Below are positions 1 through 48,304 of a stretch of 48,304 bases of DNA, one piece after another. The notes below the pieces were generated by a model that was given only the letters and a program-made list of their open reading frames with translations, had not been told where the DNA came from and ran no database searches. Each line of letters begins with the position of its first letter. Position 1 is the first letter of the stretch. The stretch is from a virus. A program made the translations under genes and the position numbers. Location of the stretch: positions 1-48,304 of the IMG/VR virus record IMGVR_UViG_3300042503_001536. One strand, given 5' to 3'.

Positions 1-5
1 AGGCT

Positions 6-338
6 GTGTTCACCACCCGCATGGAGCAGGGTCTGCCTGCGAGCAAGGGGTGCGCGGTGGGCTGGCGGATCTGCGGCGAGAAGCCGCGCCGCTACTACCG
101 TGTGGATGAGGACGAGAGGCGGATGGTGCGGAACATGATCGAGCTGCGGGAGGCAGGCGAATCCTACGATGACATCGCCCTCTGGACGATGCGGCAGCGT
201 GGCGCCAAGCGAACCTTTCCGACAGGGATCATGGCCAAGTGGGCGGTCGAGGCGGGCCTCGCCGGCTGGCCGAAGATCGGTGGGTATCGTTCGTTCTTCA
301 AACTTCAGCAGGCCGGCGAGCTGCTGACCTACTGCTAG
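6..338 (+). CDS. Serine-recombinase-like C-terminal fragment (possibly 5'-partial)
   Basis: The 110-residue frame is open back to the first base, so it may be the end of a longer gene; the listed start is a GTG and an ATG follows at position 21. Residues about 5-30 (TRMEQGLPASKG, then GWRICGEKP) resemble the stretch after the catalytic domain of serine recombinases, where an E-R-T-x-x-G-L helix leads into a G-x-R turn. Residues about 33-75 (YRVDEDERRMVRNMIELREA and a following G-x-S-x-x-x-I-A) match the DNA-binding part of those proteins. No catalytic serine is in view. It heads a four-gene plus-strand cluster. It could instead be a free-standing helix-turn-helix protein. The family resemblance is from memory of motifs and is moderate. 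Confidence 0.5.
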   Translation: MFTTRMEQGLPASKGCAVGWRICGEKPRRYYRVDEDERRMVRNMIELREAGESYDDIALWTMRQRGAKRTFPTGIMAKWAVEAGLAGWPKIGGYRSFFKLQQAGELLTYC

Positions 339-352
339 AAGGGAGGCCAGCG

Positions 353-511
353 ATGGCGAAGAAGAAAGCACCAGCTCGACGCACGACCACCACGGTGGAT
401 GTGCTGCCCGAGATGCCGGGGAGGATTGTGTTCATGGGCTGCGGCATACCGCAGAAGAAGGCAAAGGAACTAGCCGCTGCCATGCGGCGCAAGCTAGGGG
501 AGGGCAAGTGA
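353..511 (+). CDS. Small basic hypothetical protein (52 aa)
   Basis: Unrecognised. The ATG at 353 follows AGGGAGGC, a good ribosome binding site, and the N-terminus is MAKKKAPARR, followed by a threonine run. The C-terminal half (KKAKELAAAMRRKLGEGK) is a basic amphipathic helix. A longer reading from 239 would overlap the previous gene and lacks a comparable ribosome binding site, so the short form is preferred. Its TGA overlaps the ATG of the next gene by one base (TGATG), which suggests translational coupling. Another gene of this cluster also begins MAKKK. Confidence 0.6.
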   Translation: MAKKKAPARRTTTTVDVLPEMPGRIVFMGCGIPQKKAKELAAAMRRKLGEGK

Positions 512-738
512 TGGACGGTTCAGCGAATGCGTTTCGGGAGATCCCGAGCGAGGTGGATGGGGCGGCGGCCGTCGAGCTGCTGCGAACGATCGTGAAGGCC
601 CACTGGTTCTTCATGGATCGGAACGACAAGGGTTCGCACGATGAGTTTCAGAGGGCGGCCAATGCCTTCTACGATTCCATCGATGTGGCCGAGGTGTGGA
701 TGATGACCCGCGGATTGCTTGAGAAGGGAGGTGATTGA
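511..738 (+). CDS. Hypothetical protein (75 aa)
   Basis: Unrecognised. The ATG at 511 overlaps the upstream stop and is preceded by AGGGGAGGGCAAG, so it is preferred over the GTG three bases earlier. The protein is predicted to be mostly helical and acidic, with a W-F-F-M-D-R core and the ending VWMMTRGLLEKGGD. Its own TGA overlaps the ATG of the following gene (TGATG), so the three small genes here are very probably one translationally coupled unit. Confidence 0.6.
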   Translation: MDGSANAFREIPSEVDGAAAVELLRTIVKAHWFFMDRNDKGSHDEFQRAANAFYDSIDVAEVWMMTRGLLEKGGD

Positions 739-1067
739 TGGCTAAGAAGAAACGGCAGCTCGACACATGGGCGCCGGCGTTCGGCCTCTGGCGTGAGACT
801 GACAAGGAGCAGCCGCCGGCTGCGTCCACGTTCCTCGCGATGTGGCAGGCAGAGGGGGCGGCCTGCTACCTCGGCCACCTGTGCTGCTACTACTACGACG
901 AGGATGGCAAGAAGGTGGATCCCGATGTGGAGAAGTGGGCCACCATCCGGTACTGGCAGCTCCAAGGCGAGCAGTTCGTGGAGATGCCGTCGCCTGAATT
1001 GTGGTGCGAAACTCGCTGGGTGATCCCGGTGGGCAAGGCGTGGGATCGGGCGCACGGTCTAGGGTAG
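738..1067 (+). CDS. Hypothetical protein (109 aa)
   Basis: Unrecognised. The start ATG at 738 overlaps the previous stop and follows GAAGGGAGGTGAT, an excellent ribosome binding site. The N-terminus MAKKKRQLD is basic, and the middle is rich in aromatic residues and cysteine (CYLGHLCCYYYDEDGKK), which looks like a compact folded domain. It is the last gene of the plus-strand cluster, and its 3' end overlaps by nine bases the 3' end of the convergent sigma-like gene. No terminator is visible between the two converging genes. Confidence 0.6.
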   Translation: MAKKKRQLDTWAPAFGLWRETDKEQPPAASTFLAMWQAEGAACYLGHLCCYYYDEDGKKVDPDVEKWATIRYWQLQGEQFVEMPSPELWCETRWVIPVGKAWDRAHGLG

Positions 1068-1580
1068 GTCGCTCTCGGCCTGCCGCAGGCTGGCGATTGC
1101 CCGCTGCACCCTCTTGCTGATGGTTCGAGGATCGCAACGCTGTTCGAGACTGAGCTGTTCGAGCGTCACTTGCTCGATCAGCCGGTCCTCGAGCAGCGTT
1201 CGGTCGTTTATAGACAGGGTTCGCAGGGCCTTGAGCGCCCGCATCTCCTGCCTGGTGCGATGCATGGCCGGCTGCGGATCGAGGATCCTGTCGGTGGGAA
1301 CGTACCTCCCGTCGAGTCGCTGCTGCTTCAGCACCTCGCGAAACAATGCGTGTCGAATCGCGGAGCCGAAGTAGGTGGTGGGCTGCGACCGCTCTGACTT
1401 GTAGGTCATGGACGCTATGCACACCGCCTGCAATGCCACGCTCTCCAGATCCACGCGGCGAGCTGCCGTGCGCAGGTCTGGGTTCCGCCGCAGGAACACT
1501 GCGATCGAGGGCTGTACAAACCGCATGGCATGCTCTGCGGTCTGCTGCTGACGAGCGGTTAGCCGCCGTTGCTTCTTCAT
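1059..1580 (-). CDS. Sigma-70-like factor, small (173 aa)
   Basis: It probably binds host RNA polymerase core and directs it to phage promoters. Residues about 44-88 (a DLESVALQAV helix, then TYFGSAIRHALFREVLKQ) look like sigma region 2, where D-L-x-Q-E-A is followed by F-x-x-Y-x-x-x-W-I-R-x-A. Residues about 113-166 look like region 4, with a helix-turn-helix at TLEQLSLEQRCDPRTISKRV. The length suits an ECF-type or phage sigma. The ATG overlaps the stop of the upstream membrane-protein gene (ATGA), and I see no strong ribosome binding site of its own, so it is probably made by coupled translation. It is the last gene of the minus-strand non-structural arm. The promoters it would recognise are not identified. 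Confidence 0.65.
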   Translation of the reverse strand: MKKQRRLTARQQQTAEHAMRFVQPSIAVFLRRNPDLRTAARRVDLESVALQAVCIASMTYKSERSQPTTYFGSAIRHALFREVLKQQRLDGRYVPTDRILDPQPAMHRTRQEMRALKALRTLSINDRTLLEDRLIEQVTLEQLSLEQRCDPRTISKRVQRAIASLRQAESDLP

Positions 1581-1864
1581 CTGGTGGAGGATTTCTCGAT
1601 GGAGATCAGCTCATCAAGTTTCCTCCCCAGGTTCTCGATGGAATCGGTGTGTTTCTCCTGCCCATCCACGATCGCATCGATCGCTTGGAAGTGAGCGTTC
1701 ATCAGCGGTGCCACGATGTCTGTCCTTGCCCACCAAAGCACGAGCAGCAGGATGACCACGGGCAGGCCGAAGCGTTCGGCTACCCGATACAAAAACTCGT
1801 TGGTGGAAGCAGCCGCTGCGGCTACCTTGCCGGGATCGACTGCGACTTCTGCTGCGGTGGACAT
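1577..1864 (-). CDS. Small membrane protein, holin-like candidate (95 aa)
   Basis: One strong membrane segment is visible (about residues 33-54, FGLPVVILLLVLWWARTDIV). It has an alanine-rich N-terminal part of about 30 residues and a polar, probably coiled-coil tail (QAIDAIVDGQEKHTDSIENL). Phage holins and holin-like proteins often have a single membrane helix followed by a charged tail, and this gene sits in a run of small membrane or exported proteins around a peptidase, so a role in lysis is inferred. The first 43 bases overlap the end of the preceding gene in another frame. No family is recognised with certainty. Confidence 0.6.
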   Translation of the reverse strand: MSTAAEVAVDPGKVAAAAASTNEFLYRVAERFGLPVVILLLVLWWARTDIVAPLMNAHFQAIDAIVDGQEKHTDSIENLGRKLDELISIEKSSTR

Positions 1865-2049
1865 CTGCCTGTCTCACAATTGGGGAGGGATGGCTGCGGG
1901 CGAACGATGACTGACCTGGCGTCCGGTGGGGTCGGGGCCGGCGGCGCAACGGGGCGAGCTGGCGTGGGCCGCTGGGATGTTGCGATCCCACACTGCACCG
2001 CCAGCTCGATCTGCCAGAGCGCTACCGCCAACACCACAAGACGCCTCAT
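1822..2049 (-). CDS. Small exported proline-rich protein (75 aa)
   Basis: The ATG at 2049 overlaps the peptidase stop (ATGA); this start gives a clean signal-peptide-like N-terminus (MRRLVVLAVALWQIELAVQC), whereas a longer frame from 2145 does not. The Cys at residue 20 could be lipidated, although Gln at -1 is unusual for a lipobox. The mature part is proline-rich (PARPVAPPAPTPP) and ends with a two-cysteine motif, NCETGRCPPQQ. Such size and shape fit an outer-membrane lipoprotein or an Rz1-like spanin, but no spanin partner is evident. The function is inferred only from context. Confidence 0.55.
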   Translation of the reverse strand: MRRLVVLAVALWQIELAVQCGIATSQRPTPARPVAPPAPTPPDARSVIVRPQPSLPNCETGRCPPQQKSQSIPAR

Positions 2050-3038
2050 ATCACCCCTCCCAACCCCCAATCGGGCAGCTTGGCGGCCGGCCATCCCTTG
2101 CTCGGGCCGAGCGCCACGCAGTACCGATCCTCGAAGTCTTTCCACCTAGCCCAGAACGAGCCGACCGGGATGCGGAAGTTCGTACCCCGGATAATGTCAG
2201 GCCCCTTCAAGTAGTTTCCCCAACTGTTGGCGACCAGCACCAGGCCGCAGCCGTAGTGGTCGTGGATCTCGGGCCGATCGTCGGCGGCCACGATCGCCAT
2301 CGCATGCGCCCATCCCTCGGGCGTTCGCTTGCACACACCGAAGGCATCTCGCTCCTTGCTCCACGATTCACCGCCGCATGTGGACATGGCGAAGCCGTTT
2401 GCCAGCATGTCTCGAACCTGTTCCCATCCCTTGGCCACGGTCGCACTGGAGACGAGATGCTGCTGGCAAATCTGACGCACCGGCTCGGGCGGAACCGTCA
2501 ATCCCCATCGCCCCTCGGTGGTCGAGTTGTATTCGGTGAGGTCGAGGTTCACCTCGGGGTACGCTTGGCGTGGCAGCAGCCCGCACTCCTTGATCGCAAC
2601 CTCTGCGGCCGAGCTGCACTGCCAGCCATCGGTAGCCTTCCGGCGAAACCAGTAGATGCCCTCGGTCGAGAAGACACCGTTGGCAATTCCCGCTGGGGAG
2701 ATAAGTGGCGGCCGGTACTTCTCTGCGTTCGGCCCGTACATAAGATGAGCGCAGTAGGAAACGAGAGCTGCGTTGCGTGTTGACCAAGCCACGCATGAGC
2801 CGCGGCCCTGCGCACCACCAGGCAAGCAGCCGGGGTAGAAGGTCAGAGCTGCGATGAACGGGAGCGAGAGCTTGCCCCTGCCCGTGTCCTTGAGCGAGTA
2901 GTCATCGATCGCATCGCCGGCACTGGCGTACCCACCCGATTCGCGCAGGAAGAGTTCGAGGTCGGCATCCGCCCGAGGATCCGGTACGAATCCTTGGAAG
3001 CCCTGCTCATAGCTCTTGATTATTTCTGCGGTGGTCAT
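2046..3038 (-). CDS. Papain-like (C1 family) cysteine peptidase, candidate lysis enzyme
   Basis: This is a 330-residue papain-fold peptidase. The catalytic Cys82 lies in GRGSCVAWS (papain has CGSCWAFS), His245 in EGWAHAMAIVA, and Asn271 in VLVANSWGNYL (papain has KNSWG). Gln77 precedes the cysteine, as the oxyanion glutamine does. Spacing and order (Cys, His, Asn) are those of the C1A family. About 80 residues precede the active cysteine, with no clear signal peptide. Additional cysteines (71, 96, 141, 152, 191, 221, 236, 264) could form disulfides. It overlaps both neighbours by ATGA, between a signal-anchored protein and a small exported protein. No conventional endolysin is visible in the window, so it may serve that role; processing of virion or host proteins is the alternative. 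Confidence 0.8.
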   Translation of the reverse strand: MTTAEIIKSYEQGFQGFVPDPRADADLELFLRESGGYASAGDAIDDYSLKDTGRGKLSLPFIAALTFYPGCLPGGAQGRGSCVAWSTRNAALVSYCAHLMYGPNAEKYRPPLISPAGIANGVFSTEGIYWFRRKATDGWQCSSAAEVAIKECGLLPRQAYPEVNLDLTEYNSTTEGRWGLTVPPEPVRQICQQHLVSSATVAKGWEQVRDMLANGFAMSTCGGESWSKERDAFGVCKRTPEGWAHAMAIVAADDRPEIHDHYGCGLVLVANSWGNYLKGPDIIRGTNFRIPVGSFWARWKDFEDRYCVALGPSKGWPAAKLPDWGLGGVI

Positions 3039-3475
3039 CGGAAAGATGTGGCAAGATCAGCGAATGCCTTGGCCGTGTCCTGTTGCAGCTCGGGATTGAG
3101 CGGCACATCCTCTGTGCCGATCCGGCTGGCGATCGATTGCTCGAGCGCCTCACGCAGGCCAGGAACATCGCCGGCCCTGTTCTGCAAGACCGCCGCCCAC
3201 ACATAGAGCAGGGCAGCTCGGTGCGCCCGCCTCACCGCAGCGGTGTCTGGGAACACGGGTTCGAGCGTGGGGTTGGCGGCCACCGACCGGGACAGGATCA
3301 GATAGGTGTCGGCCAAGGCAGCTCGATCATCGGCCCGCATCTTCTTGGCCACCGCCGCCACATCTGGGAACGCCACGGCCGGGGTTGGGGTCGGGGCTGG
3401 GATGGCCGGGATGGCGCCGGTGCGGAACACCACATAGCCGATACCGAGAGCAGCCACCAGGAGGATGCGTTTCAT
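3035..3475 (-). CDS. Membrane-anchored or exported protein (146 aa)
   Basis: Unrecognised. The ATG at 3475 overlaps the preceding stop (ATGA). The N-terminus MKRILLVAALGIGYVVFRTG is a signal anchor or signal peptide, followed by a Pro/Thr linker (IPAPTPTP) and a helical domain of about 105 residues with two F-P-D motifs (VAFPDVAAVAKK and VFPDTAAVRRAH) that look like a weak internal repeat. Its stop overlaps the ATG of the cysteine peptidase, so both are probably made together. It could be an inhibitor, chaperone or partner of the peptidase, or a lysis accessory. Confidence 0.6.
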   Translation of the reverse strand: MKRILLVAALGIGYVVFRTGAIPAIPAPTPTPAVAFPDVAAVAKKMRADDRAALADTYLILSRSVAANPTLEPVFPDTAAVRRAHRAALLYVWAAVLQNRAGDVPGLREALEQSIASRIGTEDVPLNPELQQDTAKAFADLATSFR

Positions 3476-3723
3476 TTCTTCTCTCCCTCGCCGCCGAGGA
3501 TCTCCCACATCAGCTCACGGCAGAGGCTGGCACCCTGCTTCATGCCGTCCCGATCGAGGTCGGCAAGCAGATCGATGAGTGTGTGCGTCCACTGCTGCTG
3601 CCACGCTTCCTTGGTGGCGGCGGCCGGCCGCAATGCGGGCAGCTTGCGAAGTGCAGAGAGGAGGAGTGGGTAGCACGCTGCCAACCCAAGCCCGCTAATT
3701 ACCAGGATATCGAGCCAGCTCAT
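3472..3723 (-). CDS. Small membrane protein (83 aa), possible holin
   Basis: One membrane segment is near the N-terminus (WLDILVISGLGLAACYPLLL), followed by a soluble helical part with an acidic and tryptophan-containing stretch (WTHTLIDLLADLDRDG) and a charged C-terminus ending GEGEKK. I chose the ATG at 3723, which has GGAG nine bases upstream; a GTG at 3738 lies just upstream of that site. It overlaps the preceding gene by 29 bases and ends in an ATGA overlap with the next one. A holin-type role is possible from size, topology and neighbours only. Confidence 0.55.
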   Translation of the reverse strand: MSWLDILVISGLGLAACYPLLLSALRKLPALRPAAATKEAWQQQWTHTLIDLLADLDRDGMKQGASLCRELMWEILGGEGEKK

Positions 3724-3991
3724 ACTCAATCGCTCCACTGATGAGGCCAGCGATGTAGTCTGCCAGCTCCTTACCGGGTGGCGTCAGCAGGATTTCCTTG
3801 AGGAGATGGGCAATCTTGTCATCGAGCTTCAGCTCGCTCTTGCTGGCGAGGAACTCAACGAGTCGCATCACCTCAACCGCGCGTGGCTGGCCCGGAGTGG
3901 CGGCTGCGATCGACGGGAGAATCTGGAGGGCCGGCGACCACTCCACCAGCAGGCGAATCTTGGCGGGCAGCGAGAGGATTTGTTCGGCCAT
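3695..3991 (-). CDS. Hypothetical helical protein (98 aa)
   Basis: Unrecognised. The ATG at 3991 is preceded by GGGAGACATC, a good ribosome binding site. The sequence is predicted helical with hydrophobic stretches (IRLLVEWSPALQILPSIAAA and GKELADYIAGLISGAIEYEL) but no clear membrane helix. Its first 119 bases overlap the tail of the upstream gene in another frame, and its end overlaps the start of the next small membrane protein. Position at the head of the peptidase cassette suggests an accessory role, but nothing specific can be claimed. Confidence 0.55.
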   Translation of the reverse strand: MAEQILSLPAKIRLLVEWSPALQILPSIAAATPGQPRAVEVMRLVEFLASKSELKLDDKIAHLLKEILLTPPGKELADYIAGLISGAIEYELARYPGN

Positions 3992-4337
3992 GATGTCTCC
4001 CGAAAACGTAGTGATTCTTGGGGCGTCTCTTCCTCCTGCTTATGGACTCTGGGTTTGAGGGATCGGCATAACTGGCGATCCGCTTGCGGGCTGCGTCCGG
4101 GTCGAGAGAGACTGCCGAGCAGGCCTCGGGGAATGTGATCACACCCACGCTGCCGGCCAGCCAGTTGCGGGCCGTGATCTTGGCCTCGATCTCCTGCCGC
4201 CTGGGCGGCGCCGGCTGGCTGGACACCACCGCCGTGCGGCACAGCACCATGGCACAGATCGCACGGTAGCTGGCCTCCAGCTCGCCGGCAGACAGGGCAT
4301 CGAGGTCTTCTAGGACGATGGCATCAAGCGGACTCAC
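3873..4337 (-). CDS. Phage hypothetical protein with a F-x-x-x-C-x-x-x-x-L-D-P motif
   Basis: Starts at GTG 4337, four bases after a strong AGGAGG; a TTG at 4385 is the alternative. Residues about 55-85 contain ARNWLAGSVGVITFPEACSA followed by VSLDPDAARKRI. This resembles a recurrent phage family in which a W-[IL] segment, then S/T-F-x-x-[VA]-C, then L-D-P-x-x-[LA]-R-x-x-[LI] precedes a basic tail. Function of that family is unknown to me. The conserved part ends about residue 105, close to the start of the next gene, and the remaining residues are read out of frame through that gene and look unconserved. Confidence 0.5.
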   Translation of the reverse strand: MSPLDAIVLEDLDALSAGELEASYRAICAMVLCRTAVVSSQPAPPRRQEIEAKITARNWLAGSVGVITFPEACSAVSLDPDAARKRIASYADPSNPESISRRKRRPKNHYVFGRHHGRTNPLAARQDSPAGGVVAGPPDSPVDRSRHSGPATRG

Positions 4338-4605
4338 TCTTCCTCCTCGCGATCTCGCGGTCGAGATACCATCTAGCTTTCTCAAGATCCTCGATCGGCT
4401 TGCCCTTGAGGTCGCAACGCGCGATGTACTTCACACAGTTCCCAAGATGGAACGACAGGTGCCACGCTTCGATCACGTTGATCGGCTCGACCAACGTCGC
4501 CGTGTAGTGCGGCGGGTGGTCGATCATGTCTAGTCTGCTGTTCCCCGCGGCTGGTGCTTCCGTTTTGCAACAGTCCGCGGCGGCCTTGTGCATTCTGCTT
4601 TCCAC
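4324..4605 (-). CDS. DUF3310 family phage protein (93 aa)
   Basis: Residues 30-63 carry the family signature: HPPHY, a variable acidic link, VIEAWHLSFHLGNCVKYIAR, then KGKPIEDLEKARWYLDREI. In known DUF3310 proteins the H-P-x-H-Y and G-N-x-x-K-Y-I-x-R blocks and the L-x-K-A-x-W-Y-L end occur in the same order. The family is common in phage nucleotide and DNA-metabolism regions; its reaction is not established to my knowledge. The start is GTG 4605 with GGAGG seven bases upstream; ATG 4593 also has a possible site. It overlaps both neighbours. Confidence 0.85.
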   Translation of the reverse strand: MESRMHKAAADCCKTEAPAAGNSRLDMIDHPPHYTATLVEPINVIEAWHLSFHLGNCVKYIARCDLKGKPIEDLEKARWYLDREIARRKSESA

Positions 4606-4730
4606 CTTGCTTCCTCCCTCTCCACATCCGCGGGGTCAATGCCGCGGTACGTTCCCTGCTTCATGCACCACTGCCGGTACTCACGGTGAATACGGGCCAG
4701 CGGATCCTCGGTCGTGTGCGTCACTCCCAT
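4530..4730 (-). CDS. Small hypothetical protein (66 aa)
   Basis: Unrecognised. The ATG at 4730 follows GGATGAGGA, a usable ribosome binding site. The N-terminal half has a natural-looking helical composition (TTEDPLARIHREYRQWCMKQ, then GIDPADVEREEARWKAE), and the C-terminus is basic. It overlaps the start of the DUF3310 gene by 76 bases. It is supported by ribosome binding site, position in the minus-strand operon and composition rather than by homology. Confidence 0.45.
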   Translation of the reverse strand: MGVTHTTEDPLARIHREYRQWCMKQGTYRGIDPADVEREEARWKAECTRPPRTVAKRKHQPRGTAD

Positions 4731-4770
4731 TCCTCATCCTCGAAGAACCAAGAGAATGGATGCTCGAACA

Positions 4771-5067
4771 TCACTCACCACGCCAAGCCTTGGTGACTGC
4801 ACCGAGGATCGCCCAGAACATGGCATCATGTTCGTCATCGATCGGGAGCGGGCAGTCGTGGCGTAGCACATGGCAGTATTCCTCGAGCAGGGTGTCGGCC
4901 ATCACGCTGTCTGATGCCGAGGTGATTCGTATCAATGCACGGCCGTCACCGATTAGGCAGACGCCGTGCAACCCCGGCTGCTTCTTGATGACTCGAACAA
5001 CTATCGGAGTCCTCGCTGGGTAGCGGCGCCGCAGCCACCGCAGCATGCTGCGCAGATTCGTAGGCAT
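4771..5067 (-). CDS. Degenerate gluzincin-like phage protein (98 aa)
   Basis: The C-terminal half, TLLEEYCHVLRH (59-70) then DDEHDAMFWAILGA (77-90), matches a small phage family in which an E-x-x-H helix is followed 13 or so residues later by a second histidine and an aromatic, as in SprT-like or zincin-type metalloproteins. Here the first zinc-ligand histidine of an HExxH is replaced (E62-E63-Y-C-H66), so peptidase activity is doubtful. Its ATG at 5067 has no clear ribosome binding site and lies inside the tail of the preceding nuclease gene, so translation may be coupled. The function is unknown. Confidence 0.6.
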   Translation of the reverse strand: MPTNLRSMLRWLRRRYPARTPIVVRVIKKQPGLHGVCLIGDGRALIRITSASDSVMADTLLEEYCHVLRHDCPLPIDDEHDAMFWAILGAVTKAWRGE

Positions 5068-5392
5068 GGCAAAGCAGGGGTAGGTCGGTGAGTCGGATCG
5101 TCAGCAGCCAACCGTTGGCACTGCGGCTGGTGCGGTGCATCACGACCGGGGTCTTTCTCCCAGCCTGCTTCACTGCCAGCCCCATTGCTTTTGGCAGGGA
5201 CAACCGCTCGACAAACTTGATCTCCCAAAACAAGCTTGGCGTCTGGTCAACAATGATGTCGGGCGAGGCGCCGCCCTTGGCCCAGCCCGAGAATTGCTGC
5301 GACCTGCGGCAGGCCCAGCCGAACAGTTCGCGGAGAGTCTGACACGCCAACAGCTCCGCTCTTTTGCCCTTGGCTCGTGAGTCTATGGCCAC
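4946..5392 (-). CDS. PD-(D/E)XK nuclease, Holliday-junction-resolvase type
   Basis: The N-terminal 105 residues look like archaeal and phage Hjc-type nucleases: KGKRAELLACQTLRELFG with Glu13, a R-S-Q-Q-F-S-G segment, Asp45 in GGASPDIIVD, the E57-x-K59 pair in LFWEIKFVE, and a glutamine-containing helix (MGLAVKQAGRKTPVVMHR). These are the metal-binding and catalytic positions of the PD-(D/E)XK fold. It likely cuts branched or structured DNA during recombination. The start is GTG 5392 behind a perfect AGGAGG. The last 40 or so residues are read through the next gene in another frame and look unconserved. Confidence 0.75.
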   Translation of the reverse strand: MAIDSRAKGKRAELLACQTLRELFGWACRRSQQFSGWAKGGASPDIIVDQTPSLFWEIKFVERLSLPKAMGLAVKQAGRKTPVVMHRTSRSANGWLLTIRLTDLPLLCHAYESAQHAAVAAAPLPSEDSDSCSSHQEAAGVARRLPNR

Positions 5393-5802
5393 GGGTCACC
5401 TCCTCTTCTGGTGCGATCGTTCAGAAATTTCTCAGGTATGGGTTGCTTTTCGTATGGCAATGCCCTGCGGTTCTTGAGCGCCGCCAGTTTCTCAAGTTCG
5501 ACATGGCCGTCCTCTTCCTCCTTGGCGGCCAATATCGATCCCTTCGGTATCTCCCCGTAGTGCGGCAACCTGTCGTGGACGGCGTGGTGGCATCGACAAC
5601 ACAGCGATATCCACGACTCGCCATTCGGGAGATCCTTCCTGCCAGGCCCAGCAACGATGTGGTGCAACTCCATCCAGCGTCCTGGCCTGTCAGCCGGCCA
5701 ATGGCATACAGCACAGCGAGGGTGAGCAAGCATGTAGTCATTGCGTGTGTACTCATTTGACTCGCCCTTGAGTCGCGACATCATCTGCTGCGGGTCTTCC
5801 AT
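5383..5802 (-). CDS. HNH-type zinc protein, putative endonuclease (139 aa)
   Basis: Residues 30-33 are C-x-x-C (HPRCAVCHWP), followed by MELHHIVAGPGRKDLPNGES with the H47-H48 pair and Asn60, and then LCCRCHHAVHDRLP with Cys68/69 and Cys71 and His72/73/76. This is the order of an HNH beta-beta-alpha-metal fold with two zinc-binding C-x-x-C pairs, so DNA nicking or cutting is the likely activity. The C-terminal 60 residues are charged and helical. Its ATG overlaps the TAA of the preceding gene (TAATG). In phages, HNH proteins near terminase act in packaging, but this one sits in the DNA-metabolism arm. Confidence 0.8.
   Translation of the reverse strand: MEDPQQMMSRLKGESNEYTRNDYMLAHPRCAVCHWPADRPGRWMELHHIVAGPGRKDLPNGESWISLCCRCHHAVHDRLPHYGEIPKGSILAAKEEEDGHVELEKLAALKNRRALPYEKQPIPEKFLNDRTRRGGDPWP
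5399..5404 (-). promoter_or_regulatory. Strong ribosome binding site fixing a GTG start
   Basis: On the minus strand AGGAGG stands six bases before GTG 5392. No ATG with a comparable site is nearby, so it decides the start of the PD-(D/E)XK nuclease. Confidence 0.75.
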
Positions 5803-6056
5803 TACTCGAGGTCACGTTTGAATTCGCCGCACCAGACAGATGCGGACACAACAGGGAACTCGCCATTAAGCAAGCCAGGATGGAAGAGTGCGGGCGGGAA
5901 GCGAACACACCGCCCGTACTCTGCCGCAGCATCCCCCGAGAAGTCATCGACCTCGATCTCGATGTCGGTTTCTTCTGCCGCATCCATGCGCCGGAAGTAG
6001 CGGCAGTTGCCGCAACATGCTGGGCCGGAATGCAGGAGGGAGTACATGTGACCCAT
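5802..6056 (-). CDS. Cysteine-rich small protein, likely zinc-binding (84 aa)
   Basis: The pattern CCGNCRYFRR near residue 14, then EYGRCVRFPP, then FPVVSASVWCGEFKRD is a recurrent small family I recognise from phages and bacteria (C-x-x-C-x-[YF]-F ... G-x-C-x-R-x-P-P ... W-C-G-E). Four or five cysteines could hold a metal. An acidic loop (EETDIEIEVDDFSG) sits in the middle. The function is unknown. The start may be ATG 6056 or ATG 6047; the latter has an AGGATGG sequence at a better distance. Confidence 0.7.
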   Translation of the reverse strand: MGHMYSLLHSGPACCGNCRYFRRMDAAEETDIEIEVDDFSGDAAAEYGRCVRFPPALFHPGLLNGEFPVVSASVWCGEFKRDLE

Positions 6057-6077
6057 CCTATTTGCGTGTCAATCGCG

Positions 6078-6407
6078 TCACTCGAACGCAGCATCGGTTC
6101 GCTTGAACTTCACCCAGCCGTTGTTGTCGAGCCAGTTGCCGTCCTTGTCTTTCTTCTTCGGGAAGAGCTGGCCGCCTTCACGCTTGGTGCCGAGAGCCAA
6201 GCAAGCCCCGCACTGGCGGCAACGCATCTCATGGAACTGGTTGCCGCCGTTCTCACGCACGACAGGCACAGCACCAGGGGCGCCGCATGCACCGCAGGTC
6301 GTGTTGCCGAACACTTCGACCGCGGATGCGAGCTGCACGAACGCATCCTTCGAGTCCTTCCCCTCTACCTCCACATCGAAAGCTTGCCCCTTGTATCTAA
6401 CCTTCAT
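6078..6407 (-). CDS. Zinc-ribbon phage hypothetical protein (109 aa)
   Basis: A C-x-x-C pair (TTCGACGAPG, about residues 38-41) and a second (MRCRQCGACLALGTKR) enclose a sequence in the style of a phage family seen beside single-strand binding or recombination genes, ending GGQLFPKKKDKDGNWLDNNG and W-V-K-F. The two pairs most likely bind zinc. The short N-terminal strand (MKVRYKGQAFDVEVEG) is beta. The ATG at 6407 has AGGAG upstream at a normal distance. It is the first gene after the large non-coding gap, so its leader is unusually long and structured. Confidence 0.7.
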   Translation of the reverse strand: MKVRYKGQAFDVEVEGKDSKDAFVQLASAVEVFGNTTCGACGAPGAVPVVRENGGNQFHEMRCRQCGACLALGTKREGGQLFPKKKDKDGNWLDNNGWVKFKRTDAAFE

Positions 6408-6783
6408 CGCGCCATCTCCTAGTGGTTAATCAACTCTGAAAACAACGTCTTACAAATGCCTTGGGTAGTGTCTGCCTCTCTAGGAAACGTAGAGTGAGTG
6501 CGGAGGGAGGGCCGTCACGGGGGTTACCCGTGCGACCCTCGACTCCACGATCTCCGTTTGCCTCTCTGAGGTATCCGTGTCGTTTCGTGCGACCCAGGTT
6601 CGTGCGTGGCCTGGGCTTGCAGCTTCTTTCGCGGACGCATCCGCTTCGGCTTGGGCTATCTGCTTTCGGGCTTGCCCTGCGTGTGTTTGCCGACCGCCAC
6701 CATCTGGCTCTGCCTTCAGCCCCGAGGGGCCGCAGTTACCAGCTCCGCTAATGGAACACGCTCTGCCTCACGACCCATCAGTC
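6408..6783 (-). ncRNA. 376-base gap with several hairpins, candidate structured RNA or leader
   Basis: This is the longest stretch without a supported gene. Four hairpins are visible: 6507-6540, 6592-6616, 6631-6644 and 6717-6732. In three of them a base pair that would be C-A on the plus strand becomes a U-G wobble on the minus strand, so the structures fit a minus-strand RNA better. The decamer CGTGCGACCC occurs twice (6529-6538 and 6586-6595). The RNA would be read after the helicase gene and before the zinc-ribbon gene. No uridine tract follows the hairpins. An unstarted reading frame on the minus strand (about 6470-6760) has protein-like composition but only CTG or ATT starts, so it is not called. 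Confidence 0.4.
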
Positions 6784-8370
6784 CTATCGTGAGCGTTGTT
6801 TCTGATGCTCTCTCCTCGCGATCTCCCTGCGAATTGCCTCAATGTGAATGCGGTTGCGGCAGCTTGATTCGTTTGCCACCCACCGGAGATAGCCGGTATC
6901 GACAGTGCGAATCTTCTGCCCCTTGAATTTGCCGAACAGCATGTGGTTTTCGATGTACCAAGTTCGCTGCGGGCGCTCGGGCCGCTCGGCTTCAGCAAAC
7001 ACATCCCGTTCATATACGGCGAACCGGCCGTGCGCTGTCAGCAATTTTCTTTTCTCGACCTCGAGGGCGTGGCGGGCGGCCTCCTCACGGGCCATAGCAG
7101 CCCGCTCCTCCGCGATGACGGCATCTATCTCGGCTGGCTTTTGCCGGCCCTCCGTGGCCCTCTTGACCCGCTTCAGCAGCTCGCCCTCCAGCTCGGGGGC
7201 CAGCACCTCGACGCCGCTGCGGAGGTCGCAGTGCCTGCTGGTGTCGGTGAAATCGAACACCTCCGCGAACGGCTTGCCGCTGGCGGCGATGGCGGCGCGA
7301 CGATCCGCTGCCGTGTGCAGGCCGTCGATCACACCGGGGAGAACCCGGGTGCCGCGGCCGAACATCTGGATATAGAGGCTTTTTGATTTTGTCATTCGCG
7401 CCAAAAACAGTTTGGCGAGGGGTGGAAAGTCATAGCCGATGCAAAGGCATCCGACATTGAGGATGATCTGCACCTCACCTTCCTCGAAGTCGCGGAGGTG
7501 CTGACGCCGCTCGTCCATTTCCATCTTCGAGTGGACGATGGCGGTGTGGATCCCCCGTCTCCAGAGGATCTCTCGCAGCATCTCGGCATGCTTGATCGAT
7601 TGGCAGAAGACGATGGATGGTTTGCCTTCGTAGTACTGCTCGACCATTGAGGCGACGGCCTGCAAGTTCGCCTCCAATCGCAGCAGGGCATCCATCTTCT
7701 CTTGGTCGAAGTCACCGAACCGCCCCTTGAATGCGGACAGGTCAAGGCCTTCGAGCAGAACAGTCCATAGCTTGGTGGGTGCGAGGTAGCCATCCTCGAC
7801 CGCCCGCTGGTACGGGTAGTCGAACGCCACCGGCCCGTACCAAGCGGTGAGCGGATCACCCGAGCCTCGCTGCGGGCTGGCAGTCATGCCGACAACCTTT
7901 GTGCCGGCTTCGCGGAAGTAGCCCAGCATCTTCAGTGATGCCGGCGTGTAGTTGAGATGCGACTCGTCAATGATCAGCAGCTTGGTCTTTCCAAGGAATT
8001 GCTCATACCGTTTGCGAGAGAGCAGGCTGGCGTAGCAGGCCACGGTCACCGGCTCGGTGCTGCGCAGGAACCCCTGCTCGACGCCGCATGGAATCCCCCG
8101 CGATCTGAATCGGGCGGCAGTCTGTCCGACCAGATCGATGAAGGGGCTACAGATCACAGCACCATCGCGAGCATCCATCTCATCGATCAGTGCGGCGGCT
8201 ACCTCGGTCTTTCCCGTGCCAGTGCTTTGCGTCAGCAGACATGAGTCGTGTTCACGAAGCATGTCAACCACTGCCGCGACTGCCTGCTGCTGGTACGGTC
8301 GCAGCGTGATGCCAGCCGTCGCCGGCTTGGCTTCTCCTGCGAACAACCGAAATAGCTCTGTGTCTTCCAT
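6784..8370 (-). CDS. Superfamily 2 DEAH-type helicase with C-terminal DUF3820-like domain
   Basis: It should unwind or remodel phage DNA using ATP. Motifs are in order: a Q-like TLRPYQQQAV at 22-31, Walker A TGTGKT near 50-55, the Walker B variant DESH at 135-138, TASP at 163-166, a second RecA-like domain with VFCQS and VHSKM, and motif VI QMFGRGTR at 335-342. Such UvrB/RAD3-like helicases are common phage replication proteins. The last 50 residues (MLFGKFKGQKIRTVDTGYLR, then W-V-A-N) look like the small DUF3820 domain, F-G-K-x-K-G ... Y-L-x-W, usually a separate phage protein, so this appears to be a fusion. Start at ATG 8370. Confidence 0.85.
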   Translation of the reverse strand: MEDTELFRLFAGEAKPATAGITLRPYQQQAVAAVVDMLREHDSCLLTQSTGTGKTEVAAALIDEMDARDGAVICSPFIDLVGQTAARFRSRGIPCGVEQGFLRSTEPVTVACYASLLSRKRYEQFLGKTKLLIIDESHLNYTPASLKMLGYFREAGTKVVGMTASPQRGSGDPLTAWYGPVAFDYPYQRAVEDGYLAPTKLWTVLLEGLDLSAFKGRFGDFDQEKMDALLRLEANLQAVASMVEQYYEGKPSIVFCQSIKHAEMLREILWRRGIHTAIVHSKMEMDERRQHLRDFEEGEVQIILNVGCLCIGYDFPPLAKLFLARMTKSKSLYIQMFGRGTRVLPGVIDGLHTAADRRAAIAASGKPFAEVFDFTDTSRHCDLRSGVEVLAPELEGELLKRVKRATEGRQKPAEIDAVIAEERAAMAREEAARHALEVEKRKLLTAHGRFAVYERDVFAEAERPERPQRTWYIENHMLFGKFKGQKIRTVDTGYLRWVANESSCRNRIHIEAIRREIARREHQKQRSR

Positions 8371-8374
8371 GACT

Positions 8375-8632
8375 TCAGCGTCCTATTGGGTTAGCCGTCC
8401 TTGCCCCCATCCACCGCGACTTCTCCGTCTCCTCGCTCCAGCTCGACCGGAACGCTGCTGTTTCCCTTGCGATGTCGCTTGGGGTTGGATCGTCCAGTTC
8501 GTTTCCGAGCATTCGATACTCGAAGAACAGGCCCAGCAGGGATTGGTGCGTCATCCCGTGACGCTTCGCCACTATCCCCACCTTCGTGTCCTGGCACTCC
8601 TTGAACAGTCTCCGCACATCCTGTGCTTCCAT
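8375..8632 (-). CDS. Small helix-turn-helix-like phage protein (85 aa)
   Basis: Residues about 16-40 (TKVGIVAKRHGMTHQSLLGL) look like a helix-turn-helix: V-A-x-R-x-G-M-x-x-Q-S-[LV]. The C-terminal half contains IARETAAFRSSWSEETEKSR and a terminal R-T-A-N-P-I-G-R, a layout I recognise from small phage regulators or hypothetical proteins in which an I-x-x-x-W-S-x-E-E helix follows. The ATG 8632 is preceded by GGAGGAAGTGAGTC. It is read in a different frame from the tail of the upstream gene, which overlaps nearly all of it. It lies directly upstream of the helicase. Confidence 0.65.
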   Translation of the reverse strand: MEAQDVRRLFKECQDTKVGIVAKRHGMTHQSLLGLFFEYRMLGNELDDPTPSDIARETAAFRSSWSEETEKSRWMGARTANPIGR

Positions 8633-8873
8633 GACTCACTTCCTCCATGAAGAAGGCGGAAAGTTTCTCCGCGAACATCCCACGCAGGATGTCGTGTTCC
8701 GCCATCAGCCTGCGAACATCAGCCTTCAGCGCGAGCAGTGATCCAATCACAAGCTCGAACTGCTCTTGGTCATGCATCACGAACTGGTCGCTCGTTGATG
8801 CAATCTTGTGGGCAGCATCCGCCGCGATGAGCATCCGTTGCTTCATCGCCAGCATCTCGTTGGGTGCAATCAC
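8391..8873 (-). CDS. Hypothetical helical protein with long overlapping tail
   Basis: Unrecognised. It starts at GTG 8873, overlapping the TGA of the ERF gene (GTGA). The first 80 residues are helical and natural-looking (MKQRMLIAADAAHKIASTSD, then a long LLALKADVRRLMAEHD helix). From about residue 81 the frame runs through the next gene and becomes Gly, Ser, Arg and Pro rich, without visible conservation. So either the true protein has an unselected tail or a stop codon was lost. Position between the ERF protein and the small regulator suggests a recombination accessory. Confidence 0.5.
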   Translation of the reverse strand: MIAPNEMLAMKQRMLIAADAAHKIASTSDQFVMHDQEQFELVIGSLLALKADVRRLMAEHDILRGMFAEKLSAFFMEEVSHGSTGCAETVQGVPGHEGGDSGEASRDDAPIPAGPVLRVSNARKRTGRSNPKRHRKGNSSVPVELERGDGEVAVDGGKDG

Positions 8874-9583
8874 TTCGCACCTCCCACCGGCTCGGGCTTC
8901 ACACCAGCCTTGGTCGCCGCCGCCTCGATCGCCTTGATCCGCTGCTCCGCAAGCTTCACCAGCTCGGGGAGATCGGCGGGGTTCATCTCACCAGCCTCGA
9001 CCTTCTGACGAACCTTCTCGATCTTTGCATCGACCGCCTTTTGGTTGGCCGCTGCCTGGATCGCATCGCTAGCCATCTGCTTGAGGCCGGCCCAAGCTTC
9101 GAGCTGCTCCTTCGCAAAGGTCGTGACCTCCGCAGCAACGTCTGCTGGCGTGTCATCGACACCCTTCGCGTCCGTGTCCTGCTCGGCCGCGAGGTCGAGC
9201 AGCCCCTCGATCGCCGCCCTGCGGAGCTGCGTCATCGCCGCCTTGCGCTTCCGCAGGGTGCTGGCCTCTGGGATGTCGAGGTAGCTGGTGACCCACTCGT
9301 CTTCTCGCTCGATCGTGACCGAGATGTAGCGGGCCTGGTCGTGGAACCCGTAGTCCGCATGCACCCAGACGCCGGCCTCGCAGAGCGCCTTGGCGGTTGC
9401 CCGCTTGATGGCGGTAAGCGAGGCGTAGCTGTACTGGCGACCAGTGTCATCGATCCCAATCGAGTCGAAGTGCAGCGGCCCAAATTTGAGTGACGCCTCA
9501 CACATCGCCTTGCACAGACCAGCGGTGGTCTGCGACTTCTCTCGGTAAATGCACATCCGTGTCGGCTTCGCAATCGTGTTCAC
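8870..9583 (-). CDS. erf: ERF-family single-strand annealing protein
   Basis: It likely anneals complementary single strands during phage recombination. The N-terminal 125 residues follow the ERF layout: an LCKAMCEASLKFGPLHFDSI helix-strand, YSYASLTAIKRATAKALCEA with a following G-V-W-V, a beta segment YISVTIEREDEWVTSYLDIP, then the TLRKRKAAMTQLRRAAIEGL helix, whose middle corresponds to the G-x-x-x-T-Y-x-R-R motif, and an E-Q-D-T-D-A end. The C-terminal 100 residues are charged and helical and probably protein-interacting. The start is GTG 9583, overlapping the upstream nuclease stop (GTGA), so nuclease and annealase are coupled, as in RecE/RecT-type pairs. Assignment rests on motif layout. 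Confidence 0.75.
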   Translation of the reverse strand: MNTIAKPTRMCIYREKSQTTAGLCKAMCEASLKFGPLHFDSIGIDDTGRQYSYASLTAIKRATAKALCEAGVWVHADYGFHDQARYISVTIEREDEWVTSYLDIPEASTLRKRKAAMTQLRRAAIEGLLDLAAEQDTDAKGVDDTPADVAAEVTTFAKEQLEAWAGLKQMASDAIQAAANQKAVDAKIEKVRQKVEAGEMNPADLPELVKLAEQRIKAIEAAATKAGVKPEPVGGAK

Positions 9584-10524
9584 GAATCACTCCCTTCAAT
9601 CATGTAACGAGGAACGAACAACTCATTGACACGGCCGTAATCGGCCGGCGTCCAGCAGTCCCACTCCTTGCGGCGCTGGAGATCCTTCAGCAGGGCGAGG
9701 CAGCGGCTTCGGCCCTTGGCCATGAGGGCAGCAGGGAGCTGCGCAACGTGGCAGAGATACGGCTCGGTGGTGCTGGTGATGATGAACACCATCGGGTGCG
9801 CCGGCCATCCAGCAGCCACCGCAGCCGACCCGTAGAAGGCGGCTTGGATGTCATAGCGCCACTTCTTCACACTCGAGTGAAACGTCCACTTCGGATCGGG
9901 ATCACTCGTTGTCTTGAAGTCATAGAGGACTTCAGCGGTCGCACCATCGACGCGGCACCGGCAGGCGTGGCCGTGCCACTTCCACCGGATGTTGAACTCA
10001 CGATCGACCGACTCTTCGATCAGCTCGCGGGCCGCAGAGTTGGCAAGGATCTGCCTCGTCTGATCCCATAGCTTTTTGTAGTCCGATGGCGAGAGGGCGA
10101 TGGCATCAGCGGGGAGGGCCGACTGCCACTCCTTGGCCGCTTTGCCAAACTGTCCTGTCGCCGTGAGGACATCGGCCGGGGCAATTTGAACGCGAGGCCA
10201 GAACAGCTCGTCGCGTAGCTCGCCCCAACTGTGCAGCAAGCTGCCGTAACTGAGGGCATCACTGCTTTTGGGGGGGGCTTCCCCCGCAACGTACCGGCGG
10301 TAGAATGCAACCGGTGAAAGGGCCAACTCCTTGAGTTGGGAGGCGCTGACCTCTGGGCGGGCGTGGTATTCCTCGTTTGGACAGTGGTCGATGACGCAAT
10401 CGGAATCTTCAATAGCAGCGGCCGGACTTGAACCGGCGACACCCGGCTTATGAAGCCGGTGGTCGGCAAGAGCTGCGAAAGAATCCTGCATTGCGTCAGG
10501 GTGGGTGACCCTGACGGCTGGCAT
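9580..10524 (-). CDS. RecE-like PD-(D/E)XK nuclease with attP-containing N-terminus
   Basis: The conserved domain starts near residue 52 with EEYHARPEVSASQLKELALS, the opening of RecE/DUF3799-type exonucleases. His98 lies in SYGSLLHSWGE; CRVDGATAEVLYDFKTTSDP carries the D-x(n)-D-x-K core (Asp near 193, Asp and Lys of DFKTT near 202-204), and RYDIQAAFYGSAAVAAG supplies the Q-x-x-x-Y helix. It should resect double-strand ends for the ERF annealase. ATG 10524 has AAGGAG six bases upstream. The first 45 residues are not part of the family domain: codons for residues 22-38 are a tRNA-Met 3' half, and no ATG, GTG or TTG lies between there and the conserved domain. Confidence 0.8.
   Translation of the reverse strand: MPAVRVTHPDAMQDSFAALADHRLHKPGVAGSSPAAAIEDSDCVIDHCPNEEYHARPEVSASQLKELALSPVAFYRRYVAGEAPPKSSDALSYGSLLHSWGELRDELFWPRVQIAPADVLTATGQFGKAAKEWQSALPADAIALSPSDYKKLWDQTRQILANSAARELIEESVDREFNIRWKWHGHACRCRVDGATAEVLYDFKTTSDPDPKWTFHSSVKKWRYDIQAAFYGSAAVAAGWPAHPMVFIITSTTEPYLCHVAQLPAALMAKGRSRCLALLKDLQRRKEWDCWTPADYGRVNELFVPRYMIEGSDS
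10413..10459 (-). other. attP: Probable attP core: tRNA-Met(CAT) 3' half
   Basis: On the minus strand there is a well-formed anticodon stem-loop (stem CCGGC/GCCGG, loop TTCATAA with anticodon CAT at 10450-10452), a five-base variable loop, a perfect T arm (GCCGG/CCGGC with loop TTCAAGT), then the acceptor 3' strand CGCTGCT and discriminator A. The 5' half is not a tRNA: only a GCAGC at 10472-10476 could pair with the acceptor, and no proper D arm fits. A tRNA 3' half beside a tyrosine integrase is the usual form of attP for phages integrating in tRNA genes. It lies in the coding sequence of the adjacent nuclease. A D-armless tRNA is the weaker alternative. Confidence 0.7.
10494..10516 (-). 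repeat. Perfect 9-bp inverted repeat (att region)
   Basis: CGTCAGGGT at 10494-10502 pairs with ACCCTGACG at 10508-10516 across a five-base spacer. It sits inside the first codons of the RecE-like gene, between its start and the attP core, and could be an integrase or regulator site, or a hairpin at the start of the message. Confidence 0.6.
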
Positions 10525-10530
10525 GTATCT

Positions 10531-10536
10531 CTCCTT
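10531..10536 (-). promoter_or_regulatory. Ribosome binding site deciding the nuclease start
   Basis: Minus-strand AAGGAG lies six bases before ATG 10524. It argues that translation really begins upstream of the tRNA-like sequence, so the tRNA-derived codons are translated. Confidence 0.75.
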
Positions 10537-10557
10537 CTACGGGGTGATAGCTCGGCT

Positions 10558-10587
10558 GGGGGGTGACACCACTAGTGCGTGTCCCCC
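10558..10587. repeat. Imperfect 30-bp palindrome centred on ACTAGT
   Basis: GACAC (10565-10569) and GTGTC (10579-10583) flank the perfect palindrome CACTAGTG (10570-10577), with G and C runs outside (10558-10563 and 10584-10587). It lies in the divergent region between the nuclease and integrase starts. Operator-like or recombination-accessory binding is the likely role; a hairpin in the leader is also possible. Confidence 0.55.
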
Positions 10588-10596
10588 AAGGAGGTT

Positions 10597-10659
10597 GGTG
10601 CTTTCCGGTGCAAAACGCAAGAAGCGAAATTGCACCCCACATTCCGAAGGGATGCACCA
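10597..10659. repeat. GGTGC/GCACC repeat cluster (operator or integrase arm sites)
   Basis: GGTGC occurs at 10597 and 10607, and GCACC near 10632 and 10655, giving two inverted pairs. The inner pair extends to GGTGCAA (10607-10613) and TTGCACC (10630-10636) with a CGC/GCG pair inside. Short repeated inverted sites beside attP and just before the integrase start look like arm-type integrase sites or repressor operators. I see no convincing -35/-10 pair on either strand of 10525-10672. Confidence 0.5.
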
Positions 10660-10672
10660 CCGGAGCCGAAAA

Positions 10673-11533
10673 ATGGTTGCAACACTGAGCAACACAATGT
10701 CCATCCTTGAATTACTCGACCGCTATATGGCGGCCGTTGAGGTCAGTCCACGGTATGCAGAATCCCTTCTGAGAACCGTCAGACGGGCGAAAGATAATTG
10801 CCTGCTGACAGTCTGTCAACTGATCCCAGAGCGGGTGAACAAGTTTCTAGCAGACTTGGATGTTGGGCAGACCACTAGGCACAATATCCGCCGCGAATTG
10901 CTGACTCTTTGGCGGTTCGCTTATGAGCGTGGTTTGACCGAGGTGTACCCTGCGCGGGTGCGCAAGATCCGTGCCACGTTTGCCCCACCCGTAACGTGGG
11001 AGCTGTCCCGTCTCGACCAGCTCCTAGCCGCAGCAGATTCTGACGAAACTCGAATCAGTTCTCGGGTGCTGCTGCGTCGATGCGATGTGATCCCGGCGTG
11101 GGCGGGCATCGCCTATGACACCGGCATGCGTTTTGCGGACGTTCATGCACTGACAAAGAACAGCTTCCGCAATGAATGCGTTGCTATCACCGCGGCCAAG
11201 ACGGGCAAGCCGTTGGTGAGGGCGCTCTCTGAGCGGACGCAGCATGACGTTGCCAGACTGTTCTTGCATTCGCCTGACGGGACGCTGTTCAAGTGGTGTC
11301 TGCCACGCCGCCGAGCGTTCCTTATGTGGAGGGCCTTCCTCGACCAGCACAAGTTCGGGGGATCCACGAAGTGGTTCCGCCGTGCGGCGGCCACCGCGAT
11401 CGAACAGGTGAAGCCGGGGGCCGCCACGGACTTCCTTCAGCACAGTCACCCATCCCTGGTCAGGCGGCATTACCTCGATGCCACCCAGGCGGCGATACCG
11501 ATGTCGCCTCCCCCGATTAGGAAGCCGAGGTGA
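10673..11533 (+). CDS. int: Tyrosine recombinase (phage integrase)
   Basis: It catalyses integration and probably excision at the adjacent attP. Numbering from ATG 10673, which has GGAG eight bases upstream: a SAM-like core-binding domain at about 10-100, then the catalytic domain with Arg153 (YDTGMRFADVHAL), Lys176 (AAKTGKP), an HxxR-type box read as K233-W-F-R236, His257 (LQHSHPS) and the nucleophile Tyr267 (VRRHYLDAT). At 286 residues it is short and lacks an obvious arm-binding N-terminal domain, although an upstream in-frame extension to 10505 exists. The usual HxxR histidine appears to be lysine. Its stop abuts, base to base, the stop of the convergent virion arm. Confidence 0.85.
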   Translation: MVATLSNTMSILELLDRYMAAVEVSPRYAESLLRTVRRAKDNCLLTVCQLIPERVNKFLADLDVGQTTRHNIRRELLTLWRFAYERGLTEVYPARVRKIRATFAPPVTWELSRLDQLLAAADSDETRISSRVLLRRCDVIPAWAGIAYDTGMRFADVHALTKNSFRNECVAITAAKTGKPLVRALSERTQHDVARLFLHSPDGTLFKWCLPRRRAFLMWRAFLDQHKFGGSTKWFRRAAATAIEQVKPGAATDFLQHSHPSLVRRHYLDATQAAIPMSPPPIRKPR

Positions 11534-11824
11534 CTACCGCTTCAGCACGCTCTGGAGCTGGGGCCTCGCCGGCGCGGGGAGTGGTGGTGCCAGGATTTGC
11601 AGCGGCTGTTGCCCCGGCACTGGCACCATCATCCCGCGCATGCGATCTGGCATGATGGTTTCGTGGAACGGCTTGGGTTCATCCATGAGCCGGTCGAGTA
11701 GCCGTGGCTGCACGCGGGAGTCCAGTGCGTTGGATCCCTCAAGCATCTCGAGAGACATGTCGCTGCCGTCGCTGAACAGGCGGCGCTTCATGCCAGACTG
11801 CTGCTTCTGTATCCAGTTATCCAT
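11534..11824 (-). CDS. Hypothetical virion-arm protein (96 aa)
   Basis: Unrecognised. It starts MDNWIQKQQSGMKRRLFSDG, has an acidic and leucine-containing middle (MSLEMLEGSNALDSRVQPRL), and a methionine- and proline-rich end (RMRGMMVPVPGQQPLQILAP). It is the most downstream gene of the 37-kb minus-strand virion arm and ends exactly where the integrase gene ends on the other strand. No terminator is visible here, so the virion transcript probably runs on antisense to the integrase. Confidence 0.6.
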   Translation of the reverse strand: MDNWIQKQQSGMKRRLFSDGSDMSLEMLEGSNALDSRVQPRLLDRLMDEPKPFHETIMPDRMRGMMVPVPGQQPLQILAPPLPAPARPQLQSVLKR

Positions 11825-11827
11825 TGG

Positions 11828-12094
11828 TCACCACTTCGAGCGTTGGCCCCAGTAGCGGGCGGAAAAGAAATCGGGGTTGGGATTCACGGCATTGTTGCGC
11901 GCGTAGTAGGCGGCCCGCCTCTTCTGGTCTTTGGTCGATACAGCGTTTTCTGGTACGCCTTCAACTCCCGCTTCACCAAAGCGAATGATCTTTTCCTTGC
12001 CGTCCTTGCATGCCTTCACAACATGCGAGTACCGCTTGTGGCCAGGGGTCGGCTTGGGCTGGTTGCAAACCAGCTCGCGGATGATGTCGCTCAT
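11828..12094 (-). CDS. Small basic virion-arm protein with MSDIIR N-terminus (88 aa)
   Basis: The middle part (KIIRFGEAGVEGVPENAVST, then KDQKRRAAYYARNNA) resembles a small family seen in podovirus and pelagiphage structural regions with a K-x-x-R-F-G-x-x-G-x-x-G start, a run of basic residues, a P-x-x-x-F/T-A-x-Y-W segment and a terminal K-W; here SARYWGQRSKW ends the protein. The function of that family is unknown. The N-terminus MSDIIRELV is shared with two neighbouring genes. The ATG at 12094 overlaps the stop of the preceding gene. Confidence 0.65.
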   Translation of the reverse strand: MSDIIRELVCNQPKPTPGHKRYSHVVKACKDGKEKIIRFGEAGVEGVPENAVSTKDQKRRAAYYARNNAVNPNPDFFSARYWGQRSKW

Positions 12095-12297
12095 GGGAAC
12101 CGCGGCCCGTTAATTGTGATGCTGACGCCGGCCGGGATGTTCACGCTGCTAGTGGGCAGGATGTTGGCCGGCCGATAGCCACCTACAGGGGCGAACGACT
12201 GATCACGCACAGCTCGCGTCATGCGGCTGATCTCTCGCTGGGTGGCCGCGGCCTCGCGCTCCACTTCACGGGATAGCTGGCGGATGATGTCGCTCAA
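12091..12297 (-). CDS. Small virion-arm protein with MSDIIR N-terminus, TTG start (68 aa)
   Basis: Unrecognised. The start is TTG 12297, which overlaps the upstream TGA (TTGA); the match of its first residues MSDIIRQLS to the neighbouring genes supports that start. Residues 8-32 are a charged helix (REVEREAAATQREISRMTRA), and the rest is a likely beta or extended segment ending SVNIPAGVSITINGPRFP. It overlaps the next gene start. The small size and position suggest a minor internal or tail component. Confidence 0.6.
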   Translation of the reverse strand: MSDIIRQLSREVEREAAATQREISRMTRAVRDQSFAPVGGYRPANILPTSSVNIPAGVSITINGPRFP

Positions 12298-12632
12298 AAC
12301 ATGCCCCCGCGGTACATCGGATGGCTGAGATCAAACGAACCCATGCCGCCCTGCATCTTGGCAGGGGGGTTCTCCTGGCCCATGTTTTCGTAGCTATCCA
12401 TTAGGCCGCGAAGGATACGCTGCCGGTCAGTGCTGTACGGCCCGCCCTGTGCCGCATCAACCGCACGGGGCTTCGGCGTGTACTGAGTGATGTCTTCCAT
12501 CATTCTCTGTTCGCGTGGCTTCCGCTTGTACTGGAAGATGTCGTTCATCATGGCCATCTGGTTCTGACGGTAGCCGTCAAAAGGCGTACCGTAGTCAGAA
12601 GGCGGTTGCATCTGGTCATAAGGATTGGGCAT
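12294..12632 (-). CDS. Methionine-rich hypothetical virion-arm protein (112 aa)
   Basis: Unrecognised. It is rich in Met, Gln, Pro and Tyr and looks partly disordered. A short internal repeat is visible: MNDIFQYKRKPRE and MEDITQYTPKPRA, about 16 residues apart (M-x-D-I-x-Q-Y-x-x-K-P-R). The end is PMYRGGMF. Such Met/Gln/Gly-rich proteins occur next to internal virion proteins in this window, so it is probably a minor capsid or ejection-related component. Confidence 0.6.
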   Translation of the reverse strand: MPNPYDQMQPPSDYGTPFDGYRQNQMAMMNDIFQYKRKPREQRMMEDITQYTPKPRAVDAAQGGPYSTDRQRILRGLMDSYENMGQENPPAKMQGGMGSFDLSHPMYRGGMF

Positions 12633-12634
12633 AG

Positions 12635-13027
12635 CTACCTCTCTACTCGAATGACACGGCCATCGGGCGCACGCCCAACTGCAAAACCGATTTGCTTGTC
12701 TGGATCGAACCCGGAGCTGACGGTGTGGATCCCCTTGTTCATGGCCTCGGTCACGGCCGGAACAGCCCGCGGCTCAATGAGGCCGGCGGCGAGGGCCAGC
12801 TCGGTCGGCACATACGGGCCGGCGATGGAGCCGTCTTCCCTGGTGGTGGCGCCGGCCAGCTCACCGGATCGCCCCTGCGCGAAGGCCTCGACCCGCTCCG
12901 GGGAATAGACATCCTCGGGTCGCCCGCCTTGGGCAACGTATTCGTGCCGGATGCGGCCAGCCTCCTCGAGCATCTGGTCGTATGCTGGGCCGTAGATCGC
13001 CCGTGCCTGTCGGATGATGTCGCTCAT
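12635..13027 (-). CDS. Virion-arm protein with MSDIIR N-terminus (130 aa)
   Basis: Unrecognised. The N-terminus MSDIIRQARAIYGPAYDQML begins with the peptide shared by two genes nearby. A helical and acidic first half (EDVYSPERVEAFAQGRSGEL) is followed by a beta-like end (KQIGFAVGRAPDGRVIRVER). Its ATG at 13027 overlaps the TGA of the 1135-residue protein (ATGA), so it may be an accessory protein of that large internal protein. Confidence 0.6.
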   Translation of the reverse strand: MSDIIRQARAIYGPAYDQMLEEAGRIRHEYVAQGGRPEDVYSPERVEAFAQGRSGELAGATTREDGSIAGPYVPTELALAAGLIEPRAVPAVTEAMNKGIHTVSSGFDPDKQIGFAVGRAPDGRVIRVER

Positions 13028-16000
13028 TTCTTCGCCTCTTGGTTCTTGAGTCGCTGCTGCTGGGCGAGGTACTGCTCCAACGCGAAGGCCTTCTTGATGT
13101 GTTCGGGGGCAGTCTCCCGCTGATCCTTGGGCAGGAAGTAGTAGCCGCCCTTCTTTACATAGCCCTTCATACGCTCTGCATTCTTGCGGCGGGCCTCCTG
13201 CATCCAGTAGTCAGGGTCAACGTCTTGGAACTTCACGCCGAGCGTGGCGTTGCCGAGCTGCTTACGCCACCGTTGATCCCACGGGATGCGTTGGTCGGAC
13301 AAACCGCCGGCCAAGCCGATCAGACGCTGCGGCCCTGGCACGTTGTTGATCAGAGCCTTGAGCGTGGGGTTCACGCCGGTCTGCGATCCAGACATCCGCA
13401 TCCAGAGGCGATCGATCGGGGCCACGGCCTCATCGAGAGGACGCTTGCTGAAAAGATCCTGGTTGGTGGCCAGCTCCGCGAGGGTGCGGATGGTCGGGTG
13501 CATCGCGTTGGCGAGGTTGCCGGCCGTGGCCCTTATGTCGCCGGGAGCGAACAATGACAACACATCGATGCCTGGGAGATCGATGTCCTTCAAGTATGTG
13601 TCGGTCTGTGCGTCCTCGGGAATCGCCAGCACACGGCGGATCGCATCCGACACGGCATCCCCCTTGCCGATGCGGATGCCGAGCTGCTGCCGCAAGGCCT
13701 CGGGAACGTAGTGCTTCTCATCAGATCGCTGGAGCGTATTCATCCCGCGGATGGTCTGGGCGTAGCGACCACCGGGGTTGTTGTACAGCGACTGCACGGC
13801 GAACTTGCCAATGCGGCTGTTGTATGCCCACCAAACAAATACGTTCCGAATCGTGTGCCTCTCCACGGGCGTGAGACTTGAGTAGTCCACGAGAGCCTCG
13901 CGCATGCGGCGCGCGCTCTCCGAGGGAGACACCCCTTGGCGAAGGAGGCTGATGTATCCGCCGAGCCGGCCGACACTGTCGTTCCAATCACCGTAGCGTT
14001 GCGATGCATTAAGAATCGGGTTGAGTGTCTTGTATTGATCGGTGACGTTGCGGATGGTGAAGAAGTCCCGAGCCATCTGGGCCGGATTGCGAGTCCCGTC
14101 AGGCATCAGCTCTTTGAGGAAATCGCCTCGCCGCATGGGCGTGGTGCCAGGGAGGAGCTGATCGAGGTCGCCGGCCCGCGAGGTGGTGAGGAGGTCGGAG
14201 GTCGAGAGAGTGGTCAGCACACCCTCGCCGCCAACGTCCCGCATGAAGGCCTGCTTCAGTGCATCGCGATTTGCGATACCTTGGTACTGGGGCAACTTGG
14301 CAATCTCGCCAGCCACCTCATCGAACCCGCCGGCCATGATCTTCTTCGCGAGCTGGATGCCGGCGAACGTGTCGGGCGCGCTGCCCGTCTCGAGGAAGAT
14401 CGAGAAGACGTTTGAGTAGGCATCGCGTAGATGTCGCGAGGGCCAGGCCAAAAGGCTGCCCTTGGTCAGGCTTGTGAACTTGTTCCAAAGATTGCCGACT
14501 TCATCGAGCGCGGCGGGCGACGAGTAGAAGTCTTGAAGCTTGGTCAGTCGGCCGTACACCGCCTCGGGGATCGCGATCTTGGAGAGGTCAACGGCATCGG
14601 GGGCCACGCCCATCTTGGCGGCGATCCGCTCAACCACGTTTCGCTGCACCGATCCAGCCGCTTCGCCACCGCTGACACGCAGGCCCGTCTTGCCGGCGAT
14701 GTCGTTCAGTGCCGTGTTGAGCGGTCGGAACCTACCGCCTGCCAGCGTGTTGGCATCGGCGCTGATCGCAGCATCTGCCAGCGAGTCATAGATGAACCGG
14801 GCGTTCGACCTCGCCATCTCTTGGCTGACGATGTTCCGGGCTTGGGCATTGAGTGGGTGCTGGGCAAACGCTGGGATATTGTCGGGGAGATCCTTGTTGA
14901 TGCGCATCATGGTGCGGGCGATGGCTTGGCCCTGCTCGTCCGTGATGGCATCGTAGCCATGCTTCTTGTTGATGAACTCCGCGATCTCCTGGCCAATCTG
15001 CTGGTTGGCTAGCGGCGAATCGACGCCGGCCTTGGCGTGGGCGCGGACGTTGGGCAGCATCGATATCTCGCGGAGATCGTCTGTGCCGCCTGGGGTGATC
15101 AGATGCATGCGGCGGCTGTAGCCCTCGGCACTCGAGGTCGAGAACAGCGACCGACTGATCCCCTGCTGGAAGTCTTGAAAGTCAAACTCGGAGCCAGACC
15201 GCGGCGAGTAGAGGACGCCAAACCGATCGCCGTATGGGTTGATCCGCATGCCCAGCTTGCGAGCCTCGTCCACGTTGAGCCGCCGGATGTCATCCCACGA
15301 CTGATAGGCCTTGTCGATGCCGGGGAGCATCGACTTGATCTGGAGGTCATTCTTTGTCGGGACGTTCTCGAAGACGCGGGTGAGGAAGTCGTTGCCCTGC
15401 GGCGAGAGCAAGGTGTCGGATCCGAGGAGGGCGGCGGCCTGCGGCGTGACCTCGATGCCGGCCAGCGTCATCGCATGATCGACTGCCTTCTCGCGGCCAA
15501 CCTTCTCGGCGGCTTTCCGCATCTCAAAGTTCCGCATGGCCGAGAGCTGGTCTGCGGCGCCGGTCTGGCCGGCCACCCGCTGATCCACGAACGAGGCGGC
15601 ATAACGCATGGGCGTAGACCACTTCGTGGCCTGCCCCACGGCGTCGAGAGCGTCGAGCGCCTTGAGTCCTCCTGGCGGCGTGAACGTCACCCACGGCGAC
15701 ATGAAGCCCAATCCGAACGCGCCGCCTAACTTCTGATCTTTGAGGTCATCGTAATTGAGGCCGTTCTTGTTCAGATACTTGACCACATCGTCCATGGCCC
15801 GAATGGGATCCTTGGACGCCTTGATGGTTTCATCCAGCGTGGTCGTGGCCTGCGAGTACCGCGGGCCGAGGAGTGGCCGCATGCGGTACATATCGTCCGA
15901 CCGCTTGATGCCCTCCCTCTCAAGGGCAGCGAATGCATCGTCGGCCCTGCTGCCGGTGAACGTCTTCTTAACGGCGTCCACGCCCATTCGCTTCTGTGCG

Positions 16001-16431
16001 GCGAGCGGAGCAGAGTCGAGGATGCCAGCGGCCTGCGCCGCCTTGCCCGATTTGGACAAAGCAGAGGATCCGAACGTGGCCCACGCCAATGGATCTGTCA
16101 ACATCTCAACAGCGAAGCCAGCCCCGGCCTTCGCATATGGGTTGGCATCCTTGCCCACCAGGCCGTAGGAGTCGAGCAGCTCCTCGCCCGAGACTCGCTT
16201 GTCCCAATCCCAGTTAAAGCCCGATGTCGGATCGCCGGCCAGCACTCCTCGAGCTATGGCACCGGGGTAGTCGAGAATGCGGCCTGCCACATCGACCGCA
16301 CCCCAAGCAGACTTGCCCAAGTCGGAAAGCATCGACTGTGCTTCTGCCTCGGGGAGGTACTCCTTCCGCTTCCGGCCGGCTGGCTGCGGATCCGGGTCAG
16401 ACGGCAGCGGCATGAGGAATCCGGTGGCCAT
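13024..16431 (-). CDS. Large internal virion or DNA-ejection protein (1135 aa)
   Basis: It probably travels inside the capsid and helps DNA entry. The N-terminal region has a segment I recognise from large phage inner proteins (ILDYPGAIARGVLAGDPTSG, then a G-x-E-L-L-x-S-Y-G-L-x-G piece and VEMLTDPLAW). Near residue 870 is a second recurrent block, LTPVERHTIRNVFVWWAYNS followed by L-Y-N-N-P-G, resembling the l-x-x-x-E-x-x-x-x-R-x-x-x-P-F-x-x-W feature of such proteins. No enzyme motif is seen. The C-terminus is basic with lysine and glutamine (YLAQQQRLKNQEAKK). Length and position in the virion arm fit an ejection protein; the assignment is by analogy. Confidence 0.6.
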   Translation of the reverse strand: MATGFLMPLPSDPDPQPAGRKRKEYLPEAEAQSMLSDLGKSAWGAVDVAGRILDYPGAIARGVLAGDPTSGFNWDWDKRVSGEELLDSYGLVGKDANPYAKAGAGFAVEMLTDPLAWATFGSSALSKSGKAAQAAGILDSAPLAAQKRMGVDAVKKTFTGSRADDAFAALEREGIKRSDDMYRMRPLLGPRYSQATTTLDETIKASKDPIRAMDDVVKYLNKNGLNYDDLKDQKLGGAFGLGFMSPWVTFTPPGGLKALDALDAVGQATKWSTPMRYAASFVDQRVAGQTGAADQLSAMRNFEMRKAAEKVGREKAVDHAMTLAGIEVTPQAAALLGSDTLLSPQGNDFLTRVFENVPTKNDLQIKSMLPGIDKAYQSWDDIRRLNVDEARKLGMRINPYGDRFGVLYSPRSGSEFDFQDFQQGISRSLFSTSSAEGYSRRMHLITPGGTDDLREISMLPNVRAHAKAGVDSPLANQQIGQEIAEFINKKHGYDAITDEQGQAIARTMMRINKDLPDNIPAFAQHPLNAQARNIVSQEMARSNARFIYDSLADAAISADANTLAGGRFRPLNTALNDIAGKTGLRVSGGEAAGSVQRNVVERIAAKMGVAPDAVDLSKIAIPEAVYGRLTKLQDFYSSPAALDEVGNLWNKFTSLTKGSLLAWPSRHLRDAYSNVFSIFLETGSAPDTFAGIQLAKKIMAGGFDEVAGEIAKLPQYQGIANRDALKQAFMRDVGGEGVLTTLSTSDLLTTSRAGDLDQLLPGTTPMRRGDFLKELMPDGTRNPAQMARDFFTIRNVTDQYKTLNPILNASQRYGDWNDSVGRLGGYISLLRQGVSPSESARRMREALVDYSSLTPVERHTIRNVFVWWAYNSRIGKFAVQSLYNNPGGRYAQTIRGMNTLQRSDEKHYVPEALRQQLGIRIGKGDAVSDAIRRVLAIPEDAQTDTYLKDIDLPGIDVLSLFAPGDIRATAGNLANAMHPTIRTLAELATNQDLFSKRPLDEAVAPIDRLWMRMSGSQTGVNPTLKALINNVPGPQRLIGLAGGLSDQRIPWDQRWRKQLGNATLGVKFQDVDPDYWMQEARRKNAERMKGYVKKGGYYFLPKDQRETAPEHIKKAFALEQYLAQQQRLKNQEAKK

Positions 16432-16432
16432 G

Positions 16433-17143
16433 CTATCGCCTCAAGTAGGAGAACTGCGGGGCCGCGGAAGAGGGTGTGGTCATGCCCACGGTGGAGTAGC
16501 CGGGGCTGCTGTTGTTCACCTTGGTCGAAGTGTCGATCGCCTTCGATGGATTCCCGTCCGGTGCTACGAACGTCGTTCGCGGCGGGAGCTGGCTGGTGCG
16601 GTCGGCAAGGAACGCGGGAGCAATGTCTGGCGAATTGGGGAAGGTGTCTTCCATCGGCGTGGCCGTGGCCTGCGGGCCTGGCCCCGTCGAGGCGATCGGC
16701 TGCGGAGCGTCGATCTTTGTGCCGGCCACCGGCTGCGGCGGTGACGGTGCCGCAGGATTGTCTAGCAGCCCCTCTAGCGGCTTGACCGGAGTCGTGGGGT
16801 TGCTGGGCTGGGGCTTCTGTTCTTGCAGCGTAGGACGCTCGGAGAGGCCCTCTGCAACCTCATTCACCACGGGCTTCTCGGCCGGCGGCTGCGGAGCCTC
16901 CTGCCTTGCTTCGGCCTGCTGTGCAGCGGGCTGGGCGGTGGCCTCGGGCGGCGCTTGCTTGATCGTGGTGGCCTGCTCTGACGGCCCTGGTGAGCTGGTG
17001 CCTCCTACGCCGGGGCTACCACCGGCCCCCCCACCGGCGCGCCGCGACATCAGACCGCCCAGCAGCGGCCTGCTGGCCATAGCGCGGGCCGCGCCGCCGG
17101 CAGCAGCTCGACCAAGAAGACCACCCAAGAGTAGGCCAAACAT
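16433..17143 (-). CDS. Proline/alanine-rich virion-arm protein (236 aa)
   Basis: Unrecognised. The first 45 residues are glycine- and alanine-rich with hydrophobic stretches (MFGLLLGGLLGRAAAGGAAR, then PLLGGLMSRRAGGGAGG), reminiscent of a membrane-active or collagen-like leader. The remaining part is low complexity, rich in Pro, Ala, Gln, Thr and Ser and probably disordered. It is between the RGG-rich protein and the large internal protein. The L-G-G-L-M motif recurs at the ends of other virion-arm proteins. It could be a minor virion protein that is internal or membrane-interacting. Confidence 0.55.
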   Translation of the reverse strand: MFGLLLGGLLGRAAAGGAARAMASRPLLGGLMSRRAGGGAGGSPGVGGTSSPGPSEQATTIKQAPPEATAQPAAQQAEARQEAPQPPAEKPVVNEVAEGLSERPTLQEQKPQPSNPTTPVKPLEGLLDNPAAPSPPQPVAGTKIDAPQPIASTGPGPQATATPMEDTFPNSPDIAPAFLADRTSQLPPRTTFVAPDGNPSKAIDTSTKVNNSSPGYSTVGMTTPSSAAPQFSYLRR

Positions 17144-17505
17144 TACTCGTCATCCCTCGACTTCTTCGGAGGCTTGAACGGATCGGGGATCTCTGGCTCG
17201 GGCAGCTCGACTTGGCCCGAATACGCCTTGAAGATGCCGTCCCAGAACTGCGACTGCGCCCTGTCCATCCCCGTGTCGAATGGATCGTCCATCATGTCCT
17301 TCGACGCTTCCTTGTCGAGATGCGCCTGCGGGTCGAACGGCTGGCGACCGCCGCCGCCTCGCCCGTACCCGCCCCTGGAGTATCCACCACGGCCACCGCG
17401 GCTACCGCCGCCACCACCGCGGCTACCGCCGCCACCACCGCCGCCACCGCCGCCTCGGCCCCGTGACATCGCGAGCTGGATCAGAGCTGGGATGAGAGCT
17501 GACAT
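17143..17505 (-). CDS. RGG/glycine-rich virion-arm protein (120 aa)
   Basis: The ATG 17505 overlaps the upstream TGA (TGATG), so the short form is preferred over a frame from 17850 that would overlap the previous gene by 345 bases. After a short hydrophobic start (MSALIPALIQLAMSRGR), residues about 15-54 (17344-17463) are almost only Gly, Arg, Ser and Tyr with repeated R-G-G and S-R-G-G units, like RGG boxes of nucleic-acid-binding proteins. The last 65 residues are acidic and ordered-looking (DPQAHLDKEASKDMMDDPFD, then a FWDGIFKAYSGQ helix). It probably binds DNA or RNA in or near the virion. Confidence 0.6.
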   Translation of the reverse strand: MSALIPALIQLAMSRGRGGGGGGGGGGSRGGGGGSRGGRGGYSRGGYGRGGGGRQPFDPQAHLDKEASKDMMDDPFDTGMDRAQSQFWDGIFKAYSGQVELPEPEIPDPFKPPKKSRDDE

Positions 17506-18950
17506 CAATTGCCTCCAGATGGGGTGCCGCCCCAAGCAGACGGCGAGAACTGGAACCATCCACCACCTTGTGCCGGCGGCGGTGCCTCCTGTTGGGCAGG
17601 CGGCTTTGCAGCAGGCTCGGGCGACTGCGCCCACTCGGGGTTCTGTTCGTGGTAGATCAGTGACTCCAAGTATTTGCCGGTGGCATGAGCGGCGCTCTGG
17701 ATGCGCTCGGGCGTAATCCGCTCGTCTTGCGGCCTTGTTGCGTTGATGTCGGTCAGCGCTCGAGTGTAGGCCGGAACGAAGCGACCACGGATTTCCGCAG
17801 CAGCATCGGTAAACGGCATGGTGCCGTAATAGCCGAGCGCCCGCGACCATGCAGCGTCGTTGTCGATTCCTCGATCCTGTTCAGTTCCGAACGGCAGATG
17901 ATCCTCGCGAGAAGCGAAGTTGTTGGCGGCCAGCGTTGCGATTTCCCCGGCGTGGGCCATGCCCCTGGCCTTCATGTACTGCGGATCAGATCGCATCTGC
18001 TCGTCGTTTTCGTATGCCGGCTGGCCGGTCAACTGACGAAGCTTTCCAACGTAGAGAGCCGCCCTGTCATCCGGGCCGTACTCCGGGTTTGACTGCGTCA
18101 GGAACTCAACCATCTCGGAGGTCTGCCCGCCGATGGTGTTTCTGTTGAGCTGGCGCTCCACGAGACTCTGCCGCTTCTGTGCATCGGCCTGCATGATCGA
18201 GGCCTTCATTGCATTGGCCGCCTCCATGCCCCAAGTGTTGGCCAGCTTGCGGTAGTACTGCTTCTCCGCAATGCTTCCGGCCGTCTGCGAAAGCTTGAAG
18301 TAGCCGTTCGCCTGGTCTACAGAAGACTTCGCGACCATCATCCAGTTGGCGTTTTTCGGGTCGGTTGCAAACTGCTTGTAGTTCTCTTGGAACTGCGTGA
18401 ACGGATCGGCTGGTGCAACGGTCGTTGTCGCCGTAGTCGCGGGGCCGGCCTGCCCAAGAGCCGCCTGTTGCGCACCGCCGACCGGGACGCCGTTGATATG
18501 CGTGACCCGCTCGCTGATCACCCTCTCACCCTGCTGGCAGTTTGGTCCGGTGCAGACGGGGGGCGCGTTAAAGTACTGCCGCTGCTGCGGGTACTGCGAA
18601 CCGGACACCGGCTGGGCGCGGGCATTGCTGCCGGCCGCGGTCATAAACGGCGACCGCTCCTCCATCTGGGGAGCCGCCTCGGGGGCCGCAACCGTCGAGC
18701 TGGCCGCCGCCTGGGGGAGCTGGGCCGTGGCAAACGACTCCGCAACCGGCTCGGCCATTCGCGTCTCGAGCCTGACTCCAGGCATGGAGCTGCTGATGTC
18801 AACTCCCTGCGAGCGATCGGCCATGTCCTGCGAGTCGAGCGGGTTGATTATGTCCCGCATTCCTGGGGTGCCGCCGCCGCCCCAGCCGGCCAGGCGCCTC
18901 TGCCGCCGCGCACGCAACCCCTGCAACATTTCGATTAGTGGCCCTGCCAT
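17505..18950 (-). CDS. Virion-associated protein with a C-x-G-P-N-C motif (481 aa)
   Basis: Unrecognised. The ATG 18950 follows GGTAGGAG in a 47-base gap. Residues 1-120 are low complexity. A cysteine pair, PVCTGPNCQQGERVISE, is near 132. From about 185 on, a folded helical region starts with DPFTQFQENYKQFATDPKNA, then a YYRKLANTWGMEAANAMKAS helix, and extends to about 440. The end is Pro/Gln/Gly-rich. The helical domain reads like an internal virion or ejection component. It sits between the fibre cluster and the RGG protein. Confidence 0.55.
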   Translation of the reverse strand: MAGPLIEMLQGLRARRQRRLAGWGGGGTPGMRDIINPLDSQDMADRSQGVDISSSMPGVRLETRMAEPVAESFATAQLPQAAASSTVAAPEAAPQMEERSPFMTAAGSNARAQPVSGSQYPQQRQYFNAPPVCTGPNCQQGERVISERVTHINGVPVGGAQQAALGQAGPATTATTTVAPADPFTQFQENYKQFATDPKNANWMMVAKSSVDQANGYFKLSQTAGSIAEKQYYRKLANTWGMEAANAMKASIMQADAQKRQSLVERQLNRNTIGGQTSEMVEFLTQSNPEYGPDDRAALYVGKLRQLTGQPAYENDEQMRSDPQYMKARGMAHAGEIATLAANNFASREDHLPFGTEQDRGIDNDAAWSRALGYYGTMPFTDAAAEIRGRFVPAYTRALTDINATRPQDERITPERIQSAAHATGKYLESLIYHEQNPEWAQSPEPAAKPPAQQEAPPPAQGGGWFQFSPSAWGGTPSGGN

Positions 18951-18997
18951 GATTTTCTCCTACCCCGGTTTATGGCTCTCGGTGGCCCGGAATCGGC

Positions 18998-19945
18998 CTA
19001 GCGGAAAATCGCAACGTAGCCGAAGTCGGCCTCGAATACGCCAAATGCTGTGGCATTCGCAAACACGGTAGTGAGTCGCAGGGTTCCGGCGGCGGCCGCA
19101 GCCGGCCGCATGGCGGTAGGAGTTCCGTTGGCTGCGCCCGTTCCGCACGTTCCGGTGACGCAGTAGTTCGCATCCGGCATGGCCGTGGTGAAGGTGATCG
19201 TGTAGTCGCCTAGTGCGTTGCGCAGGACCGATGTCACGTTGCCGCTGGCGCGGATAAGGCGATTGGTGTTGGCGGTCGATGCGGCTCCGGTCGTGTCGCG
19301 GGTGCCATCGAAAGTCACCCATGCTCGACATTGGAATTGTGGCAGGAGCGTCGAGCCGCCGGGGATCACGGATTGCGCGGAGCCGTCCGATCCGACTCGC
19401 CACCGTTCCACGCCGCCGGTCACCACCCCCAGCGTGTCGGCACCACCGATCTGAGCGAGGCCCGTGTTGGTATCGCCGCTGACGGCCAGCCCAGGGGCGG
19501 CGGCGGAGCCAGCAGTGGAGGCAAGCTGCCCGGTCATGGTGCCACCAGCCACGGCGAGGTAGCTGGTCGTTGCTTGAGTGGCCATCGTGCCAAGGCCCAG
19601 CGTCGTGCGCTGGTCAGCCGCCGTCGCATCATCGATCAATGCCCGTCCCTGTGCGGTGCATATGATCTCCTCTACCACCCCGGCCCCAGCAGACGAGCGG
19701 CCAAGCAGCCGGTCGGTGGCAGACACGTTCTGAATCTTGGCGTAAGTGACGTTGCCGTTCGCAATGTCCACCGTGATTACCGAATCGGCGGCGAGCTTGG
19801 CAGATGTGATCGCAGAGTCAGCGATCTTCGCGGTGGTGACATCTGAGTCGGCCAGCTTCGCCGTGGTCACAGCAGCGTCCACGATCTTCGCCGTGGTGAC
19901 AGTGGCGTCAGTGATGCCGTCCGTTGTGATGCGTGTGCGTGTCAT
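18998..19945 (-). CDS. Tail fibre or tip protein with TTAK repeats (315 aa)
   Basis: The N-terminus is built from units of about ten residues, D-A-x-V-T-T-A-K-I/L (for example ATVTTAKIVDAAVTTAKLAD), five times over residues 12-60, encoded by roughly 30-base DNA repeats. A middle region GGTMTGQLASTAGSAAAPGL is typical of trimeric fibres. The C-terminal domain, QFQCRAWVTFDGT and SGNVTSVLRNALGDYTITFT with a following A-M-P-D-A-N-Y, is a receptor-binding-tip layout shared with the gene at 24192. It should bind host surface. It is separated by three bases from the preceding gene. Confidence 0.75.
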   Translation of the reverse strand: MTRTRITTDGITDATVTTAKIVDAAVTTAKLADSDVTTAKIADSAITSAKLAADSVITVDIANGNVTYAKIQNVSATDRLLGRSSAGAGVVEEIICTAQGRALIDDATAADQRTTLGLGTMATQATTSYLAVAGGTMTGQLASTAGSAAAPGLAVSGDTNTGLAQIGGADTLGVVTGGVERWRVGSDGSAQSVIPGGSTLLPQFQCRAWVTFDGTRDTTGAASTANTNRLIRASGNVTSVLRNALGDYTITFTTAMPDANYCVTGTCGTGAANGTPTAMRPAAAAAGTLRLTTVFANATAFGVFEADFGYVAIFR

Positions 19946-19948
19946 TGG

Positions 19949-20749
19949 TTAACTTCCGATGGCCCATTTGCTGGCGAGGTAAGAGTCCACCTGATCCAAC
20001 TCGATTTCAGTCAGCGTCCGTGACCACACCAGAATCTCACCGATCATGCCGTGCCAATGGCGGGTGGTTGTGTCGGTGTCGTGGCCGATGACGAAGGTGC
20101 CGTTTTGTTGGCTACCAGCGATGGAAGTGACTGCCTCGCGGCCAATTCGCCCGTTAGCCCGTATTCGCAAAAGCGTAGGGCTGAAGGTGGCTACTACGCG
20201 AGTCGGTGTCTGAGTCGCTACGGAGCCAGCCGTGCTGGTGTATAGGCCGGCTCGGTGAATAACAGCCCACCTTTTTGTGTCAGGGTTGACCAACAGCCCA
20301 CTAGCAAGCCCGGAAGCTCTTGCGCAAATCACAGCCGGAAAAGAATTGGTGAACACCCGCGAGGACGGCAGCACGGCGGCGGCGTATGTAACGAAGCCAG
20401 TGAGACGGCTTGCGCTGTAGTTAGTCTGAAGGCGGTCGTTGAGGCCGTCGAAGAGCAGTGCGGGGCGACCATTGATTGCGGAGGACACTCGCACGGGCCT
20501 CCTGCTGGACTCAATGTCAGACGATGTGAACCCACCAACTCTACTGCGCCACTCGGAGACGGAGCCGTCGCCTTGCGCGACTATGGTGGAAGCCTCCGTG
20601 GCATCAAACCATAACGCTAGACCGGAGATGGATTGCGGATCAAAGCCACTTGGACGGCTGTCGATGCGAGGAATAGGAGTGGGCGCACCCAGCAGCCCGC
20701 GAGGCATAAGTGGAGGCGCATGCTGTAGCTCGATTACGCCTGCGTTCAC
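19949..20749 (-). CDS. Tail appendage protein with concanavalin/LamG-like domain (266 aa)
   Basis: The first 45 residues are a linker. Residues about 42-265 look like a LamG/concanavalin-A-like jelly roll: ISGLALWFDATEASTIVAQG, then V-S-E-W-R-S-R-V-G, PVRVSSAINGRPALLFDGLN and a last segment HWHGMIGEILVWSRTLTEIE. The L-x-L-W-x-D-A start, the N-G-x-P-A-L-x-F-D-G core and the G-x-I-G-E-I-x-V-W end are hallmark positions. Such domains bind glycans, which suits a host-binding appendage. It overlaps its neighbour by ATGA. Confidence 0.75.
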   Translation of the reverse strand: MNAGVIELQHAPPLMPRGLLGAPTPIPRIDSRPSGFDPQSISGLALWFDATEASTIVAQGDGSVSEWRSRVGGFTSSDIESSRRPVRVSSAINGRPALLFDGLNDRLQTNYSASRLTGFVTYAAAVLPSSRVFTNSFPAVICARASGLASGLLVNPDTKRWAVIHRAGLYTSTAGSVATQTPTRVVATFSPTLLRIRANGRIGREAVTSIAGSQQNGTFVIGHDTDTTTRHWHGMIGEILVWSRTLTEIELDQVDSYLASKWAIGS

Positions 20750-21129
20750 AAATCGGCCCCCAATGCGGTAACGTCAATGCTTTCCGCCTTGTCAGTAGAG
20801 ACTCGCACGCTCCAGCTTGCGTTGGGCAGGACGAGGTTGGAGTATGTAGTGCTGACCCTCGCCCCCTGCACGGTGGACGAAACAGTGGCGGCAGCAACCG
20901 CGATCTCATCGAAGGCGACGAAGTTGGTGCCATCGTGCAGAAACACTCGCACCTGACCGGCCGTGGTGGTAACGCGGGCCTTGATGACGATCTCTGCAAT
21001 TCTGGTGCCGGTGCTGGCTCCTGTGATGAGCGTAGCGACCGTGCCGGTGCCGTCGCGGTTGGCATTCGCGGTGGCGATGTTGACGGTGGCGATGCGGGGC
21101 GTGACGGCAAATGCTGGTTCAGCAGCCAT
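20746..21129 (-). CDS. Beta-rich tail appendage protein (127 aa)
   Basis: This is a beta-sandwich-like sequence without a signal peptide: TNFVAFDEIAVAAATVSSTV, a following Y-S-N-L-V-L-P segment, and SVRVSTDKAESIDVTALGAD at the end. The pattern L-I-T-G-A-S-T-G-T-R-I-A-E-I-V-I-K-A near residue 34 is one I know from small phage structural proteins located beside fibre genes. The exact role is unknown; fibre-associated or decoration-like binding is inferred from context. Confidence 0.65.
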   Translation of the reverse strand: MAAEPAFAVTPRIATVNIATANANRDGTGTVATLITGASTGTRIAEIVIKARVTTTAGQVRVFLHDGTNFVAFDEIAVAAATVSSTVQGARVSTTYSNLVLPNASWSVRVSTDKAESIDVTALGADL

Positions 21130-21138
21130 GAGAAACTC

Positions 21139-23022
21139 CTATCGGAAAGCAGACCAGAGGTAGAGGTTCATGCTCGCGCGTGCGCGAGTCGTGAGGCGGG
21201 CATTGGCGACGGTGCCAGAGGTCAGGTCGCTAGCTGACGAAGAACCGCCGCCAGAGCCGCCGCCGCCAGCAGGCGTAGCCCACGAGCCGTCGCCGCGAAG
21301 AAATGTTGTGCTGTTAGCCGTGCCGCTGCCAAGTCTCGCCGTAGCGACTGTGCCGCTGACAATGTCGGTGGCGGAGTGGGTATGCGTGGCACTCGCATAG
21401 CTACCGGAAGCCTGCTTCCCGTCGAGCGCGGCTTGGAGTCCAGTTACATCTTGAACCACATGGGCGTGCGACAGTGCTGCCTTGTTGTTGAGGTCCGACT
21501 GCAAGCCCGTCACATCCGCAATGACATGCGTGTGGACGAGCGGAGCCTTCGCATCAAGCTGCGATTGCACGGCAGAGGTGGCGCGGGTGTTGGTAAAATA
21601 GAGGTTTGTCGTGCCTTCAGTTAGGGCATCGGTATTGGCTGGGCCACCTCCACCTCCACCACCGCTGCCACCCACTTGAACGTAGACAGTGCCGCCCCAT
21701 CTCCAGAGCTTGCTGTCGTTGATCGTGATGTAAATCTTGCCTTCCTCGCCCGAAGCGGGAAGCTGCGAAAAGTTATCCTTCTCGATAATGTCATCGACAT
21801 AGCTCGGCAGTTGCTCGGCCGGCACTCGGCCACCTACCAGAGTGGCATACGATCCGGCCACCTGTTTGTCATCGAGAGCGGCCTGCAATCCGGTGACATT
21901 GGCAATCGTGTGCGTGTGCGTGGCTGCGGCGTATGAGCCGGACGCCTGCTTGCCATCAAGAGCGGTCTGGAGTCCGGTAACGTCGCCAATGATGTGGGAG
22001 TGCGTTGATGCGGCGTAGCTTCCAGCGGCCTGCTTGCCATCCAACGCGGCCTGCAAGCCCGTCGTGTCACCGATCACATGCGAGTGAACAGACGCAGCGT
22101 ATGACCCACTAGGCTGCTTGCCGTCGAGGGCGGTCTGCAAGCCCGCGACAGTCGAGATCGTCTGCGTCCCGGTGTGCGTCGAGCGGTCACGAAGCTGTGC
22201 ATCGGTGGCGTTTGCCGTAGCCCCGGTGGCAATCCCGTCGAGCTTGGTCTTGTCGGCGGATGCAGCCCACCATGACTCGATTACGGATCGCACTACCGCC
22301 GTCGCCCGCCATCTAGCAGATGTTGCGTCATAGGTTAGCGTGGCGCTGCTATTGGCCGGGATCGTGAAGTCGGCCGCAGTGGGTGAGATCACCCGGTTAG
22401 CGGCGACAGACGAAGCGGATTCGTGGGCAATGGTCAGGCCGAAGCTGCCAGTATTGTGGAGCGTGACAGACGATCCTGCGTTGGCAACGAAGCCAGTGAT
22501 CGTGCGGGCCGCATCACCAGCGAGTCGAACGTGGCTGGCCCCGGTGGCAAGCGAGTAGTTGTTCTGCGTCGAGGTGATCGTGGCTGGCGAACTGAACACC
22601 GCACTGTCACCGGCAAGGAACACCCCAAAGAATGTGTCGGTCGCCGCCGGTGCAGCACTAAATGTGATCTGAGAGCCGCTGACCGTGTAAGCCACGCCCG
22701 GTCGCTGCACCACGCCGTTGAGTACGATCAGCAGCGAGGCAGCGGAGTTGGGCGTAGCGGCGACTGAGCCAATCGTCAGGCCGAACGTGGTGGTCACGCC
22801 GTTGAACGTCAGGCTGTCCAGCACCGCGTTGATGGCGGATGCCCCGGCCCCGGTGGCAGCACCGCCCACGATGTACGGCAGCGAATTGTATGCAGTGACC
22901 CCGTCGCCTACTTTGAGCTTGTTCGTGTCTGACTCAAAATAAATCTGACCGGCGAACGGAATCTCGTTGGCTGCGGTCAGTGCAGCGAGCGTGCCGCGAC
23001 GATGTTGAACGGCCGGGGGCAT
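21139..23022 (-). CDS. Main tail fibre with GLQ-ALDGKQ repeats (627 aa)
   Basis: The N-terminal 50 residues match a virion-attachment module (RRGTLAALTAANEIPFAGQI then E-S-D-T-N-K-L-K-V-G-D-G). A beta-rich region of about 200 residues follows. Residues about 291-394 (21841-22152) contain four 24-residue repeats built on T-G-L-Q-x-A-L-D-G-K-Q-x-x-G-S-Y-A-A-x-x-H-S-H, and a second block lies at about 492-552. The H-x-H positions could bind metal along a fibrous trimer. Glycine runs at 451-460 and 586-593 are probable hinges. It overlaps the next fibre gene by one base (TAATG type). Confidence 0.8.
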   Translation of the reverse strand: MPPAVQHRRGTLAALTAANEIPFAGQIYFESDTNKLKVGDGVTAYNSLPYIVGGAATGAGASAINAVLDSLTFNGVTTTFGLTIGSVAATPNSAASLLIVLNGVVQRPGVAYTVSGSQITFSAAPAATDTFFGVFLAGDSAVFSSPATITSTQNNYSLATGASHVRLAGDAARTITGFVANAGSSVTLHNTGSFGLTIAHESASSVAANRVISPTAADFTIPANSSATLTYDATSARWRATAVVRSVIESWWAASADKTKLDGIATGATANATDAQLRDRSTHTGTQTISTVAGLQTALDGKQPSGSYAASVHSHVIGDTTGLQAALDGKQAAGSYAASTHSHIIGDVTGLQTALDGKQASGSYAAATHTHTIANVTGLQAALDDKQVAGSYATLVGGRVPAEQLPSYVDDIIEKDNFSQLPASGEEGKIYITINDSKLWRWGGTVYVQVGGSGGGGGGGPANTDALTEGTTNLYFTNTRATSAVQSQLDAKAPLVHTHVIADVTGLQSDLNNKAALSHAHVVQDVTGLQAALDGKQASGSYASATHTHSATDIVSGTVATARLGSGTANSTTFLRGDGSWATPAGGGGSGGGSSSASDLTSGTVANARLTTRARASMNLYLWSAFR

Positions 23023-23576
23023 TAGATCACCACCCCTTCGTCAATGCGGAGTGACGAGTTGAGCTTCGCCGCCGTAACGCTGCCATCGGTCGGGATCCTC
23101 TGGTCGGAGAGCCTGGTGTCCGACCCAATCACGACCTGTGAGCTGGTGGCATTGCCCGAGGCCGGCACGTTTCGCGTGGCGGATGTGCCGAGATCGGTTA
23201 TGGCCGATGCGGTGTGCGTGTGAACCAAGCTGGCCTTGCCGTCGAGAGCCGACTGCAAGCCGGTGACGGCGCTGACTTCATGCTGGTGGACGAGCGGGGC
23301 ATAGCCTGCGGTCAGCGTGGCGGTGAGGTCGGTGATCGCACTGACCGTGTGAGTGTGCGAGAGTGCTGCCTTGCCATCGAGGGCGGCCTGCAAGCCCGTA
23401 ACGTCCCCGATGACGATGTCGTTGTTGATGTACCCCAGCGAGTTCCAGGGCGTGACACCATCACCAACCTTCAGACGATTGGTGTCTGTCTCGACAATGA
23501 TCTGCCCTGCCGCTGGCGTCTCGTTCGCAGCGGCTAGTGCGGCGGCCGTGCCGCGCCTCTGCTTCCAGACTGCCAT
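23022..23576 (-). CDS. Short tail fibre paralogue (184 aa)
   Basis: The N-terminal module (RRGTAAALAAANETPAAGQI, then T-D-T-N-R-L-K-V-G-D-G-V) matches that of the 627-residue fibre at the same positions, and residues 55-130 carry three to four T-G-L-Q-x-A-L-D-G-K-type repeats ending in H-T-H or H-Q-H. It lacks the long central and C-terminal parts. It is therefore a shorter paralogue, perhaps a second fibre or an adaptor that docks another. The last part (SDTRLSDQRIPTDGSVTAAK) resembles fibre-linking segments. Confidence 0.75.
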   Translation of the reverse strand: MAVWKQRRGTAAALAAANETPAAGQIIVETDTNRLKVGDGVTPWNSLGYINNDIVIGDVTGLQAALDGKAALSHTHTVSAITDLTATLTAGYAPLVHQHEVSAVTGLQSALDGKASLVHTHTASAITDLGTSATRNVPASGNATSSQVVIGSDTRLSDQRIPTDGSVTAAKLNSSLRIDEGVVI

Positions 23577-23579
23577 GGG

Positions 23580-23927
23580 TTACTCCTCGATAGCGGCTTT
23601 CCGCGCGGCGTATTCTGTCGAGATGGCCGCTCGATGTGCGCCGTAGGCCAGCATCAGAGCAGTGAGTTCCGAGATGGAGAGCTGGTGTGCCACGCCATCG
23701 GTGTCGATCACAGGAGGCAGGGGGAGTTCGGCGGCGGCTGCCTCCTTGGCCAAGACGAACTGACCCGTGAGGAGAGTGACATCAGCCGCGGTCAGCCCGA
23801 GCGTCCAGCCGCCATCGGTCGTGTAGCCGTGGGCGATCTCCGTGGAGAACCAGGCGTCCACTTCTCGCAATGCGGCCTTGCGGTCAAGTGCGGCCTTCTT
23901 CAGCGGATCAACGGTGACGAGTCCCAT
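23580..23927 (-). CDS. DUF4376-like tail protein (115 aa)
   Basis: ATG 23927 overlaps the preceding TGA, so I use it rather than a longer upstream frame from 24014. The sequence has the layout of the DUF4376 domain of phage tail genes: a charged helix (KKAALDRKAALREVDAWFST), TTDGGWTLGLTAADVTLLTG, then LPPVIDTDGVAHQLSISELT and a C-terminal helix (YGAHRAAISTEYAARKAAIE). DUF4376 proteins accompany fibre genes and may assist assembly. Their molecular role is not known to me. Confidence 0.7.
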   Translation of the reverse strand: MGLVTVDPLKKAALDRKAALREVDAWFSTEIAHGYTTDGGWTLGLTAADVTLLTGQFVLAKEAAAAELPLPPVIDTDGVAHQLSISELTALMLAYGAHRAAISTEYAARKAAIEE

Positions 23928-24187
23928 CAGTTGCCTCCCTTGGCGGCCTGCTCGGCAAACCACGCCTCGTGGCCGATGCCGTACCCACCCGGCTCGGTGA
24001 AGTCCGCAGTCCACGCATCCATGTACGCCCGATCCTCGGGGAGATCATCGTTGTCCACGATCAGAAACGGCTTGCCTGCGGGAACGTCCTTGCGGGCGAT
24101 TTCCTCGACGGTCAGCCCGCAGTTCAGCGCGGGCAGAACCATCGCGAGGCCGCCATCGTCGTTCGGGTAAATGATCATCTGTGACAT
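23927..24187 (-). CDS. Small tail-associated protein, fibre-chaperone-like (86 aa)
   Basis: It starts MSQMIIYPNDDGGLAMVLPA (ATG 24187). The order I-I-Y-x-N-D-D-G, P-A-L-N-C-G-L-T, E-E-I-A-R-K-D-V-P-A-G, F-L-I-V-D-N-D-D-L-P-x-D-R and D-A-W-x-x-D-F is the conserved pattern of a small protein that regularly precedes DUF4376 genes in phage tail regions. It is probably a tail-assembly helper. A longer frame from 24310 would overlap the upstream fibre gene and is not used. Confidence 0.7.
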   Translation of the reverse strand: MSQMIIYPNDDGGLAMVLPALNCGLTVEEIARKDVPAGKPFLIVDNDDLPEDRAYMDAWTADFTEPGGYGIGHEAWFAEQAAKGGN

Positions 24188-24191
24188 GTAA

Positions 24192-25082
24192 CTACCTAAA
24201 AACGGAGATAAAGGAGTTGGAGGAATCCACGCGATCGGTGCTGTCGAACGGCGAGAAGCAGCCGATTGCCACTTGGCTCTGGCTGTATGTGGTGTTCGGG
24301 TACGCGACACCCGTAACGCTGTGAATCAGAAAGCCGTTGGTGAACACCACCGTGGGCGCACCAGAGTGATGCGTCACATAGTTGGCGTCGGGCATGGGGA
24401 CGGTGAAGTTCACCAGATAAATGCCAAGGCTGACGCGGGTCACGGAGGTGACGTTGCCGCTGCCCCAGACGGTTGGGGTGCTTCCCGAGAATCGCACCCA
24501 CGCACGGCACATGAACGCAGGGTGCATGCCGGCCGGATAGTCCCCGGCAGACACAGCCCCGGTCGGAACGCGGGCCGCAAAGTTCCCATCGGCAAGGACG
24601 CGGAATCGCTCCACGCCCGCAGACGAGATCGCCAGTGCGGAAGTGGCGTTGATGCCGCCGTTCGCTGTAATCACGCCACTCGCCGTGATGGCGGCGGCCG
24701 TAATGGTGCCGGTGAACGTGGGTGAGTTGCTGCTCTGCAAGCCGTTGAGGTGGGCCAGGGCAGCAGCGCTGTCGGCCGAGGCCAGCAGCCCGCGAGCATA
24801 TGAGGTGCAGGCGATTTCTACGCCAGCACCAGCTCCCGAGGCAGTGCGGCTGATGAGCTTGTCGGGGGCCGTGAAGCCCGTCTTGGCCGCAGTGACGGCG
24901 CCGTTGCCCAGCTTGGACTCGGTCACAGTGCCGTCGCCAGGGGGGCCGCCGCCGACCGCACAGATTTGAGCTGCGGTGGCCTTGCTGGTTTGCGTCAGAC
25001 CGGAGTCAACGATCGGGATGATGTCGTTCGGCTGAACGCTTGTGATCGCAGGCAGTTCGGAGATTTTTACTGGATCGGCCAT
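24192..25082 (-). CDS. Tail fibre or tip protein, paralogue of the 18998 gene (296 aa)
   Basis: The N-terminus (VKISELPAITSVQPNDIIPI, then a V-D-S-G-L-T-Q-T-S-K-A-T segment) is a virion-docking pattern common in phage fibres. The middle has GLQSSNSPTFTGTITAAAIT, and the C-terminal domain carries FMCRAWVRFSGSTPTVWGSG, then N-V-T-S-V-T-R-V-S-L-G-I-Y and F-T-V-P-M-P-D-A-N-Y, homologous to the tip of the gene at 18998 although the last 50 residues differ. The two genes thus share a tip fold with different N-terminal shafts. The ATG 25082 overlaps the previous TGA (TGATG). Confidence 0.75.
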   Translation of the reverse strand: MADPVKISELPAITSVQPNDIIPIVDSGLTQTSKATAAQICAVGGGPPGDGTVTESKLGNGAVTAAKTGFTAPDKLISRTASGAGAGVEIACTSYARGLLASADSAAALAHLNGLQSSNSPTFTGTITAAAITASGVITANGGINATSALAISSAGVERFRVLADGNFAARVPTGAVSAGDYPAGMHPAFMCRAWVRFSGSTPTVWGSGNVTSVTRVSLGIYLVNFTVPMPDANYVTHHSGAPTVVFTNGFLIHSVTGVAYPNTTYSQSQVAIGCFSPFDSTDRVDSSNSFISVFR

Positions 25083-25303
25083 CAGCTCACCTCTGGGTAG
25101 GACATTGTGTCGCCCTGCTGCTGCTGCCTGTCAGCAGGAAAGCTCCTGAGAAAATTGAATGCCCAACGCAGCGCATCCATCTCGTTGACGCCGCCAAGCG
25201 GAGCTTCGGCCGGCTGCTCCTTCGTCTGGTGAGCAGGCGGCTCGGGCAGGCCCTGGTACTCGCCAGATGGCACTTGCTCGCCGGGAAGGGGTGAGAGATC
25301 CAT
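25082..25303 (-). CDS. Small virion-arm protein (73 aa)
   Basis: Unrecognised. ATG 25303 overlaps the upstream TGA (TGATG); a TTG three bases earlier is less likely. Half of the sequence is proline-rich (PLPGEQVPSGEYQGLPEPPA); a helix near residue 40 (EMDALRWAFNFLRSFPADRQ) is followed by a glutamine run. It lies between the 474-residue low-complexity protein and a fibre gene, and may be a small assembly or linker protein. Confidence 0.55.
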   Translation of the reverse strand: MDLSPLPGEQVPSGEYQGLPEPPAHQTKEQPAEAPLGGVNEMDALRWAFNFLRSFPADRQQQQGDTMSYPEVS

Positions 25304-26727
25304 CAAGCCATTCTCCCCGAGAGCTGGCGGATGATGTCAGTGCTTTGCTGCGAACCTGGGCGGGCTGGCTGCGGCGGGGCAGGGGGCTGCTGTTGAACAG
25401 GTGCCGGCCGCTGCATCGACCGCTCAAACTGCTGGATCGCCTCTCGCGGCATGACGATGACCGGAGGCCCTGCGGGAGCAGATCCACGCTGCTGCTGCGG
25501 CGGCTGCTGCTGCCTACCACCGCCGAACAGGCCGAGGCCGTAGGCCGTCCCGCCCAGAACAGCGCCGGCCCCAATCGCAGTGGGCCACATGTTCTGAGCA
25601 ACGTACTTGGCCGCACTAGCCGCCCCGGCACCAGCTCGAAGCAGGGGATCTGTTTCCGAGAGCGACGGCCCCTTGGGGCCATCCGCCGCGGGCTTCTCCA
25701 AGTCCCTCGGTTGGGGGCGCTGGACGCTCGGGCTGGCGGGCTGGCGGGTCTGCGTGGCGTCCACCACCCCTGCCGGCCGGCCGGGTGCGAAGTCCGATCC
25801 AACAACGATCGGCCCGCCGCCGAGATCGGCCGGCGAGCCGGGGGAGCCGGCGTTGAGCTGCACGGCACCAGGGTCGAGCTGGATCGCCTCGAGCGCCTGC
25901 GCACGCGGCGGCTTCGCCTCTCGCTGCTTGGGCTGCTTGACGCCGCGGATCTGTGCGTCGATCTCCACCATCGGCGGCGTCCTCGGCCGTGGCGAGCCAG
26001 CATCGGCCATAAAAGGCTGCGTGATGCCGCCGCCGGGAGTCGAGGTGGCCTGGAAGTCGCCAGCGGGGCCGGCCACGGTGTCTTGGAAGCCACCGGCAGG
26101 CGGGGCAGAAGAGTCCTGCGAGAACGGGAACGTCGCCATGAACCGCTCCTGCGGCGTCATGCGAGGCTTTCCGGCGGCAGGGATTTCCGGCATCGGGGTC
26201 GGCGTCGAGGCGGTCTGCTGCGGATCTGGGACGTTCGTCTCGACGGTGTCGGTGGCGTTCGGGTCTTGACCGCGGATCCGGCTCGGGGCTGGCGTTCCCT
26301 TCTTGGCGGCATCGGTGGCATCCCTCGCCGTCTGCTTCAAGTCGCGCAGATTCATGCCCTCAATCTGCTCTGGCGAAAATGCATACCGCCCACCTGTTTT
26401 CGCGTTGGCATCACTGAGCGCTTTCGCATACGCCCCACGCGCGTCAGCAATGGCCTGCTGGGCCGCCGCATGAGGATCGTCAGCCTTGAGAGCCTCTTTG
26501 GCTTCCGAGCGCAGGCCGGCCGCTTCCAACGCGGGGATCAGCTCCTCGTCCAGTTGTCGGGCCGCAACCGCATCGATGCCCAGCTCGTCTGCCCGCTTCA
26601 CCCAGCGAGCTGCGTCATCGGCATTAGCCGCGGGGCGGCTGGCAGAACCGCCGGCCCCACGCCGAGCTGCCTTGCCGCCCTTGCCTGCCGCCTCGCCCGC
26701 ATTCGTAACAGACTTCGGTGTTGCCAC
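25303..26727 (-). CDS. Low-complexity virion protein with a late hydrophobic segment (474 aa)
   Basis: Unrecognised. The N-terminal 30 residues are lysine-, alanine- and glycine-rich. A helical part (about 38-135) ends in YAFSPEQIEGMNLRDLKQTA. From 135 to 370 the sequence is Pro, Ala, Gln and Gly rich with a GGITQPFMADAG segment also found in the next gene upstream. Residues about 375-400 (VAQNMWPTAIGAGAVLGGTA) are a likely membrane-inserting segment. The last residues STDIIRQLSGRMA repeat the MSDIIRQ peptide that begins three other genes. It could be an ejected internal protein. The opposite strand has a long open frame here but lacks these links. Confidence 0.6.
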   Translation of the reverse strand: MATPKSVTNAGEAAGKGGKAARRGAGGSASRPAANADDAARWVKRADELGIDAVAARQLDEELIPALEAAGLRSEAKEALKADDPHAAAQQAIADARGAYAKALSDANAKTGGRYAFSPEQIEGMNLRDLKQTARDATDAAKKGTPAPSRIRGQDPNATDTVETNVPDPQQTASTPTPMPEIPAAGKPRMTPQERFMATFPFSQDSSAPPAGGFQDTVAGPAGDFQATSTPGGGITQPFMADAGSPRPRTPPMVEIDAQIRGVKQPKQREAKPPRAQALEAIQLDPGAVQLNAGSPGSPADLGGGPIVVGSDFAPGRPAGVVDATQTRQPASPSVQRPQPRDLEKPAADGPKGPSLSETDPLLRAGAGAASAAKYVAQNMWPTAIGAGAVLGGTAYGLGLFGGGRQQQPPQQQRGSAPAGPPVIVMPREAIQQFERSMQRPAPVQQQPPAPPQPARPGSQQSTDIIRQLSGRMA

Positions 26728-26737
26728 TGAAAAGCTC

Positions 26738-27343
26738 CTAGCCCATGAGGCCGCCGAGGAAACGCTGGCCGCTACCCATGTTCATGGGCTGCTGCGGCAT
26801 ATTCCCGCCACCCATGAGTGCCATGAGATCAAGTCCCTGCCCCTGACCTGTCGAGGGCATGTCCTGCTGGCGAGCCATATACGCAGGAATTGTGTCGGGC
26901 CGGCCGCTCGAGGGTGCGCCCTCTGGGATCGGCATCGGCATCTCGTTGGGCAGGCCCGAGGAGGGCGGTTCGTACCGCGAGCCGTCATCCATCGCCTCGT
27001 CGCCCATCAGCATCGGCAGGCCGCCCGCCATCTGCATGTACTCGTCGCGCGCCTCCGGGGGGAGCTGCGAGAGGGCGTCCATGAACGGCTGCGTCATGGT
27101 GGCGTCGGCACCAGGCTTCGTCGGGTCGGCTTCGGCGTTCACCCTGGCGAGCAGCTCCGCGAGCTGGGCCTTCTCCTCCGGGGAGGCTAACTGCATACGC
27201 ATCAGCAGCTCTTCCGTGATGGCCTCTACCGCCCTGGCATTGCGGGCCGGGATCATGTCTTCCGGCGGATCCTCGAGGAGCTGGCCCTCAAGGTCTGGTG
27301 TCGGCATGGCGGGCTTGCGGGGAGGAAGCATTACGGGCCTCAC
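26738..27343 (-). CDS. Methionine/proline-rich virion protein ending in LGGLMG (201 aa)
   Basis: Unrecognised. The start is GTG 27343 (GTGA overlap with the preceding gene) or ATG 27331, which has GAGG six bases upstream. Residues 30-75 form a helix-rich region (AVEAITEELLMRMQLASPEE), then TMTQPFMDALSQLP, a segment shared with the neighbouring protein, and a disordered Pro/Met/Gly-rich half. The C-terminus GSGQRFLGGLMG recalls the ends of other genes in this arm. It is likely a minor virion component. Confidence 0.6.
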   Translation of the reverse strand: MRPVMLPPRKPAMPTPDLEGQLLEDPPEDMIPARNARAVEAITEELLMRMQLASPEEKAQLAELLARVNAEADPTKPGADATMTQPFMDALSQLPPEARDEYMQMAGGLPMLMGDEAMDDGSRYEPPSSGLPNEMPMPIPEGAPSSGRPDTIPAYMARQQDMPSTGQGQGLDLMALMGGGNMPQQPMNMGSGQRFLGGLMG

Positions 27344-27669
27344 GAAGGGGTGTACGGCTTACCGATCTTCTTGCCGGCTACCGTCTTGGCGGCCGTCTTC
27401 TTCGGGGGTGTCAGCTTGTCGCCGGCTTCCTCCGAAACGTCTTCATTCGTCATGGGGATGTCTTTCGGCTCCCCGTGTTCCTCGGCCAGCTCAACGAGCT
27501 TCTCGTTCTCCTCGTCGGCTTCCTCGGTGGATTCGTCCTCGACCTCGAGCTTCTGCTTGCCACGCTTGTGCAGCGGAAGCGAGCGATCCTTCTCCGTAGA
27601 GATCGCCTCGCGCAGCATCCGGCGAACGGCGCTTTCCTTCAGATCGGCCAAGTCAATGTTCCATTCCAT
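27340..27669 (-). CDS. Acidic hypothetical protein of the virion arm (109 aa)
   Basis: Unrecognised. ATG 27669 has AGGAG eight bases upstream and is preferred over a longer frame from 27720 that overlaps the upstream gene. The N-terminal helix (MEWNIDLADLKESAVRRMLR) is followed by a basic stretch (RGKQKLEVEDE), a strongly acidic run (STEEADEENEKLVELAEEHG) and a lysine-rich end (PPKKTAAKTVAGKKIGKPYT). Opposite charges at the two ends suggest binding to another virion protein or DNA. Possibly a small assembly or scaffolding accessory. Confidence 0.6.
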   Translation of the reverse strand: MEWNIDLADLKESAVRRMLREAISTEKDRSLPLHKRGKQKLEVEDESTEEADEENEKLVELAEEHGEPKDIPMTNEDVSEEAGDKLTPPKKTAAKTVAGKKIGKPYTPS

Positions 27670-27680
27670 CGCATGTACTC

Positions 27681-28193
27681 CTACATCAAGGCTCCGGCTA
27701 TAGTCGCCGCATTTTCCCAAGACTGCTGGGCGTCCAGCATCGTTCGATCGTAGCGCTGGAGATCCACATCGGCCTTGCGCTTGTAGGCCGCCATTCGCTC
27801 GCGGTTGCGAACATCGTCGCGGTCGAGCAGCAGATCACGCAGCCAGCCCTGCTCGCCAGCAAGCTTCTGCTGGAAGTCCAGCTCCGGGGCCTTCTGCCCA
27901 GCGTACATGTTGAGCATGTCCTGCTGCGCCTGGGCGTAGCCCTTGCCGGCCTCGGCGTCCGCGAGCAGACCAGAGCGAAAATCCGACATCTTCGAGCCAG
28001 CCTGGACGCCCTTGCCCATCTGCCCGCTGAACTGCCTCTGGTCGCCGCCGAAAGCAGCCTTGGCCATCGACTCGTTGCGAGCCGATCGCGCGTAGTCTTC
28101 GTTCGGCTTGATTGGCCCCGAGAACGTGGTGGCGTAGTTTTGCTGCGTCTGGAACTGAGCGGGCAGCATGCCGGCGCCGAACGGAGAACCCAT
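27681..28193 (-). CDS. Hypothetical virion-arm protein (170 aa)
   Basis: Unrecognised. It starts MGSPFGAGMLPAQFQTQQNY; the last 60 residues form a long charged helix (QKLAGEQGWLRDLLLDRDDV, then RNRERMAAYKRKADVDLQRY) ending QQSWENAATIAGALM. The pattern, a glycine- and glutamine-rich part followed by an extended amphipathic helix, is seen in small internal virion proteins. It ends 11 bases before the next gene start. Confidence 0.6.
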   Translation of the reverse strand: MGSPFGAGMLPAQFQTQQNYATTFSGPIKPNEDYARSARNESMAKAAFGGDQRQFSGQMGKGVQAGSKMSDFRSGLLADAEAGKGYAQAQQDMLNMYAGQKAPELDFQQKLAGEQGWLRDLLLDRDDVRNRERMAAYKRKADVDLQRYDRTMLDAQQSWENAATIAGALM

Positions 28194-28194
28194 G

Positions 28195-28725
28195 TTAGAT
28201 CAGCCCTCCTAGCATGCGGAGCATGGCCGCGGTGATCTGGGCCTGGGCGGCCGATCTGGCTCGCTTGCCGCGGGCGTAGATGTCCTCGACTCCTTCCGTG
28301 AATCGGATAAATGTGTCGAAGTTGAACGTGGCCAAGCCTGAATCCATGCGAAAGCGGTCTGTTGCGTTCTGTCGCTGAGACAAAATGTCCTGCGCGCGAG
28401 CCTGCTCGGCCTGCGATCGGTACTTGGTGTTGAACTCGTCGGCAGACCGGAGGACGGCGTTGCGGCTGGTGTCTGCGGTAGCCTTGGCAAGGCCGGCCCG
28501 CGATTTGTTGCCGGCGGTGTTGATTACCGAAATGTCTTGCAGCCGCGGAGTCTTGACCGCGGCGATAGTGCTGCGGAGCGACTCGCCAAGCGGTTCCTTC
28601 GTGGAGATGTGCGAGCGATAGAAACCCTTGGGGTCGGTCGGGCCAACAACCGGGAATCGATTGCTCTCGAACCCCGCTTGCGGCGCTCGCCCGATCGAAG
28701 GTGGTCGCTCTGGTACTGGACGCAT
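28195..28725 (-). CDS. Hypothetical virion-arm protein ending in LGGLI (176 aa)
   Basis: Unrecognised. The N-terminal third is proline-rich (MRPVPERPPSIGRAPQAGFE). The rest is helical, with ATADTSRNAVLRSADEFNTK and EQARAQDILSQRQNATDRFR, and the C-terminal helix SAAQAQITAAMLRMLGGLI is hydrophobic. The R-M-L-G-G-L-I end matches the C-terminal pattern of two other virion-arm proteins. It sits immediately after the tail nozzle region, so it may be a minor tail or internal protein. Confidence 0.6.
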   Translation of the reverse strand: MRPVPERPPSIGRAPQAGFESNRFPVVGPTDPKGFYRSHISTKEPLGESLRSTIAAVKTPRLQDISVINTAGNKSRAGLAKATADTSRNAVLRSADEFNTKYRSQAEQARAQDILSQRQNATDRFRMDSGLATFNFDTFIRFTEGVEDIYARGKRARSAAQAQITAAMLRMLGGLI

Positions 28726-28728
28726 CGC

Positions 28729-29403
28729 TTACTCGGTGATGAGGAGAAACGCTCGGCCCGGCGCTAGCAAGCTACCCTCGACATATCCCGCGCACTCGCC
28801 ATTAACCGAATCGAAAGTTCTCACGTTTCCAGCAAACCTTTTGCCCAACAACTGCCGAATCGCTGTGCTGACGATCCGAATCTTGATGACAGTCCTACCG
28901 GCTTCCTCGAAAACGTCTGCCTCTAACAAACCTTTTGGTTCAAATTCCACTGAAATCGGCACTGCCTCCACCGCTCCCGTGGATTGGTTCAGCCTTGCAT
29001 GCTGGCCGCCCATGTCTGTCACATTGAGCGACACCTCGGCCTGGGCCACCTCGTTCTCGGATCCGCTGGCCACCGAAACGAACGATCCCGGCTTCACTCC
29101 GGGGGTCGCGAGCGTGGGGTTAGCCGATGCTGGCTGACTCCCCTCATACGGATGCCTGTCAGAATTGGGCAGCGTCGGGCCACCGGCACCGGCCGGCTTG
29201 GTTGGGTAGTCGAGGTTGGTCAACACATACCGTCTGGTGTCGCTATCGATGAGCCGCATTGCCTTTGTTGGGGTGGCGTCCGCGAGCTGGCGGCCGATGT
29301 TCGTCCTGCCGGTGGCGACGTTGTCGATAGCGTTGGAGATCACCTTGGCCGCAGCCGGGGTGATGCCGCCGTTGATCAAGCTTGTTTCGAGATCACTCGC
29401 CAT
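28729..29403 (-). CDS. Hypothetical tail-associated protein (224 aa)
   Basis: Unrecognised. The first 55 residues are helical (SLINGGITPAAAKVISNAID, then G-R-T-N-I-G-R). The rest is beta-rich, for example EVSLNVTDMGGQHARLNQST and RTVIKIRIVSTAIRQLLGKR, with a single Cys near the end. It overlaps the nozzle gene by 11 bases, so it is translated directly after it. Located between the nozzle and small virion genes, it is a candidate minor tail or needle-plug protein. Confidence 0.6.
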   Translation of the reverse strand: MASDLETSLINGGITPAAAKVISNAIDNVATGRTNIGRQLADATPTKAMRLIDSDTRRYVLTNLDYPTKPAGAGGPTLPNSDRHPYEGSQPASANPTLATPGVKPGSFVSVASGSENEVAQAEVSLNVTDMGGQHARLNQSTGAVEAVPISVEFEPKGLLEADVFEEAGRTVIKIRIVSTAIRQLLGKRFAGNVRTFDSVNGECAGYVEGSLLAPGRAFLLITE

Positions 29404-32400
29404 CTACCACCACGCCGTTAACGGATACGCTGTGCAGGACAAAAGGCTGCTCCGACTTGATGCTTGGGTCGGGAACCCAGAAGTTTGTTCGCCTCCACGG
29501 GCTAGCCTGCTCGGGGCGGGCATACAGCTCAATCTGGAGGTGCTGGTCTTCGCCCGTGAGATCGGTCTGCGAGCGGCTGGCGAACTTTGCCTTGGCCACC
29601 CCTGTCGCAAACCCACGCGCCGAGGCGAACCGGCTGGTGTTGAGGATCGTGCTGGCACTGTCCTGCCGATGGATGAACGCCCCCGGCCCGCCAAACGACC
29701 GCCGTGCGATGTTGGGCCGCATCTCCTCACGGCCGTTGAACCGCTCGATCAGCTCGACTTCTTTGTCGCCAGGAGTCGGGGTGTAGACCACCGACACAGA
29801 GCGGTCGATAAGGCCGTCGCCGCCCTTGGCGTTCTCCTCGTTGGCGAGCTGCATGTAGCCCGTGGCCATGCGGAACGGGATGTGGATCCGGTATGGCTTG
29901 CGGAACGTCACATCGATGAGCGTTCCGCCCAGCTCGAGGTAGTCGGTAGATGTTCCTGCCTGGTTGGTGCGGGCCGCGCCAAACAGCATGGAGACGGGCG
30001 TTCCATCGGGATGCTTGAGGTAGATGTTGTTGCCGTCGATGTGAGAGACAAATGCATTCAACGGGATAAAGTCACCGATCGCCTCCATGCCCACCTCGAC
30101 CGGCGGCGACTCGCTTGTGATCGCACGGAAGCCCTGCGAAAACAGAGACAGTCCAGATTCTGTCGCAATAGGTGGGTTTGACTCACGCTGAAGCTGTGCG
30201 GTTCTTACGGTGTCGAGACGCACAAACGATTCGCCTTGTGCGACGGTGCATCCTCGAAACACGCGAGGGGTCACAGAGAAGTTTGCGTAGGCCACCGCTT
30301 GGACGCCACCGGGATCGGGAGGCCCGATTAGCAGCTTGATCGGGCAGTACTCGACACCACCAATGACTCGGCCGTCTTCTTCCGCAGAGGCGCTTGTTGT
30401 CGCAATCAAGTCGCCAGCCTCTGTCATCAGCTCAAGCCCGCCCTTGGCCTGCCAGCCGGGAGACTGAATCACGACATCGACCAGCCGTCCCTCGCTCACG
30501 ACACCTTGGACTACAGCACCCTCGCAGTTTGGAACGGAAATGGTCGGAGCTTCGCGATAGCCCGAGCCGCCCTCCTCGACAAAGCAGTCAGTGATGCAGT
30601 CGTTGGCGTGATCGCTGTCGCCGTCGATCTCATAGAGGTGGCCGTCAACCGCCCCGAGGAGGATGGTGTTGATTCGCGTATCCCCCGGCCGGCCGGTGCA
30701 GGCTGCGGTGAGGCTGTTCGGGTAGGACTCTGTCCACCACGTTTTTGCTTGGATGTCGAAGCACAGAGCGATCGATGGGGTGTCGGTTGGGTTCGACTTC
30801 AAGCAGCAGAAGAAACGCAAGATGTGCGTCCTCGGATCCGACTGCAAGAAGAACCGCTCTCGCTTGGAGAAGTCGATCAGCTCGCTCACGAAGAAGTCGC
30901 GAATGGGCATGCTGATGTCGGCAACCTCGCCGCTGCGTGACATCGCATAGATGCCAGATTCGTCGGCGGCGTAGAGGACGTTCTCGTGAATGTCCCAGCA
31001 CCTCTGATGTATGACACCGCGGTGCGACATCATCTGGATCGAAACGTCGATGGCCGGATCGGTGTTGTACTGCACCGCATAGGTGTGCGTGTGCTGCATC
31101 GCCAAGAGCATCGAGCCGAACGGCACCAGGGCAGTGAGAACGTCGGTGGACTTCTGGTTGTTCTGGATCGGCAGCTCGTTCACATCGGGCATCGACTCGA
31201 ATTCATCGAACTCGCTGTAGTACAGAGTGTTCGCCCCCTCGCCGCTGGTGGACACTCCCATCCAGAGGCGATCTTGGAACGCCACTGCCACGGACATGTC
31301 GGCCCGAGGCTTGCCAAACCGATAAGCGTTGACGCTTCCGTTCGGCAGGACAATCGGCATCGCGGCATAGTTTGGTCGCTCTGGGTCGAATAGCGACTCA
31401 TCTGTAAGGGTATCGGTGCCAATGATCTGAACGCCGCTGGCCGCGGGGATCCCGTAGACATCGAGCCGGTAGTAGACCAGCGACTGATCTGCACTCGTCC
31501 TCCACAACTCCACCATGTCAGCTCGCGACGGTGGGGTGACGCCTGGGAGCGACCACTCCATCTTGGCGCAGTGCGAGCGGTCATCGTTCGGGCCGGCATC
31601 AACGTCGGTGATGGGCGACAGGTCGCTGTAGGCGACGGGCTTGGACATGTCCCGCACCAGCGCCGAGGCCGACTGCCCGAGCGAGATGGCCGTGATCTCT
31701 TGATTGATCTCGACTTGGTCGTTCGTGACGCTCTTGATCAGTGCGTTGAACGGCAGGGACGAGGAGTCGAGGATCATCCCCGGCTTGACGCCAGTGGTGT
31801 CGGAAAGCGTGAGCGTCGTGGCCGATTCGGCCCGCGTCACCGTAACCGTCTTGATCACCGTTTCTGACCGATCCACAAATCGGTAGGCGCAGCGATACTT
31901 GCCTCGCATGGTCGGCCGCATGACGGGCGTAAGCTGGGCGGCGGTGGCCGAGGTGAATAGCTCTGGCTGCGTCGTGTACCCCACTCCAGGGTCGGTGATG
32001 CGAACGGACTCGATCCGGCCGTTCTCGACCCGAGGCTCGACCGCCAAGCCGTATCCCTGCCCGCCGCCTCGCACCTCGATGGTCGGAGGCGAGAAATAGT
32101 TCCGCCCCTTGCTGCGGATCACCACTTGGGAAATCTGCCCCTGCGATGTCGCGGAGAGCGTCTGGAGGTTAGTGGCCGTCCACGTTATGGTCTGCGCCGC
32201 AGTGGCCGCCGTGACATCCTGCGTCAGGCCACGCTTGTAGAGCGTCAGGGATCCCGTCTGGGCGTTTGTGTAGCCGTCGCCTGGGATCGTGACTTGGGCC
32301 GGCGTGATCAGCGTCTGCGGCGGGCCGTGGGGCGTCAGCGTGTCTGGCGTGTTGGCTGTGAGCCGGAACTCAACAAAGCGTCCGTTGCGATTGTACGGCG

Positions 32401-34645
32401 TGTGGGCAACTCGCGCGGTGCTTTGAGCCGCCGAGGTGTTGTAATTGACATGCTGGGCATATGGATTGGCTTGGTAGATGCGGAAAGCAAACAAGGCACC
32501 CTGCTGCCAGCCGCAACCGGGATCGGTGATTGTGATCGAGCTGGCGGTCGCAGTCGCGCCGCTGGGGGTGATGCCAACGATCGGCCGACTCACTTGGCTG
32601 GTTGGCGACCACCACTGGAGGCGATTGGTCTTACCCTCCTTGACGCTCGTCGGTCGGCAGTCCGCGTCTGTGACAACCCACGACTCTGGGCATTCCGTGA
32701 GAGGGATCCGCACCTCTGGAGCAACTGCGTCTGGGAACTCTTCGTAGGCGTCGAGGCTCGTTGAGATCGCCGCACCGCCGAGGCTCTTGATTGTCTTTGC
32801 CTTGGCGGATGGTCGAAGGCGAAACCGCAGGTACTTGGCAGTCACGCCGCCGATAGTTTCTTGAGTGACAGTCACATCGGCCCGCGTCCAGTTTGCCAAA
32901 TTGCTCGAGTAGACGCCGGTGCAGAACCAGACGCTGAGTCTGCTGTAGTCGGGAAAGTAGACATCTGCCCGCCGGCCGTTGACCGAGCCAGAGAAGCCCC
33001 GCACGAATGAGCTGCCGCTCGCCTGCAAGCCGCCGTACCGCTGGTTCTCGGCACTTTTGGCAACGTCGTTCAGAGAGCCTTCCCAGTACTCGCCATAGAG
33101 ATACTGCCGGAGCGTGTCAGTGACCGCGATGGAGGATGTTCCTGCGGTGTTCAAACCATACCCAAGTGGTTGCGGCGAGAACTCAACCGTCGCGTGCGCC
33201 CCGGCCCCGGTGGCCGATGACGATGTCAGCGGGATGTTGGCGAAGAACCTCCTGCGGTCAGAGTCATATTCGGCCTTCGCCTGCCGAACCTGTGTCGGCC
33301 TGGAAAAACTCGCTTCGTAGGCCGTGCCGGCTACCGGCACCCACGTTGAAACAGATAGCGTGACGGTTGAGTTTGCGGAGTCGATTGCGGTCACCGTCAC
33401 CGTTGAGCTGTTGAACGGAGCCATGGCTGGGTACATCGTGACGATGTCGCCCACTTGAATCCCCAGCACACTGCCCAACGTGAGTAGAGGCACTCCGATG
33501 GAAACATTCCCGCTTGTCGTGGCGGTGGCCCGCTGAACAGAGAAGCTTGTCGCGCTGATGCGGGTGACTGTGAACGTGCCGTCAGTGGCAGCTCCAGATG
33601 TGAAGTTGAGTGTGACGCTCTGCCCCGTGACCAGGCCGTGCGAGACGCTGGTGGTTACGGTCACTGTCGTTCCGGTCTGCGAGTAAGTGCCGGTGATAGT
33701 CGGAGAAGACCGCACCTTCTCGGTTGCCACCCGCGGCGAGGACAGGTACAGAATGCTGTTGTCCGATGTGCCGTTGGTGGCCCCGTATGTCTCCGTGGTG
33801 GTGGCCGCCGTGCCGGTGACAGTGCCGGCAGCAGTCTCACTGAACCCAGAGATGACGCGGGCGGCCGTGGATATTTCCCCGTAGGCTCGGAAGCCCGTGC
33901 CGATCTTGTCGAGAGCAGCGGCCAGCTCGGGAGTGGATTGGTAATTGGCACCGCCGTCGAGGATGTTCACGCCCACCACGTTGCCACTCTGCACCACCGA
34001 CTTGAGTTTTGCCGGCCGATCCGGGGTGCCGCCGAGGATCGTGATGTCGGGGGGATCGTAGTAGGATCCGCCACCGCTCTTCACATCGATGCTCTCGATG
34101 TAGTAGCCCGTGCCAGACGGCGTCACGGAGGGGGCTGATAGCGGTGCGTCAAGCCCCATCTCCAAGGCGACGTTCGCCAAGTCGGCCGGCCGGTAGAGCT
34201 TCGGCTTGGCGTCGTGGCCGTAGACGATGAACATTCTGCCGTGCCTGTCCTCGGCAATGCAGAAGTTGCTGATGTTTGTTGTGCCGTTTTGGGAAATTGG
34301 CAGCGTGTCGATCACTCGAGACTGATTGCCGTCGATCCGCCTGACCATCCAAACATCTTCATACGGATCAGTCAGTGATGTGATCTCGCTGATCGTCAAC
34401 GTCCGAAGAACACGAACCTTCTGAAACCACAAGAAGTCGGATGGGCTGCCGATGATTGAGGCTCGCCGGTAAAGGCCGTAGATGGTTTCATCGTCATACT
34501 TGCCGTAAATCTTCTTCAGACCGCGGCGGGCAATCAGCATCCCAGGCCGGCGTGACTGAAGGTTGTTGAGGACGCGCAGCTCCCCCGGCCGCAGCAGATA
34601 CTGCGAGGCATCCTCATTGAAACCCAGCCACTGTCTGATCTTCAT
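29393..34645 (-). CDS. Podovirus tail nozzle/tubular protein B-like (1750 aa)
   Basis: The N-terminus (WLGFNEDASQYLLRPGELRV, then N-N-L-Q-S-R-R-P-G-M-L-I-A-R-R-G) is the start pattern of short-tailed phage nozzle or stabilisation proteins (P22 gp10 / T7 gp12 type), and the genes before it are adaptor and portal. Beta-rich repeats of the form G-x-G-Y-x-x-x-P ... G-G ... G-x-V-x-x-V-x-I-x-x-x-G-x-x-Y appear near residues 188-240, 840-895 and 1357-1400 (for example SGGGSYYDPPDITILGG), probably inserted domains. A blade-like portion is also visible (FQDRLWMGVSTSGEGANTLY, then VNELPIQNNQKSTDVLTALV). At 1750 residues it is about twice the usual length. ATGA overlap with the adaptor gene. Confidence 0.75.
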   Translation of the reverse strand: MKIRQWLGFNEDASQYLLRPGELRVLNNLQSRRPGMLIARRGLKKIYGKYDDETIYGLYRRASIIGSPSDFLWFQKVRVLRTLTISEITSLTDPYEDVWMVRRIDGNQSRVIDTLPISQNGTTNISNFCIAEDRHGRMFIVYGHDAKPKLYRPADLANVALEMGLDAPLSAPSVTPSGTGYYIESIDVKSGGGSYYDPPDITILGGTPDRPAKLKSVVQSGNVVGVNILDGGANYQSTPELAAALDKIGTGFRAYGEISTAARVISGFSETAAGTVTGTAATTTETYGATNGTSDNSILYLSSPRVATEKVRSSPTITGTYSQTGTTVTVTTSVSHGLVTGQSVTLNFTSGAATDGTFTVTRISATSFSVQRATATTSGNVSIGVPLLTLGSVLGIQVGDIVTMYPAMAPFNSSTVTVTAIDSANSTVTLSVSTWVPVAGTAYEASFSRPTQVRQAKAEYDSDRRRFFANIPLTSSSATGAGAHATVEFSPQPLGYGLNTAGTSSIAVTDTLRQYLYGEYWEGSLNDVAKSAENQRYGGLQASGSSFVRGFSGSVNGRRADVYFPDYSRLSVWFCTGVYSSNLANWTRADVTVTQETIGGVTAKYLRFRLRPSAKAKTIKSLGGAAISTSLDAYEEFPDAVAPEVRIPLTECPESWVVTDADCRPTSVKEGKTNRLQWWSPTSQVSRPIVGITPSGATATASSITITDPGCGWQQGALFAFRIYQANPYAQHVNYNTSAAQSTARVAHTPYNRNGRFVEFRLTANTPDTLTPHGPPQTLITPAQVTIPGDGYTNAQTGSLTLYKRGLTQDVTAATAAQTITWTATNLQTLSATSQGQISQVVIRSKGRNYFSPPTIEVRGGGQGYGLAVEPRVENGRIESVRITDPGVGYTTQPELFTSATAAQLTPVMRPTMRGKYRCAYRFVDRSETVIKTVTVTRAESATTLTLSDTTGVKPGMILDSSSLPFNALIKSVTNDQVEINQEITAISLGQSASALVRDMSKPVAYSDLSPITDVDAGPNDDRSHCAKMEWSLPGVTPPSRADMVELWRTSADQSLVYYRLDVYGIPAASGVQIIGTDTLTDESLFDPERPNYAAMPIVLPNGSVNAYRFGKPRADMSVAVAFQDRLWMGVSTSGEGANTLYYSEFDEFESMPDVNELPIQNNQKSTDVLTALVPFGSMLLAMQHTHTYAVQYNTDPAIDVSIQMMSHRGVIHQRCWDIHENVLYAADESGIYAMSRSGEVADISMPIRDFFVSELIDFSKRERFFLQSDPRTHILRFFCCLKSNPTDTPSIALCFDIQAKTWWTESYPNSLTAACTGRPGDTRINTILLGAVDGHLYEIDGDSDHANDCITDCFVEEGGSGYREAPTISVPNCEGAVVQGVVSEGRLVDVVIQSPGWQAKGGLELMTEAGDLIATTSASAEEDGRVIGGVEYCPIKLLIGPPDPGGVQAVAYANFSVTPRVFRGCTVAQGESFVRLDTVRTAQLQRESNPPIATESGLSLFSQGFRAITSESPPVEVGMEAIGDFIPLNAFVSHIDGNNIYLKHPDGTPVSMLFGAARTNQAGTSTDYLELGGTLIDVTFRKPYRIHIPFRMATGYMQLANEENAKGGDGLIDRSVSVVYTPTPGDKEVELIERFNGREEMRPNIARRSFGGPGAFIHRQDSASTILNTSRFASARGFATGVAKAKFASRSQTDLTGEDQHLQIELYARPEQASPWRRTNFWVPDPSIKSEQPFVLHSVSVNGVVVDGE

Positions 34646-35895
34646 GTAATGTCAGGCCGCATGTGGGAATACCAACCGGCCGACCGCGGGGTGGAGTAGC
34701 TGTAGCCGCTCGCATGGCCAGAACGCGGAGTCACGATGTCGGCCTCCATGGCCAATCGCAGATCGCGTGTGAACACGACCATCGCATCGTTAAACGGCTT
34801 GCCGGCCATGCGCGCGTACCACATGTCGCAGGCAGACAAGATCGCCGTGTACATCTGCTGGCTCGCGTCGATGACATCCGTGATCGCGTACTTGGTGTTC
34901 GCGGGAAGCGTCACGGCTTCGCTCGAGTACAGAACGCTTGGAGACGGCGTGGTATTGCCAACAACGCCACCGTCATACTCGTCTTGGCTTGGGATGCCAT
35001 ACGGGCCGGGGCGGTTGTAGATCGTCTCGCTGCTCACATAGAGGCTTGTTGCAGAGTTCCACTTCTCGATTCGTCGCTCCATCACGAATGGTGTGGTCGA
35101 GCCGGCGGGGTCTGCATCCATTCCGGCAGCGCCAAAGCGGATGTAGGCGCTGGCACAGTCCTGCGGGAATGCCGTGCCGGATCCAGTGACGGTGGGGATG
35201 TTGCTTGCCGTGGTCAGCGAGAGGCTCACCGTCCCTTGGCGGGCCAGCCGCTCATAGCCCATGTACTTGATGGGCTTCGGCGTGATGCGGTAGGTGTAGT
35301 GAACCACCGTGCCGCCGGCCGGGACGCCGACAAACCGCACTTGGTAGCGATCCGGGTCGTTGTCCGACCGCATGATCGTGTAGTAATAAGGCTCGCCGCT
35401 GCCCCGCGTGTTGACCTCGAGCCGCTGCCACTCCTGCGGAGAGAGGTAGCAGTGGAGCGTGCCGACCGTGTTCGTCACCAAGGAGTCGATGTCCTTGAGG
35501 TCGGCCGGCAGATCGTAGTAGGTCTGGGGTTTGACCGTGATGCCACTGCCATTCTGCTTGGCCGCCACATCGACCGTGACGATGTTCCCATTCACGGATT
35601 GGATGCGGATCGGATTGGAGAAGAACTCGGCGCTGACATCGACCATCCGGCCAGGGACAAATCCCGTGGCGTCAGCCACGACCATGTTCTTGCTGCCGTT
35701 CGTTACGGTCGCCGTGGTCGTGATCTGCTCGGTCGTGAAGGATCCCGTGCGGGTATGCCAAAGCCAGTTCCGGCACTGCATCACCTCGCGGACGCCGTGG
35801 ATCACGGCCTGCCGAACGACAGTATGCTCGCCGTCCTGGGCGCCGCCGCCGGCACCGGAGATGAGGTAGTAGACGAGGTCTTGAGCTGTATTCAT
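34642..35895 (-). CDS. Head-tail adaptor (gp4/gp11-like tubular protein A) (417 aa)
   Basis: It should form the ring between portal and nozzle. The N-terminal helix (AQDLVYYLISGAGGGAQDGE, then TVVRQAVIHGVREVMQCRNW) is typical of this family, as are the beta insert with TATVTNGSKNMVVADATGFV and the C-terminal helix YTAILSACDMWYARMAGKPF. Its position, directly upstream of the nozzle with ATGA overlaps on both sides, agrees. It is longer than P22 gp4 because of a beta domain between. Family placement is by layout and synteny. Confidence 0.75.
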   Translation of the reverse strand: MNTAQDLVYYLISGAGGGAQDGEHTVVRQAVIHGVREVMQCRNWLWHTRTGSFTTEQITTTATVTNGSKNMVVADATGFVPGRMVDVSAEFFSNPIRIQSVNGNIVTVDVAAKQNGSGITVKPQTYYDLPADLKDIDSLVTNTVGTLHCYLSPQEWQRLEVNTRGSGEPYYYTIMRSDNDPDRYQVRFVGVPAGGTVVHYTYRITPKPIKYMGYERLARQGTVSLSLTTASNIPTVTGSGTAFPQDCASAYIRFGAAGMDADPAGSTTPFVMERRIEKWNSATSLYVSSETIYNRPGPYGIPSQDEYDGGVVGNTTPSPSVLYSSEAVTLPANTKYAITDVIDASQQMYTAILSACDMWYARMAGKPFNDAMVVFTRDLRLAMEADIVTPRSGHASGYSYSTPRSAGWYSHMRPDIT

Positions 35896-36464
35896 TTCTT
35901 GACCTTCCGGCCGTACTTCGACACGACCATCTCCCGCAGCTCACCGGCCTTCATGCCGGGGTGGTTCTTACGCTCCCGCTGCATCAGCTCCTTGGTCAGC
36001 CGATCGCTGAGAGGCTTCGACTTCGCACGCTCGACGGGGATGCCCTTGTGATCCACGGCCCCAGAAACGGTCAGGTTTCGCTCCATAGCGACTCGCTTGA
36101 TGTCATCCGCACCAGACACCCAGGCCCGCGGGTCGGCCGGCCCACGGCCGTCAGCCAGCCCGCCTGCGTAGTACTTGCCGCTCACGTTGATCCCCGCGCG
36201 ATTCGCCAGCGTGACGATGTTTCTTGCGTGATCGACGGGCATTTGGTCGAGCTGCTGGTTGTTCATCCGGCCCTGCATGAACGCCCGATCCGTTCCCTTC
36301 ACCCCCGGCGGCTGTTGCAGGGCGCACATGGAGGCCCACCTCTCGGTCGCCCCCTCGGATCTCAATCTCACGAAGAATTCCACCACGCTGGGGCCGGCGG
36401 CTCGCACATCCGCGGGTACGGCGATCGTGGCGATCGAGGTACTTGAAAGCTTTTCGGAGGCCAT
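35892..36464 (-). CDS. Hypothetical head/tail-module protein (190 aa)
   Basis: Unrecognised. ATG 36464 follows GGGAG nine bases upstream and lies within the tail of the endonuclease VII frame. The N-terminal 75 residues may form a beta-helix mix (ADVRAAGPSVVEFFVRLRSE); FMQGRMNNQQLDQMPVDHAR and NIVTLANRAGINVSGKYYAG look like a conserved helix-turn seen in phage structural regions; the C-terminus is lysine-rich. Located between portal and adaptor; candidate minor capsid or connector-binding protein. Confidence 0.6.
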   Translation of the reverse strand: MASEKLSSTSIATIAVPADVRAAGPSVVEFFVRLRSEGATERWASMCALQQPPGVKGTDRAFMQGRMNNQQLDQMPVDHARNIVTLANRAGINVSGKYYAGGLADGRGPADPRAWVSGADDIKRVAMERNLTVSGAVDHKGIPVERAKSKPLSDRLTKELMQRERKNHPGMKAGELREMVVSKYGRKVKK

Positions 36465-36684
36465 CAGAAGAGTCTCCCAAGAGGGCGATAGCAGAGTTGC
36501 AGGCCTTGCACAGCAGCCCGCGAACGGCGTTTGTGTTGTGGCAATGGTCTACGCACAGAGGCTTGGCTTGGTCGCATATCTCGCACCTACCTCTATTTCT
36601 GGCCTCGAGACGCTCGAATGCTGCTAGGGTGATCCCATAGCGCACCCAGAGGTTCGACTGACGTTTCCGCAGCCGTTTGTCCAT
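36151..36684 (-). CDS. Endonuclease VII-like resolvase with overlapping tail
   Basis: Residues 14-85 are the recombination endonuclease VII domain: VRYGITLAAFERLEARNRGR, zinc pair Cys34/Cys37 (RCEICDQA), active-site Asp46-His47 and His49 (CVDHCHNTNAVRGLLCKACN) and zinc pair Cys59/Cys62. T4 gp49 has the same order. It cuts Holliday junctions and branched DNA before packaging. The start ATG overlaps the portal stop (TGATG). The domain ends near residue 85, close to the next gene's ATG; the remaining 90 residues are read out of frame through that gene and probably have no conserved role. Confidence 0.85.
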   Translation of the reverse strand: MDKRLRKRQSNLWVRYGITLAAFERLEARNRGRCEICDQAKPLCVDHCHNTNAVRGLLCKACNSAIALLGDSSDGLRKAFKYLDRHDRRTRGCASRRPQRGGILREIEIRGGDREVGLHVRPATAAGGEGNGSGVHAGPDEQPAARPNARRSRKKHRHAGESRGDQRERQVLRRRAG

Positions 36685-38708
36685 CAGCCCACGGAGGGTT
36701 GGAGTTCCTGCGGAATCTCTGGCGACGGGAGGCCTGGTGGCGCCCCTGCCGCCGCAGCACTTCCATCACCGGGAGGGAGCGATGGTGGCGCGGCGGCAGG
36801 GGGTTTCGGCTGCGGGACGAGATACGGGGTGGGGTCGATGTCGAGTGAACCCGCCCAATCCTTCATAAGTGCATTGAACGGCTCAACCACGCCGGCACCA
36901 ACCAGGCCAGAGAGGATCGGGCCGAGCGTCTGCACGGCGAGCTGCATCTGCTCCACCCTGGTTGCTTTGTTGGGTTTTCGCGCGGATCCCGCTTCCACTC
37001 GGTAGAGGAAGTCGCGAGTGAGATCCACAATGTCGCGGGACATCACATGCTGGCCCCACGCAGCGGCGCCGAGCTGGCCAAGCACCGGCACGACATCCTG
37101 CGGCTCGAGCAGCCAGCGGGCGGCCAGGGCCTCGCGGCGAGACAACAAGGACATGCAGTCCTCGAGTTCGTTCGCCATGTTGTCGGGCCTGACCGAAATG
37201 TTCTCGTTCTTGATCGTTGCTTCTGCGGCGCTTCTGAACTGGCTTCTGGTGTAACCGTACACTAGTTCAGTTAGGCCGGTGCGTTGAGCAAACAGATCAG
37301 ACACCGCGGAGATGATGTCCCAGAGATCCTTTGTGACCTGTGGGAATTGAAACACCGACATCACATCTTCGATGCGACGGCCGAGCAGCTCGGACAGTTC
37401 AACAATCTTGAACCCGCCCTCGCTGGGGGCGAGGATCTGATCTTTGATGTCTTGGTCGGCCGCCTTGGTGACGGCCACCATCGTTTCGCAGCTCGTCGCG
37501 ATCCGGGTCGCGAGGAAAGACATCGCCCAGTTCAACAGCCGCAGCTCACCGATCGCCGGCCGGATGTGACTGATAGGCCACGCATACCCTGACTTCCAGT
37601 GGAACGAGAGCGGCGTGAACGGCCAGCCGTTCGGGTCGGCATAAAACGGGATGGGCCAAGAGGTGCGGGCCACCAGGCTTTGCGGGACGCCGAGCTGCGG
37701 ATCGACTTCCTCGTCCATCACGGACGGCGGCACATTGAGGGGGTACTGCACACCCTCGCACACCACCAGATAGACATACTTCCCCAGGCTATCGAAGACA
37801 CCCTTGCTTTCCTTGGGGGCGTCCTTGAGCCGATCGCCCGTCCCGGTCTTCGAGTAGATTTTCCAGAACGTGACCAGCTCGTTCGTATTCTCTTGGGCCT
37901 TCTTCTTACCCCGCGGCTCGCGGCCAAGCTTGTTCTCGTCACGCTCGAGGTGCTTCTTCAGATCCTCGATCGGGATGTTGTAGGTGGCGGCGACCTCGGC
38001 CATGGGCCGAACGCACTTCCTCGCACACCAGAGCATGTCATCGGGATTGTCGAAATCCGGGTCGATAAGGAGGTTGTCCACCGAATCGTAGAACGAACCG
38101 ACCATTCGCATCGGCGGCCGGCTGGCGTCACCGCTGGTGTCGATGATCGTCATCTCTGTCCAGAAGACGCCCATCCCCTTGACCATCGCCTCGTTGACCA
38201 CGCGGCGGGCCTGCTTCTTCAAGTCCAACTCGACGGGACTCCAGTTGAGATAGCTTTCCATCAGCTTGGCGGCGATGCCTCGGCCGTCTCGCTCGGCCTG
38301 CTCCTGCATCGCGATCTGCATGATCTGCTGCTGCTCGGGCGTCAGCCCCATCGGGCCGGCCGGCGAGTTCATCCCGAAGGCCTCGGGAGACAACTGCGGA
38401 TGCCCCATCACGCTCACGGTGCGGACGGGATTCCGGTGGTAGATGACGCTGGCGAAAATCTCGACCAGCTCGAAAACACGGTTGAGCTGAATTCTGAAGG
38501 CCGGGGGTGCGATAGAGGAGTTGTACCCGCGCTCGCCGCGCGCATACGAATCCCGCCACATAAAATTGTGTTCACCGTCAAAGAACTGCGAAGCCTCCTT
38601 CGCGTCTTCGTTGAACGGCTTTTTATATTCCTGCGCCGCCTTCAGCTTTTTCGTCCACGTTGTGACGATCTGGCGAAGGGGATTACTTGCCGGCAGCTTC
38701 TCGGCCAC
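36684..38708 (-). CDS. Portal protein (674 aa)
   Basis: The dodecameric portal at the capsid vertex. Sequence is of the podovirus-portal type: FFDGEHNFMWRDSYARGERG, then a helix-rich wing, RRVVNEAMVKGMGVFWTEMT followed by F-Y-D-S-V-D-N-L-L-I-D-P-D, an ATYNIPIEDLKKHLERDENK segment, and the stem-crown helices MANELEDCMSLLSRREALAA. The last 45 residues are proline- and alanine-rich. It follows the terminase genes with a small one between, overlaps the next gene, and its length and order agree with the family. I recognise it by layout and synteny rather than by a catalytic motif. Confidence 0.8.
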   Translation of the reverse strand: MAEKLPASNPLRQIVTTWTKKLKAAQEYKKPFNEDAKEASQFFDGEHNFMWRDSYARGERGYNSSIAPPAFRIQLNRVFELVEIFASVIYHRNPVRTVSVMGHPQLSPEAFGMNSPAGPMGLTPEQQQIMQIAMQEQAERDGRGIAAKLMESYLNWSPVELDLKKQARRVVNEAMVKGMGVFWTEMTIIDTSGDASRPPMRMVGSFYDSVDNLLIDPDFDNPDDMLWCARKCVRPMAEVAATYNIPIEDLKKHLERDENKLGREPRGKKKAQENTNELVTFWKIYSKTGTGDRLKDAPKESKGVFDSLGKYVYLVVCEGVQYPLNVPPSVMDEEVDPQLGVPQSLVARTSWPIPFYADPNGWPFTPLSFHWKSGYAWPISHIRPAIGELRLLNWAMSFLATRIATSCETMVAVTKAADQDIKDQILAPSEGGFKIVELSELLGRRIEDVMSVFQFPQVTKDLWDIISAVSDLFAQRTGLTELVYGYTRSQFRSAAEATIKNENISVRPDNMANELEDCMSLLSRREALAARWLLEPQDVVPVLGQLGAAAWGQHVMSRDIVDLTRDFLYRVEAGSARKPNKATRVEQMQLAVQTLGPILSGLVGAGVVEPFNALMKDWAGSLDIDPTPYLVPQPKPPAAAPPSLPPGDGSAAAAGAPPGLPSPEIPQELQPSVG

Positions 38709-39012
38709 GCTTGTTCTCGCTCTTTTCTGGTGGTGCCATCAGCTCACGAATCGCCTTCGTGCCGGGAGCAAAGTCCCAGGCCCCCAGATCCTGCCAGCCG
38801 TGGTCGCCCATGAGGGCTGGATCGTCCTTGTGATGGACGCTATTTCTGACCACGACATAGCCGGTCGGCGTGAAGGTCAGAATGCTTATGGTCGAATCAC
38901 CCGGTTCTGAGGCGACCCAGCCAACGGTCGGGTCGGAAAATCCCCGTAGGTCTGTGCTGAACAGCACCACATCGCCAATGTTCGGGATCGGCATCGCCCA
39001 TTGATCACTCAT
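38683..39012 (-). CDS. Small beta-rich protein between terminase and portal (109 aa)
   Basis: Unrecognised. ATG 39012 lies within an eight-base overlap with the TerL stop; a start at 39045 would lie deeper in TerL. The first 60 residues appear beta-rich and SH3-like (MPIPNIGDVVLFSTDLRGFS, then VGWVASEPGDSTISILTFTP); the C-terminus is charged (PPEKSENKRGREAAGK) and overlaps the portal start by 26 bases. Small barrel proteins between terminase and portal occur in other phages, with unknown role. Confidence 0.65.
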   Translation of the reverse strand: MSDQWAMPIPNIGDVVLFSTDLRGFSDPTVGWVASEPGDSTISILTFTPTGYVVVRNSVHHKDDPALMGDHGWQDLGAWDFAPGTKAIRELMAPPEKSENKRGREAAGK

Positions 39013-40726
39013 TGCGTCCTCCAGATTGAGGCCCCAAGTAGACATACGAACCCTGCTCGTTTGTCAGCCGTTTTTTTCGCTCAACGAGCCACTTAACCCA
39101 CCATGGATCCGGTTCGCTGGAGCGGCTCGGCGGGCGGTGGTAATGCGGGCGGTACGCGCAGAGGTACTCCAAGCACTGACAGAGATGGACTTCCCCCTTG
39201 GTGTTGGGCTTGTCCGTGACGATCGACAGGCCGGCGACATGGTTCACCTGTTTCCGATACCGCTTGATCTCACGCTCGAGGTCGGGCGCTGATCCTTCCA
39301 AGACACGCAGCAGCGGGGTGCCGGCGGGCCGGATGTGCAGGGCATTCCGGGTGGATTCGCAACGGGCGACAATGTCATCACATCCCGCCAGGAACGAGGC
39401 CCCGGTGATCTGGCTGCGGATATTGCGTTTGACGAGCTGCTCGGTGTACTGCTCGACCGGGAGCCGGCCCGAGCCGATGTCGCGGAGCCGGCCGCCGTGG
39501 GCATCGATAATGAATGCATGGAAATGCCAGCCACGCACCTTCTTCTCGAAGTGTTCCCCGAATATCTGAGCGTTGCACTGCCGCAGGTAGAGCTGATCGT
39601 AGACCAGCCAGAAGTCCTCGGAGGGCGGGACTGCGGCAAACAGGATGGCCGTGACGGCGTGGCCTGGGTCGATCACTGCATACCGGCACCAATCGTATGG
39701 GATCTGCCCGTCCTTCAGCTCGGCCCGCTTCATCCCGTGGATCCGCATGTCGAACGTGGGGTAGACCAACACGGAGTCTGTGATGAAATCGCCCTCGGCC
39801 CGCATGCGGAGAACGTCTTCGCCGGCCGCGGCCCACCGCTCGATCGACTTCTTCTTCTCTTCGTCATCGATGTAGGGATTGTCGAGGAATCGAAGCTTGA
39901 ACTGCCGGATCGGTGACTTGTCGCCCAGCGCCTGCTCACTGGAGTCGGCTCGTTCCTTGAGATTGAGCAGAGCGTTATTCGTTGAGTGCGGCATAGCACT
40001 CCAGCAAAAGACACCCTTACGATCCGCGAGTCGCGCCTGGGCCTCGGGGATGTGACGCTCGTCGTTTAAGTCCTCGTCACAGTGGATACGATTTGCTTGA
40101 TACCCCTGCGCCGGCTCGCCTTCACTACTGAAGAAGTGTATTACCCAGCCAGTAGTAAGGGTGCATTGCTGCATGTAGTTGGCGCTCTTCAGCACCCAGC
40201 TACTTGCTTTCACAAGCCGGGGAGGGATGAGCGGCGGCGCCGGCTTCCGCTCCGACTTGCGGGCCGCATCATTCACTGGGTCATACGCCCGCCACTCGCC
40301 CGTCTTCTCATCCTTGATGATGTAAAACGCGCCTGGGCCGAACAGCATCGGCACCACCACTAGCCCGATGTGCTTCCAATCCCGGCCGATGATGACGAGG
40401 ATGCCATCTTTTTCGGGGTACTTCTTGTAAGGATCCTGACCAGTGACGGCGCGTGCGTCCTCCACAAACGTGCAAAGACTCTTGCCGCTGCGGTTGCCTC
40501 CGATGACCAGAATTTCAGACGCTCGGCACTGATGGATCGGCTCCTGCTGGGCGTTCGCCTTGTACAGCCGCAGGGCCTCCGTCTTCCGCTCCCGCAGCTC
40601 GCTTTGAAGTTCTTTGAGACTTTCTTTTTGGTACTCGGATATGGTCGGTATGCTCGGGATCTGCGGCGCATTCACTTTCGGGTGCCGCTTCCTCCGGGGC
40701 CGGGAGGGCTTCTGCGGGTCGGACAT
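39005..40726 (-). CDS. terL: Terminase large subunit (ATPase and nuclease)
   Basis: It pumps DNA into the prohead and cuts the concatemer. ATG 40726 has GGGAG upstream. ATPase part: Walker A IGGNRSGKS at about 75-83, Walker B IHCDED at 214-219, and the coupling motif WSAMPHSTN near 242-250. Nuclease part: an RNase H-like acidic set with YAVIDPGHAVTAILFAA near residue 360 and FIIDAHGGRL near 415. The Walker A GGNRSGKS spelling is found in short-tailed and related phage terminases. The first 70 codons overlap the end of the small-subunit gene. Length is normal for the family. Confidence 0.9.
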   Translation of the reverse strand: MSDPQKPSRPRRKRHPKVNAPQIPSIPTISEYQKESLKELQSELRERKTEALRLYKANAQQEPIHQCRASEILVIGGNRSGKSLCTFVEDARAVTGQDPYKKYPEKDGILVIIGRDWKHIGLVVVPMLFGPGAFYIIKDEKTGEWRAYDPVNDAARKSERKPAPPLIPPRLVKASSWVLKSANYMQQCTLTTGWVIHFFSSEGEPAQGYQANRIHCDEDLNDERHIPEAQARLADRKGVFCWSAMPHSTNNALLNLKERADSSEQALGDKSPIRQFKLRFLDNPYIDDEEKKKSIERWAAAGEDVLRMRAEGDFITDSVLVYPTFDMRIHGMKRAELKDGQIPYDWCRYAVIDPGHAVTAILFAAVPPSEDFWLVYDQLYLRQCNAQIFGEHFEKKVRGWHFHAFIIDAHGGRLRDIGSGRLPVEQYTEQLVKRNIRSQITGASFLAGCDDIVARCESTRNALHIRPAGTPLLRVLEGSAPDLEREIKRYRKQVNHVAGLSIVTDKPNTKGEVHLCQCLEYLCAYRPHYHRPPSRSSEPDPWWVKWLVERKKRLTNEQGSYVYLGPQSGGRNE

Positions 40727-41231
40727 TGATGGTTCTCCCTTGGAATGCAGACAGTGCCTGCTCAAACCTCTGGTTCAGCTCGTTCTCCAGCTCCTCCTCT
40801 GACCACAACGACAGTGGCTTCTTCGCGCCGCCACTGTCCACGTTCTTCGTGACCATGCGGCAGATCGTCTCGAGGAGGCGGTTGCGGGCCGAGCTGCCTG
40901 GAGCTGAGTCCCAGTACTGCTTCACCATGACGGCCGCCATGCCGCCGGCGCCGCCGAAATACTGGAAAATCCGCTCAATCACCTCGGCGGTGTGCGGGAT
41001 ATTCGACCCGCCCTTCTGGGCCGAGCGGAGGAAGAGGTCAACGCCGGCCTCCTCGATTGTGCTGAGAGCCTCGGATCGCTTGAGGGCCGCACGATCCTTG
41101 CTCTCACGCCGCTGCTTGGCACGACACGCCAAGCACTCGGCAGTGAAGATTTCGAGATCCTTCCGCCACCGGAAATGCTGCTTGTCGAGCGGGAAGGAAT
41201 TACCGCAGACGTTGCACGTTCGCTCTTCCAT
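40515..41231 (-). CDS. Terminase small subunit candidate with zinc finger (238 aa)
   Basis: Residues 6-36 are a zinc-finger-like module (CNVCGNSFPLDKQHFRWRKD then FTAECLACRAKQRR, two C-x-x-C pairs) of a type found in phage small terminases and their neighbours. The middle is helical (IPHTAEVIERIFQYFGGAGG, then a MAAVMVKQYWDSAPGSSARN helix), matching an oligomerising core. Position directly upstream of TerL, with a 212-base overlap, supports it. The last 70 residues are read out of frame through TerL and look unconserved. A hairpin stands just before its start. Confidence 0.7.
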   Translation of the reverse strand: MEERTCNVCGNSFPLDKQHFRWRKDLEIFTAECLACRAKQRRESKDRAALKRSEALSTIEEAGVDLFLRSAQKGGSNIPHTAEVIERIFQYFGGAGGMAAVMVKQYWDSAPGSSARNRLLETICRMVTKNVDSGGAKKPLSLWSEEELENELNQRFEQALSAFQGRTINVRPAEALPAPEEAAPESECAADPEHTDHIRVPKRKSQRTSKRAAGAEDGGPAAVQGERPAGADPSVPSV

Positions 41232-41244
41232 GTCTGTAAAGCAT

Positions 41245-41275
41245 AACAGCCCGCGGTGTTGAGCCGCGAGCTGTT
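41245..41275 (-). terminator. Hairpin between capsid and terminase genes
   Basis: On the minus-strand RNA a 12-bp stem forms with a seven-base loop: AACAGC, a U-G wobble, then CGCGG pairing with CCGCG and GCUGUU. On the plus strand the wobble would be a C-A mismatch, so the structure belongs to the minus transcript. Only a short UUU follows, so it may be a partial terminator or attenuator that lowers terminase expression relative to capsid. Confidence 0.6.
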
Positions 41276-41302
41276 AGAGGCATTGATGATGTCAGCGGCT
41301 GA

Positions 41303-41878
41303 TCAGATCGCGTCGTTGATCAGATTGATCCGCGTGAGGCCGGCAGCAGCCGCGGTGTTGGCACCGACAATCTGCTGGCCGATGACCACGCCAGTGTTCC
41401 GCGCGACGATCGACCCGGCAGTCGTGGAAGCTTCCACGGCCACGCCAGCGTTGATGGCCGCTGCGGTCTGCTTGGCCGAGGTCGGCCCCTTGACCACAAC
41501 CCACACGATGTCGTTCGACCGCAGCTCGCCGGTCAGGTACTCGTCCAGAACCCCGTAAGCAGCCGCCGCCGTGTGCGTGGCCTGCGTGAGGTAGTTCGTG
41601 TACTGCGTCAGCGGCGCCGCGGCCTCGAACAGGACAACCTGTCCAGCGACCGTCGAGCCATCCGTGACGGTGCTGCCCTTGTAGCGGGCGGCCACGCAGT
41701 AGACGAGCCGATTGCTGTTGCGCACGCCTGTCGAAGGGTTAACGTCTTGGAAGACCTTGACCTGGCCAACGATCTCACCACCGGCAATCGGATTGCTGCC
41801 GGCATCGAGTTCGATGGCTTCGCCACCGAGCAGCGTCGTGCCACGGCGGAAACTGGGATCAGAGAAAATGCTCGACAT
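41303..41878 (-). CDS. Capsid decoration-like protein (191 aa)
   Basis: Unrecognised by family. A beta-rich protein (GQVKVFQDVNPSTGVRNSNR, then LVYCVAARYKGSTVTDGSTV, and IVARNTGVVIGQQIVGANTA) with a Thr/Ala/Val-rich composition, directly downstream of the major capsid gene and upstream of the terminase hairpin. Such position and composition fit a head-decoration or cement protein. ATG 41878 has AAGGAG upstream. Head-fibre or minor capsid roles are possible alternatives. Confidence 0.65.
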   Translation of the reverse strand: MSSIFSDPSFRRGTTLLGGEAIELDAGSNPIAGGEIVGQVKVFQDVNPSTGVRNSNRLVYCVAARYKGSTVTDGSTVAGQVVLFEAAAPLTQYTNYLTQATHTAAAAYGVLDEYLTGELRSNDIVWVVVKGPTSAKQTAAAINAGVAVEASTTAGSIVARNTGVVIGQQIVGANTAAAAGLTRINLINDAI

Positions 41879-41902
41879 GACTTCGGATTCTCCTTGAGAG
41901 GA

Positions 41903-43051
41903 CTAGGCAGCAGCCGTGACGGGGGCGAGCAGGAAGAAGTTACGCGGCGACCGGAAACGCAGGTTGCCGAGAGATGAACAAGCGTACCGGTATGCCTGGG
42001 TTTCTTCGTCGAAAAACGGCCCTTCTGCGACGAAAAGCTGGTTCTCCAGGCATCGAAGTTCGAGGTTTCCGATCGACAGACCGTAGCCCCGTCCTGCTGG
42101 ACAAGCGTACTCCGAGCAGACCTCGACGCCGTCGAGCTGGGTGACATCGGTGAAGCCCATCGACTTCAGACCGTTCTCCTTGCTGACGTTGATCCGTTCC
42201 TTGTCCGAGAACGTGTTGAGGAACTGGATGTACAACTGGCGATCGAGAACGACCATGTCGATCTGCGATTCCTTCGTGTCGTTCCGCTTGCACTGGTGGA
42301 TGCCTTCGCGGATCGCGAAGACGCAGTTGCTCCTCCAGTTGCGGTTACCAGCCGTGTTGAACGAGCTGGCGTTGTAGTTGATGATCACAGGCGCGTAAAA
42401 ATCTAGTTCAGGATCGACCGGCACGTTGGGCCACGTTCCGCTGGTGGCGTTGATGCGACCACCGCCGTAGAAGCCCAGCCGCGTCGAAAGACCGGCGTAG
42501 TTGTCATCGGGGAAGCCGTAGCGGTCGGCCGTGTTGGCCGAGGTGCGCTTCGTGGCCACGCCAGACACGCTCTCATCGACCGTGCCGTCGTAGTTAAGAA
42601 ACGAGTCCATGCCGTGGAAATCGTTCTCTGCGCCGGCCGCGTTGCCGTCCTTGTACGGCTGATACGAGAGATGCATCTCGAGCGACTCTTGCAGACGGCT
42701 GGCCATCTTGCCGGCAACGTCAACAAGTGCCTGCTGGCCGCGGTTCTCCAGAAGCTCACGACGGTACACGGCATCCGTCGAAGTAAAGCCACGCCACGGC
42801 AGCTCGGCCCGCTTCCACATGTTGGTGCGAGCGAACGTGCGGGGAGTATCACCCGTGTTCCCGGTGACAGGCGCGTTGCGGAAGCGGACGTTCCAATCGA
42901 AGCCGCGACCGCTCTGGTTCATCACCACGTTACCCGACTGCTCGAGCATCGCGAAGATTTTGAACTTGCGGAAGGTTGCCAGCTCTTCTTCACGAAGATG
43001 CTGTACAATTGTAGTCCCAATAACCCTCGCCCAATCAGTGGGTGACGCCAT
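41903..43051 (-). CDS. Major capsid protein (382 aa)
   Basis: The N-terminal part (REEELATFRKFKIFAMLEQS, then G-N-V-V-M-N-Q-S-G-R-G-F-D-W) and the P-loop-like middle (NYNASSFNTAGNRNWRSNCV, then FAIREGIHQCKRNDTKESQI) match HK97-fold major capsid proteins of a class I know from short-tailed phages; the FFDEETQAYRYACSSLGNLR end corresponds to the A-domain strands. It follows the scaffold gene at a 24-base gap with GAGGA upstream. The length of 382 residues is typical. No protease gene is visible, so maturation cleavage is not evident. Confidence 0.85.
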   Translation of the reverse strand: MASPTDWARVIGTTIVQHLREEELATFRKFKIFAMLEQSGNVVMNQSGRGFDWNVRFRNAPVTGNTGDTPRTFARTNMWKRAELPWRGFTSTDAVYRRELLENRGQQALVDVAGKMASRLQESLEMHLSYQPYKDGNAAGAENDFHGMDSFLNYDGTVDESVSGVATKRTSANTADRYGFPDDNYAGLSTRLGFYGGGRINATSGTWPNVPVDPELDFYAPVIINYNASSFNTAGNRNWRSNCVFAIREGIHQCKRNDTKESQIDMVVLDRQLYIQFLNTFSDKERINVSKENGLKSMGFTDVTQLDGVEVCSEYACPAGRGYGLSIGNLELRCLENQLFVAEGPFFDEETQAYRYACSSLGNLRFRSPRNFFLLAPVTAAA

Positions 43052-43075
43052 GTCTCTTGTTCCTCGTTAGGAGTT

Positions 43076-44122
43076 TTAGGTCAGGCCTTGCTCTTGCAGT
43101 TGCGATGCAAGCTTTTCAGCGAAGGTCATTGGTTTGGTTGGAACTCTCGCATCGGTGCCAGCCGCAGGACGCTGGCTCGCAGTTCGCATGGCCTGCGACC
43201 GCAGGTACTCCATGTTCTTTTGAGCAGCGACATTGGCAGGATTCACGGCCTGCTGCGGTACGGGCCGTGGGGCCTGTGCCGCATACTGCTGGGCTTGCTG
43301 TGATCTCTGCACATTCGAGAGAAGTAAGTCTCTCTCGACCATGCGAGTCGCATACTCCCAACGAGCTTTCGCTCCTTGGATGCCCAGTGACCGTGCGTCC
43401 TGTATATATTTCTGGGCAAGCAACCCCTCTGGGGATGCATTACCATTTTGGTCATACAGCCAATCTGCGTTCTGCTGCTCCAAAGAGGAGACGAATTGCT
43501 CCTCCTGCATGCGTCCCAGCCGCTCCTGCACGATGCTTTCTGCCCGCTCGACCGCGACCTTCTCGACCATTGGGCCGAGGGCCGCCTGCGGATCCTCGAG
43601 GAACTTCTGGGCGAAATTCGCCTTGTAGGCCTGGTACTCCGCGAGGGCATGCCGAGCGTCGAGCGGGGCATCCTCGGAGATCATCTCGCGGCCGTTCTGG
43701 TCGCGGACGAGGTATGACTTGTAGGCGTCCCGAACCTTGGGCGGGTTCCACCAGGGCGACTCCTCCGCTTTCTGCTGCTGCGGCATCTGCTGCGGGGCCT
43801 GCTGCCGCGTCTGCATCCACTGCTGGAACGGCTCCTTGTACTGGAGGTACTCGGAGGCAACCGGGATGATGCTCTGGTATTGCTGGAGAGCGTGGGTCGC
43901 GGACTGCTCGCGCTGGAGGGCCTCATACAGCCGGGAGGCTATGGCTCGATCATCCGACCCTTGGAACTGCGGGAGCTGGCGGAATGCCCCCCAGACTTCT
44001 CCGGTTCCTGCGGAGGGCGCCGATCCTTCTGACGGCGATGGCGACGAATCAACTTCCGGTGCCGGGGTGGACTCGACTGCGGCTTCTGCGGAGCCAACGT
44101 CTACTGCTTCTTCTTCGGCCAT
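43076..44122 (-). CDS. Scaffolding protein (348 aa)
   Basis: The ATG at 44122 has AGGAGG eight bases upstream; the ATG six bases earlier would be only two bases from it and is not used. The protein is acidic and low complexity at the N-terminus (MAEEEAVDVGSAEAAVESTP), then long helical and glutamine-rich (QQMPQQQKAEESPWWNPPKV, then ADWLYDQNGNASPEGLLAQK) and basic at the end (VPTKPMTFAEKLASQLQEQG). That charge layout, with helical oligomerising middle, and a place just before the major capsid gene identify a scaffold. Confidence 0.8.
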   Translation of the reverse strand: MAEEEAVDVGSAEAAVESTPAPEVDSSPSPSEGSAPSAGTGEVWGAFRQLPQFQGSDDRAIASRLYEALQREQSATHALQQYQSIIPVASEYLQYKEPFQQWMQTRQQAPQQMPQQQKAEESPWWNPPKVRDAYKSYLVRDQNGREMISEDAPLDARHALAEYQAYKANFAQKFLEDPQAALGPMVEKVAVERAESIVQERLGRMQEEQFVSSLEQQNADWLYDQNGNASPEGLLAQKYIQDARSLGIQGAKARWEYATRMVERDLLLSNVQRSQQAQQYAAQAPRPVPQQAVNPANVAAQKNMEYLRSQAMRTASQRPAAGTDARVPTKPMTFAEKLASQLQEQGLT

Positions 44123-44130
44123 GTGCATGC

Positions 44131-44136
44131 CCTCCT
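44131..44136 (-). promoter_or_regulatory. Ribosome binding site of the scaffold gene
   Basis: Minus-strand AGGAGG stands eight bases before ATG 44122 and only two before the ATG at 44128. Its spacing selects the inner start. Confidence 0.75.
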
Positions 44137-44186
44137 GGGGATGCGGCCGATTCTGGGGGCAGCACTGCCTGTGATGTCAGCAGTTT

Positions 44187-47100
44187 TTATTGACCACGCT
44201 GCCACTGTTCGTAGGCAGATTCGTACTGATTCTTGGGTCGCTTGTTCCAATCCCACATGTCTGAGCGGAACTTCTTTTCTCTGTCATCCATCGCACTCGA
44301 GCGCCGCTGGTTCAGTTCATCGATCGATATTGCGTTCGGATCGACGCCGGGGAGCAGAGCGTTCTCGCTTTCCGGTGTCGTGAGGAAGTTGATGTAGTTC
44401 TGCGGGCCGGCCAACGTCGAGCCGATGCCGAGATCGGTAGCCGTGTCGGCCGGCAAGTCTGCTGCTTGGCTCGCCACCGCGGTGCCAACACCCTTGGCCG
44501 CACCCTTGCCGAGGCCCATGCCAGCGTTGATGAGCGTCCGCACCGTGCTGCCGGAAGGCTTGAAGGCACCCGCCGCCAACCCGCCCAGGCCGCCGGTTGC
44601 TGCCGCGCCGACCATGATGCCAGCGGACGGGATGTTGCCGACCGTGTTCTGCAAGAAGTTTGGGCCGTAGTTGTTGTAGGCCGGCGGCCCCCATGTCTTC
44701 TGGAGGGGCTGGGCAGGCTGCGGTGCGCCGCCCCAAGCCCGCGGGGAGAACATCAGTCCAGACTGCTCGATGGCATTCTGTACGTTCGGCCAAGTCGTGG
44801 CACCCCAGGCCTCCCCCTGTGCGCGATCCTGCTTGTGGGAGGCCTGCTGCCGGTCGAACTCCTCCCGCGACATCCCGGCCGGCTGGATCGGCTGCTCCCG
44901 GTCGAAGGCATTCCGCCGCGCAGCCATGAAGTTGGAATCGTCACTGCCGTTCCACAATGCACCCAGCCCCTCGCCCGTCACCGCCTTGCCAACCGGAGTT
45001 CGGCCGAATTCGGAGAAGGACTCATAGAGCGGCCAGCTCAACTTCCCAATGGTGGTGGACATGTCGCCGCCGGCCCGCATGAGGCCTTGAATGTTGGAGG
45101 CGCTGGTGGCGGCGAACCTCGAGCTGCCGTCTTGATTGCGGAATGCCGCCGGCTCATCGGGTCGCTGACGGGATCCGAAGTAGTCGCGGTTGGCTCGGCT
45201 GAACCGCCCCTCGGGGCCAGATCGCAGCGTGGCATCTGCGAAGTTCTGCCGGGATCGGGGATCCACCACACCGCCCACAAATGCAGCGGCGTTCGACAGA
45301 CTGTCTGCATAGACGGGGGCATGCTCGCCGTCGAGCGTTGTCCGCAGCAGCTCATAGCCCCGGAGCGAATCGAAGTTCTCCGCGGTGCCGGGGGTGAGCA
45401 TCGACTCTGCCCAATCTCCATGCTGGGCCTTGAGCTGGTCGAGCTGCTCCTGCGGCATCGGGTCGGTTTTCGCGTATTGCCCCTGCGGGGAGCTGGCCTT
45501 CAGAGAGGTCATCATCCGGCCCACGATGTCATCGGTCATTTCGTCCGAGGCACGGGTCGAGCCGTCCAGCTTGGCCTGCACCGCCTGCAACACCTGGGCG
45601 CGCCCCTCGGCCGGCATCCTCGCGCTGAAGCGATCGAGGTACTCGTTGACGAACTGTGCAGGCGTGATGCGGTCGGATGCTTCACCATCGACCAGAAGGC
45701 CGGGGCCACCGTACAGATTGCCGTCGTTCGCTGCACCAACGCGGATGATCGGCTGCTGCATCACCTCGGCTACGTTCTTGCGGAAGTCGAGGGCATCCTG
45801 CGAGGGGCCGCTGGCCGCCTGCTGTTCGTAGTAGGCATCCCACTCGCCGGGGCTGATGGCCATTGAGAAGTCGAATCCGCGGCTGGGCTGCTCCTCGCCG
45901 CCGGCAGGCTTGGTCAGCAGGAACTCTCCGAACGGGACTCCGTTATCCGGTTTGCCAGTGAAGCTGCCAGCCGCCACGGCCGGGGCGAGGCCCGCGCCAC
46001 GAAGCTGGGCCTGCATGGCACGAACGCCGTCCTCTGGGGAACGCGACCGCACCTTGGCGAGGTGGGCCTGCCGCTGCTCAAAGGCGGCTTTTGCTTCGGC
46101 AATAATGTCGGCGTCGGGGATCGCTTTGGCGCGGCCGAAGCTGTCTTGCTCAAATCCGTCATAGACATCGTCTGCGTTTCTCGGAATTGCTTTGTCAGCA
46201 AAAGCCCCGCGCAGTGCGTTTGGCAAATCCTCTTCTTCGATTCGGCCGGCCAGATAGGCTCCGTAAGTCTGAATCAAATCTTCGGTGTAGTTGCGAGCTT
46301 CGTATTCGTAGTTCTCTGGCTCAAAGTCGGCGTTGCCGTCGCCCTCATCGAGTGCGTCGAGCTTGTTGTCCCAATCATCAACGAGCTGCTCCCGCTGGGC
46401 GTCCAGCTTCTCGGCAGTCTTGAAGTCGCCCTTTTCGTAGGCGGAGTCCACTTGCTTCGTGAGCCGACCGATCTTCCGCTGCGTCTGCCAAGGCATGGCA
46501 CTGCGGAAGACATCCTCGGAGAGAGGAAGCCTGGGAGCGGCTTGTGCCTCGTTGCTGCCGGTGGCGAGGCCGGTGCCGACACCAATGGCAACGGCGGCCG
46601 GGATTCCCTCGTTGATGATGCGGCGCCGCATCTCGTCGGAGATGACGCCACGCCACCCCGGCGGCGGCGGCGGCGGGCGCGTGGTGCTGTCATAGGCGTC
46701 GTTCGACTGCTTGGCGAGCGATTCGTAAGCCTCGCTCATCTCCTGCATGTGTTCGACGTGCCGCATTATTTCTGGCATGGCTTGGTCGGCTTTTGAAAAT
46801 GCGTCATTTACGCTGACGCCTCCGCGGAGCCGATCACCGATGTATCCCGCAACAGCGTTGCGCAGCGCGTCGGCGCGTTGCTGAGTCAGGTATCTCCCGC
46901 TGTTGTGAATGCCGGCCAAGCGGATTGCTTCGCTGAGTCGTTGCTGTGTGTCCCATCGCACTTCCGGCAGAGCCGCATCGCCTATGCCAGCTACCGCACT
47001 CCTCTCGGCTAGCTCTCGAATGAGCCTGCCCGATTCTTGGAGCTTGCTGGCAGCATCGGATGCGTTTTGCCCAAGAACCCTCCACCGATCAGTAGGTAAC

Positions 47101-48254
47101 GACACTGCCCCGGATGCGATTTCAGTGGCCGGCCTTTCCACGGCACTAAAACCACCGAGCTTTCTTCCCGCTCGCTCCATCTCGGAAGGAAGCACTTTCC
47201 CGTAACGATGCTGGGCATGCTCCATTGGCATGCCCACGTTCTCCGAAACGTATTCTGGCGAGGCGATTTCGACTGCGGACTTGCCTTGGCGGGCGGCTTC
47301 GAGCAGCAGTCGCTTGGCGTCTAGCTCTGTTTGCACCGGCTCCATGGCATACGGGCGAATCGGCTCGCCTGCCTTGGCGGCCTTAATGTTCCGGTTATGA
47401 AGATCGCTCTGGCTCTCGAGCAACCGAAGAGCATCGCCATGCTCCGCAAACCGCATGTGGGCCACTGCGTCTCGCGTGGTCGCGTTTTGAACGTCCTGCG
47501 CGGCACCCCATGGCATCGGATATGAAGTGTGCCAGTGGTGTTGCGCGTCTGGCATCCACGACACGGGAGGCGCCGCGCCTTCGGGGGCGGCATTTGGCTG
47601 GAGGTACACAAGCTCTGTGTAGTTCTCTGCGTCAGCCGGCTTGTAGTTCTGAAATCTCGTTACGCCGTGGGGTGTTTCTGCGCCGATGCCGCCGATTTCT
47701 GCTTGTGGCGCAGCTCTCAATCGTTCTTGTTCTCGGAAATACTCCAGATACCGTTTAACTGGTTCAGCCTCCGCGTCGGTCATCTCCCAGCGCTGCCTCC
47801 AATCTGGATATGCCCTGGCCGCGGCCAGCGCCTCCATCGGAGTATCAAATCCAAGATTGTTGACGCGATCCATTGCGTCCAGTGCTGGCAGGCGAATGTC
47901 ATCTGGCGCGCGACGAACCACCGGAGGCGCTGGCCTCGCGTACTCCGATAGCCGTACTTCCCTGGTGGTGTAGACCGGACTCCGCTCGCGAACCACGGCC
48001 AGCAGCTCGTCGCGCGGCACGACTGCTCGGCCGGCCACAACGGAGTCGAGATCGACGGCATTCAGCTCCCAGCCGGGTATCCCGTCCTTGTACCGTTTGA
48101 GCAGGCCGGGAAGCTCCTGCACCCTGACGTTCTCGGGGAGCTGCTGCACGGCTCGCTCGAGGCGGGAGTAGATCCCCGGCCCGGGCTTGTACTCAAGGAG
48201 GCCGGCGATTGTGTTGGCCCGCAGTGCGTTGCGGGCGGCGCTGGGAGTTGCCAT
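44187..48254 (-). CDS. Large polyvalent/internal virion protein (1355 aa)
   Basis: Residues about 19-105 resemble a domain common in giant phage polyproteins: GIYSRLERAVQQLPENVRVQ, then E-L-P-G-L-L-K-R-Y-K and VPRDELLAVVRERSPVYTTR. Residues about 205-368 resemble the domain whose hallmark is N-Y-x-E ... H-x-H/W ... A-H-x-R ... E-x-Q-S-D-x-H, here NYTELVYLQP, HHWHTSYP, AHMRFAEHG and LLESQSDLHNR, so the usual E-I-Q-S-D-W-H is altered. A PPPPPPG linker is followed by a likely membrane-inserting segment (IPAAVAIGVGTGLATGSN). The alanine- and glycine-rich end has a second hydrophobic part. The role is probably delivery or modification of host functions in the virion. ATG 48254 overlaps the upstream TAA (TAATG) and follows GGAG. 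Confidence 0.65.
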   Translation of the reverse strand: MATPSAARNALRANTIAGLLEYKPGPGIYSRLERAVQQLPENVRVQELPGLLKRYKDGIPGWELNAVDLDSVVAGRAVVPRDELLAVVRERSPVYTTREVRLSEYARPAPPVVRRAPDDIRLPALDAMDRVNNLGFDTPMEALAAARAYPDWRQRWEMTDAEAEPVKRYLEYFREQERLRAAPQAEIGGIGAETPHGVTRFQNYKPADAENYTELVYLQPNAAPEGAAPPVSWMPDAQHHWHTSYPMPWGAAQDVQNATTRDAVAHMRFAEHGDALRLLESQSDLHNRNIKAAKAGEPIRPYAMEPVQTELDAKRLLLEAARQGKSAVEIASPEYVSENVGMPMEHAQHRYGKVLPSEMERAGRKLGGFSAVERPATEIASGAVSLPTDRWRVLGQNASDAASKLQESGRLIRELAERSAVAGIGDAALPEVRWDTQQRLSEAIRLAGIHNSGRYLTQQRADALRNAVAGYIGDRLRGGVSVNDAFSKADQAMPEIMRHVEHMQEMSEAYESLAKQSNDAYDSTTRPPPPPPGWRGVISDEMRRRIINEGIPAAVAIGVGTGLATGSNEAQAAPRLPLSEDVFRSAMPWQTQRKIGRLTKQVDSAYEKGDFKTAEKLDAQREQLVDDWDNKLDALDEGDGNADFEPENYEYEARNYTEDLIQTYGAYLAGRIEEEDLPNALRGAFADKAIPRNADDVYDGFEQDSFGRAKAIPDADIIAEAKAAFEQRQAHLAKVRSRSPEDGVRAMQAQLRGAGLAPAVAAGSFTGKPDNGVPFGEFLLTKPAGGEEQPSRGFDFSMAISPGEWDAYYEQQAASGPSQDALDFRKNVAEVMQQPIIRVGAANDGNLYGGPGLLVDGEASDRITPAQFVNEYLDRFSARMPAEGRAQVLQAVQAKLDGSTRASDEMTDDIVGRMMTSLKASSPQGQYAKTDPMPQEQLDQLKAQHGDWAESMLTPGTAENFDSLRGYELLRTTLDGEHAPVYADSLSNAAAFVGGVVDPRSRQNFADATLRSGPEGRFSRANRDYFGSRQRPDEPAAFRNQDGSSRFAATSASNIQGLMRAGGDMSTTIGKLSWPLYESFSEFGRTPVGKAVTGEGLGALWNGSDDSNFMAARRNAFDREQPIQPAGMSREEFDRQQASHKQDRAQGEAWGATTWPNVQNAIEQSGLMFSPRAWGGAPQPAQPLQKTWGPPAYNNYGPNFLQNTVGNIPSAGIMVGAAATGGLGGLAAGAFKPSGSTVRTLINAGMGLGKGAAKGVGTAVASQAADLPADTATDLGIGSTLAGPQNYINFLTTPESENALLPGVDPNAISIDELNQRRSSAMDDREKKFRSDMWDWNKRPKNQYESAYEQWQRGQ

Positions 48255-48304
48255 TACCTATCTCCATCCATCAGCCCGCCGAGAACGCGACGGTCGTTTT
48301 GCTG
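48254..48304 (-). CDS. 3' end of a minus-strand gene (partial)
   Basis: The last 16 codons before a TAA, ending RRVLGGLMDGDR, run off the window edge. The R-x-L-G-G-L-M pattern matches the C-terminus of the gene at 26738 and, less closely, of the gene at 28195. The stop overlaps the ATG of the 1355-residue protein by one base. The window is not simply circular here: joined to position 1, the same frame meets a TGA after three codons. Confidence 0.55.
   Translation of the reverse strand, partial: QQNDRRVLGGLMDGDR

Follow-up and report, generated by a model that had tools for sequence, protein, structure and literature searches.

A tRNA-Met 3' half in the coding start of a RecE-like nuclease gene: a putative attP core through which phage integration would remove the nuclease start codon

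The stretch of DNA analyzed here (the window) is a whole virus record of 48,304 bases. On its minus strand, an open reading frame of 314 amino acids (9580 to 10524) begins with an ATG at 10524 behind the sequence AAGGAG and encodes a nuclease resembling RecE and exonuclease VIII. This assignment draws on matches to exonuclease VIII in PHROG 412 (E = 2.5e-43) and to the Pfam family DUF3799 (1e-13), on a predicted fold closest to that of Escherichia coli RecE (3h4r; Foldseek E = 3e-12, TM score 0.81 by target length), and on the invariant residues H98, E102, D193, D202, and K204 of the PD-(D/E)XK fold. Divergent from the nuclease lies a tyrosine integrase on the plus strand (10673 to 11533), recognized by a match to PHROG 1 (1.3e-11) and by the R-K-(H/K)-R-(H/W)-Y residues in a family alignment, where R153, K176, R237, H257, and Y267 (numbered from the ATG at 10673) are invariant and the box II histidine is a lysine or arginine in the sequences aligned. 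Behind the nuclease comes an ERF-like single-strand annealing protein (8870 to 9583, minus strand; PHROG 2324, 2.1e-8, with boundaries from the open reading frame), whose GTG overlaps the nuclease stop codon. It is followed in the same co-directional early gene block by an SF2 DNA helicase (6784 to 8370, minus strand; PHROG 16, 2.1e-67; Pfam ResIII and Helicase_C), an HNH-like protein, and a RusA-like resolvase. The recognized virion genes share the minus strand with these early genes, and the integrase sits between the two groups. No sigma-70 promoter for the nuclease or operon was found in the leader region of the gene, which says little for planctomycetes, and no repressor-like protein was recognized among the early open reading frames scanned, most of which are without any database match.

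Between the AAGGAG and ATG on one side and the catalytic domain on the other, the nuclease gene contains the 47-mer CCGGCTTCATAAGCCGGGTGTCGCCGGTTCAAGTCCGGCCGCTGCTA (10413 to 10459, minus strand), which is the 3' half of a tRNA-Met(CAT), comprising the anticodon stem-loop, variable loop, T arm, acceptor 3' strand, and discriminator A. It is read in the nuclease frame as RLHKPGVAGSSPAAA, residues 23 to 37. In the AlphaFold2 model, residues 1 to 40 have a pLDDT of about 31 to 38, while values from residue 41 onward are mostly above 85 (56 at the C-terminal end). The first 40 residues are thus predicted to be disordered, and because of this predicted tail the nuclease would accept the residues encoded by the core. 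The catalytic domain opens with a YH motif 15 codons past the core. A preliminary description of this DNA had reported a tRNA-Met half in frame inside the nuclease gene, downstream of the ATG at 10524 and a perfect AAGGAG and upstream of the catalytic domain, with no intervening ATG, GTG, or TTG. The coordinates, the frame, and the upstream start all hold, with the refinement that a second in-frame ATG stands 11 codons before the core. The downstream stretch is indeed free of all three codons up to the YH motif; past the core, the first of them is a TTG near residue 67, which falls within a predicted helix of the nuclease domain. We rejected the idea that the phage carries a complete tRNA gene, since ARAGORN found none in the window and the Rfam tRNA score of the half is 25 bits, below the 29-bit cutoff. 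In the leader ahead of the core, a dyad (GTCAGGGT-N5-ACCCTGAC; 10495 to 10515, minus strand) is also present in L005, L007, and L009. These four phages share the pattern GTCAGG...CCTGAC with altered arm ends, and the dyad is a possible operator or integrase arm site.

The origin of the core can be read from bacterial genomes. An exact copy of the 47-mer is present in 21 contigs from planctomycete metagenome-assembled genomes (MAGs), and in 20 of them it ends a complete tRNA-Met(CAT) gene, so that all 47 of its nucleotides are identical to the 3' part of 20 intact host genes. Judged by this identity, the presence of the tRNA half at 10413 to 10459 is far beyond chance. The remaining contig, L017, is a prophage junction with the structure of an attR: a divergent integrase (the window integrase is 52% identical to it), a leader with a TTG start behind GAGGAG, the core, and then host sequence that is 93% identical to the flank following the intact tRNA-Met in L030 and 94% identical to that in L020. 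In L030 both flanks are present and the site is unoccupied. Behind its integrase, L017 has another one of the same family (3001 to 3666), truncated by the end of the contig, which suggests stacked elements at this tRNA-Met.

The opposite junction was found by a family-wide profile search of 72 genomes; a single-protein search of eight MAGs had given no match. In this contig, L060 (G016:C271), a complete tRNA-Met is followed at once by the nuclease body in the same orientation, as expected of an attL, and the host flank beyond the tRNA is 85 to 87% identical to those of L033 and L024 over about 1.39 kb. The nuclease frame is undamaged and stays open for 288 codons past the core. It is closed upstream by a TAG in the D arm of the tRNA, and from this TAG there is no ATG, GTG, or TTG until a GTG at codon 148 past the core; open reading frame calling recovers just 140 amino acids of the nuclease. 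Directly behind the tRNA, within the start-less frame, L060 has a long GC-rich inverted repeat (CGCCCGGCCCCGG...CCGGGGTCGGGCG, at about 2300 to 2341, minus strand), which might stop read-through.

These two contigs supply one junction each, from two separate MAGs, neither of which holds both ends of one prophage, and both represent relatives of the window phage. No lysogen of the window phage itself was found, and none of the viral contigs checked for provirus ends carried an intact tRNA-Met. Order- and phylum-wide nuclease searches gave no further junction among the matches examined for att sites. Named phage records contained no relative of the integrase, and nuclease relatives among the matches listed were about 30% identical or less.

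Our results support the interpretation that the tRNA-Met 3' half is an attP core used by the neighboring tyrosine integrase. This had been proposed in the preliminary description, together with a match to a host tRNA-Met, an adjacent tyrosine integrase, and a nuclease body that remains with the rebuilt tRNA; the host genes, the integrase residues, and the natural junctions now bear out each of these points, with the body next to the tRNA in L060 and the leader next to the integrase in L017. Relatives have attP at the same position, and none of the three outcomes that the description had named as refuting it was encountered. By comparison with L017, the corresponding leader of the window (AAGGAG, the ATG at 10524, and 22 codons; 10460 to 10536, minus strand) would be parted from the nuclease body when the phage integrates. 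By comparison with L060, the window's nuclease body with its catalytic domain (9583 to 10413, minus strand) would remain behind the tRNA at attL and have no start codon of its own ahead of the YH motif. The junctions of the relatives show the nuclease parted from its start codon on integration, and the same would apply to the window phage.

Taken together, these observations make it likely that the core's position in the nuclease gene causes integration to turn the nuclease off and excision to restore it. In the free phage, the nuclease would start at the leader ATG, and the tRNA sequence would be translated as the disordered N-terminal tail. On integration into the host tRNA-Met gene, the tRNA would be rebuilt with the phage copy of its 3' half, the nuclease body would come to lie directly behind it, and the leader would stay with the integrase at the opposite end. 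Left without ribosome binding site, start codon, or phage leader, the nuclease would be off in the prophage. We infer further that excision rejoins the two parts and restores the gene, that the operon is transcribed from a promoter on the leader side, and that selection has favored the coupling because it silences the early recombination and replication genes, the whole operon included, during lysogeny. Two features of the arrangement qualify this picture. Because the prophage nuclease body follows the tRNA-Met gene closely and in the same direction, read-through transcription is possible, and because the ERF-like gene keeps its own start codon, its protein could be translated in the prophage.

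To see how far the layout extends, viral relatives were gathered by three kinds of search, using the exact core, a nuclease profile, and an integrase profile. In 28 viral contigs, window included, the 5' coding region of the nuclease contains a tRNA 3' half. These contigs represent 19 nuclease lineages at 90% identity, and nuclease bodies sharing the layout are as little as 35 to 36% identical to that of the window. The nuclease-profile search is independent of the core, and its 23 loci comprise 16 with the core inside the nuclease, 2 with the core in an inserted gene (L053 and L056), 3 that lack a core and have no integrase of the same family in the 3 kb upstream (L042, L055, and L057), and 2 with an integrase in which no core was recognized (L043 and L058). 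Two loci of the third group, L042 and L057, were inspected in detail. They have no integrase open reading frame in the interval that separates the nuclease from the large gene preceding it. Their nuclease lacks a tRNA segment and starts at an ATG of its own some two dozen codons ahead of the YH motif, near the position of the core in the other relatives. In L043 (2833 to 3804), L058, and L076, the integrase adjoins the nuclease and a tRNA half was not recognized; these three may use a different target.

The translation of the core varies among the relatives. The Met core is read in frame 1 (RLHKPGVAGSSPAAA, as in the window) in most phages and in frame 2 (GFISRVSPVQVRPPL or a variant) in L068, L071, and L085, which retain a GTG within the core, a point against the explanation given above; the third frame contains a TAA. 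In L052, L054, L067, and L069, a tRNA-Gly(CCC) half stands in place of the Met core, and the Gly core of L067 and L069 is found exactly in host tRNA-Gly genes. These differences led us to reject a conserved tRNA-encoded peptide, the frame being different in three phages and the tRNA in four. The conserved feature is the DNA and its position, not the peptide.

One could also ask whether the core acts as RNA, with a tRNA-like domain of the nuclease mRNA being processed or bound by host tRNA enzymes as a form of posttranscriptional control. In folded RNA of the window and L009, an acceptor-like stem closes the tRNA half (z scores of -4.0 and -4.8), and ARAGORN calls a tRNA in L007 and L014. That call combines the tRNA half with a 5' sequence unrelated to it, and we did not accept it as a tRNA. 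Across 17 phages, acceptor-like 5' partners are no better than in shuffled sequences, so that a conserved tRNA-like RNA domain was rejected; a large share of the folding energy is due to the T arm and the anticodon stem, which are dictated by tRNA identity alone; and the attL and attR junctions already account for the sequence. We therefore consider an RNA role very improbable. As a separate observation, the start of the nuclease mRNA in the window (10405 to 10540, minus strand) and in L009 (590 to 730) is predicted to adopt a tRNA-like fold closed by GCAGC/GCTGC, which is not general among relatives.

Across the 19 lineages, the interval between the core and the YH motif contains 3 start codons, all TTG, in 241 codons, where 10.8 were expected from the rate in nuclease bodies (P = 0.005; the lineages share ancestry and the region is one short interval). 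No ATG or GTG occurs there in any of the 19 lineages. A nuclease start past the core, which would have spoken against the preliminary description, was rejected on these counts. The depletion fits selection for a body that is unable to start by itself.

Yet the coupling could be a tolerated by-product. An integrase-attP cassette may have moved beside the nuclease and overrun its start region, where a disordered N terminus accepts any open frame; the start would then be lost on integration, lysogeny would be held by other regulators, and the coupling would have no regulatory value. The variable leader, frame, and tRNA identity are all compatible with such a history, as are the predicted disorder of the N terminus, the ERF-like gene's own start, and the uncoupled relatives L053, L056, L043, L058, and L076. 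In L053 and L056, an endonuclease VII-like gene (2198 to 2947 in each) lies between a tRNA-Gly core and the nuclease, and leader and core form the start of this endonuclease gene. Beside a repeated TCGCCCGCTTTT-like stretch, the nuclease has a separate ATG. The repeat bounds the endonuclease gene, which appears to have been inserted precisely at the attP core. Since the core sits in the endonuclease gene and the nuclease has an ATG of its own, the coupling is not indispensable, and these two phages weaken the case for selection. Retention of the layout in 19 lineages through tRNA and frame changes is harder to reconcile with a by-product, as are the depletion of start codons and the lack of a repressor-like protein among the early open reading frames scanned, though most of these have no match. 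On balance, we regard a by-product as rather unlikely.

A more far-reaching proposal, which we advance tentatively, is that, in planctomycete phages of a widespread group, integration serves as a lysis-lysogeny switch for the early genes of recombination and replication. Recombination in the start region of the exonuclease would cut the operon off from promoter and start, and excision would reconnect them, possibly with no classical repressor; the layout would have been kept through changes of tRNA target and frame because it was selected. The preliminary description anticipated such a switch, and its attP core, host match, and junctions now stand on natural examples, while silencing of the operon and the switch itself continue to be extrapolated from them. 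There is also a practical consequence for annotation, as the prophage nuclease appears truncated or absent to gene callers even where its frame is intact.

Several known systems provide a context for these findings. Ordinary tRNA-targeting tyrosine integrases use a core of 30 to 45 bp that rebuilds the tRNA (PMC10865867). The phages described here likewise rebuild the tRNA at attL, but the attP of ordinary systems usually lies beside int, whereas here it lies inside the coding start of an early gene. In the integration-dependent immunity of mycobacteriophages (BPs; clusters G, I, N, and P), attP is inside the repressor gene, and integration removes 33 C-terminal residues to yield the lysogenic form of the repressor (PMC4557955). 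Common to both is an attP inside a phage gene, whose product integration itself changes in BPs and would change here, coupling integration to the lysogenic state. The gene in our phages is not a repressor with an active prophage form; it encodes a RecE-like exonuclease, which is parted from its leader and start codon, and we have seen no sign of a repressor taking part. The SSV-type suicidal integrases of archaea, called exclusively archaeal, carry the site within their own gene, which integration splits, and in pTN3 the 3' part of the split gene is left behind a tRNA-Leu promoter (PMC8371274). The likeness to our phages is a recombination site within a coding gene that integration splits. Unlike in SSV, the integrase coding region does not contain the core, which lies in the divergent nuclease, so that in these bacterial phages integration leaves the integrase whole and splits the exonuclease.

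Myxococcus phage Mx8 has its attP within its integrase gene, which is altered by integration; it resembles our phages in having attP inside a phage gene that integration changes, and differs in that the changed gene is the integrase. Among the papers listed in the literature searched, which covers subscription journals sparsely, no example came up of attP within a RecE-like nuclease or another recombination exonuclease, and removal of the start codon from an early recombination exonuclease appears to be new. The integration-controlled genes described so far are a repressor and integrases. Here, the gene under control would be that of the exonuclease at the head of an early recombination gene block, with its start codon removed instead of its end trimmed. 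Because 19 lineages share the layout, with two tRNA targets and two frames among them, it becomes possible to test whether integration alone can enforce dormancy.
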